The translations under genes were made by a program, and so were the position numbers. The notes beneath the pieces are model-generated. The model was not told the DNA's origin. It was given only the letters and a program-made list of their open reading frames with translations, and did not search any database. Positions 1 to 64,000 of a stretch of DNA of 64,000 nucleotides are shown piece by piece. How positions within the stretch are numbered: the stretch's first letter is position 1; each line of letters opens with the position of its first letter. The DNA comes from Bryobacterales bacterium KBS 96. GTDB lineage: Bacteria > Acidobacteriota > Terriglobia > Bryobacterales > Bryobacteraceae. Location: the NCBI GenBank assembly GCA_000381625.1, contig KB906767.1:3863304-3927303 (forward strand), in the 5' to 3' direction.

Positions 1-2
1 GG

Positions 3-1838
3 CTCAAGCCGGGCGCCTCCATTCAGAAGGCGGCGGGCGAGTTGTTCAGCATCTGCAAACACCAGGAATCAGCCGAGCGCCGGAGTCTCGCAAACCCTCA
101 ATTGGCAAATACGGCGGATCAGGTTGTTCTCGAGCCGGCCGCTCGCGGGTTTTCTTATCTTGCGGGCCAGTTGAAGAAACCCCTTTCAATCTTGTTCGTC
201 ATAGTCGCGGTCGTGCTGCTGATCGCGTGCGCCAACGTCGCCAATTTGATGCTCGCCCGCGGCGCGACCAGACGACGCGAAATCGCGGTTCGTCTGGCGC
301 TTGGTGCAAACCGCCGGCGCGTGATATCGCAACTGCTTACCGAGAGCATGTTGATTGCATTTCTCGGCGGTGCATGCGGCATTCTGGTTTCATTGGCCGG
401 AATCCACGTCCTTTTGCGGTTTGTGCCACAAAGCGGTTCGCAGCTAGTCAACGGTATCAACGCGACACTCGACTGGCGCGTGCTCGCCTTCACGGTAACG
501 GTTTGTATCCTTACCGGCCTTCTATTTGGCATCGTGCCGGCTTGGCAGTCTACCCGGCCCGACCTTGTTCGTCCCCTAAAAGAAGACGTGCCCGGCTCGA
601 CAGCGACGCGTTTTACGCTCCGACGAGGACTCGTCGTTCTGCAGGTAGGCTTATCGCTGCCACTGCTTGTCGGAGCGGCATTGTTCGCGCGAACACTCGG
701 CAATTTACGCGAACGGGACACAGGGTTCGCCCCCAAAAACGTTTTCGTAGCGTCTGTCGATCCCACGCGTTTTGGGTATACCGGTCAGCGTACCCGAGAT
801 TTCTACGATCGCCTCTGCGCGCGGACCGCAGCCCTGCCGGGGGTGCGCGCCGCCAGTCTTGCCTTGCTGACGCCTCTTACGGGTTCGAGTTGGAACGGCA
901 GCGTCACAGTCGAGGGCTACACCTGGAAGCGCGGTGAGAGGAACAAAATTTGGCTTGATGCCGTGGGACCCCGCTATTTCGATGTCATCGGGACGCCGCT
1001 GCTGTTGGGCCGTGACTTCACCGACCTGGACAATCCTGCCACTGCGATCGAACTGCCGGATCATATTGTTCCTGGACAGCAATTGCCGGATCAGCCGGGC
1101 CGGCATGTCGCAATCGTGAACGAAACGTTCGCCCGGCATTTTTTCGGAGATCGCGGCGCTGTCGGCATGCACGTCGCCATGGGCGGGCCTTTCCGCAACT
1201 CTTATGAAATTGTTGGCGTCGTAAAGGACGCCCGCTATTTCAGCGTCCGGAATGCTGCCGACTCTATGATGTTCATCCCGGTCTGGCGGCGCTTTGCGGC
1301 GCAGCGCGAGCTTGTGATCCGCGCCTCTGGCTCGATGCCCCAACTTTCAGATCTCCTGCGGAGGCAAATTCACGAACTGAATCCGGCCATCCCGCTTCTG
1401 AACATCCGCACGCTGGAGCACGATGTGAACGAGAGCATTTTGGTGGAGCGATTGGTGGCCACGCTTTCCGGATTCTTTGGCATCCTCGCGCTGCTGCTTT
1501 CCGCTGTCGGGTTATACGGTGTCGTAGCCTATACCGTGACCTGCCGCACGCGTGAAATCGGCATCCGCATCGCGGTTGGCGCGAATCGTGGGTCTGTGTT
1601 GCGCCTGGTTTTTCAAGACGTCATCGCGATGGTCTTTATTGGCGCCGCGATTGGCGCCCTCGTGGCATTTGTGGCGACTCGAGCTGTCGGAAGCATTCTG
1701 TACGGGGTAACCCCGGACGATTTGGTCAGCATGATCGGGGCGGGGCTGTTGCTAGTCGGCGCCGCCACAGGTGCGAGCTTCATTCCCGCACGCCGCGCGG
1801 CCAAAATCAATCCGATCGTGGCTTTACGATATGAGTGA
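3..1838 (+). CDS. ABC transporter permease, ADOP/MacB-FtsX type (5'-truncated by window edge)
   Basis: The reading frame is open to the first bases of the window (LKPGASIQKAAGEL before the first possible TTG start at 42), so the true start lies outside. What is visible is the end of one periplasmic MacB-type core domain, then a membrane helix (VIVAVVLLIACANVANLMLA) and the FtsX signature RRREIAVRLALGANRRR. A second core domain follows, and a second FtsX block near the C-terminus (RTREIGIRIAVGANRGSVL). Two FtsX blocks in one chain is the layout of acidobacterial duplicated orphan permeases, which usually lack an adjacent ATPase. Substrate unknown; export of small molecules or peptides is the usual guess. 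It is intact to its TGA stop. Confidence 0.9.
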   Translation, partial: LKPGASIQKAAGELFSICKHQESAERRSLANPQLANTADQVVLEPAARGFSYLAGQLKKPLSILFVIVAVVLLIACANVANLMLARGATRRREIAVRLALGANRRRVISQLLTESMLIAFLGGACGILVSLAGIHVLLRFVPQSGSQLVNGINATLDWRVLAFTVTVCILTGLLFGIVPAWQSTRPDLVRPLKEDVPGSTATRFTLRRGLVVLQVGLSLPLLVGAALFARTLGNLRERDTGFAPKNVFVASVDPTRFGYTGQRTRDFYDRLCARTAALPGVRAASLALLTPLTGSSWNGSVTVEGYTWKRGERNKIWLDAVGPRYFDVIGTPLLLGRDFTDLDNPATAIELPDHIVPGQQLPDQPGRHVAIVNETFARHFFGDRGAVGMHVAMGGPFRNSYEIVGVVKDARYFSVRNAADSMMFIPVWRRFAAQRELVIRASGSMPQLSDLLRRQIHELNPAIPLLNIRTLEHDVNESILVERLVATLSGFFGILALLLSAVGLYGVVAYTVTCRTREIGIRIAVGANRGSVLRLVFQDVIAMVFIGAAIGALVAFVATRAVGSILYGVTPDDLVSMIGAGLLLVGAATGASFIPARRAAKINPIVALRYE

Positions 1839-2198
1839 AGCTGTTACCAGCCGAGTTCCTGCTTCAACTTGGCTGCGTGAGCCTGTTACGCTCAACCCTC
1901 GAGCTTCGTGATCCGATCGGACATCGACTCCATCTCAACATCCAACGCCCGCAATGCGGCAGCATGGCTGCGTTGCCGCACCTCAACCGGAGAAGCCCAT
2001 TTATGGAGTCAGAAGCCGAGTTTCGACTCGTTCCAGTTGTTCAGCGATCCAGTGCTTGTCTTCGTCCGCTAACGGCATCGTTTCGTTATCGCTTCTCCGC
2101 GGCATTCGCACGGACCCGGAGATCGGGACTGCAAACCAAGCAAAAGAGGCGGGCTGAAAACCCTGCTCTTTTGCCTGACGATCAATTAGGCCTGGCTG
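1839..2198. other. Intergenic region between convergent genes
   Basis: About 360 bases separate the permease stop from the stop of the convergent Fe-S gene. Short reading frames on the plus strand here have no recognisable protein signature. The only structure I can support is the inverted repeat near 2142-2172, listed separately. Confidence 0.5.
2142..2172. terminator. Bidirectional terminator-like hairpin
   Basis: Arms AAAAGAG (2142-2148) and CTCTTTT (2166-2172) are perfectly complementary, with a partly paired GC-rich inner stem and a short AAAA loop. A-run on one side and T-run on the other suit rho-independent termination in both directions, and the element sits between two convergent genes. 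Function is inferred from structure and position only. Confidence 0.6.
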
Positions 2199-2522
2199 TT
2201 AGGCGCTAAACGAGCTGCCGCAGCCGCAGGTCGATTTGGTGTTGGGATTGCCGAACTTAAAGCCCGATCCTTCGAGCGTCTCGACGTAATCCACCTCGGC
2301 GCCATCCAAATAAAGCATGCTGGCTTGATCGATAAAAACCTTCAGATTTCCGAAATCGTAGGTCTTATCAAGCATGCCGGGGCTGGTTTCAAATGCCATC
2401 GAATAGCTGAACCCGGAGCAGCCGCCGCCAACTACCGCGATCCGGAGACCTGCCGGTTTCGGCTCCTGCATACTCAGGATCTCGTTCACTTTATCGACTG
2501 CTTTCTCGGTGAGATTGATCAT
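2199..2522 (-). CDS. erpA: HesB/IscA/ErpA-family iron-sulfur cluster carrier
   Basis: A 107-residue A-type carrier that takes up an Fe-S cluster and passes it to apoproteins in the cytoplasm. The three cluster-binding cysteines are present: Cys35 in GGGCSGFSY and Cys99/Cys101 in the C-terminal CGCGSSFSA. Start at 2522 is chosen because AAAGGAGT lies just upstream and the protein then begins at the family's usual point (MINLTEKAVDKV). The frame stays open upstream but that extension is not family-like. No isc or suf genes are adjacent, so ErpA versus IscA cannot be settled; the symbol is a best fit. Confidence 0.9.
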   Translation of the reverse strand: MINLTEKAVDKVNEILSMQEPKPAGLRIAVVGGGCSGFSYSMAFETSPGMLDKTYDFGNLKVFIDQASMLYLDGAEVDYVETLEGSGFKFGNPNTKSTCGCGSSFSA

Positions 2523-2782
2523 TCCAAAACTCCTTTTGCAGCGCGGAAACCGCTCAATATTTAGTTTACTATGAGTTTCGACTCGGCGAGCGGCCGAGCC
2601 GCCAAACAGTCGGCCGCTACTGCTAGAGATGCAGCGAATCCAACCGACTGTGCGAACAAAGGGCGAAATTGAGCGAAGGGCGTTCCTCTTAGCCACACGG
2701 CAAGCACGCGCCCTGCTGTTACGGGTAGAATACCTGTAGCTCACCGCAACCCGGTCCCGGCAGGCTACGTCTGAGTCGGTGT

Positions 2783-3451
2783 ATGAACGGACTGAGCGTG
2801 ACATTACCCTTCCCCGCCGCCGGGGAAGCCACTCGGGCGAAGACGAGATTGGATCACCGCAACACCGAAGAAGCTGCTCTTGTCCGGCGCGTGCAGGCCC
2901 AGGACGAAATGGCCTTCCGCGAGATCGTCGATCGCTATCAAGCGAAGGTCTATTCGATCATTTACGGCATCCTGCGCAACCGCAACGATGCTGAAGATAT
3001 TGCGCAGCAGGTCTTCGCGAAGATTTACTTCTCCATCAAGAACTTCGATTTCCGTAGCTCGCTGCTGACCTGGATCTATAAGATCACGGTGAACGAGTGC
3101 TACGATTACCTCCGCAAAAAGCGCGTCCGCAAGCTCGTATACGAGAGCGACTTTACGACGGAAGATTCCCTCCTGATGGAGAATTCCGAGCCCGCCATGG
3201 ACCTGAAGCCGGCCGTCGATGTGCAGTTAGCGCAGCGTGACTTGGTGACGAAACTGCTCTCCAAAATTTCCGACGAGGACAGGTCGCTCATCCTTTTGAA
3301 AGAGGTGGAGGGGCATTCCGTTGAGGAATTATCGCAGATGACCGGGATGAACGAGAACACGATCAAAGTGAAGCTGTTCCGCGCCCGGCAGAAGCTGGTG
3401 AAGGCGGCTCAGAGGCTTGGCAAGATGCCCGTGGCTTCTAAGTCTGCCTAG
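2783..3451 (+). CDS. ECF RNA polymerase sigma factor (RpoE-like)
   Basis: 222 residues with sigma region 2 (EMAFREIVDRYQAKVYSI ... NRNDAEDIAQQVF) at roughly 45-85, the conserved LLTWIYKITVNECYDYLR segment after it, and region 4 (ISDEDRSLILLKEVEGHSVEELSQ ... IKVKLFRARQKL) at roughly 165-210. Together these recruit core polymerase and recognise -10 and -35 elements of stress-type promoters. It is followed closely by an anti-sigma-like gene and a membrane protein on the same strand, the usual sigma/anti-sigma operon. The first 25 residues are not conserved; a later start is possible. Confidence 0.93.
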   Translation: MNGLSVTLPFPAAGEATRAKTRLDHRNTEEAALVRRVQAQDEMAFREIVDRYQAKVYSIIYGILRNRNDAEDIAQQVFAKIYFSIKNFDFRSSLLTWIYKITVNECYDYLRKKRVRKLVYESDFTTEDSLLMENSEPAMDLKPAVDVQLAQRDLVTKLLSKISDEDRSLILLKEVEGHSVEELSQMTGMNENTIKVKLFRARQKLVKAAQRLGKMPVASKSA

Positions 3452-3517
3452 ATTGGTATAGATTTGTTAATGAGCGGGCAAAGACCCGCGGTAGTGGTTT
3501 CAGCTTTCGAGGGAAAT

Positions 3518-3979
3518 ATGCACGGGCCTATCCGGGATCATTTGGAAGAACTGCTAGGAACAAACGCAGAGCGCCCCGATTCGAAGGCGCATCTGGCGTC
3601 GTGCGGCGAATGCACAAGAGAACTGGCCGACATGAGCCAGCAGGCCAGGATGCTGCGGACTCTCCGCGCCCCTGAGGATGTCGAGCCCGCTCCCGGCTTT
3701 TATGCTCGCGTGATACAGCGGATCGAAGAGCGCAAGCTCACTTCGATGTGGTCTGTGTTGATCGATACTCCGTTCGGCAAGCGCCTGGCGATTGCCTCGT
3801 TAGCCTTGGCTATCGTGCTCGGGACCTGGGTGATTGGCGTTGAAAAAGAAGATGGCCATCTTGGTTCGGGGCCTGTCATCGCGCAGCAAATCGTCGACGT
3901 TCCGGTCATCGGAGACCAGACCCAACAGAGAGACGCAGTGCTTGTGAACCTTGCCTCTTACTCTGAACCGGTGCAGTAG
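3518..3979 (+). CDS. Putative anti-sigma factor with zinc-finger-like N-terminus and one membrane helix
   Basis: About 153 residues. The N-terminal part carries an HLASCGECT motif, i.e. the H-x3-C-x2-C of ZAS-type anti-sigma domains; a single helix (LAIASLALAIVLGTWVIG) lies near residue 100 and a short tail follows. Predicted to hold the upstream ECF sigma factor at the membrane until a signal arrives. Start 3518 is preferred because GAGGG precedes the ATG at good spacing; ATG 3470 (and TTG 3464) in the same frame would add 16-18 residues. Overlap of the next gene's possible starts suggests one transcript. Confidence 0.75.
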   Translation: MHGPIRDHLEELLGTNAERPDSKAHLASCGECTRELADMSQQARMLRTLRAPEDVEPAPGFYARVIQRIEERKLTSMWSVLIDTPFGKRLAIASLALAIVLGTWVIGVEKEDGHLGSGPVIAQQIVDVPVIGDQTQQRDAVLVNLASYSEPVQ

Positions 3980-3995
3980 ACTGGTAACATCTCTG

Positions 3996-4388
3996 ATGCT
4001 GCGCCGTGATGACGCTGGGTGGACCAATCCAAAGGTCATCGCCATTCTCGCTGTAGTTTTCTTGTGCGGCTCTGCGTTTGGCGCTGCCGTAATGAGGGAA
4101 TATCTGCATGCGAAATTCATGCCGCCGGCGGGCCGCGATTTCATCTACCACGGCAAGCGCATCGATTTCGATACGTTGAAGACCGATTTAAACCTCTCTA
4201 AAGACCAGGAACGCACGGTCAGCCAGGTTTTAGACGACTTCGGGAAGTATTATCAGAATCTTGAGGAACAGCGGGATGACGTTGCGGAAGCTGGAAAGAG
4301 GCGCATCGTGGCGGTCTTGAGTCCCGATCAACGGCTGCGATTCTATCGTCTTTTTAGAGAACAGCCCCCCTCGTCGGACCAGCCTTAG
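3996..4388 (+). CDS. Membrane-anchored periplasmic Spy/CpxP-like protein (heavy-metal-resistance family)
   Basis: 130 residues: a single N-terminal helix (VIAILAVVFLCGSAFGAAV) followed by a helical periplasmic region. The segment LNLSKDQERTVSQVLDDF and the later VLSPDQRLRFYRLF are typical of periplasmic 'heavy-metal resistance'/CpxP-like sensors that bind metal or misfolded protein. Third gene of the ECF operon, so it may be the sensor that relieves the anti-sigma factor; that is inference. ATG 3996 lies 17 bases past the preceding stop; an upstream TTG (3951) would overlap that gene and gives no better match. Confidence 0.7.
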   Translation: MLRRDDAGWTNPKVIAILAVVFLCGSAFGAAVMREYLHAKFMPPAGRDFIYHGKRIDFDTLKTDLNLSKDQERTVSQVLDDFGKYYQNLEEQRDDVAEAGKRRIVAVLSPDQRLRFYRLFREQPPSSDQP

Positions 4389-4413
4389 CGCCGCCTAACA
4401 ATAAAGGGTAGGG

Positions 4414-4719
4414 TTATTTAACCTCATGGCCGGATGGCTCCGGATGTTCTCCATGGCAACTGCCACTTGAGCCACACTTATCGGCAATTTTGCGCCGTAC
4501 GGCTTCCATCAACCGGGACTGGATGTCGGCGGGCACCGCCTGCGCCTCCATCCCCTTATAAACCGTCAGCGTCTTCTGTGTCGTATCGCAAATGACCCAG
4601 CAGTTGGGGCACTCATCGACATGCTTGCGAAGCTCTTCTTTAAGTTGCGGATCCAGCAGGTCGTCGAGGTAATCGTTGAGCTCGTGCAGAAAGCGCTTAC
4701 AGGTAAGCAAGAGCGTCAT
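4414..4719 (-). CDS. Anti-sigma factor, zf-HC2 type (soluble)
   Basis: 101 residues with the zinc-binding anti-sigma motif HVDECPNCW (H-x3-C-x2-C) near residues 33-41 and a family-typical start (CKRFLHELNDYLDDLLDP). There is no membrane helix, so it is a cytoplasmic anti-sigma factor. The C-terminus is rich in Cys and His (CGSSGSCHGEH), which could respond to redox or metal. Its start overlaps the end of the upstream sigma gene by 23 bases, implying coupled translation and 1:1 production. Confidence 0.88.
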   Translation of the reverse strand: MTLLLTCKRFLHELNDYLDDLLDPQLKEELRKHVDECPNCWVICDTTQKTLTVYKGMEAQAVPADIQSRLMEAVRRKIADKCGSSGSCHGEHPEPSGHEVK

Positions 4720-5320
4720 CCCCCTTTCGCTTGAATTGGCGTGTCAATTTCTCCCGGAGCTGAAGCCGCGCTCGAAGTAACCGGCTCTTTACCGCCGATA
4801 TCGAGAGGTCCAGGGCTTCCGCAGTCTCCTCAATCGACATTTCTTCGATGTCTCGCAGCACAAAAACGGTTCTGTACGCGGGCTTTAAACTTTGCACAGC
4901 CTCATCCAAAATATTCGCCATTTCTTCCCTGGAATAGCGCTGTTCCGGGTTATCTTCCCAAACGGCGACTTCGCGGGCGACCACGTCTTCACCCGTATCG
5001 ATTGGCTCGTCAAGCGGCACGGTCTTGTCCGAACGCCGCTTCCGCAGCTTCATCAAAGCCTCGTTTACGGCGATGCGGACCAGCCACGTGTAGAATTTTG
5101 AATTGCCTTGGAAATCGTCAAGATGAGAATACGCCTTTAAGAAGGTCTCTTGCAGGACGTCTTCTGCATCCTCATCGTTTTGAGTAATCTGCTTGGCCAT
5201 CCGGAACACACGACGTTCATACTGGTTGACCAGATCGGTGAATGCATCGGCATCGCCTGCCTTGGCTTTTGCCACCAGGTCGGCTTCGTCGAATGCGGAA
5301 GCTATCGTTGTGCTGCTCAC
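4697..5320 (-). CDS. ECF RNA polymerase sigma factor (SigE/SigW-like)
   Basis: 207 residues. Region 2 (AFTDLVNQYERRVFRMA ... EDAEDVLQETFLKAYSHL, then KFYTWLVRIAVNEALMKL) is followed by region 4 (LKPAYRTVFVLRDIEEMSIEETAE ... SAVKSRLLRARLQLRE). It heads a two-gene operon with the overlapping zf-HC2 anti-sigma gene and diverges from thrS across about 100 bases. Its operon converges on the other ECF operon with only 25 bases between them. Confidence 0.95.
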   Translation of the reverse strand: MSSTTIASAFDEADLVAKAKAGDADAFTDLVNQYERRVFRMAKQITQNDEDAEDVLQETFLKAYSHLDDFQGNSKFYTWLVRIAVNEALMKLRKRRSDKTVPLDEPIDTGEDVVAREVAVWEDNPEQRYSREEMANILDEAVQSLKPAYRTVFVLRDIEEMSIEETAEALDLSISAVKSRLLRARLQLREKLTRQFKRKGDDALAYL

Positions 5321-5420
5321 GGGAATTCGCGCCGCGAGGATGCGGCCACCTTATAGGTCTCCAGTTTAGCAACGCGCTTATGCCCGTTTTGCTAATCTCA
5401 AGGATAATCCCCCGCAAATC

Positions 5421-7355
5421 ATGAGCAGCTTTATCGTCACTCTGCCCGACGGCAGCCAGCAGACCGTTTCGGCCGGAACTCGCCCTTTTGACGTCGCGAA
5501 ACAGATCAGCCCGCGTCTCGCCGGCGACGCGATTGTCGCCAAAGTGAATGGGCAGTTATGGGATTTGACCCGCCCGATCGAGAGTGACGCCACGGTGGAA
5601 ATTCTTACGGCGAAGGGCCCCGAGGCGCTTCAAGTCTACCGCCACTCGACGGCGCATTTGTTGGCCGCAGCCGTCCTGGAGCTATTTCCGGAGACTAAAC
5701 TCGGAATCGGCCCCCCGATCGAGAGCGGATTTTACTACGATTTTCAGCGCGAGGCGAGGTTCACCCCCGAAGATCTGGAACGGATCGAAGCCAAGATGGC
5801 GGAAATCCAGAAGAGAAATCTTCCGTATGAGCGCAAGCTGACGCGTAAGGAAGATGGTCTTGCGAAATATTCCGGCGACTGGATGAAGAAGGAGTTAATC
5901 GAAGAGCGGGCGGGTGAAGTTTTCTCCGAATACACGCTCGGTCCCAATTTCATCGATTTTTGCCGCGGCCCGCACGTCCCGTCCACTGAAAAGTTGAAGG
6001 CTTTCAAGCTGCTCTCCATCGCCGGCGCCTATTGGAAGGGCAGCGAAAAGAATCCGCAGCTTCAGCGCATTTACGGCACCGCATTTTTCTCGAAGAAGGA
6101 TCTGGAAGATTACCTGAATCGTCTGGAAGAAGCGAAAAAGCGCGACCACCGCCGCCTTGGCAAAGAACTCGAGCTGTTCACCGTGAACGAATCCGTGGGG
6201 GCCGGGCTACCGTTATGGCTGCCGAAGGGCGCGACCGTCCGCCGCGTGCTCGAAGAATATATCCTCGAGCGCGAGCGCGCGTCCGGGTACCAGCACGTGT
6301 ACACGCCGGACCTCGCGAAAATCGAGCTCTACCAGCGATCCGGTCATTGGGAGCATTATCACGACGATATGTTCCCGCCCATGGACCTCGAAACCGAGCA
6401 AATGGTGCTGCGCCCCATGAACTGCCCGCACCACATCCTTATTTACGAAGCGAAGAAGCGCAGCTATCGCGATCTTCCCGTGCGGATCGCGGAGTTGGGA
6501 ACTATGTACCGCTATGAGCGCTCAGGCGTGTTGAGCGGACTGAGCCGCGTGCGCTGCATGACCCTGAACGATGCCCACATCTTCTGTACGCCGGATCAGA
6601 TCAAAGAAGAGTTCACCGGCGTCATGAAACTGGTGGAACAAGCGTATCGCGACCTCGGCATCACGCAGTATCGCTACCGGCTGTCGCTGCGCGATAAAGC
6701 GAATAAAGAGAAATACGTCGACAACGACGAGATGTGGGCGCTCGGCGAGCGTGTGTTGCGGGAAGCCATGGATTCGCTCGGATTGCCTTACGTAGAAGCG
6801 CCCGGCGAAGCGGCCTTCTACGGGCCCAAGCTCGACATCCAGCTTGCCGACGTGATGGGACACGAGGAGACCTACTCGACCATTCAAATCGATTTCCACC
6901 TGCCGAATCAGTTCGGATTGAGCTATGTCGCGGCGGACGGAAAGGAGCATCGCCCTGTTATTATTCACCGCGCGATCGTCAGCACTATGGAGCGCATGGT
7001 CTCCTATCTGATCGAGCTGTACGCCGGAGCGTTTCCCGTTTGGCTCTCACCGGTGCAGGCCACAGTGCTGCCCATTACCGATAAGCAAAACGAGTATGCG
7101 CGTAACATTCACGCCCGGCTGCTCGCGGCCGGAATCCGGGCCGAAATCGATGATCGCAGCGAGAAGGTGAATTTTAAAATCCGCGAAGCGCAGCTTCAAA
7201 AAGTTCCATTTATGCTCGTGGTCGGCACGCGCGAGGAGGAAAACGGACAAGTATCCGTCCGCAACCGCAAGCATGGCGATCGGGGCGTGACGTCGGTCGA
7301 CGAATTTCTCGCAAGCATTCAAAGGCTGATTGCCGACAAAACTCCGTCCGAGTGA
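5421..7355 (+). CDS. thrS: Threonyl-tRNA synthetase
   Basis: Charges tRNA-Thr with threonine in the cytoplasm. At 644 residues it is full length: TGS domain (1-60), the editing N2 domain with HSTAHLLAAA and the CRGPHV motif, then the class II core with RPMNCPHH (contains the zinc-binding Cys), motif 2 (MYRYERSG) and motif 3, and an anticodon-binding C-terminal domain from about residue 540. ATG 5421 puts the TGS domain at residue 1. The stop overlaps the next gene's start as GTGA (7352-7355). Confidence 0.98.
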   Translation: MSSFIVTLPDGSQQTVSAGTRPFDVAKQISPRLAGDAIVAKVNGQLWDLTRPIESDATVEILTAKGPEALQVYRHSTAHLLAAAVLELFPETKLGIGPPIESGFYYDFQREARFTPEDLERIEAKMAEIQKRNLPYERKLTRKEDGLAKYSGDWMKKELIEERAGEVFSEYTLGPNFIDFCRGPHVPSTEKLKAFKLLSIAGAYWKGSEKNPQLQRIYGTAFFSKKDLEDYLNRLEEAKKRDHRRLGKELELFTVNESVGAGLPLWLPKGATVRRVLEEYILERERASGYQHVYTPDLAKIELYQRSGHWEHYHDDMFPPMDLETEQMVLRPMNCPHHILIYEAKKRSYRDLPVRIAELGTMYRYERSGVLSGLSRVRCMTLNDAHIFCTPDQIKEEFTGVMKLVEQAYRDLGITQYRYRLSLRDKANKEKYVDNDEMWALGERVLREAMDSLGLPYVEAPGEAAFYGPKLDIQLADVMGHEETYSTIQIDFHLPNQFGLSYVAADGKEHRPVIIHRAIVSTMERMVSYLIELYAGAFPVWLSPVQATVLPITDKQNEYARNIHARLLAAGIRAEIDDRSEKVNFKIREAQLQKVPFMLVVGTREEENGQVSVRNRKHGDRGVTSVDEFLASIQRLIADKTPSE

Positions 7356-8527
7356 TCGCCGTCGAAATAGCTATCGGGGCGCTGGTCGCCGGGTCGTGGG
7401 TCTACTGCGTACTCGGGATCGTCGCCGCGCGGGCTCAGGGAAAAGATAGAGGGCATTCACGCTCGCTTGACATCGAGACGAGTCTCAATGCGGCAGACAC
7501 GAGTGTCCGCGCCGCTTCTGTGGGAATTTCGGTGCTGAAACCGCTGGCCGGGATTGAACACAGCCTCGAAGTCAACCTCCGATCGTTTTTCGAGCAGCGT
7601 TATCCGAATTTCGAACTTTTGTTTGCCGTGCGCGAATCGTCAGATCCGGCCGTAAGCTTAGTCCGACAGCTCCAGGCCGAGTATCCCGATGTTGCCTCGC
7701 GGCTCATCGTCACGGGGGAACCTCCTTACACCAACGCGAAGGTTTTTAGCCTGAGCCGGATGACTCCGGCCGCCGTGTACGACGTGCTGATCACTAGCGA
7801 TAGCGATGTCCGTGCCGGAGCCGGCTTTCTGGAACGCGTCGCTCTCGAGATAGAGCACGATCGGTATGACCTGGCAACGTGCCCGTATCGTGCCGTGCCC
7901 GGGGTGCATATCTGGTCGCTTCTCGAGGCGCTTGGAATTAATACCGAGTTCTGGGGCGGCGCATTCGTGGCCAAACTCATCGAAGGCGTGCGTTTCACGG
8001 TTGGTCCGACCGTCATTGCCCGGCGCAAGATATTCGACGCGATCCCCTGGGACTGCCTCAGCCGCTATCTCGCCGAGGATTTCGTGCTTGGGCAGCGCGC
8101 CGCCGAACTGGGCTTTCGCGTCGATCTGTCGCAAGTGCTTGTTGAGCACCACCTGGGCGACGACAGCTTCAAAGAGAATTTCAGCCACCGGTTGCGCTGG
8201 GCTCGCAGCACCCGTCGATCGCGGCCATGGGGCTACATCGGGCAGATTTTTACGAATCCGCTGCCGCTCGCGATCATCTTGGCCGCGATTGCGCCGCGGC
8301 TCTGGTTCGTACTGGTCGCGACGGCTATCCTTCGCGCGTTCACGGCCTATGCCACCGCCGGTTGGGTGCTGCGCGATCCCCTCTGCCGCCGCTGGTGGTT
8401 TCTGATTCCGGTCCAGGATCTACTCAGTTTCGTGTTCTGGTGGGCCGGGTTTAGCGGCAATCGTATTTCCTGGAGAGGACGGAGGTACCGGCTTCGGGCA
8501 GACGGGACGTTCGATCTCGTGGGGTGA
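7352..8527 (+). CDS. hpnI: HpnI-like / ceramide-glucosyltransferase-type membrane glycosyltransferase (GT2)
   Basis: 391 residues with an N-terminal helix, the GT2 start ISVLKPLAGIEHSLEVNL, the DxD-like TSDSDVRAG, the acidic AEDFVLGQRA, the processivity-type RLRWARSTR motif, and C-terminal helices. This matches HpnI, which adds N-acetylglucosamine to bacteriohopanetetrol, and also ceramide glucosyltransferases; the two families are hard to separate by eye. No hopanoid genes lie nearby. It is translationally coupled to thrS by a 4-base overlap, an unusual partner. Confidence 0.8.
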   Translation: MIAVEIAIGALVAGSWVYCVLGIVAARAQGKDRGHSRSLDIETSLNAADTSVRAASVGISVLKPLAGIEHSLEVNLRSFFEQRYPNFELLFAVRESSDPAVSLVRQLQAEYPDVASRLIVTGEPPYTNAKVFSLSRMTPAAVYDVLITSDSDVRAGAGFLERVALEIEHDRYDLATCPYRAVPGVHIWSLLEALGINTEFWGGAFVAKLIEGVRFTVGPTVIARRKIFDAIPWDCLSRYLAEDFVLGQRAAELGFRVDLSQVLVEHHLGDDSFKENFSHRLRWARSTRRSRPWGYIGQIFTNPLPLAIILAAIAPRLWFVLVATAILRAFTAYATAGWVLRDPLCRRWWFLIPVQDLLSFVFWWAGFSGNRISWRGRRYRLRADGTFDLVG

Positions 8528-8714
8528 GGTGGACAGCGAGATCTCTCATGCCGAATTGGAAAAGTACTCCGGAACCTAGCTCGTTGGCTGGTAAACTAAA
8601 GAATCGGTCGTTCTGGGTGTCCAGCCGCCATTTGTTGTGCGTGCCGATCCTGGTTGGTGTACGATTAGCCCGGTCAGAACCGATTCATACTGCAAGGAGT
8701 ATCAGTCGTAGCCA

Positions 8715-9866
8715 ATGCGTTCCATTTTCACCTCTGAATCCGTAACGGAAGGCCATCCGGATAAACTCGCCGACCAGGTTTCCGACTCAGTTCTCGACGC
8801 GGTTCTCGCGAACGATCCGACTGGCCGCGTTGCCTGTGAAGTCCTTGTGACAACCGGCATCTGTGTAGTGGCCGGAGAAATCACAACCACCACCTATGTC
8901 GACGTCCCCAAAGTAGCGCGCGAGGTTATCGAGGACATTGGCTACACGAACGCCGCATTCGGCTACGATTGCAAAACCTGCGGCGTCCTGAACACGATTC
9001 AGTCGCAATCGCCCGACATCGCCATGGGCGTCGACACGGGCGGCGCAGGCGACCAGGGGATGATGTTCGGATATGCCTGCGATGAGACGCCCGAACTGAT
9101 GCCCATGCCGATCATGATGGCGCACAAGCTGGTGCGCCGGCTGAGCGAGGCGCGCCGTGCGGGCACGCTTCCCTATCTGCGGCCCGACGGCAAAAGCCAG
9201 GTCAGCATCGAATACGTCGACGGGAAGCCGAAACGCATTGACGCGGTCGTGATCTCGACCCAGCACGGTGACGATGTGAGCACGGAACAACTGCGCGCCG
9301 ACGTCAAAAAGCACATCATCGATAGCATCCTGCCGAAGGACATGCTCGATTCCGGCACCAAATATCACATCAACCCGACCGGGCGGTTCGTAATCGGCGG
9401 CCCGCATGGGGATACCGGCCTTACGGGGCGAAAAATTATTGTCGATACTTATGGCGGCATGGGTCGCCACGGTGGCGGCGCCTTCTCCGGTAAAGATCCT
9501 ACGAAGGTAGACCGCTCGGCCTGCTATATGGCTCGTTACGTCGCGAAGAATATTGTTGCGGCCGGCCTGGCCTCGCGCTGTGAAGTGCAGCTTGCTTATG
9601 CCATCGGCGTGGCAGAGCCTGTCTCCATCCACGTGAACACATACGGGACGGGCAAAATCGACGATGATCGGGTCGTCGAGCTGATCCGTGAAAATTTCCG
9701 CCTCACGCCGAAGAGCATCATTGAGCAACTGAATCTCCGCCGGCCGATCTATCGCAAGACCGCCGCATTCGGCCATTTCGGACGCACGGAAGATACCTTT
9801 AGCTGGGAGAAGGCCGACAAAGCCGAGGCTCTTCGCGAGGGCGCGCAACTGGCCGCAACCGTCTAG
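8715..9866 (+). CDS. metK: S-adenosylmethionine synthetase
   Basis: Makes SAM from methionine and ATP. 383 residues, the usual length, with the N-terminal GHPDK motif (13-17), GAGDQG near 110 and the glycine-rich [15 protein letters not shown] loop near 255. AAGGAG lies about 14 bases upstream of the ATG, a little far. I looked for a SAM riboswitch in the 187 bases upstream and could not recognise one. A strong inverted repeat follows the stop. Confidence 0.98.
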
Positions 9867-9894
9867 GGCGGCTGGGCCCATCCGCTGGAATTGG

Positions 9895-9944
9895 AGGCCA
9901 CGATCCGAGGAGCGGCCGCGAGCCCGCGCTTCCGATCGTGGCCT
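9895..9944 (+). terminator. Terminator-like inverted repeat after metK
   Basis: AGGCCACGATC (9895-9905) and GATCGTGGCCT (9934-9944) form a perfect 11-bp stem around a 28-base GC-rich spacer that can itself fold; GTTTTG follows. It lies 29 bases after the metK stop and about 60 bases before tig, so it probably separates the two transcripts. Confidence 0.6.
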
Positions 9945-10004
9945 GTTTTGCGTAATATCGCCGTCAACCCGACGGTGCAAACTAGAAGATAGGTAACTTA
10001 CATC

Positions 10005-11264
10005 GTGTCAACTGCTACCGACTGCAAACGCTCCCTCGAGATCGAAATTCCAGTGGAGGAAGTCGAGACCGCCCAGGACCGCGTCACGCAAAGCCTGAAA
10101 CAGCGTGTTCGGCTCCCGGGCTTCCGTCCCGGCAAAGCTCCGGTCAGTCTTATCAAATCGCGCTTCGAATCCGAGATCCGGAGTGAAGTGATCGAGTCGC
10201 TTGTCCCCGCCGCCTTCCGCAAGCAGGTGGACAAGGAAGAACTGAAAGTGGTCGGCACTCCCGATATCAGCGACCTTCACTTCGAAGCCGGCGAGCCGAT
10301 CCGTTTCAAAGCCGAGTTCGAAGTCGCTCCCGAGGTCGAGGTTGGCGAATACCGCGGCCTTCCGGTCAAATATGCCGAGCCGACTGTCTCCGAAGAAGAA
10401 GTGGATCAGCGGCTGGAATCCATGCGCGAGAGCAAGGCCGATTACGTGAATGTAGATCCACGACCGATCGAAACCGGCGATCACGTTTTGGCGCACTTGC
10501 GCTCGGTGTCGGGCCTCGATGAGCCGGTGGATCAGGACAGCCTTCAAATCGAGGTGGGCGGCGCCGATACTCTGCAGGCGTTCACCGATCATCTTATCGG
10601 CGCTCAGCCCGATGAAACAAAAGAGTTCGACATCACCTATCCGGAGGACTACGGTTCGGAGAAGCTCGCCGGGAAGACAGTTCAGTTTCAGTTGACGCCG
10701 AAAGTGATTCGCAGGAAAGAATTGCCTGTTCTCGACGATGAGTTCGCCCGCGATTTGGGCGATTATCAGACGCTTACGGAGTTGAGGGACGCGGTGCACA
10801 AGACCATCTTTCGTGAAAAGCAGGCCGCCGCCCAGCACGCCGCGAAAGAAGAGTTGATCGACCGGCTTGTCGAATCACACGATTTCCCCATACCTGAGGC
10901 TTACGTCGATTATCAGATTGAGAACCAGACTCGTGCGAGGCTGCGTGAGATCACTGGCCAAGATGTCGACCTGTCCAAACTAAACCTGAATTGGAAAGAC
11001 ATTAAAGAAAAGCAGCGCGATAAGGCCGTCCGGAGCGTGAAGGCCGCGCTGCTGCTCGATCGGATCGCCGAGCGAGAAAGCATCCATGCGACCAATGACG
11101 AAGTCGATCACGAATTACAGCACATCGCGCGGCATGAGCGCGAGCCCGTTCCGGCGGTGCGCAACCGGCTTGAAAAGCAAGGCGCGCTAGGCCGGATTGC
11201 CGACAATATTCGCACGGAAAAAACGCTGAATTTCCTGTTGGAACAGGCCAAAAAGGAAGCGTAA
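10005..11264 (+). CDS. tig: Trigger factor (ribosome-associated chaperone / prolyl isomerase)
   Basis: Binds ribosomal protein uL23 at the exit tunnel and shields nascent chains. 419 residues with the ribosome-docking signature GFRPGKAP at 39-46, a middle PPIase-type domain (about 150-240) and a helical C-terminal chaperone domain. GTG 10005 is the start that gives the family N-terminus (STATDCKRSLEIEIP). Unlike many bacteria, clpP and clpX do not follow. Confidence 0.97.
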   Translation: MSTATDCKRSLEIEIPVEEVETAQDRVTQSLKQRVRLPGFRPGKAPVSLIKSRFESEIRSEVIESLVPAAFRKQVDKEELKVVGTPDISDLHFEAGEPIRFKAEFEVAPEVEVGEYRGLPVKYAEPTVSEEEVDQRLESMRESKADYVNVDPRPIETGDHVLAHLRSVSGLDEPVDQDSLQIEVGGADTLQAFTDHLIGAQPDETKEFDITYPEDYGSEKLAGKTVQFQLTPKVIRRKELPVLDDEFARDLGDYQTLTELRDAVHKTIFREKQAAAQHAAKEELIDRLVESHDFPIPEAYVDYQIENQTRARLREITGQDVDLSKLNLNWKDIKEKQRDKAVRSVKAALLLDRIAERESIHATNDEVDHELQHIARHEREPVPAVRNRLEKQGALGRIADNIRTEKTLNFLLEQAKKEA

Positions 11265-11288
11265 GAGGGCGCTGAGCACCGGGCATTA

Positions 11289-11379
11289 TGTGGCGTACGC
11301 TTCAGCGTGCCGCGGTGAACTTCAGTTCACCGGTAGCGGCCAGTGAACTGCCCGCCGACACGATAAATCGTGCGCCACA
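11289..11379. repeat. Structured intergenic element that can fold as a cloverleaf of four hairpins
   Basis: Outer arms TGTGGCG (11289-11295) and CGCCACA (11373-11379) enclose, in order, ACGC-TTCA-GCGT (11297-11308), CGGTGAAC-TTCA-GTTCACCG (11313-11332), a CGGC/GCCG stem topped by CAG-TGAA-CTG (11337-11357) and CACGAT-AA-ATCGTG (11359-11372). Two loops are TTCA and a third is TGAA, their complement. It lies between the stops of convergent tig and ald. I believe similar elements are dispersed in Solibacter-type genomes, but that is from memory. Confidence 0.6.
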
Positions 11380-11411
11380 AGGCTACGGAGCCAACCATAG
11401 AGACTCACGCA

Positions 11412-12524
11412 TTACAGTACAGCGTTTAGTGTCCGCCATGGTTTCCCCTGCGATTCGGCCACACCGGCGTAGGTGATCGTTCCCTGGTAGGTGTTCACGC
11501 CTTCCGCAATCGCCTGGTTGTCCCCGCAAGCCCGCTCCAGTCCTTTGTTAGCAAGAGCGAATAGGTAGGGAGCCGTCGCATTCGTCAACGCGAACGTTGA
11601 AGTGTGCGGCACCGCCGCGGGCATGTTCGATACGCAATAGTGCAGCACGCCATCGACGTAGTAAATCGGATCGGTGTGCGTCGTGGCGTGAGAGGTCTCA
11701 AAGCAGCCGCCCTGATCGATGGCGACATCCACCACAACCGCGCCTTTGCGCATGGACGCGATCATGTCGCGCCGCACCAGTTTCGGCGCGGAGGCGCCGG
11801 GAATCAGCACCGCGCCGATGACCAGGTCCGCCGTGCGAACCGCCTCGCGAATCGTGTATGTGTTCGAAGCGAGCGTCAGAACAGCACTCGAATAGATGTC
11901 GTCGAGCTCGCGAAGCCGGTTGATATTCCGGTCGATTACCGTGACGTTCGCGCCCAGGCCGCACGCCATTTTGATGGCGTTGTGCCCGACAGTGCCGCCG
12001 CCGATCACCGCGACATTTGCCGGCGCCACGCCCGGCACCCCGCCGATCAGAATGCCACGCCCCCCATTCGGCTTTTCAAGATACTGTGCTCCGACTTGCA
12101 CGGCCATACGCCCGGCGACTTCGCTCATCGGAGTCAGCAGCGGCAGCGAGTTGTCCTCCTCGCGAATGGTTTCGTACGCGACTGCATTCACGCCGGCGCC
12201 GACCAGCGCATCGGTCAGCTCAGGCAGGGGAGCGAGGTGGAGATACGTGAACAACGTGAGCCCAGCGCGGAAAAATCGATATTCGGACGGCTGCGGCTCC
12301 TTTACCTTCACGACAAGATCCGACTTAGCCCATACGCCCTCGGCTCCGGTCACAATGCTCGCGCCCGCCTCTTCATATTCGTCGTCCGGGATCGAACTGC
12401 CCGCGCCGGCATCCGCCTCCACCAGGACCTCGTGGCCGTGTTCACGCAGAGTAGTGACCATGCTCGGAACACAGCCAACACGGGTCTCATGGTCCTTGAT
12501 TTCCCGAGGAACCCCTATGGTCAT
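11412..12524 (-). CDS. ald: Alanine dehydrogenase
   Basis: NAD-dependent oxidative deamination of L-alanine to pyruvate and ammonia, or the reverse. 370 residues, full length. Begins with the family signature IGVPREIKDHETRVGCVPS; the substrate-binding KVKEPQPSEY, the Rossmann motif AVIGGGTVGHNA near residue 170-180 and the C-terminal NMPAAVPHTSTFALTNATAP block are all present. Monocistronic as far as can be seen, convergent with tig. Confidence 0.97.
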   Translation of the reverse strand: MTIGVPREIKDHETRVGCVPSMVTTLREHGHEVLVEADAGAGSSIPDDEYEEAGASIVTGAEGVWAKSDLVVKVKEPQPSEYRFFRAGLTLFTYLHLAPLPELTDALVGAGVNAVAYETIREEDNSLPLLTPMSEVAGRMAVQVGAQYLEKPNGGRGILIGGVPGVAPANVAVIGGGTVGHNAIKMACGLGANVTVIDRNINRLRELDDIYSSAVLTLASNTYTIREAVRTADLVIGAVLIPGASAPKLVRRDMIASMRKGAVVVDVAIDQGGCFETSHATTHTDPIYYVDGVLHYCVSNMPAAVPHTSTFALTNATAPYLFALANKGLERACGDNQAIAEGVNTYQGTITYAGVAESQGKPWRTLNAVL

Positions 12525-12548
12525 GTGATTTGTCCTGTTCTGATGCGA

Positions 12549-13058
12549 TTACCGTTGAGAAACAGAAGCCGAAGGCGGCGCCCCGGCGGGCGGGCTCGAT
12601 TCGGAAGGCGCCCCGGGACTCGGGGACGTGGGGACCACGGGAGTCACCGGAGGTGTTGTTACAGGCTTGATTGAATCGCGCTTTGGGCCCAGGCCAAGCT
12701 GAATCAGCGATAGCGAATTGATCTTGCCGTCGTTCGGCAGATTGTTGTCGGTTTGAAAGCGCTGCAGCGCATTGCTCGAATCCGATCCCCATTTGCCGGT
12801 CACGTCGCCTTTGAAGTACCCCTTATCGGCGAGGGCCTGCTGAATGTCTTTATAGCGTTCGGCGGTGGGCTGCGCTTGATAAGAGGACCGGGCGCGCCGC
12901 CGGCTTCGAGTTGAATGGCGCGTTGCCTTGGTGCTGTGCAAGCTATGGGTCGTAGCTTTGGCTTTGCTCGAATGGCTCGGAGACTTGCTTTTGCTCCGCG
13001 TTGCGGCGGCCGCAAACAGCATGGGAGCGAGCAACAGCGTAGCGAATACCGATTTCAT
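12549..13058 (-). CDS. Exported peptidoglycan-binding-domain protein
   Basis: 169 residues: signal peptide (MKSVFATLLLAPMLFAAAA), a Ser/Arg/Lys-rich low-complexity stretch (about 20-60), one PG_binding_1-type domain (YKDIQQALADKGYFKGDVTG ... ALQRFQTDNNLP), then a Pro/Ser/Thr-rich tail. Likely sits in the periplasm on the cell wall; no catalytic domain. ATG 13058 is chosen because the signal peptide starts there; the frame is open further upstream without family-like sequence. Diverges from the M20 peptidase gene. Confidence 0.85.
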   Translation of the reverse strand: MKSVFATLLLAPMLFAAAATRSKSKSPSHSSKAKATTHSLHSTKATRHSTRSRRRARSSYQAQPTAERYKDIQQALADKGYFKGDVTGKWGSDSSNALQRFQTDNNLPNDGKINSLSLIQLGLGPKRDSIKPVTTPPVTPVVPTSPSPGAPSESSPPAGAPPSASVSQR

Positions 13059-13172
13059 GGTCCCGAACCCCGATTCTATCAGCAGAGGGCGGCGACTCAG
13101 GCCTGCCCAAGGTTCCAGCCCGGAATCGGCTGTCTTGTTTCCGTTTGGCAGGTTATCCTTAGATTTCACGGC

Positions 13173-14468
13173 TTGGCCACGCAAACCAAATCTCTGCTGA
13201 GCCTGGCGCGGCGCGCATCACCTGACGCTCGCCGTATATCCGAACTGGCGGAACAGGCTCCGTTACTTCAGGCGCAGCGGTGGTTTGCGCGCGAACGTCA
13301 CTGGATCAACGAGCAGCACCTTGCCATTTGCCGCATCGCGGCGCCCACGTTTTTCGAGGAGAGGCGTGCGAGCTGGTTTACGGAACGGTTACGCTCGCTC
13401 GGATGGGAGGCGACTCTGGACCGCGCCGGAAACGTGCTCGCCACCTTTCCGGGATCGGCAGGCAGGCCGCTTCTGGCGGTGACGGCCCACCTCGATACGG
13501 TGCTCTCGCCCAATCGTCCGGAGGACATCACGGTTTCACCGGACGGGCGTTTTCACGGCCCGGGTGTATCTGACAATGGCTCCGGTCTGGCTTCGCTTCT
13601 GGCGCTGGCGCGGGTGCTGGCCGAAACGCCCGGCCTCGAAGAACTGGCGTGTTCGGTGCTCATTGTCGCCAATGTGGGCGAGGAAGGCGAAGGCAACCTG
13701 AGCGGCATGCGCTATTTGTGCCGGCAGGGCGCGTGGGCAGAGCGAATTCGCGCTTTCATCGTGCTGGATGGCCCTTCGCTCGACCATATTACGGCGCAAG
13801 CGCTCTCCAGCCGGCGGTTTGAGGTCTCGTTTCACGGGTCCGGCGGGCATAGCTGGAACGACCAGGGGAACGCAAACCCCGTGCATGCGGCGGGACACGC
13901 CATCAGCGCGTTCGCGCAAGGCGCCGAATTGCGGATCGAGGGCGCGGCAGCCCGGTTTGCCTACAATTTCGGCATTATCGAGGGTGGGGCCAGCATCAAC
14001 TCCATTCCCGCCAAGGCTCTGACAAAATTGGATTTGCGCTCGGAAGATCCGGAGTTTCTTCAGGAACTTGCGGCGCTGCTGACGATCTCCGTGGAAAAGG
14101 CGCTCGAATTTGAAAACCACCGGGCGCGCGCCTCGCGAATCACAGGCAAAATCAAGGAACTCGGTTGGCGCCCCGGTGGAAAACTCGCCGCCGGCTCGCC
14201 CCTGCTACGCACCATCCAGGCGGTGGATGCGCATTTGCAGATCCGGGCGCGAGTCAACTGTGCTTCCACCGACGCGAACCTTCCGCTCTCGCTGGGTTTA
14301 CCGGCCGTTTCCATTGGCACGGGCGGGCAAGGCGCCGGCGCACACACGGAGCAGGAATGGTTTCACCCGGACGGACGCGAACTTGGACTCCGAAGGGCTT
14401 TGCTCCTGCTTGCGGCGCTAGCAACCGATCTCGGCCGGGACCTGGCGGCCGAGGATCCCGACGTGTGA
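13173..14468 (+). CDS. M20/M25/M40-family zinc peptidase (carboxypeptidase-like)
   Basis: About 431 residues. Metal-binding motifs are visible: TAHLDTV (His106, Asp108), GVSDNGSG (Asp134) and VGEEGEG (Glu170/171), followed by the lid/dimerisation domain (FHGSGGHSWNDQGN) and a final metal ligand near GAHTEQEW. Probably releases an amino acid from a peptide or acyl-amino acid. TTG 13173 is a tentative start: the frame is open far upstream but overlaps the divergent gene antisense, and similarity only begins near here. The stop overlaps the next start as GTGA. Confidence 0.85.
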   Translation: MATQTKSLLSLARRASPDARRISELAEQAPLLQAQRWFARERHWINEQHLAICRIAAPTFFEERRASWFTERLRSLGWEATLDRAGNVLATFPGSAGRPLLAVTAHLDTVLSPNRPEDITVSPDGRFHGPGVSDNGSGLASLLALARVLAETPGLEELACSVLIVANVGEEGEGNLSGMRYLCRQGAWAERIRAFIVLDGPSLDHITAQALSSRRFEVSFHGSGGHSWNDQGNANPVHAAGHAISAFAQGAELRIEGAAARFAYNFGIIEGGASINSIPAKALTKLDLRSEDPEFLQELAALLTISVEKALEFENHRARASRITGKIKELGWRPGGKLAAGSPLLRTIQAVDAHLQIRARVNCASTDANLPLSLGLPAVSIGTGGQGAGAHTEQEWFHPDGRELGLRRALLLLAALATDLGRDLAAEDPDV

Positions 14469-15433
14469 GCGCCATTACCGCAGAACCCATTCCAGCCCAA
14501 GATGCCCCACCTCGCTGGCGTGCGGATCTGGCGCTGGCTTTCGTCGCACTGCTGTGGGGGAGCACATTTGTCGTCGTCAAGTCGGTTCTAAGCGACATTT
14601 CGACTATTTACTTTCTCGCCATCCGATTCTGGGTCGCCAGCCTGTGTATGGCGCTACTTTTCATAAAGCCGTTCCGCGCCGCGGGCGCGAAGGCGGTGTG
14701 GTCCGGCTTACGAGGTGGCGCAGTAGCGGGTTTGTTCCTCTGGTCCGGCTACATCCTTCAGACATATGGCCTGAAATATACATCCGCTGGTAAATCCGGG
14801 TTTATCACGGGTCTATATATTGTTTTGGTTCCTCTGATCGGGGCGTCCGTCTACAGAAAGTGGCCGCACATTTCGGAGATTATCGGGATACTGATTGCGA
14901 CGGCCGGCATGGGCCTTATGCTCGCTCCGGGCGAAAGCGGTTTCGCTTTCAATATGCGGCAGTTCCGTCTGGATCAGTTCAACTTTGGAGACTTACTGAC
15001 GATTGCCTGCGCTGTTGCATTTGCGGGGCAGCTTGTGGTTCTGGGCTATTATGCGCGCCGGGAGCGGTTCGAAGCGGTCGCGCTGGGGCAGATTCTGTGC
15101 GCGGCGGTGCTGTCGACTGTGGCGCTCTCCGCGGAACCGCCGCGGGTGTCGTGGTCGCCTGGGGTGGTGTTCGCGCTGGCGCTAACCGGCATATTCGCCA
15201 CGGCAATCGCCTTCGCCATCCAGACGTGGGGGCAGCAGTATACAAGCGCCACCCGGACGGCCCTTATCTTCGCGTTGGAGCCCGTGTTTGCACTGGTCAC
15301 GGCGGTAGCTTTCGGCGGCGAGCGGCTTACCGCCGGAGCGGCGGGCGGCGGACTGTTGATTCTCACGGGCATTCTGCTGGTGGAGTTGAAACCCCTGGGA
15401 CGGAGCCGACATCCCATCAGCAGCGCACCTTGA
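14465..15433 (+). CDS. DMT-superfamily transporter with two EamA domains
   Basis: 322 residues, about ten membrane helices in two EamA halves (first from WRADLALAFVALLWGSTFVVVK, second from about residue 165). Such proteins export amino acids or other metabolites from the inner membrane. GTG 14465 overlaps the stop of the M20 peptidase gene by 4 bases, so the peptidase and exporter are co-translated; a link such as export of the released amino acid is plausible but unproved. Confidence 0.9.
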   Translation: MSAITAEPIPAQDAPPRWRADLALAFVALLWGSTFVVVKSVLSDISTIYFLAIRFWVASLCMALLFIKPFRAAGAKAVWSGLRGGAVAGLFLWSGYILQTYGLKYTSAGKSGFITGLYIVLVPLIGASVYRKWPHISEIIGILIATAGMGLMLAPGESGFAFNMRQFRLDQFNFGDLLTIACAVAFAGQLVVLGYYARRERFEAVALGQILCAAVLSTVALSAEPPRVSWSPGVVFALALTGIFATAIAFAIQTWGQQYTSATRTALIFALEPVFALVTAVAFGGERLTAGAAGGGLLILTGILLVELKPLGRSRHPISSAP

Positions 15434-15514
15434 GGAACTAACCCGTAAGTCGCCTATCCCGACAACAATCCCTATACTTAAAGTGTCTGCCGTCCCTGAA
15501 AGGTTGTCTCGTAA

Positions 15515-17110
15515 ATGTCGTCATTTTTCGCAAAAGTCAAGCAGCAAAAGCTGTTGAGCGTCACACTGCTGCTGGCGACGCTGCTGGTTGGAATCCTGAT
15601 CGGAGCTCTTGTCAATACTGGCGTGAACGCGGCAAAGGACGTCACGTCGGCGGCGGCATCCGACGCAACGCCCATCACACTGCCGCAAGCCCAACCCGTC
15701 GGCAACGAGTTCACAAAATTGGCCAAACGCCTGGAACCTTCAGTGGTCTACATACACTCGGATTACCTGGTAAAGCCGGACAAGCAGGCCAAGAAAGCCC
15801 CGGACGATCAGGACGACGATTCGCAGGACCCGCAGGGTATGTTGCGAAAGTTTTTCGGGCAGGGCGACACGGCCAAGCCCTTCCGGCAGGAAGGCAGCGG
15901 AACCGGATTCATCGTCGACAAGAACGGTTACATTCTGACCAACGACCATGTGATCGATAAGGCCGACAGGATTAAGGTGAGGCTAATTAACGACGATACG
16001 GATTATCGAGCGCGCGTGATCGGCATCGATCCCGAAAGCGACCTGGCGGTGCTGAAGATCGACGCAAAACGGTCGCTCCCTCCGGTTCAGATCGGGAACT
16101 CGGATGGAACGGAAGTTGGCGATTGGGCGGTAGCGATCGGAGCGCCGTTCGGACTCCAGGCCACGGTGACGGCAGGCATCGTAAGCGCGACGGGACGGGA
16201 TCTGCCCAGCCTGAGCACGCAGCAGCAGTTTCAGCATTTTATTCAGACGGATGCGGCGATCAATCCCGGCAATAGCGGCGGCCCGCTGCTGAACATTCGC
16301 GGCGAAGTGATCGGTGTAAACACGATGATTGCGACACGGAGCGGCGCCTATGAGGGGATCGGGTTCGCCATGCCGTCGAACATGGCGGTTCGCGTTTATA
16401 ACGACATCATCCGCTACGGGCGCGTGGTTCGCGGGTCCATCGGCGTGAGCTGGCGGCCGCAAGAAAACAAGGACACACTACTGGCATTCGGCCTGGATCA
16501 CGGCGTGATTGTCGAGTCGGCGCCGGTCGACAAGCCAGCCGGCAAAGCGGGCATAAAAGAAGACGACGTGATTCTGGCGCTGAACGATAAACCGGTGCAA
16601 GACGGCAACGATCTGGTGGGGCGCGTCGCCGATATGCCGATCGGCGCCACGGCGCTGCTGACTGTCGATCGCGGCGGCCAGCGCATGGACTTCAAGGTGC
16701 CGATCGCCGAACGCTCGGAGGTTTGGAAGAACCAGCGGCAGTTCTCGGAACTCCAGAAGAAAGAGCCGGCTGCGCCAGAAACCAAATCGTCCGCTCAAGC
16801 CAAATTTGGAATCGGCATCAACCGCCTGACGGAAGGCGACCGGCAGAGAATGCAGATCGAAAAAGATTCCGGCGTACGCGTCGCCAGTGTCGATCCAGGC
16901 TCGTTTGCCGACGACATCGGGCTGCAGGAAGGCGATATCATTCTGACGATCAACCGTCAGAGCGTGACTTCGCCGGAAGACGTTCTGAAGATCCAGCACA
17001 CGTTGAAAGCCGGCCAGCCGGTCGCGTTCCGCGTCCTGCGAAATTTCAATTTCGGTGGGCAGAAGCAATCGCAACGCATTTACGTGTCGGGGAAGCTGCC
17101 GTCGGAATAA
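15515..17110 (+). CDS. degP: DegP/HtrA (Do-family) periplasmic serine protease
   Basis: 531 residues: an N-terminal hydrophobic segment (LLSVTLLLATLLVGILIGALV) that anchors or exports, a trypsin-like domain with complete triad His145 (TNDHVID), Asp176 (PESDLAVLK) and Ser254 (GNSGGPLL), then two PDZ domains (about 310-400 and 430-525). Degrades or refolds damaged envelope proteins. The first residues after the helix are Asp/Lys-rich. A long palindrome follows the stop. Confidence 0.95.
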   Translation: MSSFFAKVKQQKLLSVTLLLATLLVGILIGALVNTGVNAAKDVTSAAASDATPITLPQAQPVGNEFTKLAKRLEPSVVYIHSDYLVKPDKQAKKAPDDQDDDSQDPQGMLRKFFGQGDTAKPFRQEGSGTGFIVDKNGYILTNDHVIDKADRIKVRLINDDTDYRARVIGIDPESDLAVLKIDAKRSLPPVQIGNSDGTEVGDWAVAIGAPFGLQATVTAGIVSATGRDLPSLSTQQQFQHFIQTDAAINPGNSGGPLLNIRGEVIGVNTMIATRSGAYEGIGFAMPSNMAVRVYNDIIRYGRVVRGSIGVSWRPQENKDTLLAFGLDHGVIVESAPVDKPAGKAGIKEDDVILALNDKPVQDGNDLVGRVADMPIGATALLTVDRGGQRMDFKVPIAERSEVWKNQRQFSELQKKEPAAPETKSSAQAKFGIGINRLTEGDRQRMQIEKDSGVRVASVDPGSFADDIGLQEGDIILTINRQSVTSPEDVLKIQHTLKAGQPVAFRVLRNFNFGGQKQSQRIYVSGKLPSE

Positions 17111-17127
17111 GAGCGATCATTTGAAGC

Positions 17128-17189
17128 GGGCGAGGCATACATGCCTCGCCCCTACAACGGACTACGAATCTGCGGATTTTGTTGTAGGG
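17128..17189. repeat. Double palindromic intergenic repeat of the GGGCGAGGCAT type
   Basis: GGGCGAGGCAT (17128-17138) pairs with ATGCCTCGCCC (17141-17151) across two bases, and CCCTACAAC (17150-17158) pairs with GTTGTAGGG (17181-17189). Two nested or alternative hairpins therefore lie just after degP and before the convergent operon end; they may also end transcription. A related palindrome occurs at 29342-29361. Confidence 0.6.
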
Positions 17190-17226
17190 TCCGGGCATGT
17201 CCGCCACGCGGCGAGTGCGCGCCATT

Positions 17227-18489
17227 TCATTTGTCCACGTGCTCGATCAGGCTGTCGATTCTTGCTGGAAACACCGGCGGCCGCGCGGACTGGCAATTCC
17301 ATCCAAACAGAAACTCGGCCGCTGGTCCGCAGACGCGGCCCTGGCATGGCCCCATTCCGCAGCGCGTGTGTAGTTTCGCCGCCCGCCAGCCGGACATCGG
17401 CGCAATACGCCGGTAAGAGACATCCTCGCAGCGGCACACCAGCGTTTCTTCCGACGGAAGATGACGCAATTCCTCGCGCAGCGTAAAAGCTTTTTGAAGC
17501 CGCCGCGCGAAGCGCCTGAAGCGTTCGCGATCACTGAACAGCCATTGGGCGTTGAGACGGTCGCCTATTGCGGAAAATCCGGCAATACGGCCTTCCATCA
17601 GCGCCAACTCCACGCCGCCAATCCCCGTGGTCTCTCCCGCGCACAAGATGTCCGGTACGGATGTCTGCTGCATCGAATCGACCTGGACACAACCGCCGCT
17701 CAACTGGCAGCCGAGCGAGACGGCCAATTCTATATTAGGTACGAGTCCATAGCCGACAGCGAGATAGTCGCAGGGGGCCTCCCAATAGCGGTGCGAAACC
17801 CGCAGCCGCACACGCTCCAGCACGGTCCCGCCAAGGGCGGCCTCCACCCACGCGCCCGCGCGATACGGCACGCGGAACAAAGCCCGTTTGAGTTGCCAGG
17901 TTTCGGCCAGCTTATAGGGCTGCTTCGGAAGGCCCAAGCCGAAACGCGCCAACCGCGACCAGGAAGCTTGCTCGGCAATCGCGAGCACGCGCGCGCCTTG
18001 TCCTTTGAGATAGGCGCCGACGGCCAGCAGCAGCGGACCGCTTCCGGCGACAACGACGCGCTTGCCGGATATCGGCATCCCGGATTTCACAAGCGCCTGA
18101 AGGCCGCCGGCGCCCATGACGTTCGGCAAAGTCCAGCCGGGAAACGGCAAGAACAACTCACGCGCTCCGGTTGCCAGTATCAGCTTTTTATATCGAATGG
18201 TCGATACTGAATTGGCCGTCTCGCAGACGATCGCGCGTCTGCCGGGATCTCCATCGATCACCGTTGCGCCGCTCATCACGTCGACCCGGTATAAGTGCAT
18301 CCTCCGTAACCAGTGGGAAGCCTGCCAGTCCGATCCGTGCCGGTCTTGCTCGCGCCAGATCTGGCCGCCGGGGCTGGGGTTGTCGTCAATCAGCAGCGCG
18401 CTTCGACCGGTCTCGGCGACCACACAAGCGGCGGAGATTCCGGCCGGCCCGGCGCCGACAATGACTACTTCGCGCTCGATGCCGGTCAC
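17227..18489 (-). CDS. D-hydroxyproline dehydrogenase alpha-like subunit (FAD/NAD(P)-dependent oxidoreductase)
   Basis: 420 residues. Begins with a Rossmann motif (VVIVGAGPAGISAA), has a second (VVVAGSGPLLLAVGAYL) mid-way, and ends with a BFD-like Fe-S binding region carrying the cysteines of LVCRCEDVSYR and RCGMGPCQGRVCG. This is the alpha subunit layout of three-part D-hydroxyproline / opine / cyanide-forming dehydrogenases. GTG 18489 is chosen because it overlaps the upstream 2Fe-2S gene's stop as GTGA; a longer frame exists but overlaps that gene fully. Last gene of the operon. Confidence 0.85.
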   Translation of the reverse strand: MTGIEREVVIVGAGPAGISAACVVAETGRSALLIDDNPSPGGQIWREQDRHGSDWQASHWLRRMHLYRVDVMSGATVIDGDPGRRAIVCETANSVSTIRYKKLILATGARELFLPFPGWTLPNVMGAGGLQALVKSGMPISGKRVVVAGSGPLLLAVGAYLKGQGARVLAIAEQASWSRLARFGLGLPKQPYKLAETWQLKRALFRVPYRAGAWVEAALGGTVLERVRLRVSHRYWEAPCDYLAVGYGLVPNIELAVSLGCQLSGGCVQVDSMQQTSVPDILCAGETTGIGGVELALMEGRIAGFSAIGDRLNAQWLFSDRERFRRFARRLQKAFTLREELRHLPSEETLVCRCEDVSYRRIAPMSGWRAAKLHTRCGMGPCQGRVCGPAAEFLFGWNCQSARPPVFPARIDSLIEHVDK

Positions 18490-18731
18490 TTGGTCCGCAC
18501 CATCATGCCGGATTCGCAGTAAACCAGGCAGCTTCTGCGATGGGGCTGGCCGTTGATGGTCACGCGGCATTCAAAACAGATGCCCATTCCACAAACGGGT
18601 CCGCGCCACTTACCGGTGACGGAGCGCCTGAAGCCCGCGGTATCCGATTTCAAAATGGCCGCTGCAACGGTCGTGCCATGTTCTACCTCGACGGGCAATT
18701 CATCGATGGAAATCCACACAGAGTCAGCCAT
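18486..18731 (-). CDS. D-hydroxyproline dehydrogenase gamma-like subunit ((2Fe-2S) protein)
   Basis: 81 residues, a small plant-type ferredoxin-like domain with Cys47, Cys52, Cys55 and Cys68 (CGMGICFECRVTINGQ ... RRSC) to hold a 2Fe-2S cluster. It moves electrons between the two flavin subunits encoded on either side. The start overlaps the upstream beta-subunit gene by 8 bases and the stop overlaps the alpha-subunit start by 4, so all three are translationally linked. Confidence 0.88.
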   Translation of the reverse strand: MADSVWISIDELPVEVEHGTTVAAAILKSDTAGFRRSVTGKWRGPVCGMGICFECRVTINGQPHRRSCLVYCESGMMVRTK

Positions 18732-19848
18732 GCACTGCAGTATTGCGTTGAACTGAGTAAGGTTCGGGAGAAATGGCGGGCGAGCGGCTCATCAGTTCAT
18801 CGATTAGCAGCCTGGCCGTCGCCAGAGAGGTTGTGATGCCCAGGCCCTCGTGGCCGGCGGCCGCGAAGACGTAACGATAACCGGGACAGCGCCCAATCAG
18901 CGGCAGGTTGTCGGGTGTAGCGGCTCGCAGCCCCGTCCACACGCGAAGAGAGGAAAGCCCGGCAAGCGTTGGGATATATTGCGTGGCGCGCGCCAGCATC
19001 CGGCTCAGAATGGAGCGGTCGATTTCGGGCGAGTCCACTGCGTATTGACGGGACGACCCGATCAGCAGTTGTCCCGTCTTGCGGGGCTGAATGTTAAAGG
19101 CAACCGAATCGGCGGCGCTCTTGTGCGCACTTTTCAAATAGCCAAGTTCAATTAGTTGGTGACGGACGAAGCCCGGATAGCGTTCGGTGATCAACAGATG
19201 CCCTTTGCGGGGGACAATCGGCAAATCGGGATGCACTGAAGCGGCGTGCGCGCCGGCGGCGTTCACCATCACGGCGCCCTTCATGACCGTTCCGTCGTCG
19301 AATCCCGCGCCTTCATCGTCCAGCCGGATCACTTGTCTCCCCATCAGGACACGGGCTCCCAGATCGCGCGCGCGTTCCAATAAATAGCGCGCTACGCAGG
19401 GAGGATAGACAACAGCATCTTCCTTGACAAAAAGCGCGCCCGCCAAGCCAGTGCGCAATTGGGGTTCGGCGGCATCCAGCGACCGCGCATCCAGGATTTC
19501 GGAGGGAACCTTGCGTTGAGAGTAGAACTGGTGCTTGCGGCGAACTTCGCTCATTTCCTCTTCATCGGCCGCCACCCACAGTGTTCCGGTCTGCACGTAC
19601 TCGCAATCGTCCGGCAATTCGCTTGCAAGTTCCTGCCAGAGCTGTTGAGAGTAGCGCGTGAGCGCGAACTGAGCTTCGGAATCGTCCATCACAACAACGT
19701 GTCCCATGCCCGCCGCGGTGGCGCCCGCGCCGATAAAATCCCGTTCGAGAACGGCAACTTTCAGCCCTTCCCGCGCACACTCATACGCGCATGCCGCTCC
19801 CACGATTCCGGCGCCCGCGATAACGACATCGTACATGGGCTCGCTCAC
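18724..19848 (-). CDS. D-hydroxyproline dehydrogenase beta-like subunit (DAO-type FAD oxidoreductase)
   Basis: 374 residues with the N-terminal FAD-binding motif VVIAGAGIVGAACAYE and the DAO-family C-terminal block (GLRAATPDNLPLIGRCPG ... AAGHEGLGITTSLATA). In the characterised complex the beta subunit oxidises cis-4-hydroxy-D-proline to a pyrroline. The gene starts inside the epimerase stop (ATGA, 19845-19848). Glycine/sarcosine or D-amino-acid oxidation is the alternative reading, but the neighbouring epimerase favours hydroxyproline. Confidence 0.85.
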   Translation of the reverse strand: MSEPMYDVVIAGAGIVGAACAYECAREGLKVAVLERDFIGAGATAAGMGHVVVMDDSEAQFALTRYSQQLWQELASELPDDCEYVQTGTLWVAADEEEMSEVRRKHQFYSQRKVPSEILDARSLDAAEPQLRTGLAGALFVKEDAVVYPPCVARYLLERARDLGARVLMGRQVIRLDDEGAGFDDGTVMKGAVMVNAAGAHAASVHPDLPIVPRKGHLLITERYPGFVRHQLIELGYLKSAHKSAADSVAFNIQPRKTGQLLIGSSRQYAVDSPEIDRSILSRMLARATQYIPTLAGLSSLRVWTGLRAATPDNLPLIGRCPGYRYVFAAAGHEGLGITTSLATARLLIDELMSRSPAISPEPYSVQRNTAVHG

Positions 19849-20798
19849 GGCCGGATCCCCCAGCAGAACGGGTCCGCTTCCGTAAGCACCAGGTTCGCCT
19901 CGGCGTTGATGTGGGCCATCCCCTTAATGAACGGATACAAGTGGCCATCACGCACGCGAACATGACCTTCGAAAATGCTTCCAACGATGCTTTCCTGCCG
20001 CCAAACATCGCCTTCGCCAAGCTTTCCATCGGTGTAGAGGCAAGCGAGCTTCGCGCTAGTGCCGGTTCCACACGGCGACCGGTCGTATGCTTTGCCGGGG
20101 CAGAGGACGAAATTGCGGCTGTTCGCGTCTGGCCGGCTCGCCTGGCCGAAGACTTCAATGTGGTCGATTTCGGCGCCGTGCGCGCCCGTAATTTTATCCC
20201 GCGCCAATGCCTGGCGGACTCGCCAGGTGAAGTCGGTCAGCGCCTCGAGATGTCCCAAATCGATAACGATGGGGCATTCCGCAACGAGAAAGAACCAGTT
20301 TCCGCCCCAGGCTACATCGCCGCGAATAATGCCGAAACTTTCGACATTCACGACAACATTAGTCAGCAAACGATAGCTTTCCACATTGCCGATGGTGACT
20401 TCGCCGGTTTCGTGCAATTCCGCGCTCACTACGCCCACGGGGGTTTCGATCCGGTGCAATCCAGGCCGGATCCTGCCAAGATGCGCAAGCGTCGCAATCA
20501 CTCCAATAGCTCCATGACCGCACATGCCGAGATAGCCGACATTATTGAAGAAAATCACACCGGAAGCGCAGCCGGCCTCCTCGCTTTCGCAGAGCAGCGC
20601 CCCCACCAGGGCGTCCGAACCGCGAGGCTCGTTGACAATGGCCGAGCGGTATGAATCGAAGCGGGTTCGAAACAGCTCGCGGCGTTCGACCAGCGGACCA
20701 CTGCCCAGATTCGGACCGCCCGAAACAACCACGCGCGTCGGTTCGCCGCCTGTGTGCGAGTCAATCACGTGGATGTTCATGCCCGTATGCTTCATCAT
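19845..20798 (-). CDS. 4-hydroxyproline 2-epimerase (proline racemase family)
   Basis: Interconverts trans-4-hydroxy-L-proline and cis-4-hydroxy-D-proline, the first step of hydroxyproline use. Starts with the family signature HVIDSHTGGEPTRVV; both catalytic cysteines are present, in GMCGHGAIG and CGTGTSAKLA, so it is an epimerase/racemase and not the Thr/Cys dehydratase type. 317 residues from ATG 20798; ATG 20795, ATG 20780 and GTG 20840 are in frame and none has a convincing ribosome site. First gene of the operon; 10-50 bases separate it from the divergent lipoprotein gene. Confidence 0.9.
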   Translation of the reverse strand: MMKHTGMNIHVIDSHTGGEPTRVVVSGGPNLGSGPLVERRELFRTRFDSYRSAIVNEPRGSDALVGALLCESEEAGCASGVIFFNNVGYLGMCGHGAIGVIATLAHLGRIRPGLHRIETPVGVVSAELHETGEVTIGNVESYRLLTNVVVNVESFGIIRGDVAWGGNWFFLVAECPIVIDLGHLEALTDFTWRVRQALARDKITGAHGAEIDHIEVFGQASRPDANSRNFVLCPGKAYDRSPCGTGTSAKLACLYTDGKLGEGDVWRQESIVGSIFEGHVRVRDGHLYPFIKGMAHINAEANLVLTEADPFCWGIRP

Positions 20799-20849
20799 GG
20801 CATCGTGAACCTGGACGAGGGAATCTGCGTATCTGCTCACGAGACCAAA

Positions 20850-21572
20850 ATGAAACCTGCGTGTAAACCGGCTTGGGTCCTGATTCTTGTGTTCGGCGCT
20901 CTGATGGCAACGACGGCCTGCGATATCTCGACTGAGCGGGAAAGGACGGCGCGGACGCTGCCGGTTTCCATTGACCTGAGGAATACCGAACGGACCAATA
21001 TAGAGCTGGACATGGGCGCCGGAGAACTAACGCTAAACGGCGGCGCCACGAACCTGGTCGACGGCTCGATTGAGTATAACGTGCCTGCCTGGAAGCCTGA
21101 AATCAGCACGTCGACGGTAGGATTATCCAAGGCGGTCACAATCAAGCAGCCGGAACATCATGGCGTGATAGGCCACGTTCACTATGTATGGAATTTACAA
21201 GTGAACAACGGAGTGCTGGTCGACATGGCGATCAACTGCGGGGCTGGACACGCGCAACTAAATCTGGGCGATCTGCGACTCCGCAGCGTGGATGTGAACA
21301 TCGGGGCGGGGCAGGTGGAAATGGATTTACGCGGCCATCCGCGGCGCGACTACGACGTTTCGATTTCGGGCGGTATTGGACAAGCGACTGTTTACCTGCC
21401 CCAAGGCGTGGGCATCTGGGCGGAAGCACACGGCGGCATCGGGCATATCGATGTCGAAGGATTGCGGAAGACCGGCGACCACTGGGAAAACGATCTCTAC
21501 GACAACGGCAAGGTTAACGTCCGGTTGAAGGTGGAAGGCGGCATCGGCGAAATCCATATCATCGGCAGTTGA
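20850..21572 (+). CDS. Putative lipoprotein with a beta-helical 'toast-rack' (DUF4097/LiaF-like) domain
   Basis: 240 residues. Signal peptide ending in a lipobox-like ATTAC, so Cys24 may be lipid-modified. The mature part is a repetitive beta pattern (MGAGELTLNGG, INCGAGHAQLNLGDL, VNIGAGQVEMDLRGH, VSGGIGQATVYLP, KVEGGIGEIHIIG) with a Gly-Ala/Ile-Gly turn about every 20-25 residues, as in LiaF/DUF4097 stacks. Function unknown; such domains sense or scaffold at the envelope. ATG 20850 is chosen because the signal peptide begins there. Confidence 0.8.
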   Translation: MKPACKPAWVLILVFGALMATTACDISTERERTARTLPVSIDLRNTERTNIELDMGAGELTLNGGATNLVDGSIEYNVPAWKPEISTSTVGLSKAVTIKQPEHHGVIGHVHYVWNLQVNNGVLVDMAINCGAGHAQLNLGDLRLRSVDVNIGAGQVEMDLRGHPRRDYDVSISGGIGQATVYLPQGVGIWAEAHGGIGHIDVEGLRKTGDHWENDLYDNGKVNVRLKVEGGIGEIHIIGS

Positions 21573-21731
21573 GCGGATATAGTCCTCGAATATACCTCCC
21601 CGGTAAACTTGCTATACAAAATGTTCAAGCTACTGGCTCCCAGCAGTATGTGAATCGCTCGTAAGCTGCTGAATCCGCAGGAATTTAAATTATTGCGCGC
21701 CGGGCTGAAACATTTGGCGCCTGTTTTGCAC

Positions 21732-21753
21732 TATAGAAACGTACGTTTCTATA
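21732..21753. promoter_or_regulatory. Perfect 22-bp palindrome, TetR-type operator candidate
   Basis: The core AGAAACGTACGTTTCT (21735-21750) is flanked by TAT/ATA so that all 22 bases are self-complementary. Length and the AAACGTACGTTT centre resemble operators of TetR-family repressors. It ends 21 bases before the ATG of a small membrane ORF, a position suited to blocking its promoter. No TetR gene is in the window, so the binder is unknown. Confidence 0.6.
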
Positions 21754-21774
21754 AGGCGCTTTAAGGCTTGGCCG

Positions 21775-21924
21775 ATGATCCTTCTGATTCTTTTATTCGT
21801 TTTCCTGATTTCCGCGGTTGCGGCCGTGTTGGCGGCACGCGCTGTGCTCGCTTTTCTGTTCTCGGCTCTGATGCAGCCTAAAGAAAGCGCGCTTGTCCTG
21901 ACAGAAGCAAATCCCGCGTTGTAG
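21775..21924 (+). CDS. Possible small membrane protein, 49 residues
   Basis: ATG 21775 to TAG 21922-21924. The first 33 residues are one strongly hydrophobic stretch (MILLILLFVFLISAVAAVLA onward) ending in MQPKESA, then a short polar tail. AAGG precedes the ATG by about 8 bases. Together with the palindrome 21 bases upstream this looks like a regulated small membrane protein, but no family is recognised and a chance frame is possible. Confidence 0.4.
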   Translation: MILLILLFVFLISAVAAVLAARAVLAFLFSALMQPKESALVLTEANPAL

Positions 21925-21963
21925 CTTTGGCGCCGCCGTTGTCCAAGTCCAAGCGCCGGAACG

Positions 21964-22179
21964 TCATGCCCTTCTTGCCGACACGAGTACGGCAATACCG
22001 CCGACAATAACAATGACTCCAATGATAGGAGCATATGGGACATGATGACTGGTGGTCTTACTAGCTTGTACCGGTCCGAGGTCAACAACCTTCTCGCGCG
22101 TTTTAAATCCAAAGGATCCCCAGATCAGCACAACGATCCCTATGATGATAAGAATCCAACCGCTTGCTGCTTTGTTCAC
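21964..22179 (-). CDS. Small two-helix membrane protein, DUF3185-like
   Basis: 71 residues: helix 1 (GWILIIIGIVVLIWGSFGF), a polar linker containing TREKVVDLGPVQ and SHHVPYA, and helix 2 (PIIGVIVIVGGIAVLVSA) ending in RRA. This pattern is typical of DUF3185-type inner-membrane proteins of unknown function. The start codon ATG 22179 is preceded by GGGGGAA. Monocistronic. Confidence 0.75.
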   Translation of the reverse strand: MNKAASGWILIIIGIVVLIWGSFGFKTREKVVDLGPVQASKTTSHHVPYAPIIGVIVIVGGIAVLVSARRA

Positions 22180-22377
22180 TAACGATTCCCCCTTGCCGGT
22201 GCAGTAATATTTCGGCCGGATTCGCTCTTAGTCAGCACATTTGTATAAAGTTACAAGCTGCCCCGAGCCCATTCGGCGGCTGAACTGTATGTCTGACGCA
22301 GGCAGGACTGGGAAGTTGCGCAGGAATCGAACACACGGAGAGGCGTACGGTCGGCCCCAAGGCCGATTACGTGCGAT

Positions 22378-23181
22378 TCACGCGAGCCGCGGCAGCAATG
22401 CGGTCAATAGCTCCTGAAACATCCCCGAAACGCGCAGCCCGATTTCGAGTACCTCGGCGTGTTCCAGCTTTTTTCCGCTCAGACCGGCGGCAAGGTTCGT
22501 GACACAGGAGATCCCAAGGACTTCCATGCCCATATGGTTCGCCGCAATCGCTTCGGTGGCTGTGGACATACCGACCAGGTCCGCGCCGATGATCCGGAGA
22601 AAGCGAATTTCCGCAGGCGTTTCGTAGCTTGGGCCCGGCAGCGCCGCATAGACGCCTTCGCACAGCACGATGCCCAACTCATTCGCAGTCTGCCTCGCGG
22701 CAATTCGTAACGTGCTGGAGTAGACCTCCGTCATGTCAGGGAAACGGGGTCCAAGGCGATCGTCGTTCGCGCCGGTCAGTGGATTGGCGCATTGCAGGTT
22801 GATGTGATCGGAAATCAGGACTAGCGCGCCGGTCGCGTATTCGAGATTGATGCCGCCCGCCGCATTGGTGAGCACCACTCGGCGGATGCCGAGCGCGCGG
22901 AACAAACGGATGCCGCTGGCCACCTGTTGCGCTGAATAACCCTCGTAGAGATGGAAACGTCCGGACATTACCGCGACAGGCGTATCCCCGATTTTTCCAA
23001 GGACGAGTTCGCCCTTGTGCCCGATTGCCGTCGAGACCGGCAAGCCGGGAATTTCAGCGTAGGGAATGCGCGTCGCGCTATTCAATGAATCGGCGAAAGT
23101 TCCCAGGCCGCTGCCGAGGACAACGCCAATCGCGGGCCGCAGGGCGGACCGGGAATGCACCAGGGCCGCCGCTTGTGTCAT
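22378..23181 (-). CDS. punA: Purine-nucleoside phosphorylase, class I (trimeric type)
   Basis: Phosphorolysis of inosine/guanosine to free base and ribose-1-phosphate. 267 residues with GVVLGSGLGTFAD (phosphate loop), the GRFHLYEG motif, TNAAGGIN, GPSYETPAEIR and the base-specifying CVTNLAAG. The Asn in that last motif is associated with 6-oxopurine preference. ATG 23181 lies 11 bases after the nupC stop; a much longer frame upstream only overlaps nupC antisense-free sequence without similarity. Forms a transport-and-cleavage unit with nupC. Confidence 0.95.
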   Translation of the reverse strand: MTQAAALVHSRSALRPAIGVVLGSGLGTFADSLNSATRIPYAEIPGLPVSTAIGHKGELVLGKIGDTPVAVMSGRFHLYEGYSAQQVASGIRLFRALGIRRVVLTNAAGGINLEYATGALVLISDHINLQCANPLTGANDDRLGPRFPDMTEVYSSTLRIAARQTANELGIVLCEGVYAALPGPSYETPAEIRFLRIIGADLVGMSTATEAIAANHMGMEVLGISCVTNLAAGLSGKKLEHAEVLEIGLRVSGMFQELLTALLPRLA

Positions 23182-23192
23182 GTCTTGCGCAA

Positions 23193-24413
23193 TCAAAACA
23201 GGACCCCTGCAATACAGGCCGTCATGAAATTGGCGAGTGTTCCCACCAGCATCGCTTTGATGCCGAGGCGGGCCAGGTCGGATTTGCGGGAAGGCGCGAG
23301 CGCACCGATGCCGCCGATCTGAATCGCGATGGAACTCAGGTTCGCAAAACCGCATAGAGCGAACGTCGCAATTACGAATGAGCGCGGGTCCAAAACCGTT
23401 CTGATTTTTCCCAAATCGACGAAGGCGACAAATTCGTTGAGGATCATGCGGGTGCCGAGCAGATTGCCGACGGAGGCACAATCCTTCCACTGCACTCCCA
23501 GCAGCCATGCGACGGGCGCAAAGAACCAGGCAAGGACCTGCTGCATCGAGGCGGGGAACCAATCGATGCGGCCGTGTACCCAGCCAAGCGCCCCATTGCA
23601 GAGAGCGATCAGCGCGAGAAACGCAATCAGCATGCCGGCGATGTTCAAGGCGAGATTCAATCCGTCGCCGGCGCCTCGGGCCGCCGCATCGATCACGTTG
23701 ACACCCGGCTTTTCGATCTCTACGCGGACAGTGCCCCGCGTCTCCGGCTCACCCATTTCCGGCATAAACATTTTCGACAGCATGATGGTTGCCGGTGCGG
23801 TCATGATGACCGCGGTCAGCAGATGGGCGATTGACACTCCGGCGATCATGACATACGCCGCCATCACCGCGCCGGAGACGTGCGCCATGCCGCTGACCAT
23901 TACGGTGAAGAGTTCCGACTCCGTCAGGCCTTCGAGGAATGGGCGAATCGTCAGCGGCGCTTCGGTTTGCCCCATCACAATGCTGGCCGCAACATTGGTC
24001 GATTCGGCGCCGCTGGTTCCCATGAATCGCTGCATAACCACCGCCATGCTTCGAACGAATGCCTGCATGACGCCGAGATAGTAGAGGATCGAAAACAGGG
24101 ATGAAATGAAGATGACGATCGGCAGCACTTGAAACGCGAAGATGACGCCGAACTGGTCGTTCTTCAGTCCTAACTTATCTCCGAAAACGAACCGTGCCCC
24201 CTCGGAAGAATAGTTCAGCAGCGCGTTGACAAACACGCTGATCTGATAAAAGACGTGGCCGAAAGGCGTTTTCAGAACGAGAAACGCAAACGTAACTTGC
24301 AGGATGAGTCCCCAGATGACGACCCTCTTCTGGATCGCGGAGCGCTTGGAGGAAAAGAGATAGGCGCAGCAGACGATTGCGGCCAGACCGAGCAGGCCCG
24401 TAAAGCGTTCCAT
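23193..24413 (-). CDS. nupC: Concentrative nucleoside transporter, NupC/CNT family
   Basis: 406 residues, about ten membrane helices. Contains the CNT signature GQTEAPLTIRPFLEGLTESELFT split across residues near 145-170 and the NEFVAFVDL segment near 330, both of which line the nucleoside and sodium/proton site. Imports nucleosides for the adjacent phosphorylase, 11 bases downstream. Probably one operon. Confidence 0.95.
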   Translation of the reverse strand: MERFTGLLGLAAIVCCAYLFSSKRSAIQKRVVIWGLILQVTFAFLVLKTPFGHVFYQISVFVNALLNYSSEGARFVFGDKLGLKNDQFGVIFAFQVLPIVIFISSLFSILYYLGVMQAFVRSMAVVMQRFMGTSGAESTNVAASIVMGQTEAPLTIRPFLEGLTESELFTVMVSGMAHVSGAVMAAYVMIAGVSIAHLLTAVIMTAPATIMLSKMFMPEMGEPETRGTVRVEIEKPGVNVIDAAARGAGDGLNLALNIAGMLIAFLALIALCNGALGWVHGRIDWFPASMQQVLAWFFAPVAWLLGVQWKDCASVGNLLGTRMILNEFVAFVDLGKIRTVLDPRSFVIATFALCGFANLSSIAIQIGGIGALAPSRKSDLARLGIKAMLVGTLANFMTACIAGVLF

Positions 24414-24865
24414 CAGCGTTTGGATTTAGCGTCCAGCCGGACGCCGGACGCGTGTATGCTTGCCAACGGCGCTGCATCGAGCCGAGGAACGGCAAAACCG
24501 TGAAGGTCTTTCACCGTGAACCAGTCTAGCGAATGAAGCGGAACCTCGACACAGAGCCGCCTTGCGTCAGCAAGCGGGTTTTCCGGAGGCCGTGTAACGC
24601 CCGGTCACCTGCACCGAACCGCGACCGTGAGCGAGCGGGCGTTTTTACCGGCGTCTCCATCGAGCGACGGTGAACATGCGCCCATAGAATCGTGCATTGC
24701 AGTTGATTTTCAAACTCCTTTTGCCGAAACATTGGAGTTTTCAGAGAAATCCGGGAATGCGGGATTGAAACACCGATTCAGCGCCGCCGCGTGTGGTGAG
24801 GCTGCGACCTGACAGATACCGATAAGTGCCGGCGCGAGCACACCGCTCCGATACATGGCGCGTTT
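24414..24865. other. Intergenic region between nupC and the pyrimidine phosphorylase gene
   Basis: About 450 bases with no convincing gene; short reading frames on both strands are basic and low in similarity. The stretch at 24619-24638 (CCGCGACCGTGAGCGAGCGG) resembles a short element I associate with acidobacterial intergenic DNA, but only one copy is present here and I cannot confirm that. A promoter for nupC-punA must lie in this region. Confidence 0.4.
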
Positions 24866-26170
24866 CTAGCTGACGACTTCGAGAATGAGATCGCGTTCTT
24901 CGACCGCTTGCTGCGAGATGCGGAAAGCATCTTCGACCAGTTCGGCCGCTTCCTCGAGATTCTCTTCGGTTGTGTGATACAGGCGGCAAAGAATGCTGCC
25001 CGGTTCGATCTTTTGGCCGACTTTGACTTCGAGGATGACGCCAACGGCAGGATCGATGGAATCTTCTTTGGTGTTGCGTCCCGCGCCGATCATGGAGGAA
25101 GCCTGGCCGATGAGTTCCGCGTCGATGGCGCTAATATACCCGCCGCGGCTGGTTGAAATTTCGTGGACGGCGGTTGCATTGGGCAACAGTTCAAAATGGT
25201 CCAGAACCTGAGGATTGCCTCCCTGCGCGGCAATCACTTCGTGGAACTTGCGATAACCGGAGCCATCGAGCAGCTTTGCCTGCGCCAGCTCGCGAGCTTC
25301 ATCCAGCGTTTTCGTGACCTTACCGAGGTAAATCATTCGCGCGGCTAATTCAAGGGAGAGGCGCGTGAGATCGGCGGGCCCGCCGTTCTGGAGCGTCTGC
25401 GATACCTCCATCACCTCAAGAGCGTTTCCGATTGCATAGCCAAGCGGCTGGCTCATGTCGGTAATCAGCGCCTGTACCCGCTTGTCAACGCGGCGGCCGA
25501 TTGCGACCATCATCTGCGCGAGGCGGCGTGCATCGACCTGCTTCTTCATGAAAGCGCCGGAGCCGACCTTTACGTCAAGAACCAGCGCATCCATGCCTTC
25601 CGCAAGCTTCTTCGACATGATGGAGGAAGCAATCAGCGGAATCGAATCGACTGTCGCGGTTGCATCGCGCAGGGCATACAGCTTGCTATCCGCGGGCGCC
25701 ACTTCGGCAGTCTGGCCGATGAATGCAATACCGATGGAGGATAACTGCGCTTTGAACTCGTCGATCGTGTGATCGGTGCGGAAGCCGGGAATCGATTCGA
25801 GCTTATCGAGCGTGCCGCCGGTGTGCCCCAGTCCTCGGCCGGCGATGGACGGAACGATAACACCCGCCGCGGCGGCAATCGGCGAAGCGATCAGGCTCGT
25901 TTTGTCGCCCACGCCTCCGGTTGAATGCTTGTCAACCTTCACGCCTTCGACGGAGGAGAGATCCACCAGGGAGCCGGAACCGATCAGTTGTTCGGTGAGA
26001 GCGCCGACTTCACGGTCCGACATGCCGGAAAAGAACACCGCCATGAGGAAAGCGGAAATCTGGTAGTCCGGGATTTCGCCGCGGGTATAGCCGTCTACCA
26101 GGAACTGAATTTCCTCGGCGGAAAGCTCCTCGCCTTCGCGCTTCCGGTGGATAAGGTCGACAGTACGCAT
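24866..26170 (-). CDS. deoA: Pyrimidine-nucleoside / thymidine phosphorylase
   Basis: Cleaves thymidine/uridine with phosphate. 434 residues, the family length: helical N-terminal domain (VDLIHRKREGEELSAEEI), the phosphate-binding KHSTGGVGDKTSL loop near residue 80-92, GRGLGHTGGTLDKLESIPG near 110-130, and a C-terminal PYNP domain. DeoA and Pdp cannot be separated reliably by eye, so the symbol is provisional. Same strand and pathway as nupC and punA, but 450 bases away. Confidence 0.93.
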   Translation of the reverse strand: MRTVDLIHRKREGEELSAEEIQFLVDGYTRGEIPDYQISAFLMAVFFSGMSDREVGALTEQLIGSGSLVDLSSVEGVKVDKHSTGGVGDKTSLIASPIAAAAGVIVPSIAGRGLGHTGGTLDKLESIPGFRTDHTIDEFKAQLSSIGIAFIGQTAEVAPADSKLYALRDATATVDSIPLIASSIMSKKLAEGMDALVLDVKVGSGAFMKKQVDARRLAQMMVAIGRRVDKRVQALITDMSQPLGYAIGNALEVMEVSQTLQNGGPADLTRLSLELAARMIYLGKVTKTLDEARELAQAKLLDGSGYRKFHEVIAAQGGNPQVLDHFELLPNATAVHEISTSRGGYISAIDAELIGQASSMIGAGRNTKEDSIDPAVGVILEVKVGQKIEPGSILCRLYHTTEENLEEAAELVEDAFRISQQAVEERDLILEVVS

Positions 26171-26332
26171 TTTTGAATTCTCAGCGTAGCATCTTAATCC
26201 ATTGAAAGTAAAGGATCTGACGCATTATTTGACACGCCAAGCTGCCAATTTAAAGAGAGTGCCGAAAGGTGCCGCAAAGCGCTGCGTGCGAGAATTTCAA
26301 GTCCCGTGGGCGATGGAGTCGCGAACAAACAA

Positions 26333-26472
26333 GGGGTCCGTCCCCCTGCGGCGCGTTCCTAAGGTAATACAAATTACGCAGCTCAACTTGGCGATGGGGT
26401 CCGTCCCCACGCCAGCGGCTATAAACGTTAGGTGTAATACGTTTGCGGAGATGGCAAATGGGGTCCGTCCCC
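26333..26472. repeat. REP-like array: three GGGGTCCGTCCCC hairpins at 63-64-base spacing
   Basis: Identical 13-base units occur at 26333-26345, 26396-26408 and 26460-26472. Each forms GGGG/CCCC around TCCGT. Between units, sequence is only loosely alike (both spacers carry a GTAATAC word). Such units are typical of REP sequences mobilised by IS200-like (RAYT) transposases; none is encoded in the window. The array lies between deoA and the metallopeptidase gene. Confidence 0.7.
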
Positions 26473-26601
26473 AATCGGGAGCAAAAGGCGGTAGGAAACG
26501 TCCGGCCGGGCCCGGAATTCCCTGGCGGATACTGCTGCGGAGCGAGGCATGAGAATGTAGTGGAGAGTCCGGCGGGTTAGGGTCGTCGACTCCGGGGGAC
26601 C

Positions 26602-27636
26602 ATGGAAGAAACGGCAGATTCGCAGACAGGCGAGCCCGCATGGGCGACGCTCAGCGATGCGCAACTGCTCCAAATGCGTATCTGCGATTTGCATGTGCGG
26701 ATCGAGGGGAGCGAAATTCAGCCGCGAGTGCAGGAGCTTTACACCGAATTGGCGGAGCGCAACCTGGCGATTCGCCCCGTTTGTTACCTCGGCGACGAAT
26801 GGTTTTCTCCCGAAGGCAGTCCCACGATCGCAATTCCGTTCTATCTGGCTTATCCACGTCTGGAGGCGCTCGAATTGAAGCAGATGCTCGAAGTGGAGGG
26901 TGGCACGCCGGAGTGGTGCATGAGCCTTCTGCGGCACGAATGCGGACACGCGATAGATCACGCGTACGGATTCTCCGCACGAGACGAATGGCGCGAGGTT
27001 TTTGGAGACCGGACAGCCGAGTACGACCCCGAAACCTATCGGCCGCGACCGTACAGCAGAAGCTACGTTCAGCATCTGCCGAATTGGTACGCGCAGTCGC
27101 ACCCCGATGAAGATTTCGCTGAAACGTTTGCGGTTTGGCTGGCAATGCCCGCGGATGCCTGGCGAACCAAGTACGAGGGCTGGAAAGCTCTCGAAAAACT
27201 AGAATACGTCGAGAAGTTAATGCAGGAGGCGGCCACCATCCGGCCTGCCTTATCGCGCGGCCGGCGAATCTCGGAGGCAAGCAAATTAAAGCGCACGCTC
27301 GAACGCTATTATGCGGAACGCCGCCGACGATTCGCGGAAGACTTTCCGGATTTTTACGATGCCGACCTGCAAGCGATCTTCGGGAAGACCGGGACTGAAC
27401 CGGCTCACAAGCTAATGCGCCGGAACAAGCAGGCCCTCATCAATTCCATCGTTCACTGGACTGGCCAACCGAAATACACCGTCGATCAGCTTGTCACTCA
27501 ACTGATAAAGCGCTCGCGCGAGTTAGGCCTAAAGACTTCCAACGACGATATGCGGGTAAACTTCGATTTGGCGGCTTATTTGGCGACGCTGGTCACGAAC
27601 TATCTGCACACCGGCAAATTCAAGAGGCTGGTGTAG
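26602..27636 (+). CDS. Putative zinc-binding metallopeptidase (Peptidase_Mx, PF15887-like)
   Basis: 344 residues. The HExxH motif is HECGH (His112, Glu113, His116) and the presumed third ligand is Glu174 in HPDEDFAETFAVWL; the segment RPRPYSRSYVQHLPNWYAQ between them is also family-like. No signal peptide, so cytoplasmic. The C-terminal third (from about 230) is basic and helical. The next gene, an ATP-grasp ligase, starts one base after its stop, so the two are surely co-translated. Substrate unknown. Confidence 0.85.
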   Translation: MEETADSQTGEPAWATLSDAQLLQMRICDLHVRIEGSEIQPRVQELYTELAERNLAIRPVCYLGDEWFSPEGSPTIAIPFYLAYPRLEALELKQMLEVEGGTPEWCMSLLRHECGHAIDHAYGFSARDEWREVFGDRTAEYDPETYRPRPYSRSYVQHLPNWYAQSHPDEDFAETFAVWLAMPADAWRTKYEGWKALEKLEYVEKLMQEAATIRPALSRGRRISEASKLKRTLERYYAERRRRFAEDFPDFYDADLQAIFGKTGTEPAHKLMRRNKQALINSIVHWTGQPKYTVDQLVTQLIKRSRELGLKTSNDDMRVNFDLAAYLATLVTNYLHTGKFKRLV

Positions 27637-27637
27637 C

Positions 27638-28636
27638 TTGCGGGTGCTCGTCCTTTTCGATATCGCACGCTCCGTTCCTATCGATGAATCGTTTGGCCCG
27701 CGCATTCTGCGGCAACGCGAGGACAAGCCGACGGAAGCCGACGTCATCACGGGTCTCCGGAGTTTGGGCCACGAGGTGGAAACGCTCGCGGTCTTCGATG
27801 ACGTGCTGGCCATTATCGAAAAGGTGAAGGCGTTCCAGCCCGATATCGTCTTCAACTTGAGCGAATCGTTCCATTACGACCGCGCGCATGAGCCCAACAT
27901 CCCGGCCATGCTGAACCTGATGAAGGTCCGCTACACCGGCTGCGGGCCGGAAGGCTTGCTGCTGTGCAAAGACAAGGTGCTCGCAAAAAAGATCCTGGCG
28001 TATCACCATGTCCGCGTGCCCCGTTTTATCGCGTCGCCGCTAGCGCATCCACTGAAGAGCCTTAAACGCTTTGTCTACCCGGCTTTTGTAAAGCCGATCG
28101 GACAGGAATCGTCCGACGGAATCAGCCAGGCCTCACTGGTCCGCAAGGAGGAAGAGGCGTTGGACCGGGCGCGCTTCATTCACGATAAGTTTCACTGCGA
28201 CGCGCTGATCGAGGAATACATCGATGGACGTGAACTGTACGTCAGCGTCATCGGAAATCATCGAATCACGGTATTCCCCGCGCGCGAAATCTTCTTCGAG
28301 CACATGCCCGACGACGGACCCAAATTCGCGACGTTCAAGGCGAAATGGGACAATGCGTATCGCGAACGATGGGGAATCTCGAACGGAATGGCTGGGCCGC
28401 TGGATGAACGCGTGAGCAAGCGCCTCGCAAGCATCGCGCGAACGGTGTACCGGGCGCTGAAGATTCGCGGCCCGGGCAGAGTCGATGTGCGACTGGCGCC
28501 CGACGGCGAGATCGTCGTTATCGAAGCCAATCCGAATCCCTCGCTCGCCAAGGACGATGATTTTGCACAATCGGCGCTTGCCGCCGGCGTGGCCTACGAC
28601 GGGCTGCTGCGAAAGATTCTGGACGCGGTCGTGTGA
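27638..28636 (+). CDS. ATP-grasp ligase, D-alanine-D-alanine ligase-like
   Basis: 332 residues with the ATP-grasp fold: N-terminal Rossmann-like part (VLFNLSES-type segment IVFNLSESFHYD), the central KPIGQESSDGIS loop, EEYIDGRELYVSVIG, and the C-terminal metal/ATP site RVDVRLAPDGEIVVIEANPN. Forms an acyl-phosphate and joins it to an amine, most often a peptide bond. TTG 27638 starts one base after the metallopeptidase stop. It is unlikely to be the cell-wall Ddl because of its partner and the absence of mur genes; a dedicated peptide or amino-acid ligase is more likely. Confidence 0.85.
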   Translation: MRVLVLFDIARSVPIDESFGPRILRQREDKPTEADVITGLRSLGHEVETLAVFDDVLAIIEKVKAFQPDIVFNLSESFHYDRAHEPNIPAMLNLMKVRYTGCGPEGLLLCKDKVLAKKILAYHHVRVPRFIASPLAHPLKSLKRFVYPAFVKPIGQESSDGISQASLVRKEEEALDRARFIHDKFHCDALIEEYIDGRELYVSVIGNHRITVFPAREIFFEHMPDDGPKFATFKAKWDNAYRERWGISNGMAGPLDERVSKRLASIARTVYRALKIRGPGRVDVRLAPDGEIVVIEANPNPSLAKDDDFAQSALAAGVAYDGLLRKILDAVV

Positions 28637-28665
28637 ACGTCCTCAATTGCTAACCTGTCGATAGC

Positions 28666-29301
28666 TTGGCTGTTCCCGCATTTTCCGTTTATCTGTTCGA
28701 CGTCGATGGCACTCTGGTCGATTCGGCTCACGATATCTGCGGAGCCATTCAAACCGTCCTTGCCGGCACAGATTGCGCCGATATCAGTCATGAATTTCTT
28801 CGCGGCTATATCGGCCGCCATTTGATTGATCTTTTTCAAGACGTATTCCCGCGTCACACACCCGAGGAGATTGAGCAACTGATTGCGGAATACCGTCGCG
28901 TATATCCTGCCCGCGATCACGGTTCGACGCGAGTGTTTGCGGGTGTGATCGAAGCTCTTCGAACTCTGGGCGGACGGAAAGCCACCGCGACAACGAAGGG
29001 CACGCCCACGACGCGCATGGTTCTCGAAAAGTTTGGATTATTGCCCTATTTCAATCACGTCCAGGGAACTGATGGTTTTCCGGCAAAGCCGAATCCGGAT
29101 GTGATTTATGCCGCGTTGACCGCGCTCGATGCCAAGCCGGAGGACTGCTTGTTCGTCGGAGACTCGACCGCCGATATGGAAGCCGCGCGCCGTGCGGGCG
29201 TGACATCGTGCGCGGTCACCTATGGCTATGGATGTCGCGAAGACATGGCCCGCTGGCGCCCGGATTTCTGGATATCTGATTTGCGAGAACTTGTCGATTG
29301 A
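28666..29301 (+). CDS. HAD-superfamily phosphatase (phosphoglycolate phosphatase-like)
   Basis: 211 residues. Motif I is LFDVDGTLVDS, motif II a Thr in ATATTKGTP, motif III Lys in FPAKPNPD, motif IV VGDSTADMEAARRAG; the inserted helical cap is the Gph type. Dephosphorylates a small phosphorylated metabolite, e.g. 2-phosphoglycolate. TTG 28666, 29 bases after the ATP-grasp gene, so it could be the third gene of that operon. Confidence 0.88.
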   Translation: MAVPAFSVYLFDVDGTLVDSAHDICGAIQTVLAGTDCADISHEFLRGYIGRHLIDLFQDVFPRHTPEEIEQLIAEYRRVYPARDHGSTRVFAGVIEALRTLGGRKATATTKGTPTTRMVLEKFGLLPYFNHVQGTDGFPAKPNPDVIYAALTALDAKPEDCLFVGDSTADMEAARRAGVTSCAVTYGYGCREDMARWRPDFWISDLRELVD

Positions 29302-29341
29302 CCAAGCGTGAACTCCATCGCGATGTGCGTTCTTCCGGTAG

Positions 29342-29361
29342 GGGCGACGCATGCGTCGCCC
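29342..29361. repeat. Perfect 20-bp palindrome GGGCGACGC-AT-GCGTCGCCC
   Basis: All 20 bases are self-complementary, preceded by GTAGG. Same type as the palindrome at 17128-17151 (GTAGGGGCGAGGCAT family). It sits between the stops of the convergent HAD and sugar-isomerase genes and could also act as a transcription end. Confidence 0.6.
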
Positions 29362-29388
29362 GCGGCTGAATTGCAACGTTTACACCGA

Positions 29389-30348
29389 CTACGCCGAAGG
29401 GACGTACTGCTTCAGATACCGTTTCGCCATCCGGAAGCCCATCGCATACTGCGGGCTGAAATCAGGGCCATGGCGGTTCGGCGATCCATATAGCGGATCT
29501 TCATGCTCGATGCTCATGGCGCCCTGATAACCGACGCGCTGAAGCACGGTGAAGAACGCCGGCCAGTCGATTGAGCCCAGGCCCGGAAGACGGTAGCTCC
29601 ACCACTCCGCCTGATTCACCGGGTTGATTCCGCCCTTCCGCAGAACGTCCCAACGGATCTCGGTGTCCTTCAGATGAACGTCGTAGATTTTGTCTACGAA
29701 GTCGCGAGCAGTCTGGACGGGATCCATCATCTGCCATAACAGATGAGAGGGATCGTACTGAAGCCCGACATACGGAGAGTCTCCGAAGCCCTTGAAGAGC
29801 GCCTCGAACCCTACCGGACTCGTCGCCACGTTCGGTCCGCCGGGCCACGGCTCCCACAGAATTCGCACGTGATGCTTTTCGCAGGCCGTGAAGTATTTGT
29901 CCGTGTAAACGCGCACGATCTCCTGCACTTGCTCGTCCAGGCTCTTGCTCGGATCTTTCCCGGAAGCGGTGCCGATGTACGGAACCCCTAGCTTCCCCGC
30001 TAGTTCAATGGCTTTGATGAAGTAGGCATTCTCCTGCTCCCGTTTGGCGGAATCCGGAGCGATATGGTTCTGAGTGACCTGTAGGGCCGATACCGAGACG
30101 CCGGCTTTCTCTAGGGTGCTTTTCACATGCTGGATCTGCTCGTCGCTCATTGCCGCTGCATCCAGCGTGGAACGCGGGCTCGATCCGAGAATCATGTTCC
30201 CGAAGCCTTCTTTGCGGGCAAATTCTACGTTGCCTTCGGTGAACGGGCCCAGAATGCCGACCTTCGGCTTCCATTCCGGAGCCCTGGTTTCTTTTGCGCT
30301 CGCAACAGCCGCGACGGCGAAGGAGGCCAGGAGTGTGCGTCGATTCAT
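29389..30348 (-). CDS. Exported sugar-phosphate isomerase/epimerase-like TIM-barrel protein
   Basis: 319 residues: signal peptide with two arginines (MNRRTLLASFAVAAVASA), then an AP-endonuclease-2 / xylose-isomerase-like barrel. Likely metal-binding residues include Glu in ILWEPWPGG, Asp-His in QYDPSHL, His in DVHLKDTE and Glu in MSIEHEDP. Substrate unknown; such exported proteins are common in Acidobacteria and Planctomycetes. ATG 30348 chosen for the signal peptide. Lies 57 bases downstream of the GH28 gene on the same strand, so may share its promoter. Confidence 0.85.
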   Translation of the reverse strand: MNRRTLLASFAVAAVASAKETRAPEWKPKVGILGPFTEGNVEFARKEGFGNMILGSSPRSTLDAAAMSDEQIQHVKSTLEKAGVSVSALQVTQNHIAPDSAKREQENAYFIKAIELAGKLGVPYIGTASGKDPSKSLDEQVQEIVRVYTDKYFTACEKHHVRILWEPWPGGPNVATSPVGFEALFKGFGDSPYVGLQYDPSHLLWQMMDPVQTARDFVDKIYDVHLKDTEIRWDVLRKGGINPVNQAEWWSYRLPGLGSIDWPAFFTVLQRVGYQGAMSIEHEDPLYGSPNRHGPDFSPQYAMGFRMAKRYLKQYVPSA

Positions 30349-30405
30349 GATGAGTATTCTATGCGGTTTTAAACGACATCGATCAATTGTCACTATTGAA
30401 AATTT

Positions 30406-31989
30406 TCAGAGCTTCTTTTCGGCGGCATGGTCAAGCTGCGTATCAGCCACGGGCTTGCTGCGGTAAACACTAAAATTGGAAACGTTGTTGAGCGCGAATG
30501 CCGGAACTCCGGCGGTTTGCGGCGTTTTGATCCGGAGGAATTCCGCGCCCTGCACATCGTCGAGAACGAATGGAGGCCGCTGGTCCGGCTTTTCGGAGCT
30601 GATTTCCACGTTCCCGATGTCGATATTCTTCACGTGACGAATGAAAAAGCCGCTGTCGGGCAGTGTGCCGAACATCGTCGGTTCAGGATAGCCATTCTCC
30701 TTTTCAGGCGCCTGAAGCGCCGCATCCTCCTTCGTGCCCCCGCCTTCGAACTGGAGGTACATATCGCTTAATTTCACATCTTCTATGTAATGGCCAGGGA
30801 TGCCGCTGATAATACAGCCGAACCGGGATCGCGAATTCGAGCAAACGACGTTGCTAATGATGACCCGGCGGAGCACTCCCATGGGCCGGCCTTCGGGCCC
30901 GCGCATACGGCTTCCTAACCGGAGAAATATTGGGGAGTTCGTAATATCGCGCATCGTGATGTTGCTGATTGATACGTCTTCGAGAATCGCGCCGTCAACT
31001 GTCTCGAGCGCCAGGCCGCCGCACTTCTCAAACACGCAGTTCGAAATCGTGATGTTCTTGAAGCCGCCATTCGATTCCGTGCCCATCTTGATTCGCCCGG
31101 TGCGCGGGATGCGGACGGCCGGGTCAATAACTTTGTAAGTGCCGTCGAGGACTGTCCCTAATTCATAGCCGCCCGTAACGAAACAGTTTGTGATGGTGAC
31201 CATCTCGGTCGCGCGCGGATATCCGAGCGCGTAAGAACTCTTAGGACAGATGCCGTCATCCCATGGGGAATTTACCGTGCAGTTCGAGACGCGCACGTTG
31301 CGGCAGCAATCGATATCCATTCCGTCGCGGTTGGTATCGACAGTCAAATTGTCGATCGTGAAGTTGTCGACGCCGGTAGCGAGAATGCCGAACCATCCGC
31401 CCTGCAGAATGGAGAAGTCGCGGAGCAGGACATTATGACAGTTCTTCAGGCTGATGGATTTGTTTCCAACGCCCGGCTGTTTCACGTTCGGACCGGGACC
31501 GTACCCTTTGCTCAATCCCTTGCCCCAAATTCTCCCGGGCCCGAGAATTGAAACGTTTTCGAGTCCTTCGCCCCAAATCAAGCTGTTATGGAAATGTCTG
31601 TGGCCGAAATCCTGATAGTGGTCCCACTGATTGGGTTCCGGCAAATCGTAGCCGCCACTTCCGCCGGCCGGCGTTTCGGCCCCAATGACTGTTGCTCCGC
31701 GGTCGAGATGGAGCGCGATATTGCTTTTCAGATGGATGGAGAACGACAAGTACGATCCGGCTGGGAAATAAACCGTGCCTCCTGCGGCGGATGCCGCCGC
31801 ATCGATCGTCTTATTGATGGCGGCGGTATCGACGGTCTTTCCGTCGCCCGCCGCTCCGAACTTTCGCACATCGAAGATTGCGCCGTCCGGCGCGCCTGCC
31901 GTGGATACGTCCGCCGCTGAAGCGCTTGCGGCAAGAGCCGCGCCCACTCCTGCCAATTTGAGAAATTTACGTCGTTCGCTTGTGCTCAT
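30406..31989 (-). CDS. Glycoside hydrolase family 28 (polygalacturonase-like)
   Basis: 527 residues with a Tat-type signal (SERRKFLKLAGVGAALAASASA split at the RR), the pectate-lyase-3 N-terminal motif FDVRKFGAAGDGKTVDTAAI, then a right-handed beta-helix. Acidic catalytic candidates are in TNRDGMDIDCC and SPWDDGICPKS, and the substrate-binding RIKMG motif is present. Hydrolyses pectic polygalacturonate outside the cytoplasm. Start 31989 is preceded by GGAGGAAGTT. Its neighbours (uronate isomerase, MFS uronate transporter, LacI regulator) fit pectin use. Confidence 0.9.
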   Translation of the reverse strand: MSTSERRKFLKLAGVGAALAASASAADVSTAGAPDGAIFDVRKFGAAGDGKTVDTAAINKTIDAAASAAGGTVYFPAGSYLSFSIHLKSNIALHLDRGATVIGAETPAGGSGGYDLPEPNQWDHYQDFGHRHFHNSLIWGEGLENVSILGPGRIWGKGLSKGYGPGPNVKQPGVGNKSISLKNCHNVLLRDFSILQGGWFGILATGVDNFTIDNLTVDTNRDGMDIDCCRNVRVSNCTVNSPWDDGICPKSSYALGYPRATEMVTITNCFVTGGYELGTVLDGTYKVIDPAVRIPRTGRIKMGTESNGGFKNITISNCVFEKCGGLALETVDGAILEDVSISNITMRDITNSPIFLRLGSRMRGPEGRPMGVLRRVIISNVVCSNSRSRFGCIISGIPGHYIEDVKLSDMYLQFEGGGTKEDAALQAPEKENGYPEPTMFGTLPDSGFFIRHVKNIDIGNVEISSEKPDQRPPFVLDDVQGAEFLRIKTPQTAGVPAFALNNVSNFSVYRSKPVADTQLDHAAEKKL

Positions 31990-32080
31990 AACTTCCTCCA
32001 ATCGGAATTGTGTTTGAAGGGGAAAGATTTCCGGCATTGGGACGTGAAACAATGAAAGAGATCGCTTTTCGAGGAGTTGT

Positions 32081-32524
32081 ATGAATCGCCGTTCCGCCAG
32101 CTTTCTTGCTCTTTCGCTGTTTTGCGCCGCGATGATTGCTCCGGCACAGACCTGGACTCAAAACGATCCGACGCACCGTCCTGAGCCGATGTACAGCAAG
32201 AGCCAGAAAAAGAAAAATATGCGCTTCCGCGCGGTGCATGGCATCGTGAAAGACGAGCGCGATAATCCGGTCAAGGGAGCGCTGGTCAACCTGAAGAATT
32301 TGAAAACGAAGCAGACTCTCACGTTCATTACCAAGCAGGACGGGCGGTACAACTTCGACGGACTCAGCCGTGAAGAAGACTATGAATTGAACGCTACATT
32401 CCATGCGAAACAGACGCCGGTGAAGAAGATCAGCCAGTTCGATCCGCAGATGGACAGCATGCGTATTCTTTCGTTTGCCGAGCCGGAAGCTCCGACAACC
32501 GCGAGCGCGAAACCGGGCAAATAA
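32081..32524 (+). CDS. Secreted carboxypeptidase-regulatory-like (CarboxypepD_reg) domain protein
   Basis: 147 residues: signal peptide (RSASFLALSLFCAAMIAPAQT), then a single Ig-like/carboxypeptidase-regulatory fold (VHGIVKDERDNPVKGALVNL ... TKQDGRYNFDGLSREEDYELN split by the QTLTF strand). Preceded by GAGGAGTTGT. Such free-standing domains are abundant in Acidobacteria; role unknown, probably adhesion or surface scaffold. Ends 2 bases from the convergent MFS gene. Confidence 0.8.
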   Translation: MNRRSASFLALSLFCAAMIAPAQTWTQNDPTHRPEPMYSKSQKKKNMRFRAVHGIVKDERDNPVKGALVNLKNLKTKQTLTFITKQDGRYNFDGLSREEDYELNATFHAKQTPVKKISQFDPQMDSMRILSFAEPEAPTTASAKPGK

Positions 32525-32526
32525 AT

Positions 32527-33834
32527 TCACAACTGAACTTGGTTAAATCGGGGCAGTAGAACGTGGATGATCAGGAGCGCGATCAGGTAAGCGCAGCCCG
32601 CTCCGATGAATAGCGGTGCGTACGTATCGTGTGAAAACTGTAGCCAGGCTCCGATGATGGGCGCGGCGATCATGCCCGAGATAGCGCCCCAAAATCCGCC
32701 GATGCCGACCACAGAGGCCACGGCTTTCCGCGGGAACGTATCTGACGTCATTGTGAACAGGTTCGCCGACCAGCCTTGGTGCGCGGAAGCGGCAATGGCA
32801 ATCAGTATGACCGTCAGCCATAGGCGGCCTCCCGTATAGGGGACGAAAATGACGGCGGTGACGCACAGAGCGCAGACCAGCATGGCGGCCTTGCGGGCGC
32901 GGCCAACCGGCCATCCGCGATTCAACAGGAAAGAGGAAAGCCAACCGCCGCCAACGGACCCGACATCCGCGGTCAGATAGATGACTACGAGCGGCAATCC
33001 GAGTTCGGTGATGTTCAAGCCGTACTTGCGATGGAGGAAATCCGGGGTCCAGTAGAGATAAAACCACCAGACTGGATCGGTCAGGAATTTGCCGGCGATA
33101 AAAGCGAGCGACGCACGGTTGGTCAGCAGTTTCAGCCAGGGAATAGATGCCGTTGGCTCGGGATCGCTATCGGATTCGATCAGATCGAGTTCCCGCGGCG
33201 AGAGCCGGGGATGTTGGCGAGGCTGATGGTAGAGAAGCAGCCAGAACGCGATCCAAACCAGCCCAAGCGAGCCTGTAAACAGAAACGCGGAATGCCAGCC
33301 GTAATGCGTGGCAAGATAAGGCACAACAAGTGGAGCGACGAGCGCGCCGATGTTGGACCCGCTGTTGAAGATGCCGCCCGCAAGCGCCCGCTCACGCCGG
33401 GGAAACCAGTCGGCAACCGTGCGAAAGGCGGCCGGGAAGTTAGAAGACTCGCCGGCTCCCAGAAAAAAACGTGCGAGCGCGAACTGCACTGCCGTTCGCG
33501 CGGCAGCGTGCGCCATGGCCGCGGCGCTCCAGACGATGACCGCCAGAAGATAGCCGGTTCGCGTGCCGAGCCAATCAATCAGGCGACCGGCGAACGGCAT
33601 CACCACGGCATACGAGAGCTGAAATCCGAAAATAATCCATCCGTATTCCGCCTGATTAATGTGGAGCTGGTTATCCAGCACCGGTTTCAGAATGCCCAGC
33701 ACCTGACGATCGATGTAATTGATGGTCGTCGCGAAAAACAGAAGACCGCAAATGTACCAGCGCAGATTGCGGATGTATCGCCCGGAGGACTGCGATTGCC
33801 GCGGCGGAATGGAAGATACGCCGGCCGGGTCCAT
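32527..33834 (-). CDS. MFS transporter of the ACS family (hexuronate/ExuT-like)
   Basis: 435 residues, 12 helices. The N-terminal helix 1 signature TTINYIDRQVLGILKPVLDN is that of ExuT/UxuT/GudP-type anion:cation symporters, and the loop 2-3 motif GRLIDWLGTRTGY is the MFS motif. Probably imports galacturonate or glucuronate. It lies 6 bases downstream of the uronate isomerase gene, forming an operon with it. Confidence 0.88.
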   Translation of the reverse strand: MDPAGVSSIPPRQSQSSGRYIRNLRWYICGLLFFATTINYIDRQVLGILKPVLDNQLHINQAEYGWIIFGFQLSYAVVMPFAGRLIDWLGTRTGYLLAVIVWSAAAMAHAAARTAVQFALARFFLGAGESSNFPAAFRTVADWFPRRERALAGGIFNSGSNIGALVAPLVVPYLATHYGWHSAFLFTGSLGLVWIAFWLLLYHQPRQHPRLSPRELDLIESDSDPEPTASIPWLKLLTNRASLAFIAGKFLTDPVWWFYLYWTPDFLHRKYGLNITELGLPLVVIYLTADVGSVGGGWLSSFLLNRGWPVGRARKAAMLVCALCVTAVIFVPYTGGRLWLTVILIAIAASAHQGWSANLFTMTSDTFPRKAVASVVGIGGFWGAISGMIAAPIIGAWLQFSHDTYAPLFIGAGCAYLIALLIIHVLLPRFNQVQL

Positions 33835-33840
33835 CGATAG

Positions 33841-35139
33841 TTAGCGCGCCTCTCGTTTTTGAGTGGATTCGAAAGCGGGAAGACCCGCGAATTGCCGGAA
33901 GTTGTCCTGAAACATTCGCTGGACGTCGCGCTGAATCTGATCGGACGTCAGTTTCCAACCGTCGCGAATCAGGCTGGCGTAGGCGCGCGCCAGCGAATCG
34001 GCGATCCATCGGCGGGAGTGATCCCATTTGTAAACCAATTGGTCGAGGATACGAGCGTCCGAGTGCTGCGGGATGAAGCTTGTACCCAGCAATTCCAGTC
34101 TTTCGTCGGTGATCTCCGTAACGATGGAGGCGTCGTTCAAAAACCACCAGCAGCCAAACGGCATCAGGTTGTTGAACTTGCGCGCCGCCACGCACAACTC
34201 GTGCTGGTTCTCGCGGGAGAGCATCGACACCAGGAACGTATTTTGCGGAAAATCGCGGCAAAGCCGCTCGACGACGGCCGTCTCCGCGTGTCCCAGCGAA
34301 TCGCCAGCGTCTTTCAAAGCCGGATTCACCTGCTTGCGGACTCCAATCATCATCGAGAACGGCAAGTTATACGACCGGCACACGGGCAGAACGACTTCCG
34401 TCAGCAGCTTGGCGCGGGGCGAGTCCTCGGGATAACCGAAGGAGGGCGGCAGCGAAACCGCCATGTAAAGCGGCTTCATGCGGTTCACCCAATCGTCCAA
34501 AAACTTCTTGGCCGATTCGATAGTGGGCTGGTCGATTACGGCTCCGGCCTTATAGCCTCGCTCGGAGAGAACTGAGTGAGCGCGCGGCCAATCGTTCAGC
34601 AGCGGATCCATGCGCAGCACGGCATGGTACTTTTCATGCACCGGCGTATTCTCCAGCCAGAGCTGGGATTCAACCGGATCGAATACGTCATTTGTCATGA
34701 CGACATCGCTGACATTGGCGCGCTTCATCACATCCGAGATGTGCTCTTCGGCGGAACGAGCCGCGAAAAACTTGCGTGCCTCGCGCAGATTGGGAACGTT
34801 AGGGTCCAACCCAAAAGACGACAGGACTTTGACCACGCCGCGGCAGGCTTCGGAAACCGGCGTGTGGCGGACGAACAAGGTCTGCCAGATGATGTCAGCC
34901 TGCTCGATCTTCGACACGCCCCAGAACTGCTCCGGCGTAATGGGCGCGGAGCGGAACGTTTCGGCGATCAGGTAATGGTAATTGACAAGTTCGTCGATGC
35001 CCCACAGCGAGAGTTGCTGAAAGGTCGCTGGGTAGAGATGTGTATGGATATCAAAAACGGGAGTATCGAAAACGATGCTTTCGACGGTGCGCGAAAGCTC
35101 TGTGACTTCAAGAGATGGGGGTGCAAGCTGGACGCTCAT
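33841..35139 (-). CDS. Uronate isomerase-like metal-dependent hydrolase (UxaC family)
   Basis: 432 residues. Begins with the metal-binding FDIHTHLYP; further family landmarks are the GIDELVNYHYLIAET segment, SMMIGVRKQVNPALKDAGDS, and the C-terminal HSDARILDQL. Converts D-glucuronate/D-galacturonate to the keto-sugar acid. UxaC proteins are typically about 470 residues, so this is somewhat short, and an uronate isomerase-like protein with another sugar-acid substrate remains possible. First gene of an operon with the MFS gene; divergent from lacI. Confidence 0.85.
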   Translation of the reverse strand: MSVQLAPPSLEVTELSRTVESIVFDTPVFDIHTHLYPATFQQLSLWGIDELVNYHYLIAETFRSAPITPEQFWGVSKIEQADIIWQTLFVRHTPVSEACRGVVKVLSSFGLDPNVPNLREARKFFAARSAEEHISDVMKRANVSDVVMTNDVFDPVESQLWLENTPVHEKYHAVLRMDPLLNDWPRAHSVLSERGYKAGAVIDQPTIESAKKFLDDWVNRMKPLYMAVSLPPSFGYPEDSPRAKLLTEVVLPVCRSYNLPFSMMIGVRKQVNPALKDAGDSLGHAETAVVERLCRDFPQNTFLVSMLSRENQHELCVAARKFNNLMPFGCWWFLNDASIVTEITDERLELLGTSFIPQHSDARILDQLVYKWDHSRRWIADSLARAYASLIRDGWKLTSDQIQRDVQRMFQDNFRQFAGLPAFESTQKREAR

Positions 35140-35199
35140 TGAGTTGCCTTTGGATCGTGAATCTGTTTGACTTAAAATAACCGACTGGAAATTTGCTTC

Positions 35200-35213
35200 A
35201 TGAACCGCTTCAT
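35200..35213. promoter_or_regulatory. LacI-family operator candidate ATGAACCGCTTCAT
   Basis: A 14-base CG-centred palindrome with one mismatched pair (ATGAA-n-CG-n-TTCAT), the classic form of LacI/GalR-family operators. It lies in the 93 bases between the divergent uronate isomerase (start 35139) and lacI gene (start 35233), so one bound dimer could control both. Predicted from sequence only. Confidence 0.6.
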
Positions 35214-35232
35214 AGCGACGATTTGATTGTAT

Positions 35233-36321
35233 ATGGCCATGACTATCAAGGACGTAGCCAAGCGGGCGGGCGTGGCGGTGGGAACCGTTTCGCGGGTTAT
35301 CAACGGCCGCCCCGACGTAAATCCGAAGCTACGGGAGAAGGTCGAGCGCGTCATTCGCGAAATGAATTTCCGGCCCAATGCGCGGGCACAGAGCCTCGGC
35401 CGCAACGCTTCGCCGATCATCTCGTTCATCCTCAGCAACCGTAGCGTACTGCATCCGTTTCACGCGCGTGTGCTCCAGGGTGTCGAGGAATATTGTGCGC
35501 AGGCCGGCTATTTCGTTGTTTTCGCGCGATTCGACTATTCTCGCGATACCGCCGTAGGCGCGCTCCGGCTTCCGGGCGTGCTGCAGAGCCACGGTATTGC
35601 AGATTGCGTGATCGCGGCTGGGACGAATTACGGAAATTTTCTCGAGGCTCTGGACCGGCTCGGGATGAAATACGTTTCTCTGGGCAATAACCTGATTACA
35701 GCCGAGGAGCAACCACCGGTGAATCAGGTGCGGTTTGACGATTACGGTGGAACCGTTGAAGCCACTCGTTATCTTATCCAGCTAGGCCATAAAGATATCT
35801 ATTTCGTGGGAGACACGTCGCTGCCCTGGTGCCAGCATCGGTACGAAGCGTTCTCAAAAACGATGCGCGAGGCAGGCCTTGAGCCGCATGGATTCACAAC
35901 CGGACTCGCCGACGACCACTTCATGAATGGATTGAACAGCGTCTCGTTTCTGCTGGAACACAACCACGCCATGACGGCGCTGTTTGCGGGCAACGACGAT
36001 GTTGCCTATGGAGCCTGGGAAGCGCTGAACCGGCACGGGTTGAAAGTTCCGGGCGACGTCAGCCTGATCGGCTTCGACGATCAGTATGGACCCAGGCGCT
36101 ACCCACAACTCACCAGCGTGCGGGTGCGAACCGACGAGGTAGGCCGAGAATTGGGCAAAATGGCGATCGAAAAGATCAGGACCGGGGCGGTCGATATTCC
36201 CGAAGTGGTCGTGCCGACTAAATTAGAGCGCCGCGGCACCTGCCGGCCGTTGCCGAACGATGTGGCGCGCCGGAAACCCGCATTGCAGGACGAAATAGCA
36301 ACAACATCAGGTGGAACTTAG
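35233..36321 (+). CDS. LacI-family transcriptional regulator
   Basis: 362 residues. N-terminal helix-turn-helix TIKDVAKRAGVAVGTVSRVI and hinge RPNARAQSLGRNAS, then a periplasmic-binding-protein-like effector domain (about 65-335). The position next to GH28, MFS and uronate isomerase suggests it responds to galacturonate, glucuronate or a breakdown product. ATG 35233 and ATG 35239 are both possible starts. A probable operator lies 20 bases upstream. Confidence 0.93.
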   Translation: MAMTIKDVAKRAGVAVGTVSRVINGRPDVNPKLREKVERVIREMNFRPNARAQSLGRNASPIISFILSNRSVLHPFHARVLQGVEEYCAQAGYFVVFARFDYSRDTAVGALRLPGVLQSHGIADCVIAAGTNYGNFLEALDRLGMKYVSLGNNLITAEEQPPVNQVRFDDYGGTVEATRYLIQLGHKDIYFVGDTSLPWCQHRYEAFSKTMREAGLEPHGFTTGLADDHFMNGLNSVSFLLEHNHAMTALFAGNDDVAYGAWEALNRHGLKVPGDVSLIGFDDQYGPRRYPQLTSVRVRTDEVGRELGKMAIEKIRTGAVDIPEVVVPTKLERRGTCRPLPNDVARRKPALQDEIATTSGGT

Positions 36322-36377
36322 CAACGCGAACCACACCATCCGATCCAGGCAGCCTCGTGATATGCAAGATTGCGATT

Positions 36378-37088
36378 TCAGGTGGCCTTCAGTAGCCGCT
36401 CGGCGTAGAAGGCGCCGGCTGGCGTATCTTCATGCTTGAACAACGCATAAACATTCCGGCCGGCCGCGAGGTGCCCCGCAATTTTCGATGAGATGGCGTC
36501 GATCTCTTGCCCAGTGTACTCGGGCTTTCGCAACCGATAATACACGAAGTCGGACGTCAGCACTTCCGGCGTTTCTCGCTGCTCGCTCTCGGCGAAGCAC
36601 AAGCCACAGCCACAGCGGCGAAGAATATCCAAAATCTCCGTTGCAAACCAGGTATCGTTGCGGAATTCAAAGGCATAACGATCGCTTTTCGGCAGAGCTT
36701 GTATAAATTCGCTCAGGCGTTCGGCGTCGGCCTTGAGGGTTGGCGGCAATTGAAACAGAACCGGACCTAAACGTCCGGCCGCTCGCAATGGCTGCAGAGA
36801 GTCGAGAAAGAGCCGGGTGAACTCCTGCGCGTCTTTCAACTTCAGAATATGCGTGATCTTCTGATGCGCTTTCGGCGAGAACAGAAAGCCATCGGGTGTC
36901 GCCTCCAGCCACTTTTCGAACGTGCTCGCCTTAGCAATCTGGCGGAACGTGTAGTTCACTTCCACAAGGTTCAATCGGCTGGCGTAGTAATTCAGAAACC
37001 TGGCGCTAGGGATGTTCTTGGGGTAGAAATCCGGCTTCCATGAAGGATAGGAGTAACCGGACGTTCCCGCGTACAGTTTCGGCGGCAC
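36378..37088 (-). CDS. DUF72-domain protein
   Basis: 236 residues of the DUF72 (YecE-like) TIM-barrel family: starts LYAGTSGYSYPSWKPDFYP, then the conserved NYTFRQIAKASTFEKW, FSPKAHQKITH, LGPVLFQLPP and FEFRNDTWF blocks. Widespread and well conserved, but the biochemical role is unknown. It lies 3 bases downstream of the molybdopterin enzyme gene on the same strand, so it may be the last gene of that operon. Confidence 0.92.
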   Translation of the reverse strand: MPPKLYAGTSGYSYPSWKPDFYPKNIPSARFLNYYASRLNLVEVNYTFRQIAKASTFEKWLEATPDGFLFSPKAHQKITHILKLKDAQEFTRLFLDSLQPLRAAGRLGPVLFQLPPTLKADAERLSEFIQALPKSDRYAFEFRNDTWFATEILDILRRCGCGLCFAESEQRETPEVLTSDFVYYRLRKPEYTGQEIDAISSKIAGHLAAGRNVYALFKHEDTPAGAFYAERLLKAT

Positions 37089-37091
37089 GAT

Positions 37092-37856
37092 TTATAGACC
37101 TATATACCAATCGTAGCCTTGCTCGGCCCAATAGTCCGGGGGGCGAGTGTTCGTGTAGCGAATGAGGCCGACGCGTTTAATGCTCTTCACGCCATATTTT
37201 ACGGGTATGACCAGACGCAACGGCGCGCCGTGTTCGTCTTCTAGCGCGTTGCCATTGCGTTCGTAGCAAAGCAGAGTCTGGGGATGCATGGCGCTCTTAG
37301 TATCTAGCCCAACGTAGTAGTTGCTGTCGGGCGTCTCCATGTAGACGTAGTTCGGAAGCGATTGCCCGGGAGGGAAATACTTTCGCGTGAAATCGGCAAA
37401 GCGCGCGCCGGTCCATTGGACAACCGTACTCCAGCCCTCGATGCAATGGAGCTTCACGATCTGTGTCACGCGCGGCAGCGCCTTGATGTCATCGAGCGTT
37501 AGGGTGAGAGCCGGACCTCCGGTCGCGACCTGCAGCCGCCAACTCTCGGCATCGACATCGTCGTCGAGGCCATAGGTTCCATTCGGCTTCAGCTTACCGA
37601 TTTTAGATGTGGAATACGTGGGCGCAAGGCGACCATCGCTTAAGTAGGATTTAGCAATGGCCTCGTTGACGCGCAAGACGCGGCGTTCCGGCCATGGCGC
37701 CATATTCTCCTGCGGCCGCGAGCGCATCCATTCATAACCGCCTACGGCGGCGGCAGTGGCGATACCGGCGGTAAGAAATGCTCGGCGCGAATGCTTCTTA
37801 AAAAGCTCGCGCGCTTCCTTTTCAGGAAGGACAAACTCGCGCTGCCGCTTATTCAT
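37092..37856 (-). CDS. Tat-exported sulfite-oxidase-type molybdopterin oxidoreductase (MsrP/YedY-like)
   Basis: 254 residues. Tat signal SRRAFLTAGIATAAAVGG at about 31-48; then a sulfite-oxidase-family molybdopterin domain. The Mo-ligating cysteine is in LHCIEGWSTVVQWTGARF, and GAPLRLVIPVKYGVKSIKR binds the cofactor. In MsrP the enzyme reduces methionine sulfoxide in the periplasm; here the substrate is not known. Overlaps the cytochrome b gene by 8 bases, so the two likely form a complex analogous to MsrPQ. Confidence 0.88.
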   Translation of the reverse strand: MNKRQREFVLPEKEARELFKKHSRRAFLTAGIATAAAVGGYEWMRSRPQENMAPWPERRVLRVNEAIAKSYLSDGRLAPTYSTSKIGKLKPNGTYGLDDDVDAESWRLQVATGGPALTLTLDDIKALPRVTQIVKLHCIEGWSTVVQWTGARFADFTRKYFPPGQSLPNYVYMETPDSNYYVGLDTKSAMHPQTLLCYERNGNALEDEHGAPLRLVIPVKYGVKSIKRVGLIRYTNTRPPDYWAEQGYDWYIGL

Positions 37857-38508
37857 GGGCGGCCTCCGATGGAGGCTCAAGCTCCAGGCCGGTGATCATC
37901 GACTGGAAATTGCGCCATCCGGCCCGAATAACCTGGGCGACGTGCACCAGGAAGAAGAGCAGATATCCAATGGTCAATGAAAAGTGGATCAAGCGCGCGA
38001 ACTCGTATCCGCCGAATAACCACGTCAGCCAGGCGAGCTGAATCGGCTTGTAGATCGCCAGGCCCGTCAGGAACGAACCGATGCCCATGGCGACGATGCC
38101 GGTGTAGCTGATCTGTTGGGCCGCGTTGTATTTTTCTTGCGGCGGCAATTCCCGTCGCAAGCCCACGTCATAGAGCATCACATGCCAGGCGTCTCGAAAC
38201 GCGCTCAGCGATTGCGGAACAAGGTAGCGCCATTCGCCTGAAATGATGGTGTAGGAAACATAGGCGATCCCGTTCAGCACAAAGAACCACATAAAGAAAA
38301 AGTGCAGAGCCATGCCGTCGGCAAGGCGGTAATTCATGTGCAGCAGGTTGTAGACCCAGGCCGGAAAGAAATGAAAGCCGGCAATATGGTACACGTCGTT
38401 TGCCCAGTAAATCAGAAAGCCGCTCCAGATCATCAGGAACAATACCGGAAAGTTCACCCAGTGGAACCAGCGGATTGCCAGTAAGTGTTTCAACCTAACC
38501 TTTTGCAT
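37849..38508 (-). CDS. Cytochrome b561/b6-type membrane subunit
   Basis: 219 residues, about four to five helices, with heme-ligand histidines in RWFHWVNFPVLFLM, NLLHMNYRLADGMALHF and FARLIHFSLTIGYLLFFLVH. Ni,Fe-hydrogenase/thiosulfate-reductase type cytochrome b that carries quinol electrons to the overlapping downstream molybdoenzyme. This is a di-heme b561-like protein and not the MsrQ/YedZ family. ATG 38508 is preceded by GGAG; the upstream in-frame start adds unconserved residues. Confidence 0.9.
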   Translation of the reverse strand: MQKVRLKHLLAIRWFHWVNFPVLFLMIWSGFLIYWANDVYHIAGFHFFPAWVYNLLHMNYRLADGMALHFFFMWFFVLNGIAYVSYTIISGEWRYLVPQSLSAFRDAWHVMLYDVGLRRELPPQEKYNAAQQISYTGIVAMGIGSFLTGLAIYKPIQLAWLTWLFGGYEFARLIHFSLTIGYLLFFLVHVAQVIRAGWRNFQSMITGLELEPPSEAAHE

Positions 38509-38745
38509 CGATTCTCCAGGGCTGGGAAGCTGGCCCTCACCAGGTATTACGCGGACGTGCCCCAAATGGCTATGCCCTCAATTTTGCGGATTCTTAAAGC
38601 CCGCGCAAACACCGGCGGCCCAATGGTGCATTCTCAGAATGATGTGCCTGAAGTTCCACAATACAGCGAAACCGTTCAGCGCGCGATAGCCTAAAGTTTC
38701 TAAAGCTCTTATCCCGGTCGTCAAGCCTGCGTACACTAGAATTCG

Positions 38746-39822
38746 ATGCCTTCCTCCCATCGATACGCATTGATTATGGCGGGCGGACGCGGAACCCGTT
38801 TCTGGCCGCGCAGCCGCAAGCGGAATGCAAAACAGGTCCTGCGATTCTTCGGTGAGCGTTCGCTGATTCAGCAAACCGTGGATCGTCTGAAGCCCGTTGT
38901 GCCGCCCGACCATATTTGGGTGATCACGAACGAGTTTTTACAGCAGGAGATCCGCAAGCAATTGCCGGACGTGCCGAAAGCGCAGATTCTGGCGGAACCG
39001 GCCCAAAGAAATACGGCCCCATGTATTGGACTTGCCGCGACCATCCTCTCCGCATTGGACCCGGATGCCGTTATGGGCGTGTTCCCGGCCGACCATCTTA
39101 TCCAAAAGGAAGCGCGGTTCCACAGTTTCGTTAAATCCGCGTACAAGGCGGCCGAAACCAGCGATGTTGTGGTGCTTGGCATCCAGCCGCAGTGGGCGGA
39201 AACGGGTTACGGCTATATCGAATTTCCGGCGGGGGCTAAACCTGGGGAGCTCAATCCTCAGGCAGTAAAGAGTTTTCGCGAAAAACCCGATGCCAGCGCC
39301 GCTCAGCGGTTCGTGGCCGCTGGCAATTTCTATTGGAATGCCGGCATGTTCTTCTGGCGCGCCGAAACGGTGCTAAACCTGATGAGACATCACATGCCGA
39401 AAACAGCTACTCTGCTAGCCGGCTTGCCTCCGTTCCGGAACCGCTCATTTGCCGGAAAACTTGCGGGCGTCTATCCGCGGACGGAAAACATCTCAGTGGA
39501 TTACGGAATTATGGAAAAGGCGGAGCGTGTAGCCGGCCTGACCGTGGACGATATCGGCTGGAACGACGTCGGCAGTTGGGAGGCGGTCTACACACTCGCC
39601 CGTAAAGACGTCAACAGCAATGCGTCACGGGGCGACCTCATAGTGGAAGACAGCAGCGGGAACTACGTAGACGCCGCGAAAACGGTCGCACTGGTCGGAG
39701 TCGAGAACCTGGTGGTTGTCGATACGCCCGATGCGCTCCTGATTGTGGATCGCCGCCGCGCGCAGGATGTGGGGAAGTTGGTGAAGACGCTGGAAGCGAA
39801 GAAGCGGGAAGAGCTGCTATAA
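38746..39822 (+). CDS. manC: Mannose-1-phosphate guanylyltransferase
   Basis: Makes GDP-mannose from mannose-1-phosphate and GTP for glycans or exopolysaccharide. 358 residues, single nucleotidyltransferase domain with IMAGGRGTRFWPRSR, FGERSLIQQT, the VFPADH motif, FREKPD and NAGMFFWRA; no C-terminal phosphomannose isomerase domain. Monocistronic as far as visible. Confidence 0.95.
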   Translation: MPSSHRYALIMAGGRGTRFWPRSRKRNAKQVLRFFGERSLIQQTVDRLKPVVPPDHIWVITNEFLQQEIRKQLPDVPKAQILAEPAQRNTAPCIGLAATILSALDPDAVMGVFPADHLIQKEARFHSFVKSAYKAAETSDVVVLGIQPQWAETGYGYIEFPAGAKPGELNPQAVKSFREKPDASAAQRFVAAGNFYWNAGMFFWRAETVLNLMRHHMPKTATLLAGLPPFRNRSFAGKLAGVYPRTENISVDYGIMEKAERVAGLTVDDIGWNDVGSWEAVYTLARKDVNSNASRGDLIVEDSSGNYVDAAKTVALVGVENLVVVDTPDALLIVDRRRAQDVGKLVKTLEAKKREELL

Positions 39823-39878
39823 GCGTTCGAGCCGGGGATAGCTGATAATTATTAGGAGTCGGATGCGAGGAATCACAA

Positions 39879-40118
39879 TTGCAACTGCCTAGGATTGCAT
39901 TCAATCCGGAAGTAATGGGGGGCAAAGCGTGCATTCGTGGCATGCGCGTCACGGCTGGCATGATCGTCGGGCTGGTAGCCGCTGGACGAAGCCGCGAAGA
40001 GATCCTCAACGCGTACCCTTATCTTGAGGAGGACGACATTCGTGAGGCTTTGCAGTACGCGGCTTGGCGGCTCGAAGAAGTAGACCTGCTGCGCGTTCGG
40101 ATTCTGCCGCTCAACTAA
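39879..40118 (+). CDS. DUF433-family protein (VapB-like antitoxin)
   Basis: 79 residues: the DUF433 landmarks IAFNPEVMGGKACIRGMRVTAGMIVG and the EDDIREALQYAAW helix are complete. DUF433 proteins pair with DUF5615/PIN-type toxins, usually downstream; here the next gene is convergent nuoA 4 bases away, so there is no partner. TTG 39879 is supported by GAGG 8 bases upstream. Confidence 0.85.
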   Translation: MQLPRIAFNPEVMGGKACIRGMRVTAGMIVGLVAAGRSREEILNAYPYLEEDDIREALQYAAWRLEEVDLLRVRILPLN

Positions 40119-40121
40119 ACG

Positions 40122-40478
40122 TTAGCTCCAGTCCAGCACACGTTTCCGGATCACCCAGACATAGCCCACCACCAGAAATGCCAGGAATACGCCCGCCTCG
40201 GCAATTCCGAACCAGCCTAGCTGGCGGTAGCGAACGGCCCACGGGAACAAAAATACGGTCTCCACGTCGAAGATAACGAACAGCATGGCGACCAGGAAGA
40301 ACCGGACCGAATAGCGCCCTCGCGACTGTGACGTAGGCTCGATGCCGCACTCATAAGCAGATAATTTCGCCGCATTCGGGGCGGACGGCCGCACCAACCT
40401 CGCCAGCAGTAGCGCCGCGACTGGAAAAAGCGCTGCCAGAATTGCGAATACGAAGATCGGCAGATAGCCGGAAGGCAT
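40122..40478 (-). CDS. nuoA: NADH-quinone oxidoreductase subunit A
   Basis: 118 residues, three helices; core subunit of complex I near the quinone site. Signatures SAYECGIEP with the conserved Cys, RFFLVAMLFVIFDVETVFLFPW. ATG 40478 fits the family N-terminus; the longer open frame upstream overlaps cysE antisense. Standing alone: no nuoB-N genes are in the window, as seen in genomes with split nuo clusters. Confidence 0.95.
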   Translation of the reverse strand: MPSGYLPIFVFAILAALFPVAALLLARLVRPSAPNAAKLSAYECGIEPTSQSRGRYSVRFFLVAMLFVIFDVETVFLFPWAVRYRQLGWFGIAEAGVFLAFLVVGYVWVIRKRVLDWS

Positions 40479-40555
40479 ATCTCTTTCATCGTAACAATCG
40501 ACAACTTTCCGCGGTGGAATCGCATCTGGAAGCATAGGAGATAATACGGGGGAGC

Positions 40556-41218
40556 ATGTTTGCGTCGCTGCGGGACCACATTCGGGCCATTCAGCGTGAA
40601 GATCCGGCAGCCAAGAACGCGCTGGAAGTAGCGCTTTGTTACGCAGGCCTCCACGCTGTCCTGCTCCATCGCGTTGCACACGCTTTGTACAAGCGCCGCT
40701 TGTACGTGACCGCCCGCCTGATTTCACAACTTGGCCGTTTTCTGACTGGCATCGAGATTCACCCAGGGGCCATCATCGGGAAGCGTCTGTTCATCGATCA
40801 CGGAATGGGCGTCGTCATTGGCGAGACTGCCGAAGTTGGCGACGATGTTCTTCTTTATCAAGGAGTTACACTCGGCGGAACGGGAAACGAGACAGGCAAG
40901 CGTCACCCGACGGTCGGAAATAACGTGGTGATTGGAACCGGAGCCAAGATCCTGGGAAATATCACGCTGGGCAATAACGTGAGAGTTGGAGCCAGCTCGG
41001 TCGTGATTCATTCAGTGCCGGCGGATTCAACGGTGGTCGGCATTCCAGCTCGAATCGTGAATGCGAAAGCCAAGGTCGGTCTTCTGGAGCATGGCCGGAT
41101 CGCCGCTTGCGGCGAAGAGGAAGGGCCCGATCTGGAGCTATTGAACGACCGCATTCGGGAACTGGAAGCCCTGATCCGGTTGTTACTCGAAGAGCGCGTC
41201 GCGCAGGGGCGGGGTTAG
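40556..41218 (+). CDS. cysE: Serine O-acetyltransferase
   Basis: Acetyl-CoA + L-serine to O-acetylserine, first step of cysteine synthesis. 220 residues, the short bacterial form, with an N-terminal helical part and a left-handed beta-helix of hexapeptide repeats ([19 protein letters not shown] ... [20 protein letters not shown]). GAGC precedes ATG 40556. Its stop overlaps the convergent deaminase stop by 3 bases (41215-41218 reads TTAG). No cysK nearby. Confidence 0.94.
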
Positions 41219-42159
41219 GCGGCGAAGCGATATCGCAGGCTGTTTTCCGCTAATTTCCTCAATTCATCCTCGCTAAAGCCAAACTTTTGCGCGGCCAGCA
41301 GGTATTCCCGCAGCACGCTGGTCTGAAATAAAGCCGGATCGTCCGTTCCAAGGACGAGCGGGACGCCCGCATCCCATAGACGGCGCAGCGGGTGCGCTTC
41401 CAGGCACGGAACGGCCGCAGTACAAATATTGCTTGACGGGCAGACTTCGAGCGGTACACCATGCTTTCTAAGCTCCGCCAGCAGGTTGGGATCGTCAATC
41501 GCATGGATTCCGTGTCCAATGCGTTCCGAGCCAATTGCCAACGCATCCCAGACGCTTTCCGCGCCGGCTATTTCGCCGGCGTGGCAAGTCAACCGCAGGC
41601 CGGCGCTCTTCGCCTCGCCGTAGAGTGCTTCGAACCAGCGCGCCGGTCCGCGCGCTTCATCGCCTCCGATCCCAATCGCCACGACGCCTCGGTTCCGGTA
41701 TTCCCGAGCCAGATCGAACACGGGCTTGGCCGCCGCCGCGCCAAACTGACGCACAGCGTCGAAGATCCAATGCGTCTGAACCGCGCTCTGCTCGTCGGCC
41801 GCGGCGCGAACCGCCTCGAAGATCGAGTGGAAATCCTGTTCTTTCCATAGCACGACTCCCACCGAAATCGTGATTTCGGCATATAGCACGTTTTGCCGAG
41901 CCAGGCGCTCGAGTAGCCGCCGCGTCGCGAGCGAATAAGCATCCGGCGTGGTGAGTTTGCGGCTCACCCAAACGTAGGCTTTCAAAAACCCCGCAAAACC
42001 GTCATAACGGTACTGCGCGTCAATTTCTTCGAGTGTCAGCGAAGGGTCGATCTCATGAATTGTTTCGGGTTCGACCGAGCCCTCTAAGTGCAAATGCAAC
42101 TCGGCTTTCGGCAAAGAGCGTACGAATTCCCGAAATGAGTTGACTGTTGGAATGTCCAT
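41215..42159 (-). CDS. add: Adenosine deaminase-family amidohydrolase
   Basis: 314 residues of the AMP/adenosine deaminase superfamily. Metal and active-site motifs: [11 protein letters not shown] (His-x-His), CHAGE (His and Glu), [15 protein letters not shown] and GTDDPALF. Length and motifs fit adenosine deaminase, but related adenine or aminodeoxyfutalosine deaminases share these motifs and cannot be excluded. Purine salvage would link it to punA/nupC about 18 kb away. Confidence 0.85.
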
Positions 42160-42237
42160 TACTTAGGGGATCGAGCGGTAAACGGCAAGGGGCTCTCGCC
42201 CGGGCCGCCGCGTTCCCCTGCCATAATAAAGCCTGCC

Positions 42238-44448
42238 ATGACCGAAAAAGAAATGGAAGCCATCGTCGGGGGGTATCATGGGGACCCGTTCCGAATCCTC
42301 GGTCCGCATCGTCTCGACAGCAATGAGAAGGGCAGCGAATGGGAAATCCGCGCCTTTCTTCCGCAAGCCGCAAAAGCAGCCGTCACTCATTCAGGCAGCG
42401 CGGTGGTCATGGAGCGCATCCATCCACAGGGTCTTTTCGTGGCTCGACTGGCATCCGACCCAGGATCTTACCGGCTGCAAATCTTCGACAGCGAAGGACG
42501 CGCCAGGGAAATCGAAGATCCCTACCGGTTCCCACCGCTGCTGACGGATTTCGATCTCCACCTCTTTGGCGAAGGCACACACTATGAGGCCTATCGCACG
42601 TTTGGCGCTCACCTACAGACGGTAGATGGCATTGCCGGGACCCGCTTCGCGGTGTGGGCGCCCAACGCTATCGTGGTGAGCGTCGTTGGCAATTTCAACG
42701 ATTGGGATACCCGCCGCAACCCGATGCGCGCGCGCACCGGCGGCGCTTGGGAAATCTTCCTGCCCGGCGTGGGCGCCGGCGATGCTTACAAATACGAGGT
42801 AACCAGCCGGTTCAAGGGATACAAACAGATGAAGGCAGATCCTTACGGGTTTGCCATGGAGGTGCCGCCGAAATCCGCATCGATCGTTGTCGACACCCAC
42901 AAGTATCAATGGCAGGATCACGACTGGCTGCAGACGCGCGCCGATGCTCACCTTCTGGATGAGCCGGTATCGATCTATGAGGTTCACCTTGGATCGTGGA
43001 TGCGGGGAGAAAACAACCAGGAACTAACTTATCGCGAACTTGCCGCCAAGCTTGTGCCTTATGTCAAACGCATGGGCTACACACATATCGAGTTGATGCC
43101 CATCATGGAACACCCGTTTACGGGCTCGTGGGGGTATCAGGGGATCGGCTATTACGCGCCGACTTCCCGCTTCGGGGCGCCGGACGATTTCATGCACTTC
43201 ATCGATGCACTGCACCAGGCGGGCATCGGTGTCATTGTCGATTGGGTGCCGGCGCATTTCCCGAAAGACGCGCACGGCCTCGCCTATTTCGATGGAACAG
43301 CGCTGTACGAACACGAAGATCCCCGCAGAGGCGAACACAAAGAGTGGGGAACGCTAATCTTCAACTTCGGCCGTAATGAGGTACGCAGCTTTCTTATTTC
43401 GAATGCGCTCTTTTGGGTGAAGCACTATCACATTGATGGCTTGCGTGTGGATGCGGTCGCCTCAATGCTGTATCTCGATTACTCGCGAGAGCCTGGAGAA
43501 TGGATTCCGAATATTCACGGCGGCAATGAAAATCTGGAAGCCATCGAATTCCTCCGTAAGGCGAACGAGCTTGTGCATCAGGTGCCCGGCGTCATTACGG
43601 CTGCCGAGGAATCCACGGCGTTCCCGGGCGTTTCGCGTCCGGTTTACCTGAACGGCCTTGGCTTCACGATGAAATGGAACATGGGCTGGATGCACGACAT
43701 GCTGGACTACTTTTCGAAAGACCCGATCTTTCGCCGCTATCACCAGAACAGCATCACGTTCAGCATGATGTACGCCTTCACGGAAAACTTCATTCTGCCG
43801 ATTTCGCATGATGAGGTGGTTTACGGCAAAAGGGCGTTGCTCGACAAAATGCCCGGCGATGAATGGCAGAGGTTTGCCAATGCCCGCGCGTTCCTCAGCT
43901 ATATGTGGGGGCACCCCGGCAAGAAGCTGTTGTTCATGGGGTCCGAAATCGGGCAAACCTCCGAATGGAATTATCAATCTCAAATCGACTGGTGGCTGCT
44001 CGATTATGAAATTCACCGGAAATTTCAGGATTTCTGCAAGGCTCTGAACGAGCTTTATAAGCGCGAGCCGGCCTTATATCAGGTAGACTTCCACTGGGAA
44101 GGCTTCGAGTGGATCGATTTCCACGACGTCGAAAACTCGATTCTTTCGTTTATCCGCCGCGGGAAGAATCCGAACGATTATCTTGTATTTGCGTGCAACT
44201 TCACGCCGGCTCCTCACAAGGGATACCGGATCGGCTTTCCCGAGCCTGGCTGGCACGTCGAGATTTTCAATTCCGATTCGGAGTTGTTCGGCGGCAGCAA
44301 CATGGGGAACGGCGGAGGCGTCATGGCCGAAGGCAAACCGTCGCATGGCCGCGTGGCTTCCGCTGAACTCGTTCTGCCCCCGCTTGGCGTAGTTGTGTTC
44401 AAGCCGGAGCGGCCATTGCCGCCGACGGCAGCGCAACTTGGGCAATAG
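42238..44448 (+). CDS. glgB: 1,4-alpha-glucan branching enzyme
   Basis: Adds alpha-1,6 branches to glycogen. 736 residues: N1 domain (DPFRILGPH), CBM48 ([20 protein letters not shown]), GH13 barrel with the nucleophile Asp in [11 protein letters not shown] and acid Glu in [11 protein letters not shown], and a C-terminal beta domain. Length and order are those of full GlgB. No glgA/C/P are adjacent. Confidence 0.97.
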
Positions 44449-44509
44449 CGAGAGCCGCGAAGCCTCCCGAGCAAACAGTTACAATTCGTAAACGGATTCG
44501 GAAGGCGGC

Positions 44510-46096
44510 ATGCCCCAGCGCTTCGATGTCATCGTCATCGGCGGCGGACACAACGGACTAGTCGCGGCTGCGTACCTGGCCCGCGCGGGACGCAAGGTCC
44601 TAGTGCTCGAGCGCCGCAGTCAGCTCGGCGGCTGTTGTGTTACCGAAGAACTCTGGCCGGGTTATCGTGTTTCCACGGCATCGTATCTAAGCAGCCTGCT
44701 TTCGGGCAAGGTCGTCAAAGAACTCGAACTGGAACGCTTCGGCTATCACGTCGATGCGAAAGATCCCGCATTCTTTTCGCCATTCCCGGACGGGCGTTAC
44801 CTGTTCATGTGGCAGGACGAAAAGAAAACGCTCGGGGAAATCGCCAAGTTCTCGACGTGCGATGCCGAGCGGTTTCCCGCCTATGAGGCTCACCTCGAGA
44901 AGCTCGCGCGAGTGATCGAATCCCTTTTGCTGGTGACGCCTCCAAAGTTTCCGCCCAAAAGCATTCTTCAATTTGTCGATTATCTGAAACTACTTGGCCG
45001 GATGCGTGGGCTCAAGCCACAAGAGGTGGTCGGCCTCGTGAAGATTTTCACGCAGAGCGCCGCCGATTTCCTCGATGAATGGTTTGAATCGGACGAGATT
45101 AAGGTCACGCTCGCGACGGATGCGGTCATCGGAGCGAATGGCGGCCCACGGTCGGCGGGAACGGCATACATCCTGATGCATCACTGCATGGGCGGTGTAA
45201 ACGGCAAGCGCGGTCTCTGGGGCTTTGTCCGCGGCGGGATGGGCGCCATCTCGGACGCGATTGCGGCATCCGGGCGCGCTCATGGCGCCACTTTCCGGAC
45301 GGATGCCGAAGTGGATCACGTGAAAGTCGCAAATGGGCGGGCCACTGGCGTTGTCCTTAAGAACGGCGACGAATTCGATGCGCCCCTGATCGCGAGCAAT
45401 CTCGATCCAAAGACCACGTTCCTTAGGCTGATTCCGTCGAACCACCTGGAGCCGGAGTTTCTCGAATCCATCCGGCATTTTCGTTCGGAAGGAACTTCAC
45501 TGAAGATCAATCTGGCGCTGTCGAGCTTGCCGGATTTCAAGGCGCTCCCGGGGGCGCCGGGCCCGCAACACCGCGCAACCATGCATCTTTGTCCGTCGAT
45601 GGAATATGTGGAGCGCGCCTGGGACGATGCCAAGTACGGCATGCCATCGCGGTCGCCGCTGCTTGAGCTGACCTCTCCCACGCAGTACGATGCTTCGCTT
45701 GCGCCGCCGGGCAAACACATTATCGGCATCTTTTTGCAGTACGCGCCATACACATTGCGCGAAGGAAACTGGGACGAATTGCGAGCGCCATTTGCGCGCC
45801 GCGTCTTCGACATTATCGATGAGTACGCACCTGGATTTTCGAGCGCCATCGAACACGTTCACGTTTTGACTCCGCTCGACATCGAGCGCGAATTCGGGAT
45901 CGCCGGCGGCAATATTTTCCACGGCGAAATGAGCCTCGACCAGATGTTCTCGCTGCGACCGCTGGCGAGCCTGGCCCAGTACCGGACCCCGATTCACGGG
46001 CTATTTCTTTGCGGCAGCGGAACGCATCCGGGCGGCGGCGTCATTGGCGCTCCCGGCCATAACGCCGCCCAGGAGATGCTCAAATTTCGGGCCTGA
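44510..46096 (+). CDS. NAD(P)/FAD-dependent oxidoreductase, PYROXD2 / phytoene-desaturase-like
   Basis: 528 residues. N-terminal FAD motif VIGGGHNGLVAAAYLARAG and LERRSQLGGCCVTEELWPG, then a long substrate domain, and the C-terminal FAD block LFLCGSGTHPGGGVIGAPGHNAA split at GG. This set is typical of the PYROXD2 branch rather than of CrtI itself. Substrate unknown; no carotenoid genes are nearby. Lies 61 bases after glgB, same strand. Confidence 0.85.
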   Translation: MPQRFDVIVIGGGHNGLVAAAYLARAGRKVLVLERRSQLGGCCVTEELWPGYRVSTASYLSSLLSGKVVKELELERFGYHVDAKDPAFFSPFPDGRYLFMWQDEKKTLGEIAKFSTCDAERFPAYEAHLEKLARVIESLLLVTPPKFPPKSILQFVDYLKLLGRMRGLKPQEVVGLVKIFTQSAADFLDEWFESDEIKVTLATDAVIGANGGPRSAGTAYILMHHCMGGVNGKRGLWGFVRGGMGAISDAIAASGRAHGATFRTDAEVDHVKVANGRATGVVLKNGDEFDAPLIASNLDPKTTFLRLIPSNHLEPEFLESIRHFRSEGTSLKINLALSSLPDFKALPGAPGPQHRATMHLCPSMEYVERAWDDAKYGMPSRSPLLELTSPTQYDASLAPPGKHIIGIFLQYAPYTLREGNWDELRAPFARRVFDIIDEYAPGFSSAIEHVHVLTPLDIEREFGIAGGNIFHGEMSLDQMFSLRPLASLAQYRTPIHGLFLCGSGTHPGGGVIGAPGHNAAQEMLKFRA

Positions 46097-46146
46097 ACAG
46101 ATCGGGTTTCGCGCGCGCCGGTTATCGCCTCCGCAAATGCGAAATC

Positions 46147-46980
46147 GTGTTGATTGGTTATTTCTTCTATTTGGCGGCAATCGCTCCGTTGTTCCGCGAC
46201 CGGCCCCGGGCCGATGCCCGCATTCTCGCGATTGCCGGCGCGGCTACGTCGGCGATTCTGCTTCTCGCGTGGCTCGATTCCCGCTTGCGGCATGCCGGGT
46301 TCGGCATCGCTCGCGATTGGGTTGCGCTCGGCCTGGTGCTTGCCGCATACCGCTCGCTCGATTTGTTTTCGCCTTCAAACTACACGTTCGCGCTGGAGCG
46401 GTCTTGGATTGTGTGGGACCATCTCGTTCTCGATCATTGGGGCCTTCGGAGAGCAATCGAATCGTCCGGCCCCGCTCTGCCCACGTATCTTGAATTTTGT
46501 TACCTCCTTACCTCCGGCGCTGGTGTGTATGGTTTGGCTGCGCTCTACGTGCGGCGCAAGCGTAACGTAGCCGGAGAGTTTCTATTCATCTACATTTTGG
46601 GAACCCTGCTTGCCTATGCAATGATTCCGTGGTTTCCCTCGGAGCCTCCACGGACCGTTTTCCCATTGATTGATAGCCCCCAGGTGCTAACGGCGATCCG
46701 CCGCTACAACCTCGACGTGTTGGCTCATGCCGGAATACACGCAGGCGTTTTCCCGAGCGCGCATGTTTCTTCCACGTTTTCCGCGGCGTGGGGCATGTTT
46801 GCCGTTCTGCCGAAGCGAAAGTTGTTTGGATGGGTGTTCCTGTTCTACGCCGCGAGTGTGGCGGTTGCGACGGTATATGGGCGCTATCATTTCGCGGTCG
46901 ATGCGATTGCGGGCATCGTGGTCAGTATTGCCGCGGTCGTGATTGCAGCGTATTTGAAAAGACTTCCAATGCAGAAGTGA
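46147..46980 (+). CDS. PAP2-superfamily (PAP2_3-like) membrane protein
   Basis: 277 residues, about six helices. PAP2-type residues are visible as PSAHVSSTFSAAW (variant of PSGH) and VYGRYHFAVDAIAG (variant of SR-x5-H-x3-D); the first KxxxxxxRP motif is replaced by SEPPRTVFP-type sequence. This layout matches inositol-phosphorylceramide-synthase-like PAP2_3 proteins, so a lipid phosphotransferase or phosphatase role is likely. Start uncertain: GTG 46147 or TTG 46150; the frame is open further upstream. 50 bases after the preceding gene. Confidence 0.72.
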   Translation: MLIGYFFYLAAIAPLFRDRPRADARILAIAGAATSAILLLAWLDSRLRHAGFGIARDWVALGLVLAAYRSLDLFSPSNYTFALERSWIVWDHLVLDHWGLRRAIESSGPALPTYLEFCYLLTSGAGVYGLAALYVRRKRNVAGEFLFIYILGTLLAYAMIPWFPSEPPRTVFPLIDSPQVLTAIRRYNLDVLAHAGIHAGVFPSAHVSSTFSAAWGMFAVLPKRKLFGWVFLFYAASVAVATVYGRYHFAVDAIAGIVVSIAAVVIAAYLKRLPMQK

Positions 46981-47103
46981 TCGACATCCGCGGCGCCTGC
47001 AACACAATGGCGCGAATGAGCATCAGACCTTAGTGCATGATTCGATACGCTTTTAGACGTTGACGCGAGAGAGCGATCCACTGTTCAGAAAAGAGGATTA
47101 AAA

Positions 47104-48081
47104 GTGCAACTTGGAATAATTGGGCTCGGACGAATGGGCGCCAACATGATGCGCCGCCTGATGAAAGGCGGACATGAGGGCGTGGTTTACGACCAGGATG
47201 CGGCTCGCGTAAAAGAACTTGCCGCCGCGGGCGCCACAGGAGCCGCCGACGTTGAATCTCTGGTAAGAAGTCTCAAGGCTCCACGTACGGTCTGGGTGAT
47301 GCTGCCTTCCGGCGAGATCACGGAGAACATGGTTTCTCAATTGCGGGATCTTCTGGATCCGGGCGACGCCATTATCGACGGCGGCAATTCTTATTTCAAG
47401 GACGATGTACGGCGCGGCAAGCTGGCGGCGGATAAGGGAATCGACTATGTGGACGTCGGCACAAGCGGCGGCGTTTGGGGTCTGGAACGCGGCTACTGTC
47501 TCATGGTCGGCTGCAAAGAAAAGGTCTTTGCGCGGCTGGAGCCAATCTTCAAGACGCTCGCGCCTGGGCAGGGCGCTATCCCTCTGACGCCCGGACGCAA
47601 ACGAACTACGGCCGAGGATGGCTACATCCACTGCGGCCCGACGGGCTCGGGACACTTTGTCAAGATGGTGCATAACGGCATCGAATATGGCCTGATGCAA
47701 GCCTACGCCGAAGGGTTCGACATCCTGAAGGGCGCAACGTCAAAAGAGCTACCGGAAGAATACCGGTTCGACCTCAAAATGGCGGAGGTCGCCGAGGTAT
47801 GGAGGCGCGGCAGCGTGGTGGGATCGTGGCTGCTCGACTTGTCCTCAATGGCTCTGGCCGAAAATCCAACGCTGTCGAACTTTACGGGATATGTTCAGGA
47901 TTCCGGCGAGGGCCGCTGGACGATTCAGGCCGCGCTCGAAGAAGCCGTGCCTGCATCGATTCTGACGGCCTCGCTGTACACGCGTTTCCGGTCACGGCAG
48001 GAGAGTACGTTTGCCGAAAAGATGCTTTCCGCAATGCGATTCAAATTCGGGGGCCATATTGAGCGGCCAACAGGAGGCTAA
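47104..48081 (+). CDS. gnd: 6-phosphogluconate dehydrogenase, decarboxylating (short GntZ/YqeC type)
   Basis: Oxidises 6-phosphogluconate to ribulose-5-phosphate with CO2 release. 325 residues, the short NAD-linked type rather than the 470-residue classic form. N-terminal GLGRMGANM Rossmann motif, GGNSYFKDD, and the 6PGDH signature [17 protein letters not shown] with catalytic Lys and substrate Asn. GTG start with AGGA upstream. zwf follows after 12 bases, so the two make an oxidative pentose phosphate operon; the lactonase (pgl) is not present. Confidence 0.95.
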
Positions 48082-48093
48082 TAGGACGAGGAT

Positions 48094-49614
48094 ATGGAGA
48101 ACCCGACTACGATCGGGGAGCAGGGGCGCTCCGGCGACCCGTGCATCCTCGTTATCTTTGGCGCATCCGGCGATCTTACGAAACGAAAGCTGCTGCCCGC
48201 GCTCTATAATCTCGCGCGAAAAAAGCTGCTTCCGGCCAATTTCGCTCTTATTGGGATTGCGCTCGACACCATCGGCGAGGAAGCGTTTCGAGCTAGAGTG
48301 CAGGAAGATTTGAGGCAGTTTGGCGGGGCGCCGGAAACGTGCGAGTTTTGCGACTGGCTCGTGCAGCGGCTATATTACCTCGCGGGCGACTTTCGCGATA
48401 CGAATGTCTATACGCAGCTCGGCGCTCTGCTCACGTCGCTGGATGAAAAGCACGATACGCACGGGAAGTACTTCTACTATCTCGCCACGCTTCCGCAATT
48501 CTTTGCGGAGATTATCAAGCAACTGGGCGCCGCGAGGCTGACTGATGAATCGAACGGCGAATGGCGCCGGGTCGTGATTGAGAAACCGTTCGGCAACGAT
48601 CTGGAATCGGCGTGTGCGCTGAATCATGAGATCAGGCAAGTGCTTGCCGAGCGGCAGATTTATCGGATCGATCATTACCTCGGCAAAGAAACCGTTCAGA
48701 ATATCTTGGTGTTCCGCTTCTCGAACGGCATCTTTGAGCCGATCTGGAACCGGCGCTACATCGATCACGTGCAGATCACGGTGGCAGAGAGCCTTGGCGT
48801 CGAACAGCGTGGGGGCTATTACGATCATGCCGGCGCCCTGCGCGACATGGTTCCGAACCACATCCTGCAGCTTGTTACCTTGACGGCGATGGAGCCGCCG
48901 ATCTCTTTCCAGGCGGATGCAGTGCGGGACGAGCAGTCCAAGATCCTGCACGCCATTCAGCATCTGGCCCCCGAAGACGTGCTGTCGCGCGCCGTTCGCG
49001 GCCAGTATGGAGAGGGGCAGGAGGATGGGAGTCCGGTTCCCGCCTACAACGCCGAACCCAAGGTGTCACGCGATTCCCATACGGAAACGTTCGTCGCGTT
49101 GAAGCTCTCGATTGATAACTGGCGCTGGGCGGACGTGCCGTTCTACATACGAACGGGAAAGCGGCTTGCCAAGCGCGCCACGGAAGTGGCGATTCAGTTC
49201 CGCCGCGCGCCGTTTGTGCTGTTTCGTGAAACGCCTGTGGATCATCTGACGCCGAATCTGCTGGTTCTCCACATTCAGCCGGATGAAGGCATCTCGCTCC
49301 GCTTCGGGGCAAAAATACCGGGGCCGATTGTGCGTGTGGGGTCGGTTGACATGGACTTTCAATACACCGACTATTTCGGGAGCGAAGCCAGCACGGGGTA
49401 CGAACGTTTGTTGTACGACTGCATGGTCGGTGACGCCACGCTTTTCCAGCGAGCCGATATGGTGGAAGCCGGCTGGAGCGTGGTGCAGCCGATCCTGGAC
49501 GTTTGGAAAGCTCTTCCGCCGCGAAATTTTCCGAACTACACGGCGGGTTCCTGGGGGCCGAAAGAAGCTGACGATTTGGTGCGCCGGGACGGGCGAACCT
49601 GGCATCAGTCCTAA
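48094..49614 (+). CDS. zwf: Glucose-6-phosphate 1-dehydrogenase
   Basis: 506 residues. N-terminal NADP-binding [21 protein letters not shown] split at the TKRK, and the substrate signature [13 protein letters not shown] containing the catalytic His; downstream C-terminal domain intact to its stop. First enzyme of the oxidative pentose phosphate pathway, 12 bases after gnd. Confidence 0.97.
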
Positions 49615-49691
49615 CGCTATCGGGGAAGCTTACGGCGAAATAGCGACTGTCGGCTTTGGGCGCGGCGCGCCTATCCTAAAAGCTTGCAGTC

Positions 49692-50987
49692 ATGATAAGC
49701 ACCGAACTGTATCAGCAATGGGATGATCTGTCCGAATCGGAGCGCGTCGACGCGTTCCGGGAGCTTCCACGCGAGCGCGCCGATGAATTCTTTCTCGGGT
49801 TGAGCAGCCGGGATCAGGTCGGGCTATTGCTTGCTCTGCCGGAAAGTGAGCGGCGAAGCTGGCTGCGATTGCTGCCGCCGGACGATGCCGCCGACGTACT
49901 CCAACTTGCTCCGGAAGAGGAGCGCGCAAATCTCGCGGCGCAGTTGGATGACGTCACTCGCCGTGAAGTGAACGCCCTGCTTGCTTACAAGGAGGACGCG
50001 GCCGGTGGGTTGATGAATCCTCGTTTCGCCCGCGTCCGCCCCGACATGACGATTGACGAGGCGATCAGCTATCTGCGGCGCCAGGCGGATCATCTGGAAA
50101 CATTGCATTACATTTACGTTCTGGATGGATCGCAACATTTGCTAGGCGTCCTGGGTTTCCGCGATCTGTTTTCGGCCGATCGATGGAAGCTGGTCAGAGA
50201 TGTGATGCGAACGGAATTCATCTCGGTCTCCGAGCACACGGATCAGGAAGTCGTGGCCCGTCTGTTCAGCAAGCATCATCTGCTCGCCATTCCCGTGCTC
50301 GACGGCGATGGACGCATGCAGGGCATCGTCACGGTGGACGATATCGTGGAGGTGGTCGAGCAAGAGGCAAGCGAAGACATCCAAAAAGTAGGAGGCATGG
50401 AAGCGCTGGACGGCCCTTACCTTCAGATGCGATTTTGGCAGATGGTAAGGAAGCGGGCCGGGTGGCTCACTATCTTGTTCATAGGCGAAATGCTCACCGC
50501 AACCGCCATGGGACATTTCGAAGAGGAAATTGAGCGCGCGGTTGTGCTGGCCCTTTTCGTGCCGCTGATCATCAGCAGCGGAGGCAATTCCGGTTCGCAG
50601 GCGACCACGCTTGTCATTCGCGCCATGGCTTTGGGCGAGTTGCGCCTCCGCGATTGGTGGAGAGTCGTTTCACGAGAATTGGCCGCCGGCCTCGTTCTCG
50701 GAAGCGTCCTCGGCGCCATCGGAATGACGCGTATCGTGGTTTGGCAGGCGTTTTGGAAAACGTACGGCGAGCACTACGTATTCGTAGGCTTGACTGTGGC
50801 GTGTAGCCTGATCGGCGTCGTCTTGTTTGGAACGATTGCCGGATCGATGCTCCCGTTTGTGCTGCGCCGGATGGGCCTCGACCCCGCCAGCGCCTCAGCG
50901 CCATTTGTAGCGACTCTAGTGGATGTAACGGGTCTCGTGATTTATTTCACGATCGCAAGCGTCATCCTGCGCGGAACGCTGCTGTGA
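49692..50987 (+). CDS. mgtE: Magnesium transporter MgtE
   Basis: 431 residues: helical N domain (1 to about 120, including LLRLLPPDDAADVLQ-type repeats), a CBS pair (DLFSADRWKLVRDVM; VTVDDIVEVVEQEASEDIQKV split), a plug region, and five C-terminal helices with the pore motif PLIISSGGNSGSQA. Opens at low cytosolic magnesium. Not in an operon with zwf: 77 bases separate them and functions differ. Confidence 0.95.
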   Translation: MISTELYQQWDDLSESERVDAFRELPRERADEFFLGLSSRDQVGLLLALPESERRSWLRLLPPDDAADVLQLAPEEERANLAAQLDDVTRREVNALLAYKEDAAGGLMNPRFARVRPDMTIDEAISYLRRQADHLETLHYIYVLDGSQHLLGVLGFRDLFSADRWKLVRDVMRTEFISVSEHTDQEVVARLFSKHHLLAIPVLDGDGRMQGIVTVDDIVEVVEQEASEDIQKVGGMEALDGPYLQMRFWQMVRKRAGWLTILFIGEMLTATAMGHFEEEIERAVVLALFVPLIISSGGNSGSQATTLVIRAMALGELRLRDWWRVVSRELAAGLVLGSVLGAIGMTRIVVWQAFWKTYGEHYVFVGLTVACSLIGVVLFGTIAGSMLPFVLRRMGLDPASASAPFVATLVDVTGLVIYFTIASVILRGTLL

Positions 50988-51629
50988 GAGAATTGGGACT
51001 CACCGGAAGCATTTGAACATTTTATGAGCTATTTCCGCACCAATTCGCTCAGCCGGCCAGCTAGTTGAATAGGACAACTCCTGCTGCCACGGCAACCGCA
51101 TTGGCGCTTAGACTGAAAGCCATACAAAATGCTTCACAATTGTTCGTCGCCCGATCCGGGCCATCACACGCGCTCCGTCCGCAGAATTCTCAATTTGAAA
51201 AGGCTGCATGGCCGTAGTCTGATCTAACATGTAGTTGTCAAAATCAGAAACTTGCGTTCCTTCGTGCGCAGCATCAATCGCGCACGCGTTAGCTCCATGG
51301 TTCTCTTTGTCCGGATCGATCGTGATATTGAACAGGATTCGCCAGACCTCCCGTTGGGGATTCGACGATCGCTCACGCGCGATACGCCGCCATGCTCTGT
51401 TTGGAGGCTGGCGAAACACCCAAACTCAAACTTCCGAACGCCCGCTGCTTTTTGAGCGCTTCAGCACATGAATGTCTGGTCGAAGCCCTGTTCTTTCGAT
51501 CCCTCCGGATCCTGCCCGTTCGCCGCTGCTGACCGTACCTATCTGCCGGGTTCTCCCAAGCCACCCGGGGCGCCTCCGTGCGCCCAGACTAACTAATTTT
51601 GCTTCGCCCTTGACAATTACCTACCATGA
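50988..51629. other. Low-complexity/decayed region before the Rhs remnant
   Basis: About 640 bases without an intact recognisable gene. On the minus strand, positions 51108-51419 encode a 103-codon frame with a possible degraded metallopeptidase motif HEGTQ in the segment DAAHEGTQVSDFDNYM; in-frame similarity cannot be judged by eye, and it may be an eroded toxin or Rhs-associated domain. Just upstream of the Rhs remnant an in-frame TGA (51627-51629) interrupts any extension. Confidence 0.35.
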
Positions 51630-53466
51630 ACGTCCCTGGTCTCCCCGGCCGGGAGCACGTACACGTTCGGCTACACGTACAATTTGGCAGGCGCGCTGAC
51701 ATCTGAAACGTTTCCCTCCGGTCGCAAGCTGACCTATGGCTACGATGGCGCGGGCCGCGAGAATTACCTGAATGGGGCGGTAGGAGGTCAGAGCAAGGAT
51801 TACGTAACTTATGTGAGCTATGCCCCCGATAATCAGATGTATTTAATTGGATATGGTAATAATACTTGGCGGGCGGCATCGTACAATGAACGCCTGCAAG
51901 TAACGGCCACTTGGGATGAACTGAGTCATGACACCAGTCAGGCGATTCGATACAACTCCTATGATTGGGGAACGACAAACAACAACGGAACATTGCGTGG
52001 ACAAAAGCTCTATTATGGCGGCCCCGGCGTTTACGATCAGCTTCCCAGTTTCACTCAGGCATTCGACTATGACGCGCTGAACCGGCTGACCTCGGCCACT
52101 GACTCCGGAGGTTGGTCGCGGACGTTTGGGTACGATCGATACGGAAATATGTGGGTTCCAAAGCACGACCGGCATTCCGTTGCAAGGCGGAACGGTAGCG
52201 ACGGTCAACAATTACAACGCCGCAACCAATCGAATCAACGGCGCTTCCTACGATGCGGCTGGCAATTTAACATCGTTCACGGGCAGCGCTCTGACCTACG
52301 ATGCGGAGAACCGAATTACGAGCGCCTCGCAAACCGGCATCGGGAGCCTGTATTATTTCTACGACGGCGCGGGCCGCCGGGTGCAGGAGGTCTCGACGTA
52401 CAATGTCGAAAAAGTGTTCGTTTACGATGCGTTCGGTCAAATGGCGGCGGAATACTCTCTCGGCGCGCAAAGCCCGCCATGTACGACCTGCTACATCGCA
52501 ACCGATCACCTCGGTTCGACGCGGCTGGTGACGGACCAGAACGCGAACGTGGTCGCCCGCCACGATTATCTGCCGTTCGGCGAGGAGATCGCGGCGAACA
52601 CGGGCGGCCGCGACGGCACCTTCGGCACACAGGATTTCGTGAACCAGAAATTCACGGGTCAGGAGCGGGATTCGGAAACGGGGTTGGATTTCTTCCAGGC
52701 CCGGTATTTCAGCGCGGCGCTGGGAAGATTCAACAGTCCGGACCCCAGCAACGCGGGAGCGAATCTGTTCAATCCGCAGAGCTGGAATGCGTATACGTAT
52801 GCCTTCAACAATCCGCTGACTCTTATCGATCCAAGCGGCACGAGCCCATTCGATGGATTTAACCCTTCGCCAGACGACCCCTGCGCCGATGATCCGTTTA
52901 TTTGTGGCGATCCGGGATTTCCCTATCCCGACTTTCCTTCTCCATGGCCTTCTGAGCAGCCGCAGCCACAACCACCGCCGCCTCCTCCGCCACCTGCGCC
53001 CATCGTGATTCCACATAGTGGCGGATCTTATGCCCAAGGGCAGTGGGGATCGTTCCCCAACGACGGTGAAACCCTAGGCTTGCCAGCGGGAATGAATATA
53101 CCGGGACCGCTGTCGTTAGAAGCGCTTGCGCCCGAGAGCTTTGCCGATTCTCAGCAGCAAATTCAATCTCTCTATGAACGAATTTTAGAGCATTTGAGGA
53201 AGATCGAGGCGAATCCTAACAGTCAGGATATTGCTCACTGGGAAGTGGAGGTCCGCGCGTGGATTAGGGAGATTTCACGAAAAGCTACAAAGGTGACCCA
53301 AAAACGGGCGCCTGGTGCGACGGACAGGTATTTACAGCGCGTTATTGGAGTCACGTTGAGCGATCTCGAAAATCTGCTGTCCTCCCCGATTATCATCGTC
53401 AACCCGTGTCTCACTAATCCCACTCTACGTTTCTGCCGGCCATCTAGCGGACCTGTGGCGATGTAG
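51630..53466 (+). pseudogene. Rhs-family 3' remnant, frameshifted
   Basis: YD-repeat Rhs core without an N-terminus: repeats such as YTFGYTYNLAGALTSETFP and YDALNRLTSATDSGG in one frame run to about 52160, then the reading moves to another frame (YDAAGNLTSFTGSALTYDAEN, YDAFGQMAAEYS). An extra base in the AAA at 52160-52162 accounts for the shift. The core ends in the usual DPSGTSPFDGF boundary, followed by a proline-rich linker (PQPQPPPPPPPPAP) and about 160 residues of C-terminal tip. Typical Rhs proteins exceed 1,000 residues; this has about 610. Confidence 0.75.
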
Positions 53467-53490
53467 CCATGAACGAGGAAGGCCATCAAT

Positions 53491-54069
53491 ATGTCTGAGC
53501 AACTGGACAAGCTCGTAGAGCACTTGACGAACTATCGGGCAACTATGGATCGGCTTTTCTCTGGGGACTCAGTAACCCCATGTGAGTGCAGGCGCTACTT
53601 CTTTGATCTCCTAGTTTCTGTTGCCAATCTCTATGCGAATACAATTTCGGCGGCAGAAGAGTTGCGGGTCTCTTCAACACCTTCACATGCACCTAAGACA
53701 GATCAAGATGCGAAGATCGAAAGCATTGCCGAGGATGCGTTGCGCAGGCGCTTTCGAGAGAGACTTCAGTCGTTTCCCTGGTCGTCTTTCGAGGCGGAGA
53801 ATGCTTTTTCGGTATTTACGGGGCTCAATACAACAGAGGATTACCTGCGGAGATTTTCACTTCATCTTCCAGAAATCTATACCGAGAGTCTGCGGTTAGA
53901 GCAAGACGTTCACGCCTTCGCTAAGTATTCAGATGGCCGGTCAAGAGCTGACCTGCTTGTTGGACTTCAGCACGTCAGCCGAAACCACATAAGCTTCGTA
54001 ATACAAGCCTTGGAATGGGCGGCAGACCTCGATAGCTGGAATGATTATCTTGATGAAAGTGACTATTAG
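53491..54069 (+). CDS. Probable Rhs-tip immunity protein (DUF5063-like)
   Basis: 192 residues, soluble, acidic, no signal peptide. Begins MSEQLDKLVEHLTNYRATMD and contains SFHLPEIYTESLRLEQD-like helices that resemble DUF5063 proteins found as immunities beside Rhs tips; the match is by eye. It starts 24 bases after the Rhs stop on the same strand, the standard toxin/immunity arrangement, and its DNA is visibly more AT-rich than its neighbours (the line at 53641 is 50% GC). The function is inferred from context. Confidence 0.5.
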   Translation: MSEQLDKLVEHLTNYRATMDRLFSGDSVTPCECRRYFFDLLVSVANLYANTISAAEELRVSSTPSHAPKTDQDAKIESIAEDALRRRFRERLQSFPWSSFEAENAFSVFTGLNTTEDYLRRFSLHLPEIYTESLRLEQDVHAFAKYSDGRSRADLLVGLQHVSRNHISFVIQALEWAADLDSWNDYLDESDY

Positions 54070-54149
54070 GGAGGAACTATACAGCCGCGCATAAATAAAG
54101 GGACAACTGTGGCATACTGGTTCAGAGTCCTTATGGTGCCACGCTAAGA

Positions 54150-54278
54150 ACTGGGGGACGGAGCACTCATTTCCCCATTACTTATCAACCAATCGCGAAC
54201 GGCGTTTCGACACGCTATAAGTACGGCGACCCACTCGATCGTGTCACGCTCATCAGGCAGCATTCACAGGAATTTTGA
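54150..54278 (+). pseudogene. Second Rhs repeat fragment
   Basis: Reading from about 54150 gives TGGRSTHFPITYQPIANGV then TRYKYGDPLDRVTLIRQ before a stop at 54276-54278. The Y-x-Y-G-D-P-L-D-R-x-T pattern is an Rhs/YD repeat. It has no start and is not continuous with the remnant upstream of the immunity gene. Short, so only moderately supported. Confidence 0.5.
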
Positions 54279-54370
54279 AATTTCTTTCTCTTGCGTATCA
54301 GCGACTTCCGCCGCTGCCGCCTACTGTCCGTCTGCTTTTGGCGCCTATGCTCACAAGCAGAGGATCATTC

Positions 54371-55165
54371 ATGGCTTCCAAAAAGAATCCGTCGCCAACC
54401 GCAAGCGAGCCCTCGCACCGCAGTGAGGCGCCGCCCAATCCCGTAACCACCATCCGCCGCCCGCCGTCCGAAGCCCAGCTTCGCGCCAATCGCCTGAACG
54501 CGCAGAAATCAACCGGGCCGCGCACCGAGGAAGGCAAGCAGCGCGCCTCGCTAAACGCCACCCGCCACGGCCTCACTGCCCAGGTCCTTACGCTCACTCC
54601 CGAGGAGTTGAAAGCTCTTCAATTACTCATTGGCGATTTCGAAAAGCAGTATCAACCGGCGAACACACAGGAGAAGCATCTGGTCCACATGCTTGCCCAA
54701 CTGCAGTACCGTTTGCATCGCATCATGGCGACCGAGCACAATCTGTTCGCCATCGGCCTCACCGAAAACTCTGAGTTCTGGGACGTCAATCATCCCGGAG
54801 CACAGACCGCCTTCGTTCTCGCCGAAACGCTGCGCCGATCCAAGGACCCGTTGCTCACGCTTTCCATCTACGAACAGCGCCTGATGCGCCAATACCAGAA
54901 AGTGCTCAAAATGTTGCGCGAAGTCCAGGCCGAGCGCAAAGCCCAGGAAGCACGCGAGCAGGAAGCGATCTACGAAGTCGGTATGTGCCATCTGGTCGCC
55001 GGTAAGGAGTTCTCGCCGGCCGAGTTTGGCTTCGTTTGTTCGAATGTGGAAGCCGAGACGATCGTCAAGCGCAAATGGACGCTTGAACACGCCAACAACG
55101 CTCACACCTGGAACTTCGATCGCGAATCCTGCGGGCCCGCTCTGGCGTTTTCGTCTGCGTCTTAG
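54371..55165 (+). CDS. Conserved protein of unknown function, 'SGPRT-EEGK' family
   Basis: 264 residues. Contains LRANRLNAQKSTGPRTEEGK then QRASLNATRHGLTA at about 38-72, the signature of a family found in many copies in Acidobacteria and Planctomycetes. The rest is helical, with a charged coiled stretch (REVQAERKAQEAREQEAI) near 210. Function unknown; the family is often near mobile or variable DNA. ATG 54371 gives the conserved start (MASKKNPSP); an upstream in-frame ATG at 54275 would add 32 unconserved residues. Confidence 0.75.
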   Translation: MASKKNPSPTASEPSHRSEAPPNPVTTIRRPPSEAQLRANRLNAQKSTGPRTEEGKQRASLNATRHGLTAQVLTLTPEELKALQLLIGDFEKQYQPANTQEKHLVHMLAQLQYRLHRIMATEHNLFAIGLTENSEFWDVNHPGAQTAFVLAETLRRSKDPLLTLSIYEQRLMRQYQKVLKMLREVQAERKAQEAREQEAIYEVGMCHLVAGKEFSPAEFGFVCSNVEAETIVKRKWTLEHANNAHTWNFDRESCGPALAFSSAS

Positions 55166-55348
55166 CTTCCGTTTCGTCGCGGGTGCGCCGTGCGTCAATT
55201 TCTCCTGGTTTCCCGGCGCCCGGCCGCAAGAACCCTTTCCTGACGCAAGGCGGCTCCGTGTCGAAGCTGCTCGGGTTCGACATGCCGCTTCCGCTCTTCA
55301 CCTAATCTTCAGCCGCTCCTGCCATGATGTGTATAAGTCCGTATCTTC

Positions 55349-56026
55349 ATGCGCATTCTGGTAGTGGAAGACGACAGGGACGTGGCCGATTTTGTTTGTC
55401 GCGGACTCGAAGAAGAAGGCAACAGCGTACAGGTGGTCCACGATGGCGGGGCCGCTTTGCAGCAAGCGCTGGCGCACACGTTCGACATCATTGTGCTCGA
55501 CGTAATGCTCCCGTTTCTGGACGGATTTGAAGTCACGCGCCGCCTCCGCTCTCATCGAAATCAGACTCCGGTTCTGCTGCTGACCGCGCGCGACTCGCCG
55601 AAAGATGTAGTGCGAGGCCTCGATGCGGGCGCGGACGATTATCTCGCTAAACCGTTTTCATTCGACGTGCTGCTTGCCCGGATTCGCGCGCGCACACGCG
55701 GTCCCAGCACGGAACATGGCAAGCGGCTTCAGGTTGCGGACCTGGCGTTGGACCCGGAAAGTCATGAGGTATGGCGCGCCGGCGTCGCTATCGCATTGAC
55801 GCGCACCGAATTCGCCATTCTGGAATGTCTGATGAACGCGGCGGGCCGCGTTGTCACGCGTCAGGCGCTGATCGACACGGTCTGGGGGCTCGATCGCGAT
55901 ATCGAAAACAACACGCTCGACGTTTTTATGCGCTTTCTTCGCGCGAAGGTCGATCAAGGCGATCGTCCCCGCCTGATCCAGACGCTTCGAGGCGTCGGCT
56001 ATAGCGTTCGGGAGCAGCAGTTGTGA
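55349..56026 (+). CDS. OmpR-family response regulator
   Basis: 225 residues. Receiver domain with acidic pair Asp8/Asp9, phospho-acceptor Asp51 (IIVLDVMLPF), Thr79 and Lys101; winged-helix DNA-binding domain from about 125 (RTEFAILECLMNAAG ... TLDVFMRFLRAKVDQ). Its stop overlaps the histidine kinase start by 4 bases (56023-56026). Target genes unknown; neighbours on either side are an S9 protein and an unknown family. Confidence 0.96.
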   Translation: MRILVVEDDRDVADFVCRGLEEEGNSVQVVHDGGAALQQALAHTFDIIVLDVMLPFLDGFEVTRRLRSHRNQTPVLLLTARDSPKDVVRGLDAGADDYLAKPFSFDVLLARIRARTRGPSTEHGKRLQVADLALDPESHEVWRAGVAIALTRTEFAILECLMNAAGRVVTRQALIDTVWGLDRDIENNTLDVFMRFLRAKVDQGDRPRLIQTLRGVGYSVREQQL

Positions 56027-57402
56027 ACCTGCGATCTATCGGATTCCGTCTGACGGTCTGGTATTTCGTCAGCCTTTGCATTATCTTTCTGCTGTTCGGT
56101 ATCGGAAGCAAGCTGGCGATGCAGCGCAGCGCCTTTCATGTGGTTGACGGCGAATTGCAAGCTGAGTTGGATGCGGTTACTCATTTTCTGAAGACGGAAG
56201 CACGCGGCCTTACCGCGGCCGATCTCGAGGATGAACTCAGCGAACTCTCGCAAGGAGGAGTCTCCGTTGCGGTTTCCGATCAGACGGGCAGATGGGTTTA
56301 CCGGTCCAGCCTTTTTGTGTCGAACCGTCTTGAAATTCCAAAGAATCCCGATTTGCAGCGCCACACCGTAAAAGGGGCGCGCGACCGCATCCGGATTGCT
56401 TCGACGCGGGTTGTTTCCGATGGCACCTTCTATACAGTCACGGCGGCGTACTCGATGCATGAGTTCAATCGATCGATCGAGCACTTCGAATCCGTATTGC
56501 TGATCTCAATGCCGGTTGCGCTGTTCCTGGCGAGCCTGGGAGGCTACTTGTTCAGCCGCCGCGCGCTCAATCCCGTGAACCGCATCATCCTCGGCGCACA
56601 ATCCATCAGCTTGCGTAACCTATCCGCACGGCTCGCCGTGCCTCGCACGGGCGACGAGCTGCAACGCTTATCCGAAACAATTAATCAGATGCTGGAGCGT
56701 ATCGAAAGATCGGTCCAGCAGATACATCAATTCACTGCCGACGCTTCGCATGAGCTCCGGGCGCCCCTGACACTCATGCGAACGGCAGCCGAGTTTTCCC
56801 TTCGAAGAGAGCGCAGTCGCGAGGAGCTGGCCGACGCTCTTTCCAAGATCCTTCGCGAGTCGGAGCGAATGTCGCGGCTGATCGACAGCCTGCTGCTGCT
56901 CGCGCGTACCGATGCCGGTGTCGACGACGTGCATTGGGAGCATCTCAACTTGGCCGGTCCCGTGCAGGAGGCCGCCGAGCAGGCTCGCGTGCTGGCACAG
57001 GCGCGTGAAATCGATTACGAGATCCTGCTCCCCGCCGAACCGGTTCCGGTGTCAGGCGATCCCGATGCTCTACGGCGTGTCGTATTCATCCTGATCGATA
57101 ACGCTATTAAATACACGCCATCGGGTGGCGCGGTTTCGGTAAAGCTGAGCCAGCGAAACGGGCACGCCGCGGTTGCGGTCGAAGATACGGGCATCGGCAT
57201 CGCGGAAAAGGATATCGCCCGGGTATTCGACCGGTTTTGGCGCGCCGACAAAGTGAGATCGAGAAGCGAAGGCGGAGTGGGGCTGGGGCTCTCCATTGCG
57301 GAAACCATCACGCGTCTTCATCGAGGAGCGATTGAGCTGTCGAGCAAACCGGGCCGCGGATCTATCTTCACCGTGGTTCTGCCGGGAGATGAACGTAATT
57401 AG
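56023..57402 (+). CDS. Sensor histidine kinase
   Basis: 459 residues: first helix (LTVWYFVSLCIIFLLFGIG), periplasmic sensor region to about 155, second helix (LLISMPVALFLASLGGYLF), HAMP linker, dimerisation/phosphoacceptor His243 in FTADASHELRAPLTLM, and catalytic domain with N box (DNAIKYTPSGG), DTGIGI and the GVGLGLSI loop. Pairs with the upstream response regulator. GTG start; translationally coupled. Its stop overlaps the convergent S9 gene's stop as TTAG. Confidence 0.95.
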   Translation: MNLRSIGFRLTVWYFVSLCIIFLLFGIGSKLAMQRSAFHVVDGELQAELDAVTHFLKTEARGLTAADLEDELSELSQGGVSVAVSDQTGRWVYRSSLFVSNRLEIPKNPDLQRHTVKGARDRIRIASTRVVSDGTFYTVTAAYSMHEFNRSIEHFESVLLISMPVALFLASLGGYLFSRRALNPVNRIILGAQSISLRNLSARLAVPRTGDELQRLSETINQMLERIERSVQQIHQFTADASHELRAPLTLMRTAAEFSLRRERSREELADALSKILRESERMSRLIDSLLLLARTDAGVDDVHWEHLNLAGPVQEAAEQARVLAQAREIDYEILLPAEPVPVSGDPDALRRVVFILIDNAIKYTPSGGAVSVKLSQRNGHAAVAVEDTGIGIAEKDIARVFDRFWRADKVRSRSEGGVGLGLSIAETITRLHRGAIELSSKPGRGSIFTVVLPGDERN

Positions 57403-59534
57403 TTTAGGCCCGTCTCTTTGAGATTTTCGACAAAGAACTCGGTGACCCGGCGAAACAATAGCGTCAGCGCCGCTGGGTCCGTGATACCCTCCGGCTGTCC
57501 GGGAAAAGTAACGATCTCTGCATATCTCCCGGCATCGGTCAACGCACTCTGAAGCGCGAGCGTATTCGCAAAGTGGATGTCCTCGTCTCCCGTGCTTGTG
57601 GCAACCAGAAGTTTGCCTTGAAGCTGCATCGCGGTGGTGACCGGAGACGATTCCTGATATTCCTCGGAATTGGTTTTCGGCGGCCCAAGATAGCGCTCCG
57701 CGTATGCCGAGCGATAGAGAAGCCAGTTGGAAATGGGAGACTGCGCGAATCCTGCTTTGAAATCCTGAGGATCTTTAAACATGGCGTGGAGCGCGAGTTG
57801 GCCTCCATAATTCATTCCCCAAACGCCGATGCGGGACGCATCGACATAAGGAAGCCCGCGCAGGTAGGCGACGCCGTCGCGCTGATCCGAGATCTCCTGG
57901 GCTCCGAAGCGATAGTGAACGGGCTCTTCGAATAAGTGGCCGTGTCCGCCCGAGCCCCGGTTGTCCACCGCGAAAATGAGGAAGCCCTTCTCTGCCATCA
58001 TTTCGTGCCAGAGCGAAATCCACCCGTCCCAGGCATTGCGGACGGCCTGCTGCCGCGGCGCGCCATTCATGAAAACGATGACTGGATATTTGCGGCCCGG
58101 ATTGAAACCGACGGGCTTGATCATCATGGCGTCCAGCGTCGCGTCATCGTGAGTCGTGATCGTCAGAAACTCTACGGGAGATCTGCCATAAGATGAAAGC
58201 CCAGTGGTCTCGTTTGAGTTGATGGCCGCTATCGTCGAGCCGTCCGCGCGCATCAGGTCCTGGCGAGGCGGCGCCATCGCGTTGGAATAGGTATCGACAA
58301 ACGCCTGCCCGCGCGGTGAGATCTTCACGCTATGCCAGCCAGCGGCGTGCGTGATGCGCTTCAATCCCGAGCCGTCGATGCCAATGCGATACAAGTGCCG
58401 CTCGGCAGGAGATTTCTCCGTCGCGGTGAAGTAAATGGACTGGCCGGATTCATCAATGACCGCTATTTGGCACACCTCCCAATGGCCACGAGTGAGTTGG
58501 CGTATTTCGCGCCCCTCGATGTCATAGAGATAGAGATGACGGTATCCGCTGCGTTCGCTCGACCAGAGAAACCGGTGGCCGTCGCGAAAGAAATAGGGCC
58601 CCTCGTTCACATTGATCCAATAAGGATCGCTTTCGGTGAGAATGGTTCGCGAACGGCCGGTTGCGGCGCTGGCAATCAGTAAATCGAGCTTCGTTTGAGC
58701 CCGGCTCATGCGCTCAATTGCAAGGTGCTTACTGTCCGGCATCCATCGGACGCGCGGCACATAAACGTCGCTGTCTCCGCCGGTGTCCATGCGACTCAGT
58801 TCATGCCCCGCTATCTTCGCCACGAACACTCGTACAACCGGGTTTGCCCCACCCGCTTCGGGATACTGTTGCCACAGCACTCCAGCAGGGCGCTTCAAAA
58901 GCTCAGGAATCGGATATTTTGAAACGGCTCGATCGTCGATCTCCAGATAGGCGATTGCAGAGGAGTCCGGCGCCCACCAGTAAGCTGTCTTCAATCCGAA
59001 TTCATGAGAATACAGCCAATCAGGTTCTCCCGTGTGGAGTTGTTCATTGCCGCCCTTCGTGAGCGCCGTGACGGACCCATTGGCGAGATTCATCAGCCAT
59101 AGGTTGTGCCCACGCACGAAGCTGACCCAATGCCCGTCGGGAGAGAACTGAGCGCCGGAGATTGCATCCGTTCCGGTGATGACATTTCTCGATAAGCCGC
59201 TTTTCAGATCGAGCAGGGTGAGGGAAGTACTGGCGCCAAGCAGAAGCCTGCCTCCATCCGGAGCCCAGCGGAACGTCAACTGCGTTTCTGGGTTACCGGC
59301 TCCCGCTTGGAGCTTCAATTTGCCGGCCGGGACAAGCAACCGCCGCGCGCCTGTGGTTGCGTTCATCGCCCAAAGCGAACGCTCGCGATCCGCGCCCGCT
59401 CCGCTCGCTTCGAGGTAAGCGAGCTGCTGTCCATCGGCGCTCCATTCGAAGTCCGGGCTTACATGCCCACTCAGGCTGGGCTCCGCGAAAATCCGCTCCA
59501 CCGTGAGCGCCTTATTTGGCGCAATGGCCTGCAT
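57399..59534 (-). CDS. Dipeptidyl-peptidase IV-like S9 protein with altered active site
   Basis: 711 residues from the first canonical ATG. Beta-propeller N-terminus (ALTVERIFAEPSLSG ... WSADGQQLAYLE) and an alpha/beta-hydrolase C-terminus. The nucleophile motif, normally GWSYGG, is GMNYGG, so Ser is Asn575; the catalytic His is replaced by Glu682 in FPGQPEGI; Asp650 (TGDEDIHF) is kept. The enzyme should therefore not cleave peptides. A signal-peptide-like stretch (FGGFAWAWIPFAFPLACAA) lies in frame upstream of the ATG without any ATG/GTG/TTG; CTG at 59633, 8 bases after AGGAG, would include it. Confidence 0.85.
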   Translation of the reverse strand: MQAIAPNKALTVERIFAEPSLSGHVSPDFEWSADGQQLAYLEASGAGADRERSLWAMNATTGARRLLVPAGKLKLQAGAGNPETQLTFRWAPDGGRLLLGASTSLTLLDLKSGLSRNVITGTDAISGAQFSPDGHWVSFVRGHNLWLMNLANGSVTALTKGGNEQLHTGEPDWLYSHEFGLKTAYWWAPDSSAIAYLEIDDRAVSKYPIPELLKRPAGVLWQQYPEAGGANPVVRVFVAKIAGHELSRMDTGGDSDVYVPRVRWMPDSKHLAIERMSRAQTKLDLLIASAATGRSRTILTESDPYWINVNEGPYFFRDGHRFLWSSERSGYRHLYLYDIEGREIRQLTRGHWEVCQIAVIDESGQSIYFTATEKSPAERHLYRIGIDGSGLKRITHAAGWHSVKISPRGQAFVDTYSNAMAPPRQDLMRADGSTIAAINSNETTGLSSYGRSPVEFLTITTHDDATLDAMMIKPVGFNPGRKYPVIVFMNGAPRQQAVRNAWDGWISLWHEMMAEKGFLIFAVDNRGSGGHGHLFEEPVHYRFGAQEISDQRDGVAYLRGLPYVDASRIGVWGMNYGGQLALHAMFKDPQDFKAGFAQSPISNWLLYRSAYAERYLGPPKTNSEEYQESSPVTTAMQLQGKLLVATSTGDEDIHFANTLALQSALTDAGRYAEIVTFPGQPEGITDPAALTLLFRRVTEFFVENLKETGLN

Positions 59535-59611
59535 TGCCGCGCACGCAAGCGGGAAAGCGAATGGAATCCATGCCCAAGCGAAACCGCCGAATCGCCGGCG
59601 AGCCGTCCGGA

Positions 59612-62600
59612 TTAAGGCGTTGCGAAGGTCCAGGTGAGGATCTCCTGGTTCGCAACGAGGCTGCCGGTGCCGCCCGTGAAGCCGGCGAATGCCGTGTTCG
59701 CGCCAACAAGTGACGGTATATTGACGGGCCAGCTTGTCGAGTAACTCGCGTTGGTAACGGTATCCGTGATAGTCATGGCGAGAGTTGTACCGTTATAGGT
59801 CATGTGCACGGACATTGTATCCCCGCTATGCAGATTGATGCCGGTGTTCGTGAGATCGATGGCCGGTAGCGTGGGCGTCGCGCCGTTCGTGTAGAGGCCC
59901 GTCGAATTGCCGCCTTCACCGCCGTTATTGTAGAGATCGAACTTGACGGCGATGCTTTTCCCGATTCCGCCCGTTCCGCCGGTGTGATCCGGACCGTAGC
60001 CGAGGCCGCCGCCTGCCGGACCAAGCGCGGTTGGACTGTTTCCCTGTATGGTAAACGTAAATCCGTCCGCGGTGGCGTTAGTTAGCTGGAATGTAAAGTT
60101 ATTCGTGAACGACTGCACGTTCAGAGGCGTGCTGTAGAACGCGCTGCCAGCTTGGTAACCCGCATTCGTAATTCGGAGTTTGGATCCGTCGAGCGCGGCG
60201 GATCCATTAAACGCAACCGATCCCGTGGCGCCGGCGAAGCCGCTTCCGAAATTCGCGCCGCCGCTTTGGGTCGAACCGGAACTCGAAAAGCTCCAACTTT
60301 GGACCTCCTGGTCGGCCGTTAAGCCGCCCGTGCCGCCCGTAAAGCCGGCATACGCCGTGTTTCCGCCGACGATCGCCGGTATATTGACGGGCCAGGACGT
60401 CTGAAAACGGGCGTTCGTCACGGTATCCGTAATGGTCATCGCGAGATTCGTGCCGTCATAGGTAATGTGAACGGACATCAAATCTCCGCTATGCAGATTA
60501 ACTCCCGAGCTAGTCAGATCCGTCGACGGTATGGTGGGCGAGGCGCCATTCGTGTACAAGCCGGTTGAATCGTTGCCTTCACCCGAATTGTTATACAGGT
60601 CGAATTTAATCGCGATACTCTTGGGTATCCCGCCCGTCGGGCCTGTAGGGTCGGGGCCATAACCCAGGCCGCCGCCCGACGGACCAAGCGCTGTGGGCGC
60701 GTTGCCCTGAATGGTGAACGTGAAGCCGTCCGCGTTCGGGTTAAGAAGCTGTAGAGCAAAATCGGTTGTAAACGATTGAACGTTCACAGGCGTGTTATAG
60801 AACGCGCTGCCTGCCTGGTTGGTTCCGCCGTTCGTTATCTGTAGCCGGGAACCATTCAGGGCAGCCGAACCATTGAACGTGAATAAGCTGGCGGCTCCGC
60901 TGAATCCGTTCGAAAAGTCAATGCCTCCCTGGCTGAGCTGAATCGTGTATGTCGCCGACGCGACTCCGCTATTCGCCAAACCGGTTTCGACTGCAATGGC
61001 CTTCATCGTTGTAGTTGCGGCGATCATGATCGGGCCAGTGTAGGGCGTGGACGATTTGGTCGGCGTAGTGCCGTCCAGTGTGTAGAAGATAGATGCGCCA
61101 GCCGTGGCATCCGAGATTGTCACGGATTGCGGCGTCGTATAGGTCCCCGCGGCCGGACTGAAAACCGGAGTCGCCACGGCCGTTGTTCCGCCGGTGCTGT
61201 TGAATGTCCACGACAGGATCTCCTGGTTTGCAGTCTGAGCGCCGGAGCCGCCCGTGAAGCCTATGTATGCCGTGTTCGAACCAACCACTGACGGAATGTT
61301 GATCGGCCAGCTTATGGAGTAACTCGCATTGGTTACGGTATCGGTTATCGTCATCGCGAGCGTCGTTCCGTCATAGGTCATATGGACGGACATCGTGTCG
61401 CCGCTGTGCAGGTTGATCCCGGTATTCGTTAAATCCGTGGAAGGCAGCGTTGGCGATGCGCCGTTGGTATACAGACCTGTTGAATCGGAACCTTCGCCCG
61501 CATTGCTGTATAGGTCGAATTTCACCGCCAGGCTGTTCGCGATTCCGCCTGTGCCGCCGGCGTGATCGGGACCGTAGCCTAGTCCTCCGCCTCCGGGACC
61601 AAGCGCCTGCGGACTGTTGTTCTGTATCGTAAAGGTAAAGCCGTCGGCCCCGGCGTTCGTCAACTTGAATGCGAACGTGCTGTCAAACGATTGAATGCTA
61701 ACCGGAGTGCCAAAAAACGCGCTCCCCCGTACATTCATGCCGCCATTCGTTATTTGCAGGCGCGACCCATCCAACTGGGATATGCCGTTAAATGCCATCG
61801 AGCCCGCGGCGCCGGTGAAGCCACTTGCGAAGTTAATTCCAGACGAAGTCGATTGATTCGAATAGCTGGCTGTTCCGACCGCGCTATTCGCGAACCCGCT
61901 CGCGGCCGCAATCGCTTGGATGGTTGTCGCGGAAGCGATTGTGATCGGCCCCGTGTACACGGTCGAGGATGTGCTGGGCGGCGTGCCGTTCAGCGTATAG
62001 TAGATGGTCGCGTTCGGCGCCGTATCCAAAATGGACACCGATTGCGGCAGCGTATATGTGCCTGACGCGGGAGAAAATGTTGGCGTAGCCGCTTGCACGG
62101 TGTACGTTGCGCTGGCGACGGCGCTGCTGCTCATATTTGCCGCAGTCGCGATCGCGTTGATCGTGGTGGAACCGCTCAACGCGATGGGCCCTGTGTACTG
62201 GGTGGATGAACTGGTCGGTGTGCTACCGTCCGTCGTATAGAAGATGGAGGCCCCCGGCGTTGCGTCCGTGATAGTCACTGACTGCGGCAGCGTGTATGTG
62301 CCCGCGCCCGGACTCAGAACGGGCGTCGCCGCGCTTTGCAGGGCGCTTGTACTCACAAACGTCCAGGTCAGGATCTCCTGCGTGGCGGTTAAACCGCCTG
62401 TGCCGCCCGTAAATCCGATATAAGCGGAGTTGCCGCGCACTATCGACGGAATATCGACTGCCCAGCCGTTCGTGTACGTAGCGTTCGTGACCGTGTCGGT
62501 AAGAGCCATCGTAAGGTTTGTGCCGTCGTAGGCCATGTGGACGCTCATTGTGTGCCCGCTGTGCAGGTCGATTCCGGTCTTGCTCAAATCGATCGACGGA

Positions 62601-64000
62601 ATTGTAGGAGACGCGCCGTTCGTGTAAAGTCCAGTGGAATCCGTGCCCTCTCCGGAGTTGTTGTACAGGTCGAATTTGACGGCAATGCTCTTTGCAATAC
62701 CGGCGACGCCGTTCGGTGTATCGGGACCATACCCCAGTCCACCTCCCGACTGTCCCATTGATGTGGGAGTCTTGTTCTGGATAGTGAATGTCATGCCGTC
62801 GGCTGACGCGTTGGTCAACTGGAACGTAAAATCCGTTGTGAACGACTGGATGTTGATCGGGGTATTGTAGAAGGCGCTGGCCGCCTGATTTAGGCCGCCT
62901 GTCGTCAGTTCAAGCCGTGACCCATGCAGCACGGTGGTCCCGTTGAAGGCCATGGTGCTCGAGGCATTTGCAAAGCCGTTGCCGAAATTAATGCCGGAGC
63001 CTCCTACTTGGATAAAATATGCGGCCGATGCGGCAGGGCTGTTCGTCAGACCCGCTGCGGCGCCTATCGCCTTCACTGTGGTTGTCGAACTCACGGTGAT
63101 GGGCCCGGAGTAGAGCTTGGATGAAGTTGTTGGAGTGCTGCCGTCCAGCGTGTAATAGATTGTGGTGTTCGGAGTCGTATCGGAAATCGTAACCTGCTGG
63201 ACCGACGTATAGTTGCCGGCGGCGGGCGAAAACGTGGGTGTGGCGACCTGCGTCGAAAGCGTATAGGTGGCTGAACTGAACGGACTCGGCAGAAAGCCCG
63301 TTGCGCTTGCAAATGCATTGATCGTGGTGGTTGAATCCACCGTGACGGGACCGGTGTACGGAGTCGAGGCTTCGGTCGGATTGCTTCCGTCGGTAGTGTA
63401 GTAAATGGTTGCCCCTGGCGTGGCATCGCTGATTGTCACCGACAGAGTGCCGCTAAACGATTTGCTCGCCGGGCTAAATTCCGGAGCCGCGGCTTGCACT
63501 TGCCCGTTCAGCGGGCCGTAAACGCTGACCTGGTATTGCGCGCCCACGTATACCTTGCCGTTAACGACCGTCGGAACGGTGAATTTCACGGCGTTCCCGG
63601 GATTGTCACGCGTAAGATTTTGACTGCTTGAATACAATGTCGTGGCTACGTTAGTCGCATCGTGCGCCATGAGAATCGCCGGAGCGTTGGTGCTGTAGCC
63701 ATCGCTCTGAATGGTCCATACGATGCCGTTTTTCGTCCCGTTTGCCGATATGCTCGGAGTCGAACCCGGAAAGCCGGACACTTCTTGGGAAACCGAAGTG
63801 GGGGTGGAGGAGAGTTTGCCGTTGATGAAAGAGAACGCCTTTAGCCGATCGTTCCTGCCCCACAGATACACATTGTTATTCCAGTAGGCAGGTACGCTCC
63901 AGAGCCCGCCCGTTTGTCCGCTCAATTCCTGCACGATGTTGTCGGTCGCGTTATACCCGCCCATTGTGTCGCGGTCGACAAGATAGATAATGCCCTGTTT
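59612..64000 (-). CDS. Very large modular surface protein with L-type-lectin-like and chitobiase-C-like domains (5'-truncated by window edge)
   Basis: At least 1,460 residues; the frame is still open at base 64000. The visible N-terminal part is a PQQ-like propeller end (IIYLVDRDTMGGYN, then VYVGAQYQVSVYG). Then: chitobiase/HexA-C-type Ig domains A and B (about 63495-63012), lectin-like domain 1 (62999-62340), domains C and D (62335-61860), lectin 2 (61840-61190), domain E (61178-60940), lectin 3 (60925-60285) and lectin 4 (60265-59615). Lectin copies share FTIQGNSPTALGPAGGGLGYG-type and SGEGNDSTGLYTNGASPT blocks. Ser/Thr-rich. Probably secreted or cell-surface and sugar-binding. Confidence 0.85.
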   Translation of the reverse strand, partial: KQGIIYLVDRDTMGGYNATDNIVQELSGQTGGLWSVPAYWNNNVYLWGRNDRLKAFSFINGKLSSTPTSVSQEVSGFPGSTPSISANGTKNGIVWTIQSDGYSTNAPAILMAHDATNVATTLYSSSQNLTRDNPGNAVKFTVPTVVNGKVYVGAQYQVSVYGPLNGQVQAAAPEFSPASKSFSGTLSVTISDATPGATIYYTTDGSNPTEASTPYTGPVTVDSTTTINAFASATGFLPSPFSSATYTLSTQVATPTFSPAAGNYTSVQQVTISDTTPNTTIYYTLDGSTPTTSSKLYSGPITVSSTTTVKAIGAAAGLTNSPAASAAYFIQVGGSGINFGNGFANASSTMAFNGTTVLHGSRLELTTGGLNQAASAFYNTPINIQSFTTDFTFQLTNASADGMTFTIQNKTPTSMGQSGGGLGYGPDTPNGVAGIAKSIAVKFDLYNNSGEGTDSTGLYTNGASPTIPSIDLSKTGIDLHSGHTMSVHMAYDGTNLTMALTDTVTNATYTNGWAVDIPSIVRGNSAYIGFTGGTGGLTATQEILTWTFVSTSALQSAATPVLSPGAGTYTLPQSVTITDATPGASIFYTTDGSTPTSSSTQYTGPIALSGSTTINAIATAANMSSSAVASATYTVQAATPTFSPASGTYTLPQSVSILDTAPNATIYYTLNGTPPSTSSTVYTGPITIASATTIQAIAAASGFANSAVGTASYSNQSTSSGINFASGFTGAAGSMAFNGISQLDGSRLQITNGGMNVRGSAFFGTPVSIQSFDSTFAFKLTNAGADGFTFTIQNNSPQALGPGGGGLGYGPDHAGGTGGIANSLAVKFDLYSNAGEGSDSTGLYTNGASPTLPSTDLTNTGINLHSGDTMSVHMTYDGTTLAMTITDTVTNASYSISWPINIPSVVGSNTAYIGFTGGSGAQTANQEILSWTFNSTGGTTAVATPVFSPAAGTYTTPQSVTISDATAGASIFYTLDGTTPTKSSTPYTGPIMIAATTTMKAIAVETGLANSGVASATYTIQLSQGGIDFSNGFSGAASLFTFNGSAALNGSRLQITNGGTNQAGSAFYNTPVNVQSFTTDFALQLLNPNADGFTFTIQGNAPTALGPSGGGLGYGPDPTGPTGGIPKSIAIKFDLYNNSGEGNDSTGLYTNGASPTIPSTDLTSSGVNLHSGDLMSVHITYDGTNLAMTITDTVTNARFQTSWPVNIPAIVGGNTAYAGFTGGTGGLTADQEVQSWSFSSSGSTQSGGANFGSGFAGATGSVAFNGSAALDGSKLRITNAGYQAGSAFYSTPLNVQSFTNNFTFQLTNATADGFTFTIQGNSPTALGPAGGGLGYGPDHTGGTGGIGKSIAVKFDLYNNGGEGGNSTGLYTNGATPTLPAIDLTNTGINLHSGDTMSVHMTYNGTTLAMTITDTVTNASYSTSWPVNIPSLVGANTAFAGFTGGTGSLVANQEILTWTFATP

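What the first reader, a model, noticed from the sequence alone, without database searches (positions are those of the whole stretch)
57399..59633. DPP IV-type S9 protein with Asn and Glu in place of catalytic Ser and His
Direct reading of both strands gives Asn575 (AAT) where GWSYGG normally carries Ser, and Glu682 (GAG) where the active His normally stands, while Asp650 remains. The frame is otherwise intact over 711 codons, which argues against recent decay and for a pseudoenzyme retained for binding or regulation, beside a two-component system and a giant lectin protein. The family rule (Ser-Asp-His triad) is established; the role is inference.
Basis: partly seen in the sequence, partly recalled or inferred. 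Interest (0 to 1): 0.62.

Follow-up and report, generated by a model that had tools for sequence, protein, structure and literature searches.

The report
Dead peptidase paired with lectin gene
A soil bacterium carries a secreted-looking protein shaped like the peptidase DPP4 whose cutting site has been rewritten, and it belongs to a small group of such dead peptidases found so far only right behind a gene for a large protein with a sugar-binding or otherwise variable tail, so it probably now binds or holds something instead of cutting.

Summary
The ORF at 57399-59534(-) is a complete DPP IV-type S9 protein with Asn575 at the Ser position, Glu682 at the His position and Asp650 kept. The pseudoenzyme reading is supported and sharpened. 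The only congener held (80-81% identity) has the same Asn/Asp/Glu in synonymous codons; hydrolase-domain dN/dS is about 0.08, within the range of active relatives. Oxyanion Tyr (to Asn), first N-anchor Glu (to His) and Trp-Ser (to Met-Asn) are rewritten too. Three more divergent relatives in the same bacterial family also lack the Ser (Gln, Gly, Asp). All five form one clade among active Terriglobia DPP4s, and all five lie directly downstream of, and on the strand of, a gene with a shared ~560-aa N-terminal region and a variable C-terminus (legume lectin in three, ricin-B lectin in one, none named in one). The neighbouring two-component system is not shared. I infer a secreted binding or scaffold subunit serving that partner, as DPP6/DPP10 serve channels. 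No ATG/GTG/TTG gives the two congeners a shared signal peptide; a conserved CTG behind AGGAG could. New variant of a known kind.

The parts
57399..59534 (-). DPP IV-type (S9B) pseudopeptidase, region from a conserved ATG; 711 codons
   Evidence: model pLDDT 79.3, pTM 0.84; fold matches 2ecf and 5yp1
59535..59633 (-). Probable signal peptide (LDLRNALIRTARRRFGGFAWAWIPFAFPLACAA) from a CTG at 59633-59631; no ATG/GTG/TTG upstream of 59534 in this frame
   Evidence: same CTG and similar peptide in the congener; signal peptide judged by eye, not by a predictor
59642..59646 (-). AGGAG, possible Shine-Dalgarno site 8 bases before the CTG, inside the 3' end of the partner gene
   Evidence: identical in the congener, but also part of the partner's coding sequence
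57810..57812 (-). Asn575 (AAT) at the catalytic Ser position (GMNYGG for GWSYGG)
57585..57587 (-). Asp650 (GAC), triad Asp kept
57489..57491 (-). Glu682 (GAG) at the catalytic His position
58065..58067 (-). Asn490 at the oxyanion Tyr position (Tyr547 of human DPP4; equivalence by alignment of the YGGP motif and recall)
   Evidence: role of Tyr547 from passages of PMC4350108
59004..59006 (-). His177 at the first N-anchor Glu of DWVYPEEL (here DWLYSHEF)
59612..64000 (-). 3' part of the partner gene (1860 aa in all, continuing beyond the window): ~560-aa N-terminal region, then CHB_HEX_C_1 and legume-lectin repeats
   Evidence: Pfam; full ORF L060:2416-7998; homologous gene upstream of the pseudoenzyme in four other genomes
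55349..57402 (+). Convergent OmpR-type response regulator and histidine kinase; neighbour only, not part of the conserved unit
   Evidence: Pfam; no match in the stretches held around the other four pseudoenzymes

Best explanation
A secreted DPP4-fold pseudopeptidase, made from the same message as the large, mostly lectin-tailed protein encoded just upstream, that no longer cuts peptides and works as a binding or scaffold subunit for that partner or for a ligand they share. Shown: the nucleophile is replaced in all five clade members, the other active-site changes, purifying selection in the genus pair, one clade, and adjacency to the partner in 5 of 5. Inferred: lack of activity, secretion, co-transcription, physical partnership and the binding role.
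For: Triads: window N-D-E, congener N-D-E, G409 Q-D-(His region not safely alignable), G432 G-D-H, G431 D-D-Y, against S-D-H in 85 of 91 aligned rows; one row (L042) is cut off before the site, and 9 of the 88 rows used for the tree repeat another row. The five form one clade (SH-aLRT 99; with active-site columns masked and 34 rows, 100/99 and all of 200 bootstrap trees). Genus pair dN/dS 0.145 overall; hydrolase 0.075 against a median of 0.065 (0.043-0.166) in 53 non-independent active pairs. Partner directly upstream on the same strand in 5 of 5: +29, -17 and +25 bases to the DPP start in G409, G432 and G431, and -22 (CTG) or +77 (ATG) in the genus pair. No partner match in the flanks held for 5 close active relatives, with 9.6 to 24 kb upstream for four of them but only 1.6 kb for L035. 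Hydrophobic, signal-like N-termini (by eye) in G409, G432 and G431.
Against: No biochemical or expression data. The partner gene family is common without a DPP4-like neighbour: of 20 further stretches with partner paralogues, 18 had no hit to the DPP queries and the two hits (L117, L126) are other S9 proteins with intact GGSYGG, so partner-type proteins do not need it. G432 keeps the His. Pocket residues differ among the five, so no single ligand site is shared. Selection was measured only in the genus pair; the other three are long branches from multi-contig assemblies, and adjacency could be inherited without interaction.
Confidence: 0.6

Rival explanations
1. The protein is a non-cutting peptide binder: it keeps part of the DPP4 pocket to capture N-termini of secreted peptides (a decoy or sensor), independent of the lectin protein.
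For: Window and congener keep Trp604, Tyr607, Tyr611, Arg614, Arg141 and the second anchor Glu178; that these line the DPP4 pocket is recalled, except for the anchor Glu pair (PMC4350108 passages).
Against: The first anchor Glu, oxyanion Tyr and the Asn of DDN are all replaced; G432 has lost five of the six kept residues. It does not explain the 5 of 5 pairing.
Confidence: 0.15
2. The pocket was converted to other chemistry or to metal binding: Asn575, Glu682, Asp650, Glu651, Asp652 and His177 form a new acidic site.
For: The replacements are polar or acidic and identical in the genus pair.
Against: The set is not shared by the three other members, and the geometry was not measured (no coordinates).
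Confidence: 0.08
3. A passive remnant: catalysis is lost, the gene stays in the operon and is decaying slowly.
For: Propeller dN/dS 0.172 against a median of 0.087 in active pairs, though within their range 0.063-0.221; long branches of three members.
Against: Open frames of full or near-full length in all five genomes; hydrolase dN/dS 0.075-0.083 in the genus pair.
Confidence: 0.1
4. A sequencing or alignment artefact; the true protein has Ser and His.
For: None found.
Against: Independent genus mate with synonymous codons at all three sites; alignment to 2ecf and 5yp1 without gaps at the motifs.
Confidence: 0.01

Closest known systems
Mammalian DPP6 and DPP10 (inactive S9B members, Kv4 channel subunits)
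   Same: DPP4 fold (1xfd and 4wjl are among the fold matches). Ser lost: Asp in DPP6, Gly in DPP10; DPP10 also changes the preceding Trp and the Tyr547 equivalent (PMC4350108, passages). G431 has Asp and G432 has Gly at the same site; the window has Asn490 at the Tyr547 position. DPP6/DPP10 act as subunits of another protein, as proposed here.
   Different: About 24% identical. The window also replaces the His and the first anchor Glu, which DPP10 keeps. Its neighbour is a large, mostly lectin-tailed protein, not a channel. An origin apart from DPP6/DPP10 is likely but was not tested with them in the tree.
Bacterial DPP IV (2ecf Stenotrophomonas, 5yp1 Pseudoxanthomonas)
   Same: Both domains over nearly the full length, 31-34% identity, Z 34.8-37.1.
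   Different: Catalytic Ser, His, oxyanion Tyr and one anchor Glu replaced.
Active DPP4-like genes of another Terriglobia family (L006, L043, L035, L037, L036)
   Same: 51-55% identity; the nearest lineage in the trees.
   Different: Intact S-D-H, DWVYPEEL and YGGP; no partner match in the flanks held (only 1.6 kb upstream for L035).

Membership tests
Peptidase S9 / DPP IV (S9B) | DPPIV_N propeller plus Peptidase_S9 domain | tested here: met
   PF00930 7.5e-97, PF00326 9.8e-40
Peptidase S9 / DPP IV (S9B) | Ser-Asp-His triad in that order | tested here: not met
   N575, D650, E682
Peptidase S9 / DPP IV (S9B) | Oxyanion Tyr and the two N-anchor Glu | tested here: not met
   Tyr to Asn490; first Glu to His177, second kept as Glu178
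Peptidase S9 / DPP IV (S9B) | DPP4 fold | tested here: met
   Model pLDDT 79.3; 5yp1 Z 37.1, rmsd 2.8 over 683; 2ecf Z 34.8, rmsd 2.9 over 682
Peptidase S9 / DPP IV (S9B) | Removal of X-Pro/X-Ala dipeptides | not testable with these tools
   Needs an enzyme assay
Inactive S9B homologues (DPP6/DPP10-like) | DPP4 fold with the nucleophile Ser lost | tested here: met
Inactive S9B homologues (DPP6/DPP10-like) | Retained under purifying selection | tested here: met
   Genus pair only: dN/dS 0.145 overall, hydrolase 0.075-0.083; not measured for the three divergent members
Inactive S9B homologues (DPP6/DPP10-like) | Common descent with DPP6/DPP10 | not tested
   No DPP6/DPP10 row was in the trees; the clade lies among bacterial active DPP4s, so independent origin is the simple reading
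Inactive S9B homologues (DPP6/DPP10-like) | Acts as auxiliary subunit of another protein | not testable with these tools
   Only gene adjacency was seen

The most novel reading that the evidence does not exclude
A two-gene secreted system of Bryobacteraceae in which a DPP4-fold pseudopeptidase is the dedicated subunit of a large glycan-binding protein whose tail is swapped (legume lectin, ricin-B lectin, other): a bacterial, independently evolved counterpart of DPP6/DPP10, down to the same Asp and Gly replacements of the nucleophile in two members, and perhaps with a new acidic ligand site in the dead pocket of the window's genus.
Probability: 0.35. Interest if true: 0.68.

Novelty: new variant of a known kind. 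Interest (0 to 1): 0.52.

Why it matters
Inactive DPP4 relatives are known from animals as channel subunits. A bacterial clade with the same kind of loss, four different replacements of one Ser and a recurring gene partner gives a tractable case for how a peptidase fold turns into a binding subunit, and warns that 'S9 family peptidase' annotations in soil bacteria can be wrong about activity.

Tried and rejected
Artefact or misaligned motif: rejected. Link to the two-component system: rejected as a conserved unit. Motif search for GMNYGG over 399 class genomes: 8 genomes hit, G000 itself and 7 whose ORFs, read by eye, are not S9 proteins and gave no match to the query. Wider spread: with the five-row profile, 399 class genomes gave 30 loci: the window's gene, G409, and 28 that all read S-D-H; weaker matches were not read. 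In 297 phylum genomes, 3 passed E 1e-180: G000 and two that read S-D-H. Only a few candidates per genome are scored in such searches, so divergent members may be missed, inside the family too. Partner N-terminal region: no Pfam or NCBIfam hit in it, two weak PDB hits, the better E 0.012 to a quinone alcohol dehydrogenase, and a useless fold model (pLDDT 30); any thought that it is a beta-propeller is my recollection of such sequences, not a result. Long-branch grouping of the five: the masked careful tree kept them together, but no AU test was run. A ligand pocket shared by all five: not supported. Geometry of the former active site: not measured, no coordinates at hand; loops 162-183 and 529-541 are under pLDDT 50. 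Literature: eight searches listed nine papers in all, none with a title or abstract on a bacterial DPP4 pseudoenzyme; the library lacks most subscription journals, so this is weak evidence of absence. What I saw of papers: passages of PMC4350108; passages and outline with abstract of PMC4873792; the rest as search listings.

Full report
Observation. The minus-strand ORF 57399-59534 is 711 codons without a stop. It has the DPPIV_N propeller and the Peptidase_S9 domain and aligns over nearly its whole length to bacterial DPP IV 2ecf and 5yp1. At the catalytic positions it has Asn575 (AAT), Asp650 (GAC) and Glu682 (GAG). AlphaFold2 on a ten-row alignment gave pLDDT 79.3 and pTM 0.84; the best structural matches include 5yp1 (Z 37.1, rmsd 2.8, 683 aligned) and 2ecf (Z 34.8, rmsd 2.9, 682 aligned), with DPP6 1xfd and DPP10 4wjl also listed. 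Two stretches near the site are low in confidence (162-183, 529-541), and I had no coordinates to measure distances.

The changes are real and kept. Two genomes of the genus are held, the window's own and one other, and both have the gene. The second is the MAG contig whose record is titled Bryobacteraceae bacterium isolate GZL_HY_2_bin.135 (L034 is letter for letter part of G001:C154). It is 80-81% identical and has the same Asn, Asp and Glu in synonymous codons. dN/dS is 0.145 overall, 0.172 in the propeller and 0.083 in the hydrolase domain (0.075 on a slightly shorter hydrolase stretch). As a control, 18 active relatives gave 55 pairs with propeller identity 0.70-0.90; leaving out values with dS of 2 or more, the hydrolase median was 0.065 (0.043-0.166, 53 pairs) and the propeller median 0.087 (0.063-0.221, 41 pairs). 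These pairs share branches and are not independent. The dead hydrolase domain is thus about as constrained as in active enzymes; the propeller is somewhat less so.

More than the triad is rewritten. Against the close active relatives, both congeners also change the oxyanion Tyr to Asn490, the Trp before the Ser to Met574, the first N-anchor Glu to His177, the Asp-Asn after the triad Asp to Glu651-Asp652 and an Asp to Arg608, while Trp604, Tyr607, Tyr611, Arg614, Arg141 and Glu178 stay. Of 12 hydrolase site positions nearly fixed in 24 active rows, 6 are changed in the window; over the whole hydrolase domain 29 of 118 are.

A clade of dead peptidases. A search of 237 genomes of the same family brought relatives at 50% (G409) and 45% (G432, G431). 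They have Gln (G409), Gly (G432) and Asp (G431) at the Ser position; G432 keeps the His, G431 has Tyr, and G409 is not safely alignable there. Of 91 aligned rows, chosen as best matches and so not a random sample, 85 have S-D-H, 5 are these, and one is cut off. In a tree of 88 rows (79 different) the five are one clade, SH-aLRT 99. With active-site columns masked and 34 rows the clade has 100/99 support and is found in all of 200 bootstrap trees. It sits among active genes of another Terriglobia family (f7) and not with the DPP4 genes of its own family, one of which, with intact S-D-H, is also in this genome (L002). That suggests transfer between families before the loss, an inference.

A recurring partner. 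In all five loci the gene directly upstream on the same strand encodes a protein whose first ~560 residues are homologous (54-88% identical to the window's) and whose C-terminus varies: CHB_HEX_C_1 and legume-lectin domains in the window's genome, the congener and G409, ricin-B lectin in G431, nothing named by Pfam in G432. The distance from partner stop to DPP start is +29, -17 and +25 bases in G409, G432 and G431; in the genus pair it is -22 for the CTG or +77 for the ATG. No match to the partner was found in the flanks held for five close active relatives; four have 9.6 to 24 kb upstream, L035 only 1.6 kb. The partner family is widespread: 110 of 237 family genomes have a match to its N-terminal region at 1e-30. 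Of 20 further partner stretches fetched, 18 had no hit to the DPP queries and 2 had other S9 proteins with an intact GGSYGG, one of them on the opposite strand; some stretches end soon after the partner region, so absence there is weak. Upstream of the partner, a TPR gene and a LOG-type gene are shared by the two congeners. The two-component system had no match around any of the other four.

Start codon. In the window no ATG, GTG or TTG precedes 59534 in frame up to the stop, yet the 33 codons before it read, by eye, as a signal peptide and stay in frame without indels in the congener. A CTG at 59633-59631 with AGGAG eight bases before it is the same in both. The AGGAG also lies in partner coding sequence, so its conservation is not independent evidence. 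ATC/ATT at the partner's stop codon is another candidate; the congener has an in-frame TTG at codon -12, where the window has TGG. G409, G432 and G431 have hydrophobic N-termini from ATG or GTG.

Mechanism. The simplest account is that an active DPP4 gene came to lie behind a gene for a large, mostly lectin-tailed protein, lost its nucleophile, probably once, and was kept as a binding or scaffold subunit. After that the old Ser position was free to become Asn, Gln, Gly or Asp. DPP10 (Ser to Gly, Trp to Lys, Tyr547 to Asp) and DPP6 (Ser to Asp) show that such proteins can be auxiliary subunits, and in them putting the Ser back did not restore activity (PMC4350108 passages). Fly DPP10 keeps the Ser and has activity, with a kcat about six times below that of DPP4 (PMC4873792 abstract and passages). 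What is shown here is sequence, ancestry, constraint in one pair and gene order; inactivity, secretion and partnership are inferred.

Noticed in passing
window 59535-59646: Non-canonical start: the shared in-frame candidates for the signal peptide are CTG (behind AGGAG) or ATC/ATT overlapping the lectin stop; same layout in the congener. Gene callers that expect ATG/GTG/TTG would cut the signal peptide off.
   Followed up: partly
window 59612-64000: The lectin ORF continues beyond the window; full length 1860 aa (L060:2416-7998), 84% identical to the 1948-aa congener, dN/dS about 0.10.
   Followed up: yes
L060, L081, L082, L083: Partner C-termini differ (legume lectin, ricin-B lectin, an unnamed tail) behind one homologous N-terminal region that no Pfam or NCBIfam model named here.
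   Followed up: partly
L117:4377-7070: In G445 an S9 protein of another kind with an intact GGSYGG lies downstream of a partner paralogue on the same strand.
   Followed up: no
L002: The same genome keeps a separate DPP4-like gene with intact S-D-H, 38% identical to the pseudoenzyme.
   Followed up: partly
L044:3770-5799; L049:2369-4322: LOG-type and TPR genes upstream of the lectin gene are conserved between the two congeners.
   Followed up: no
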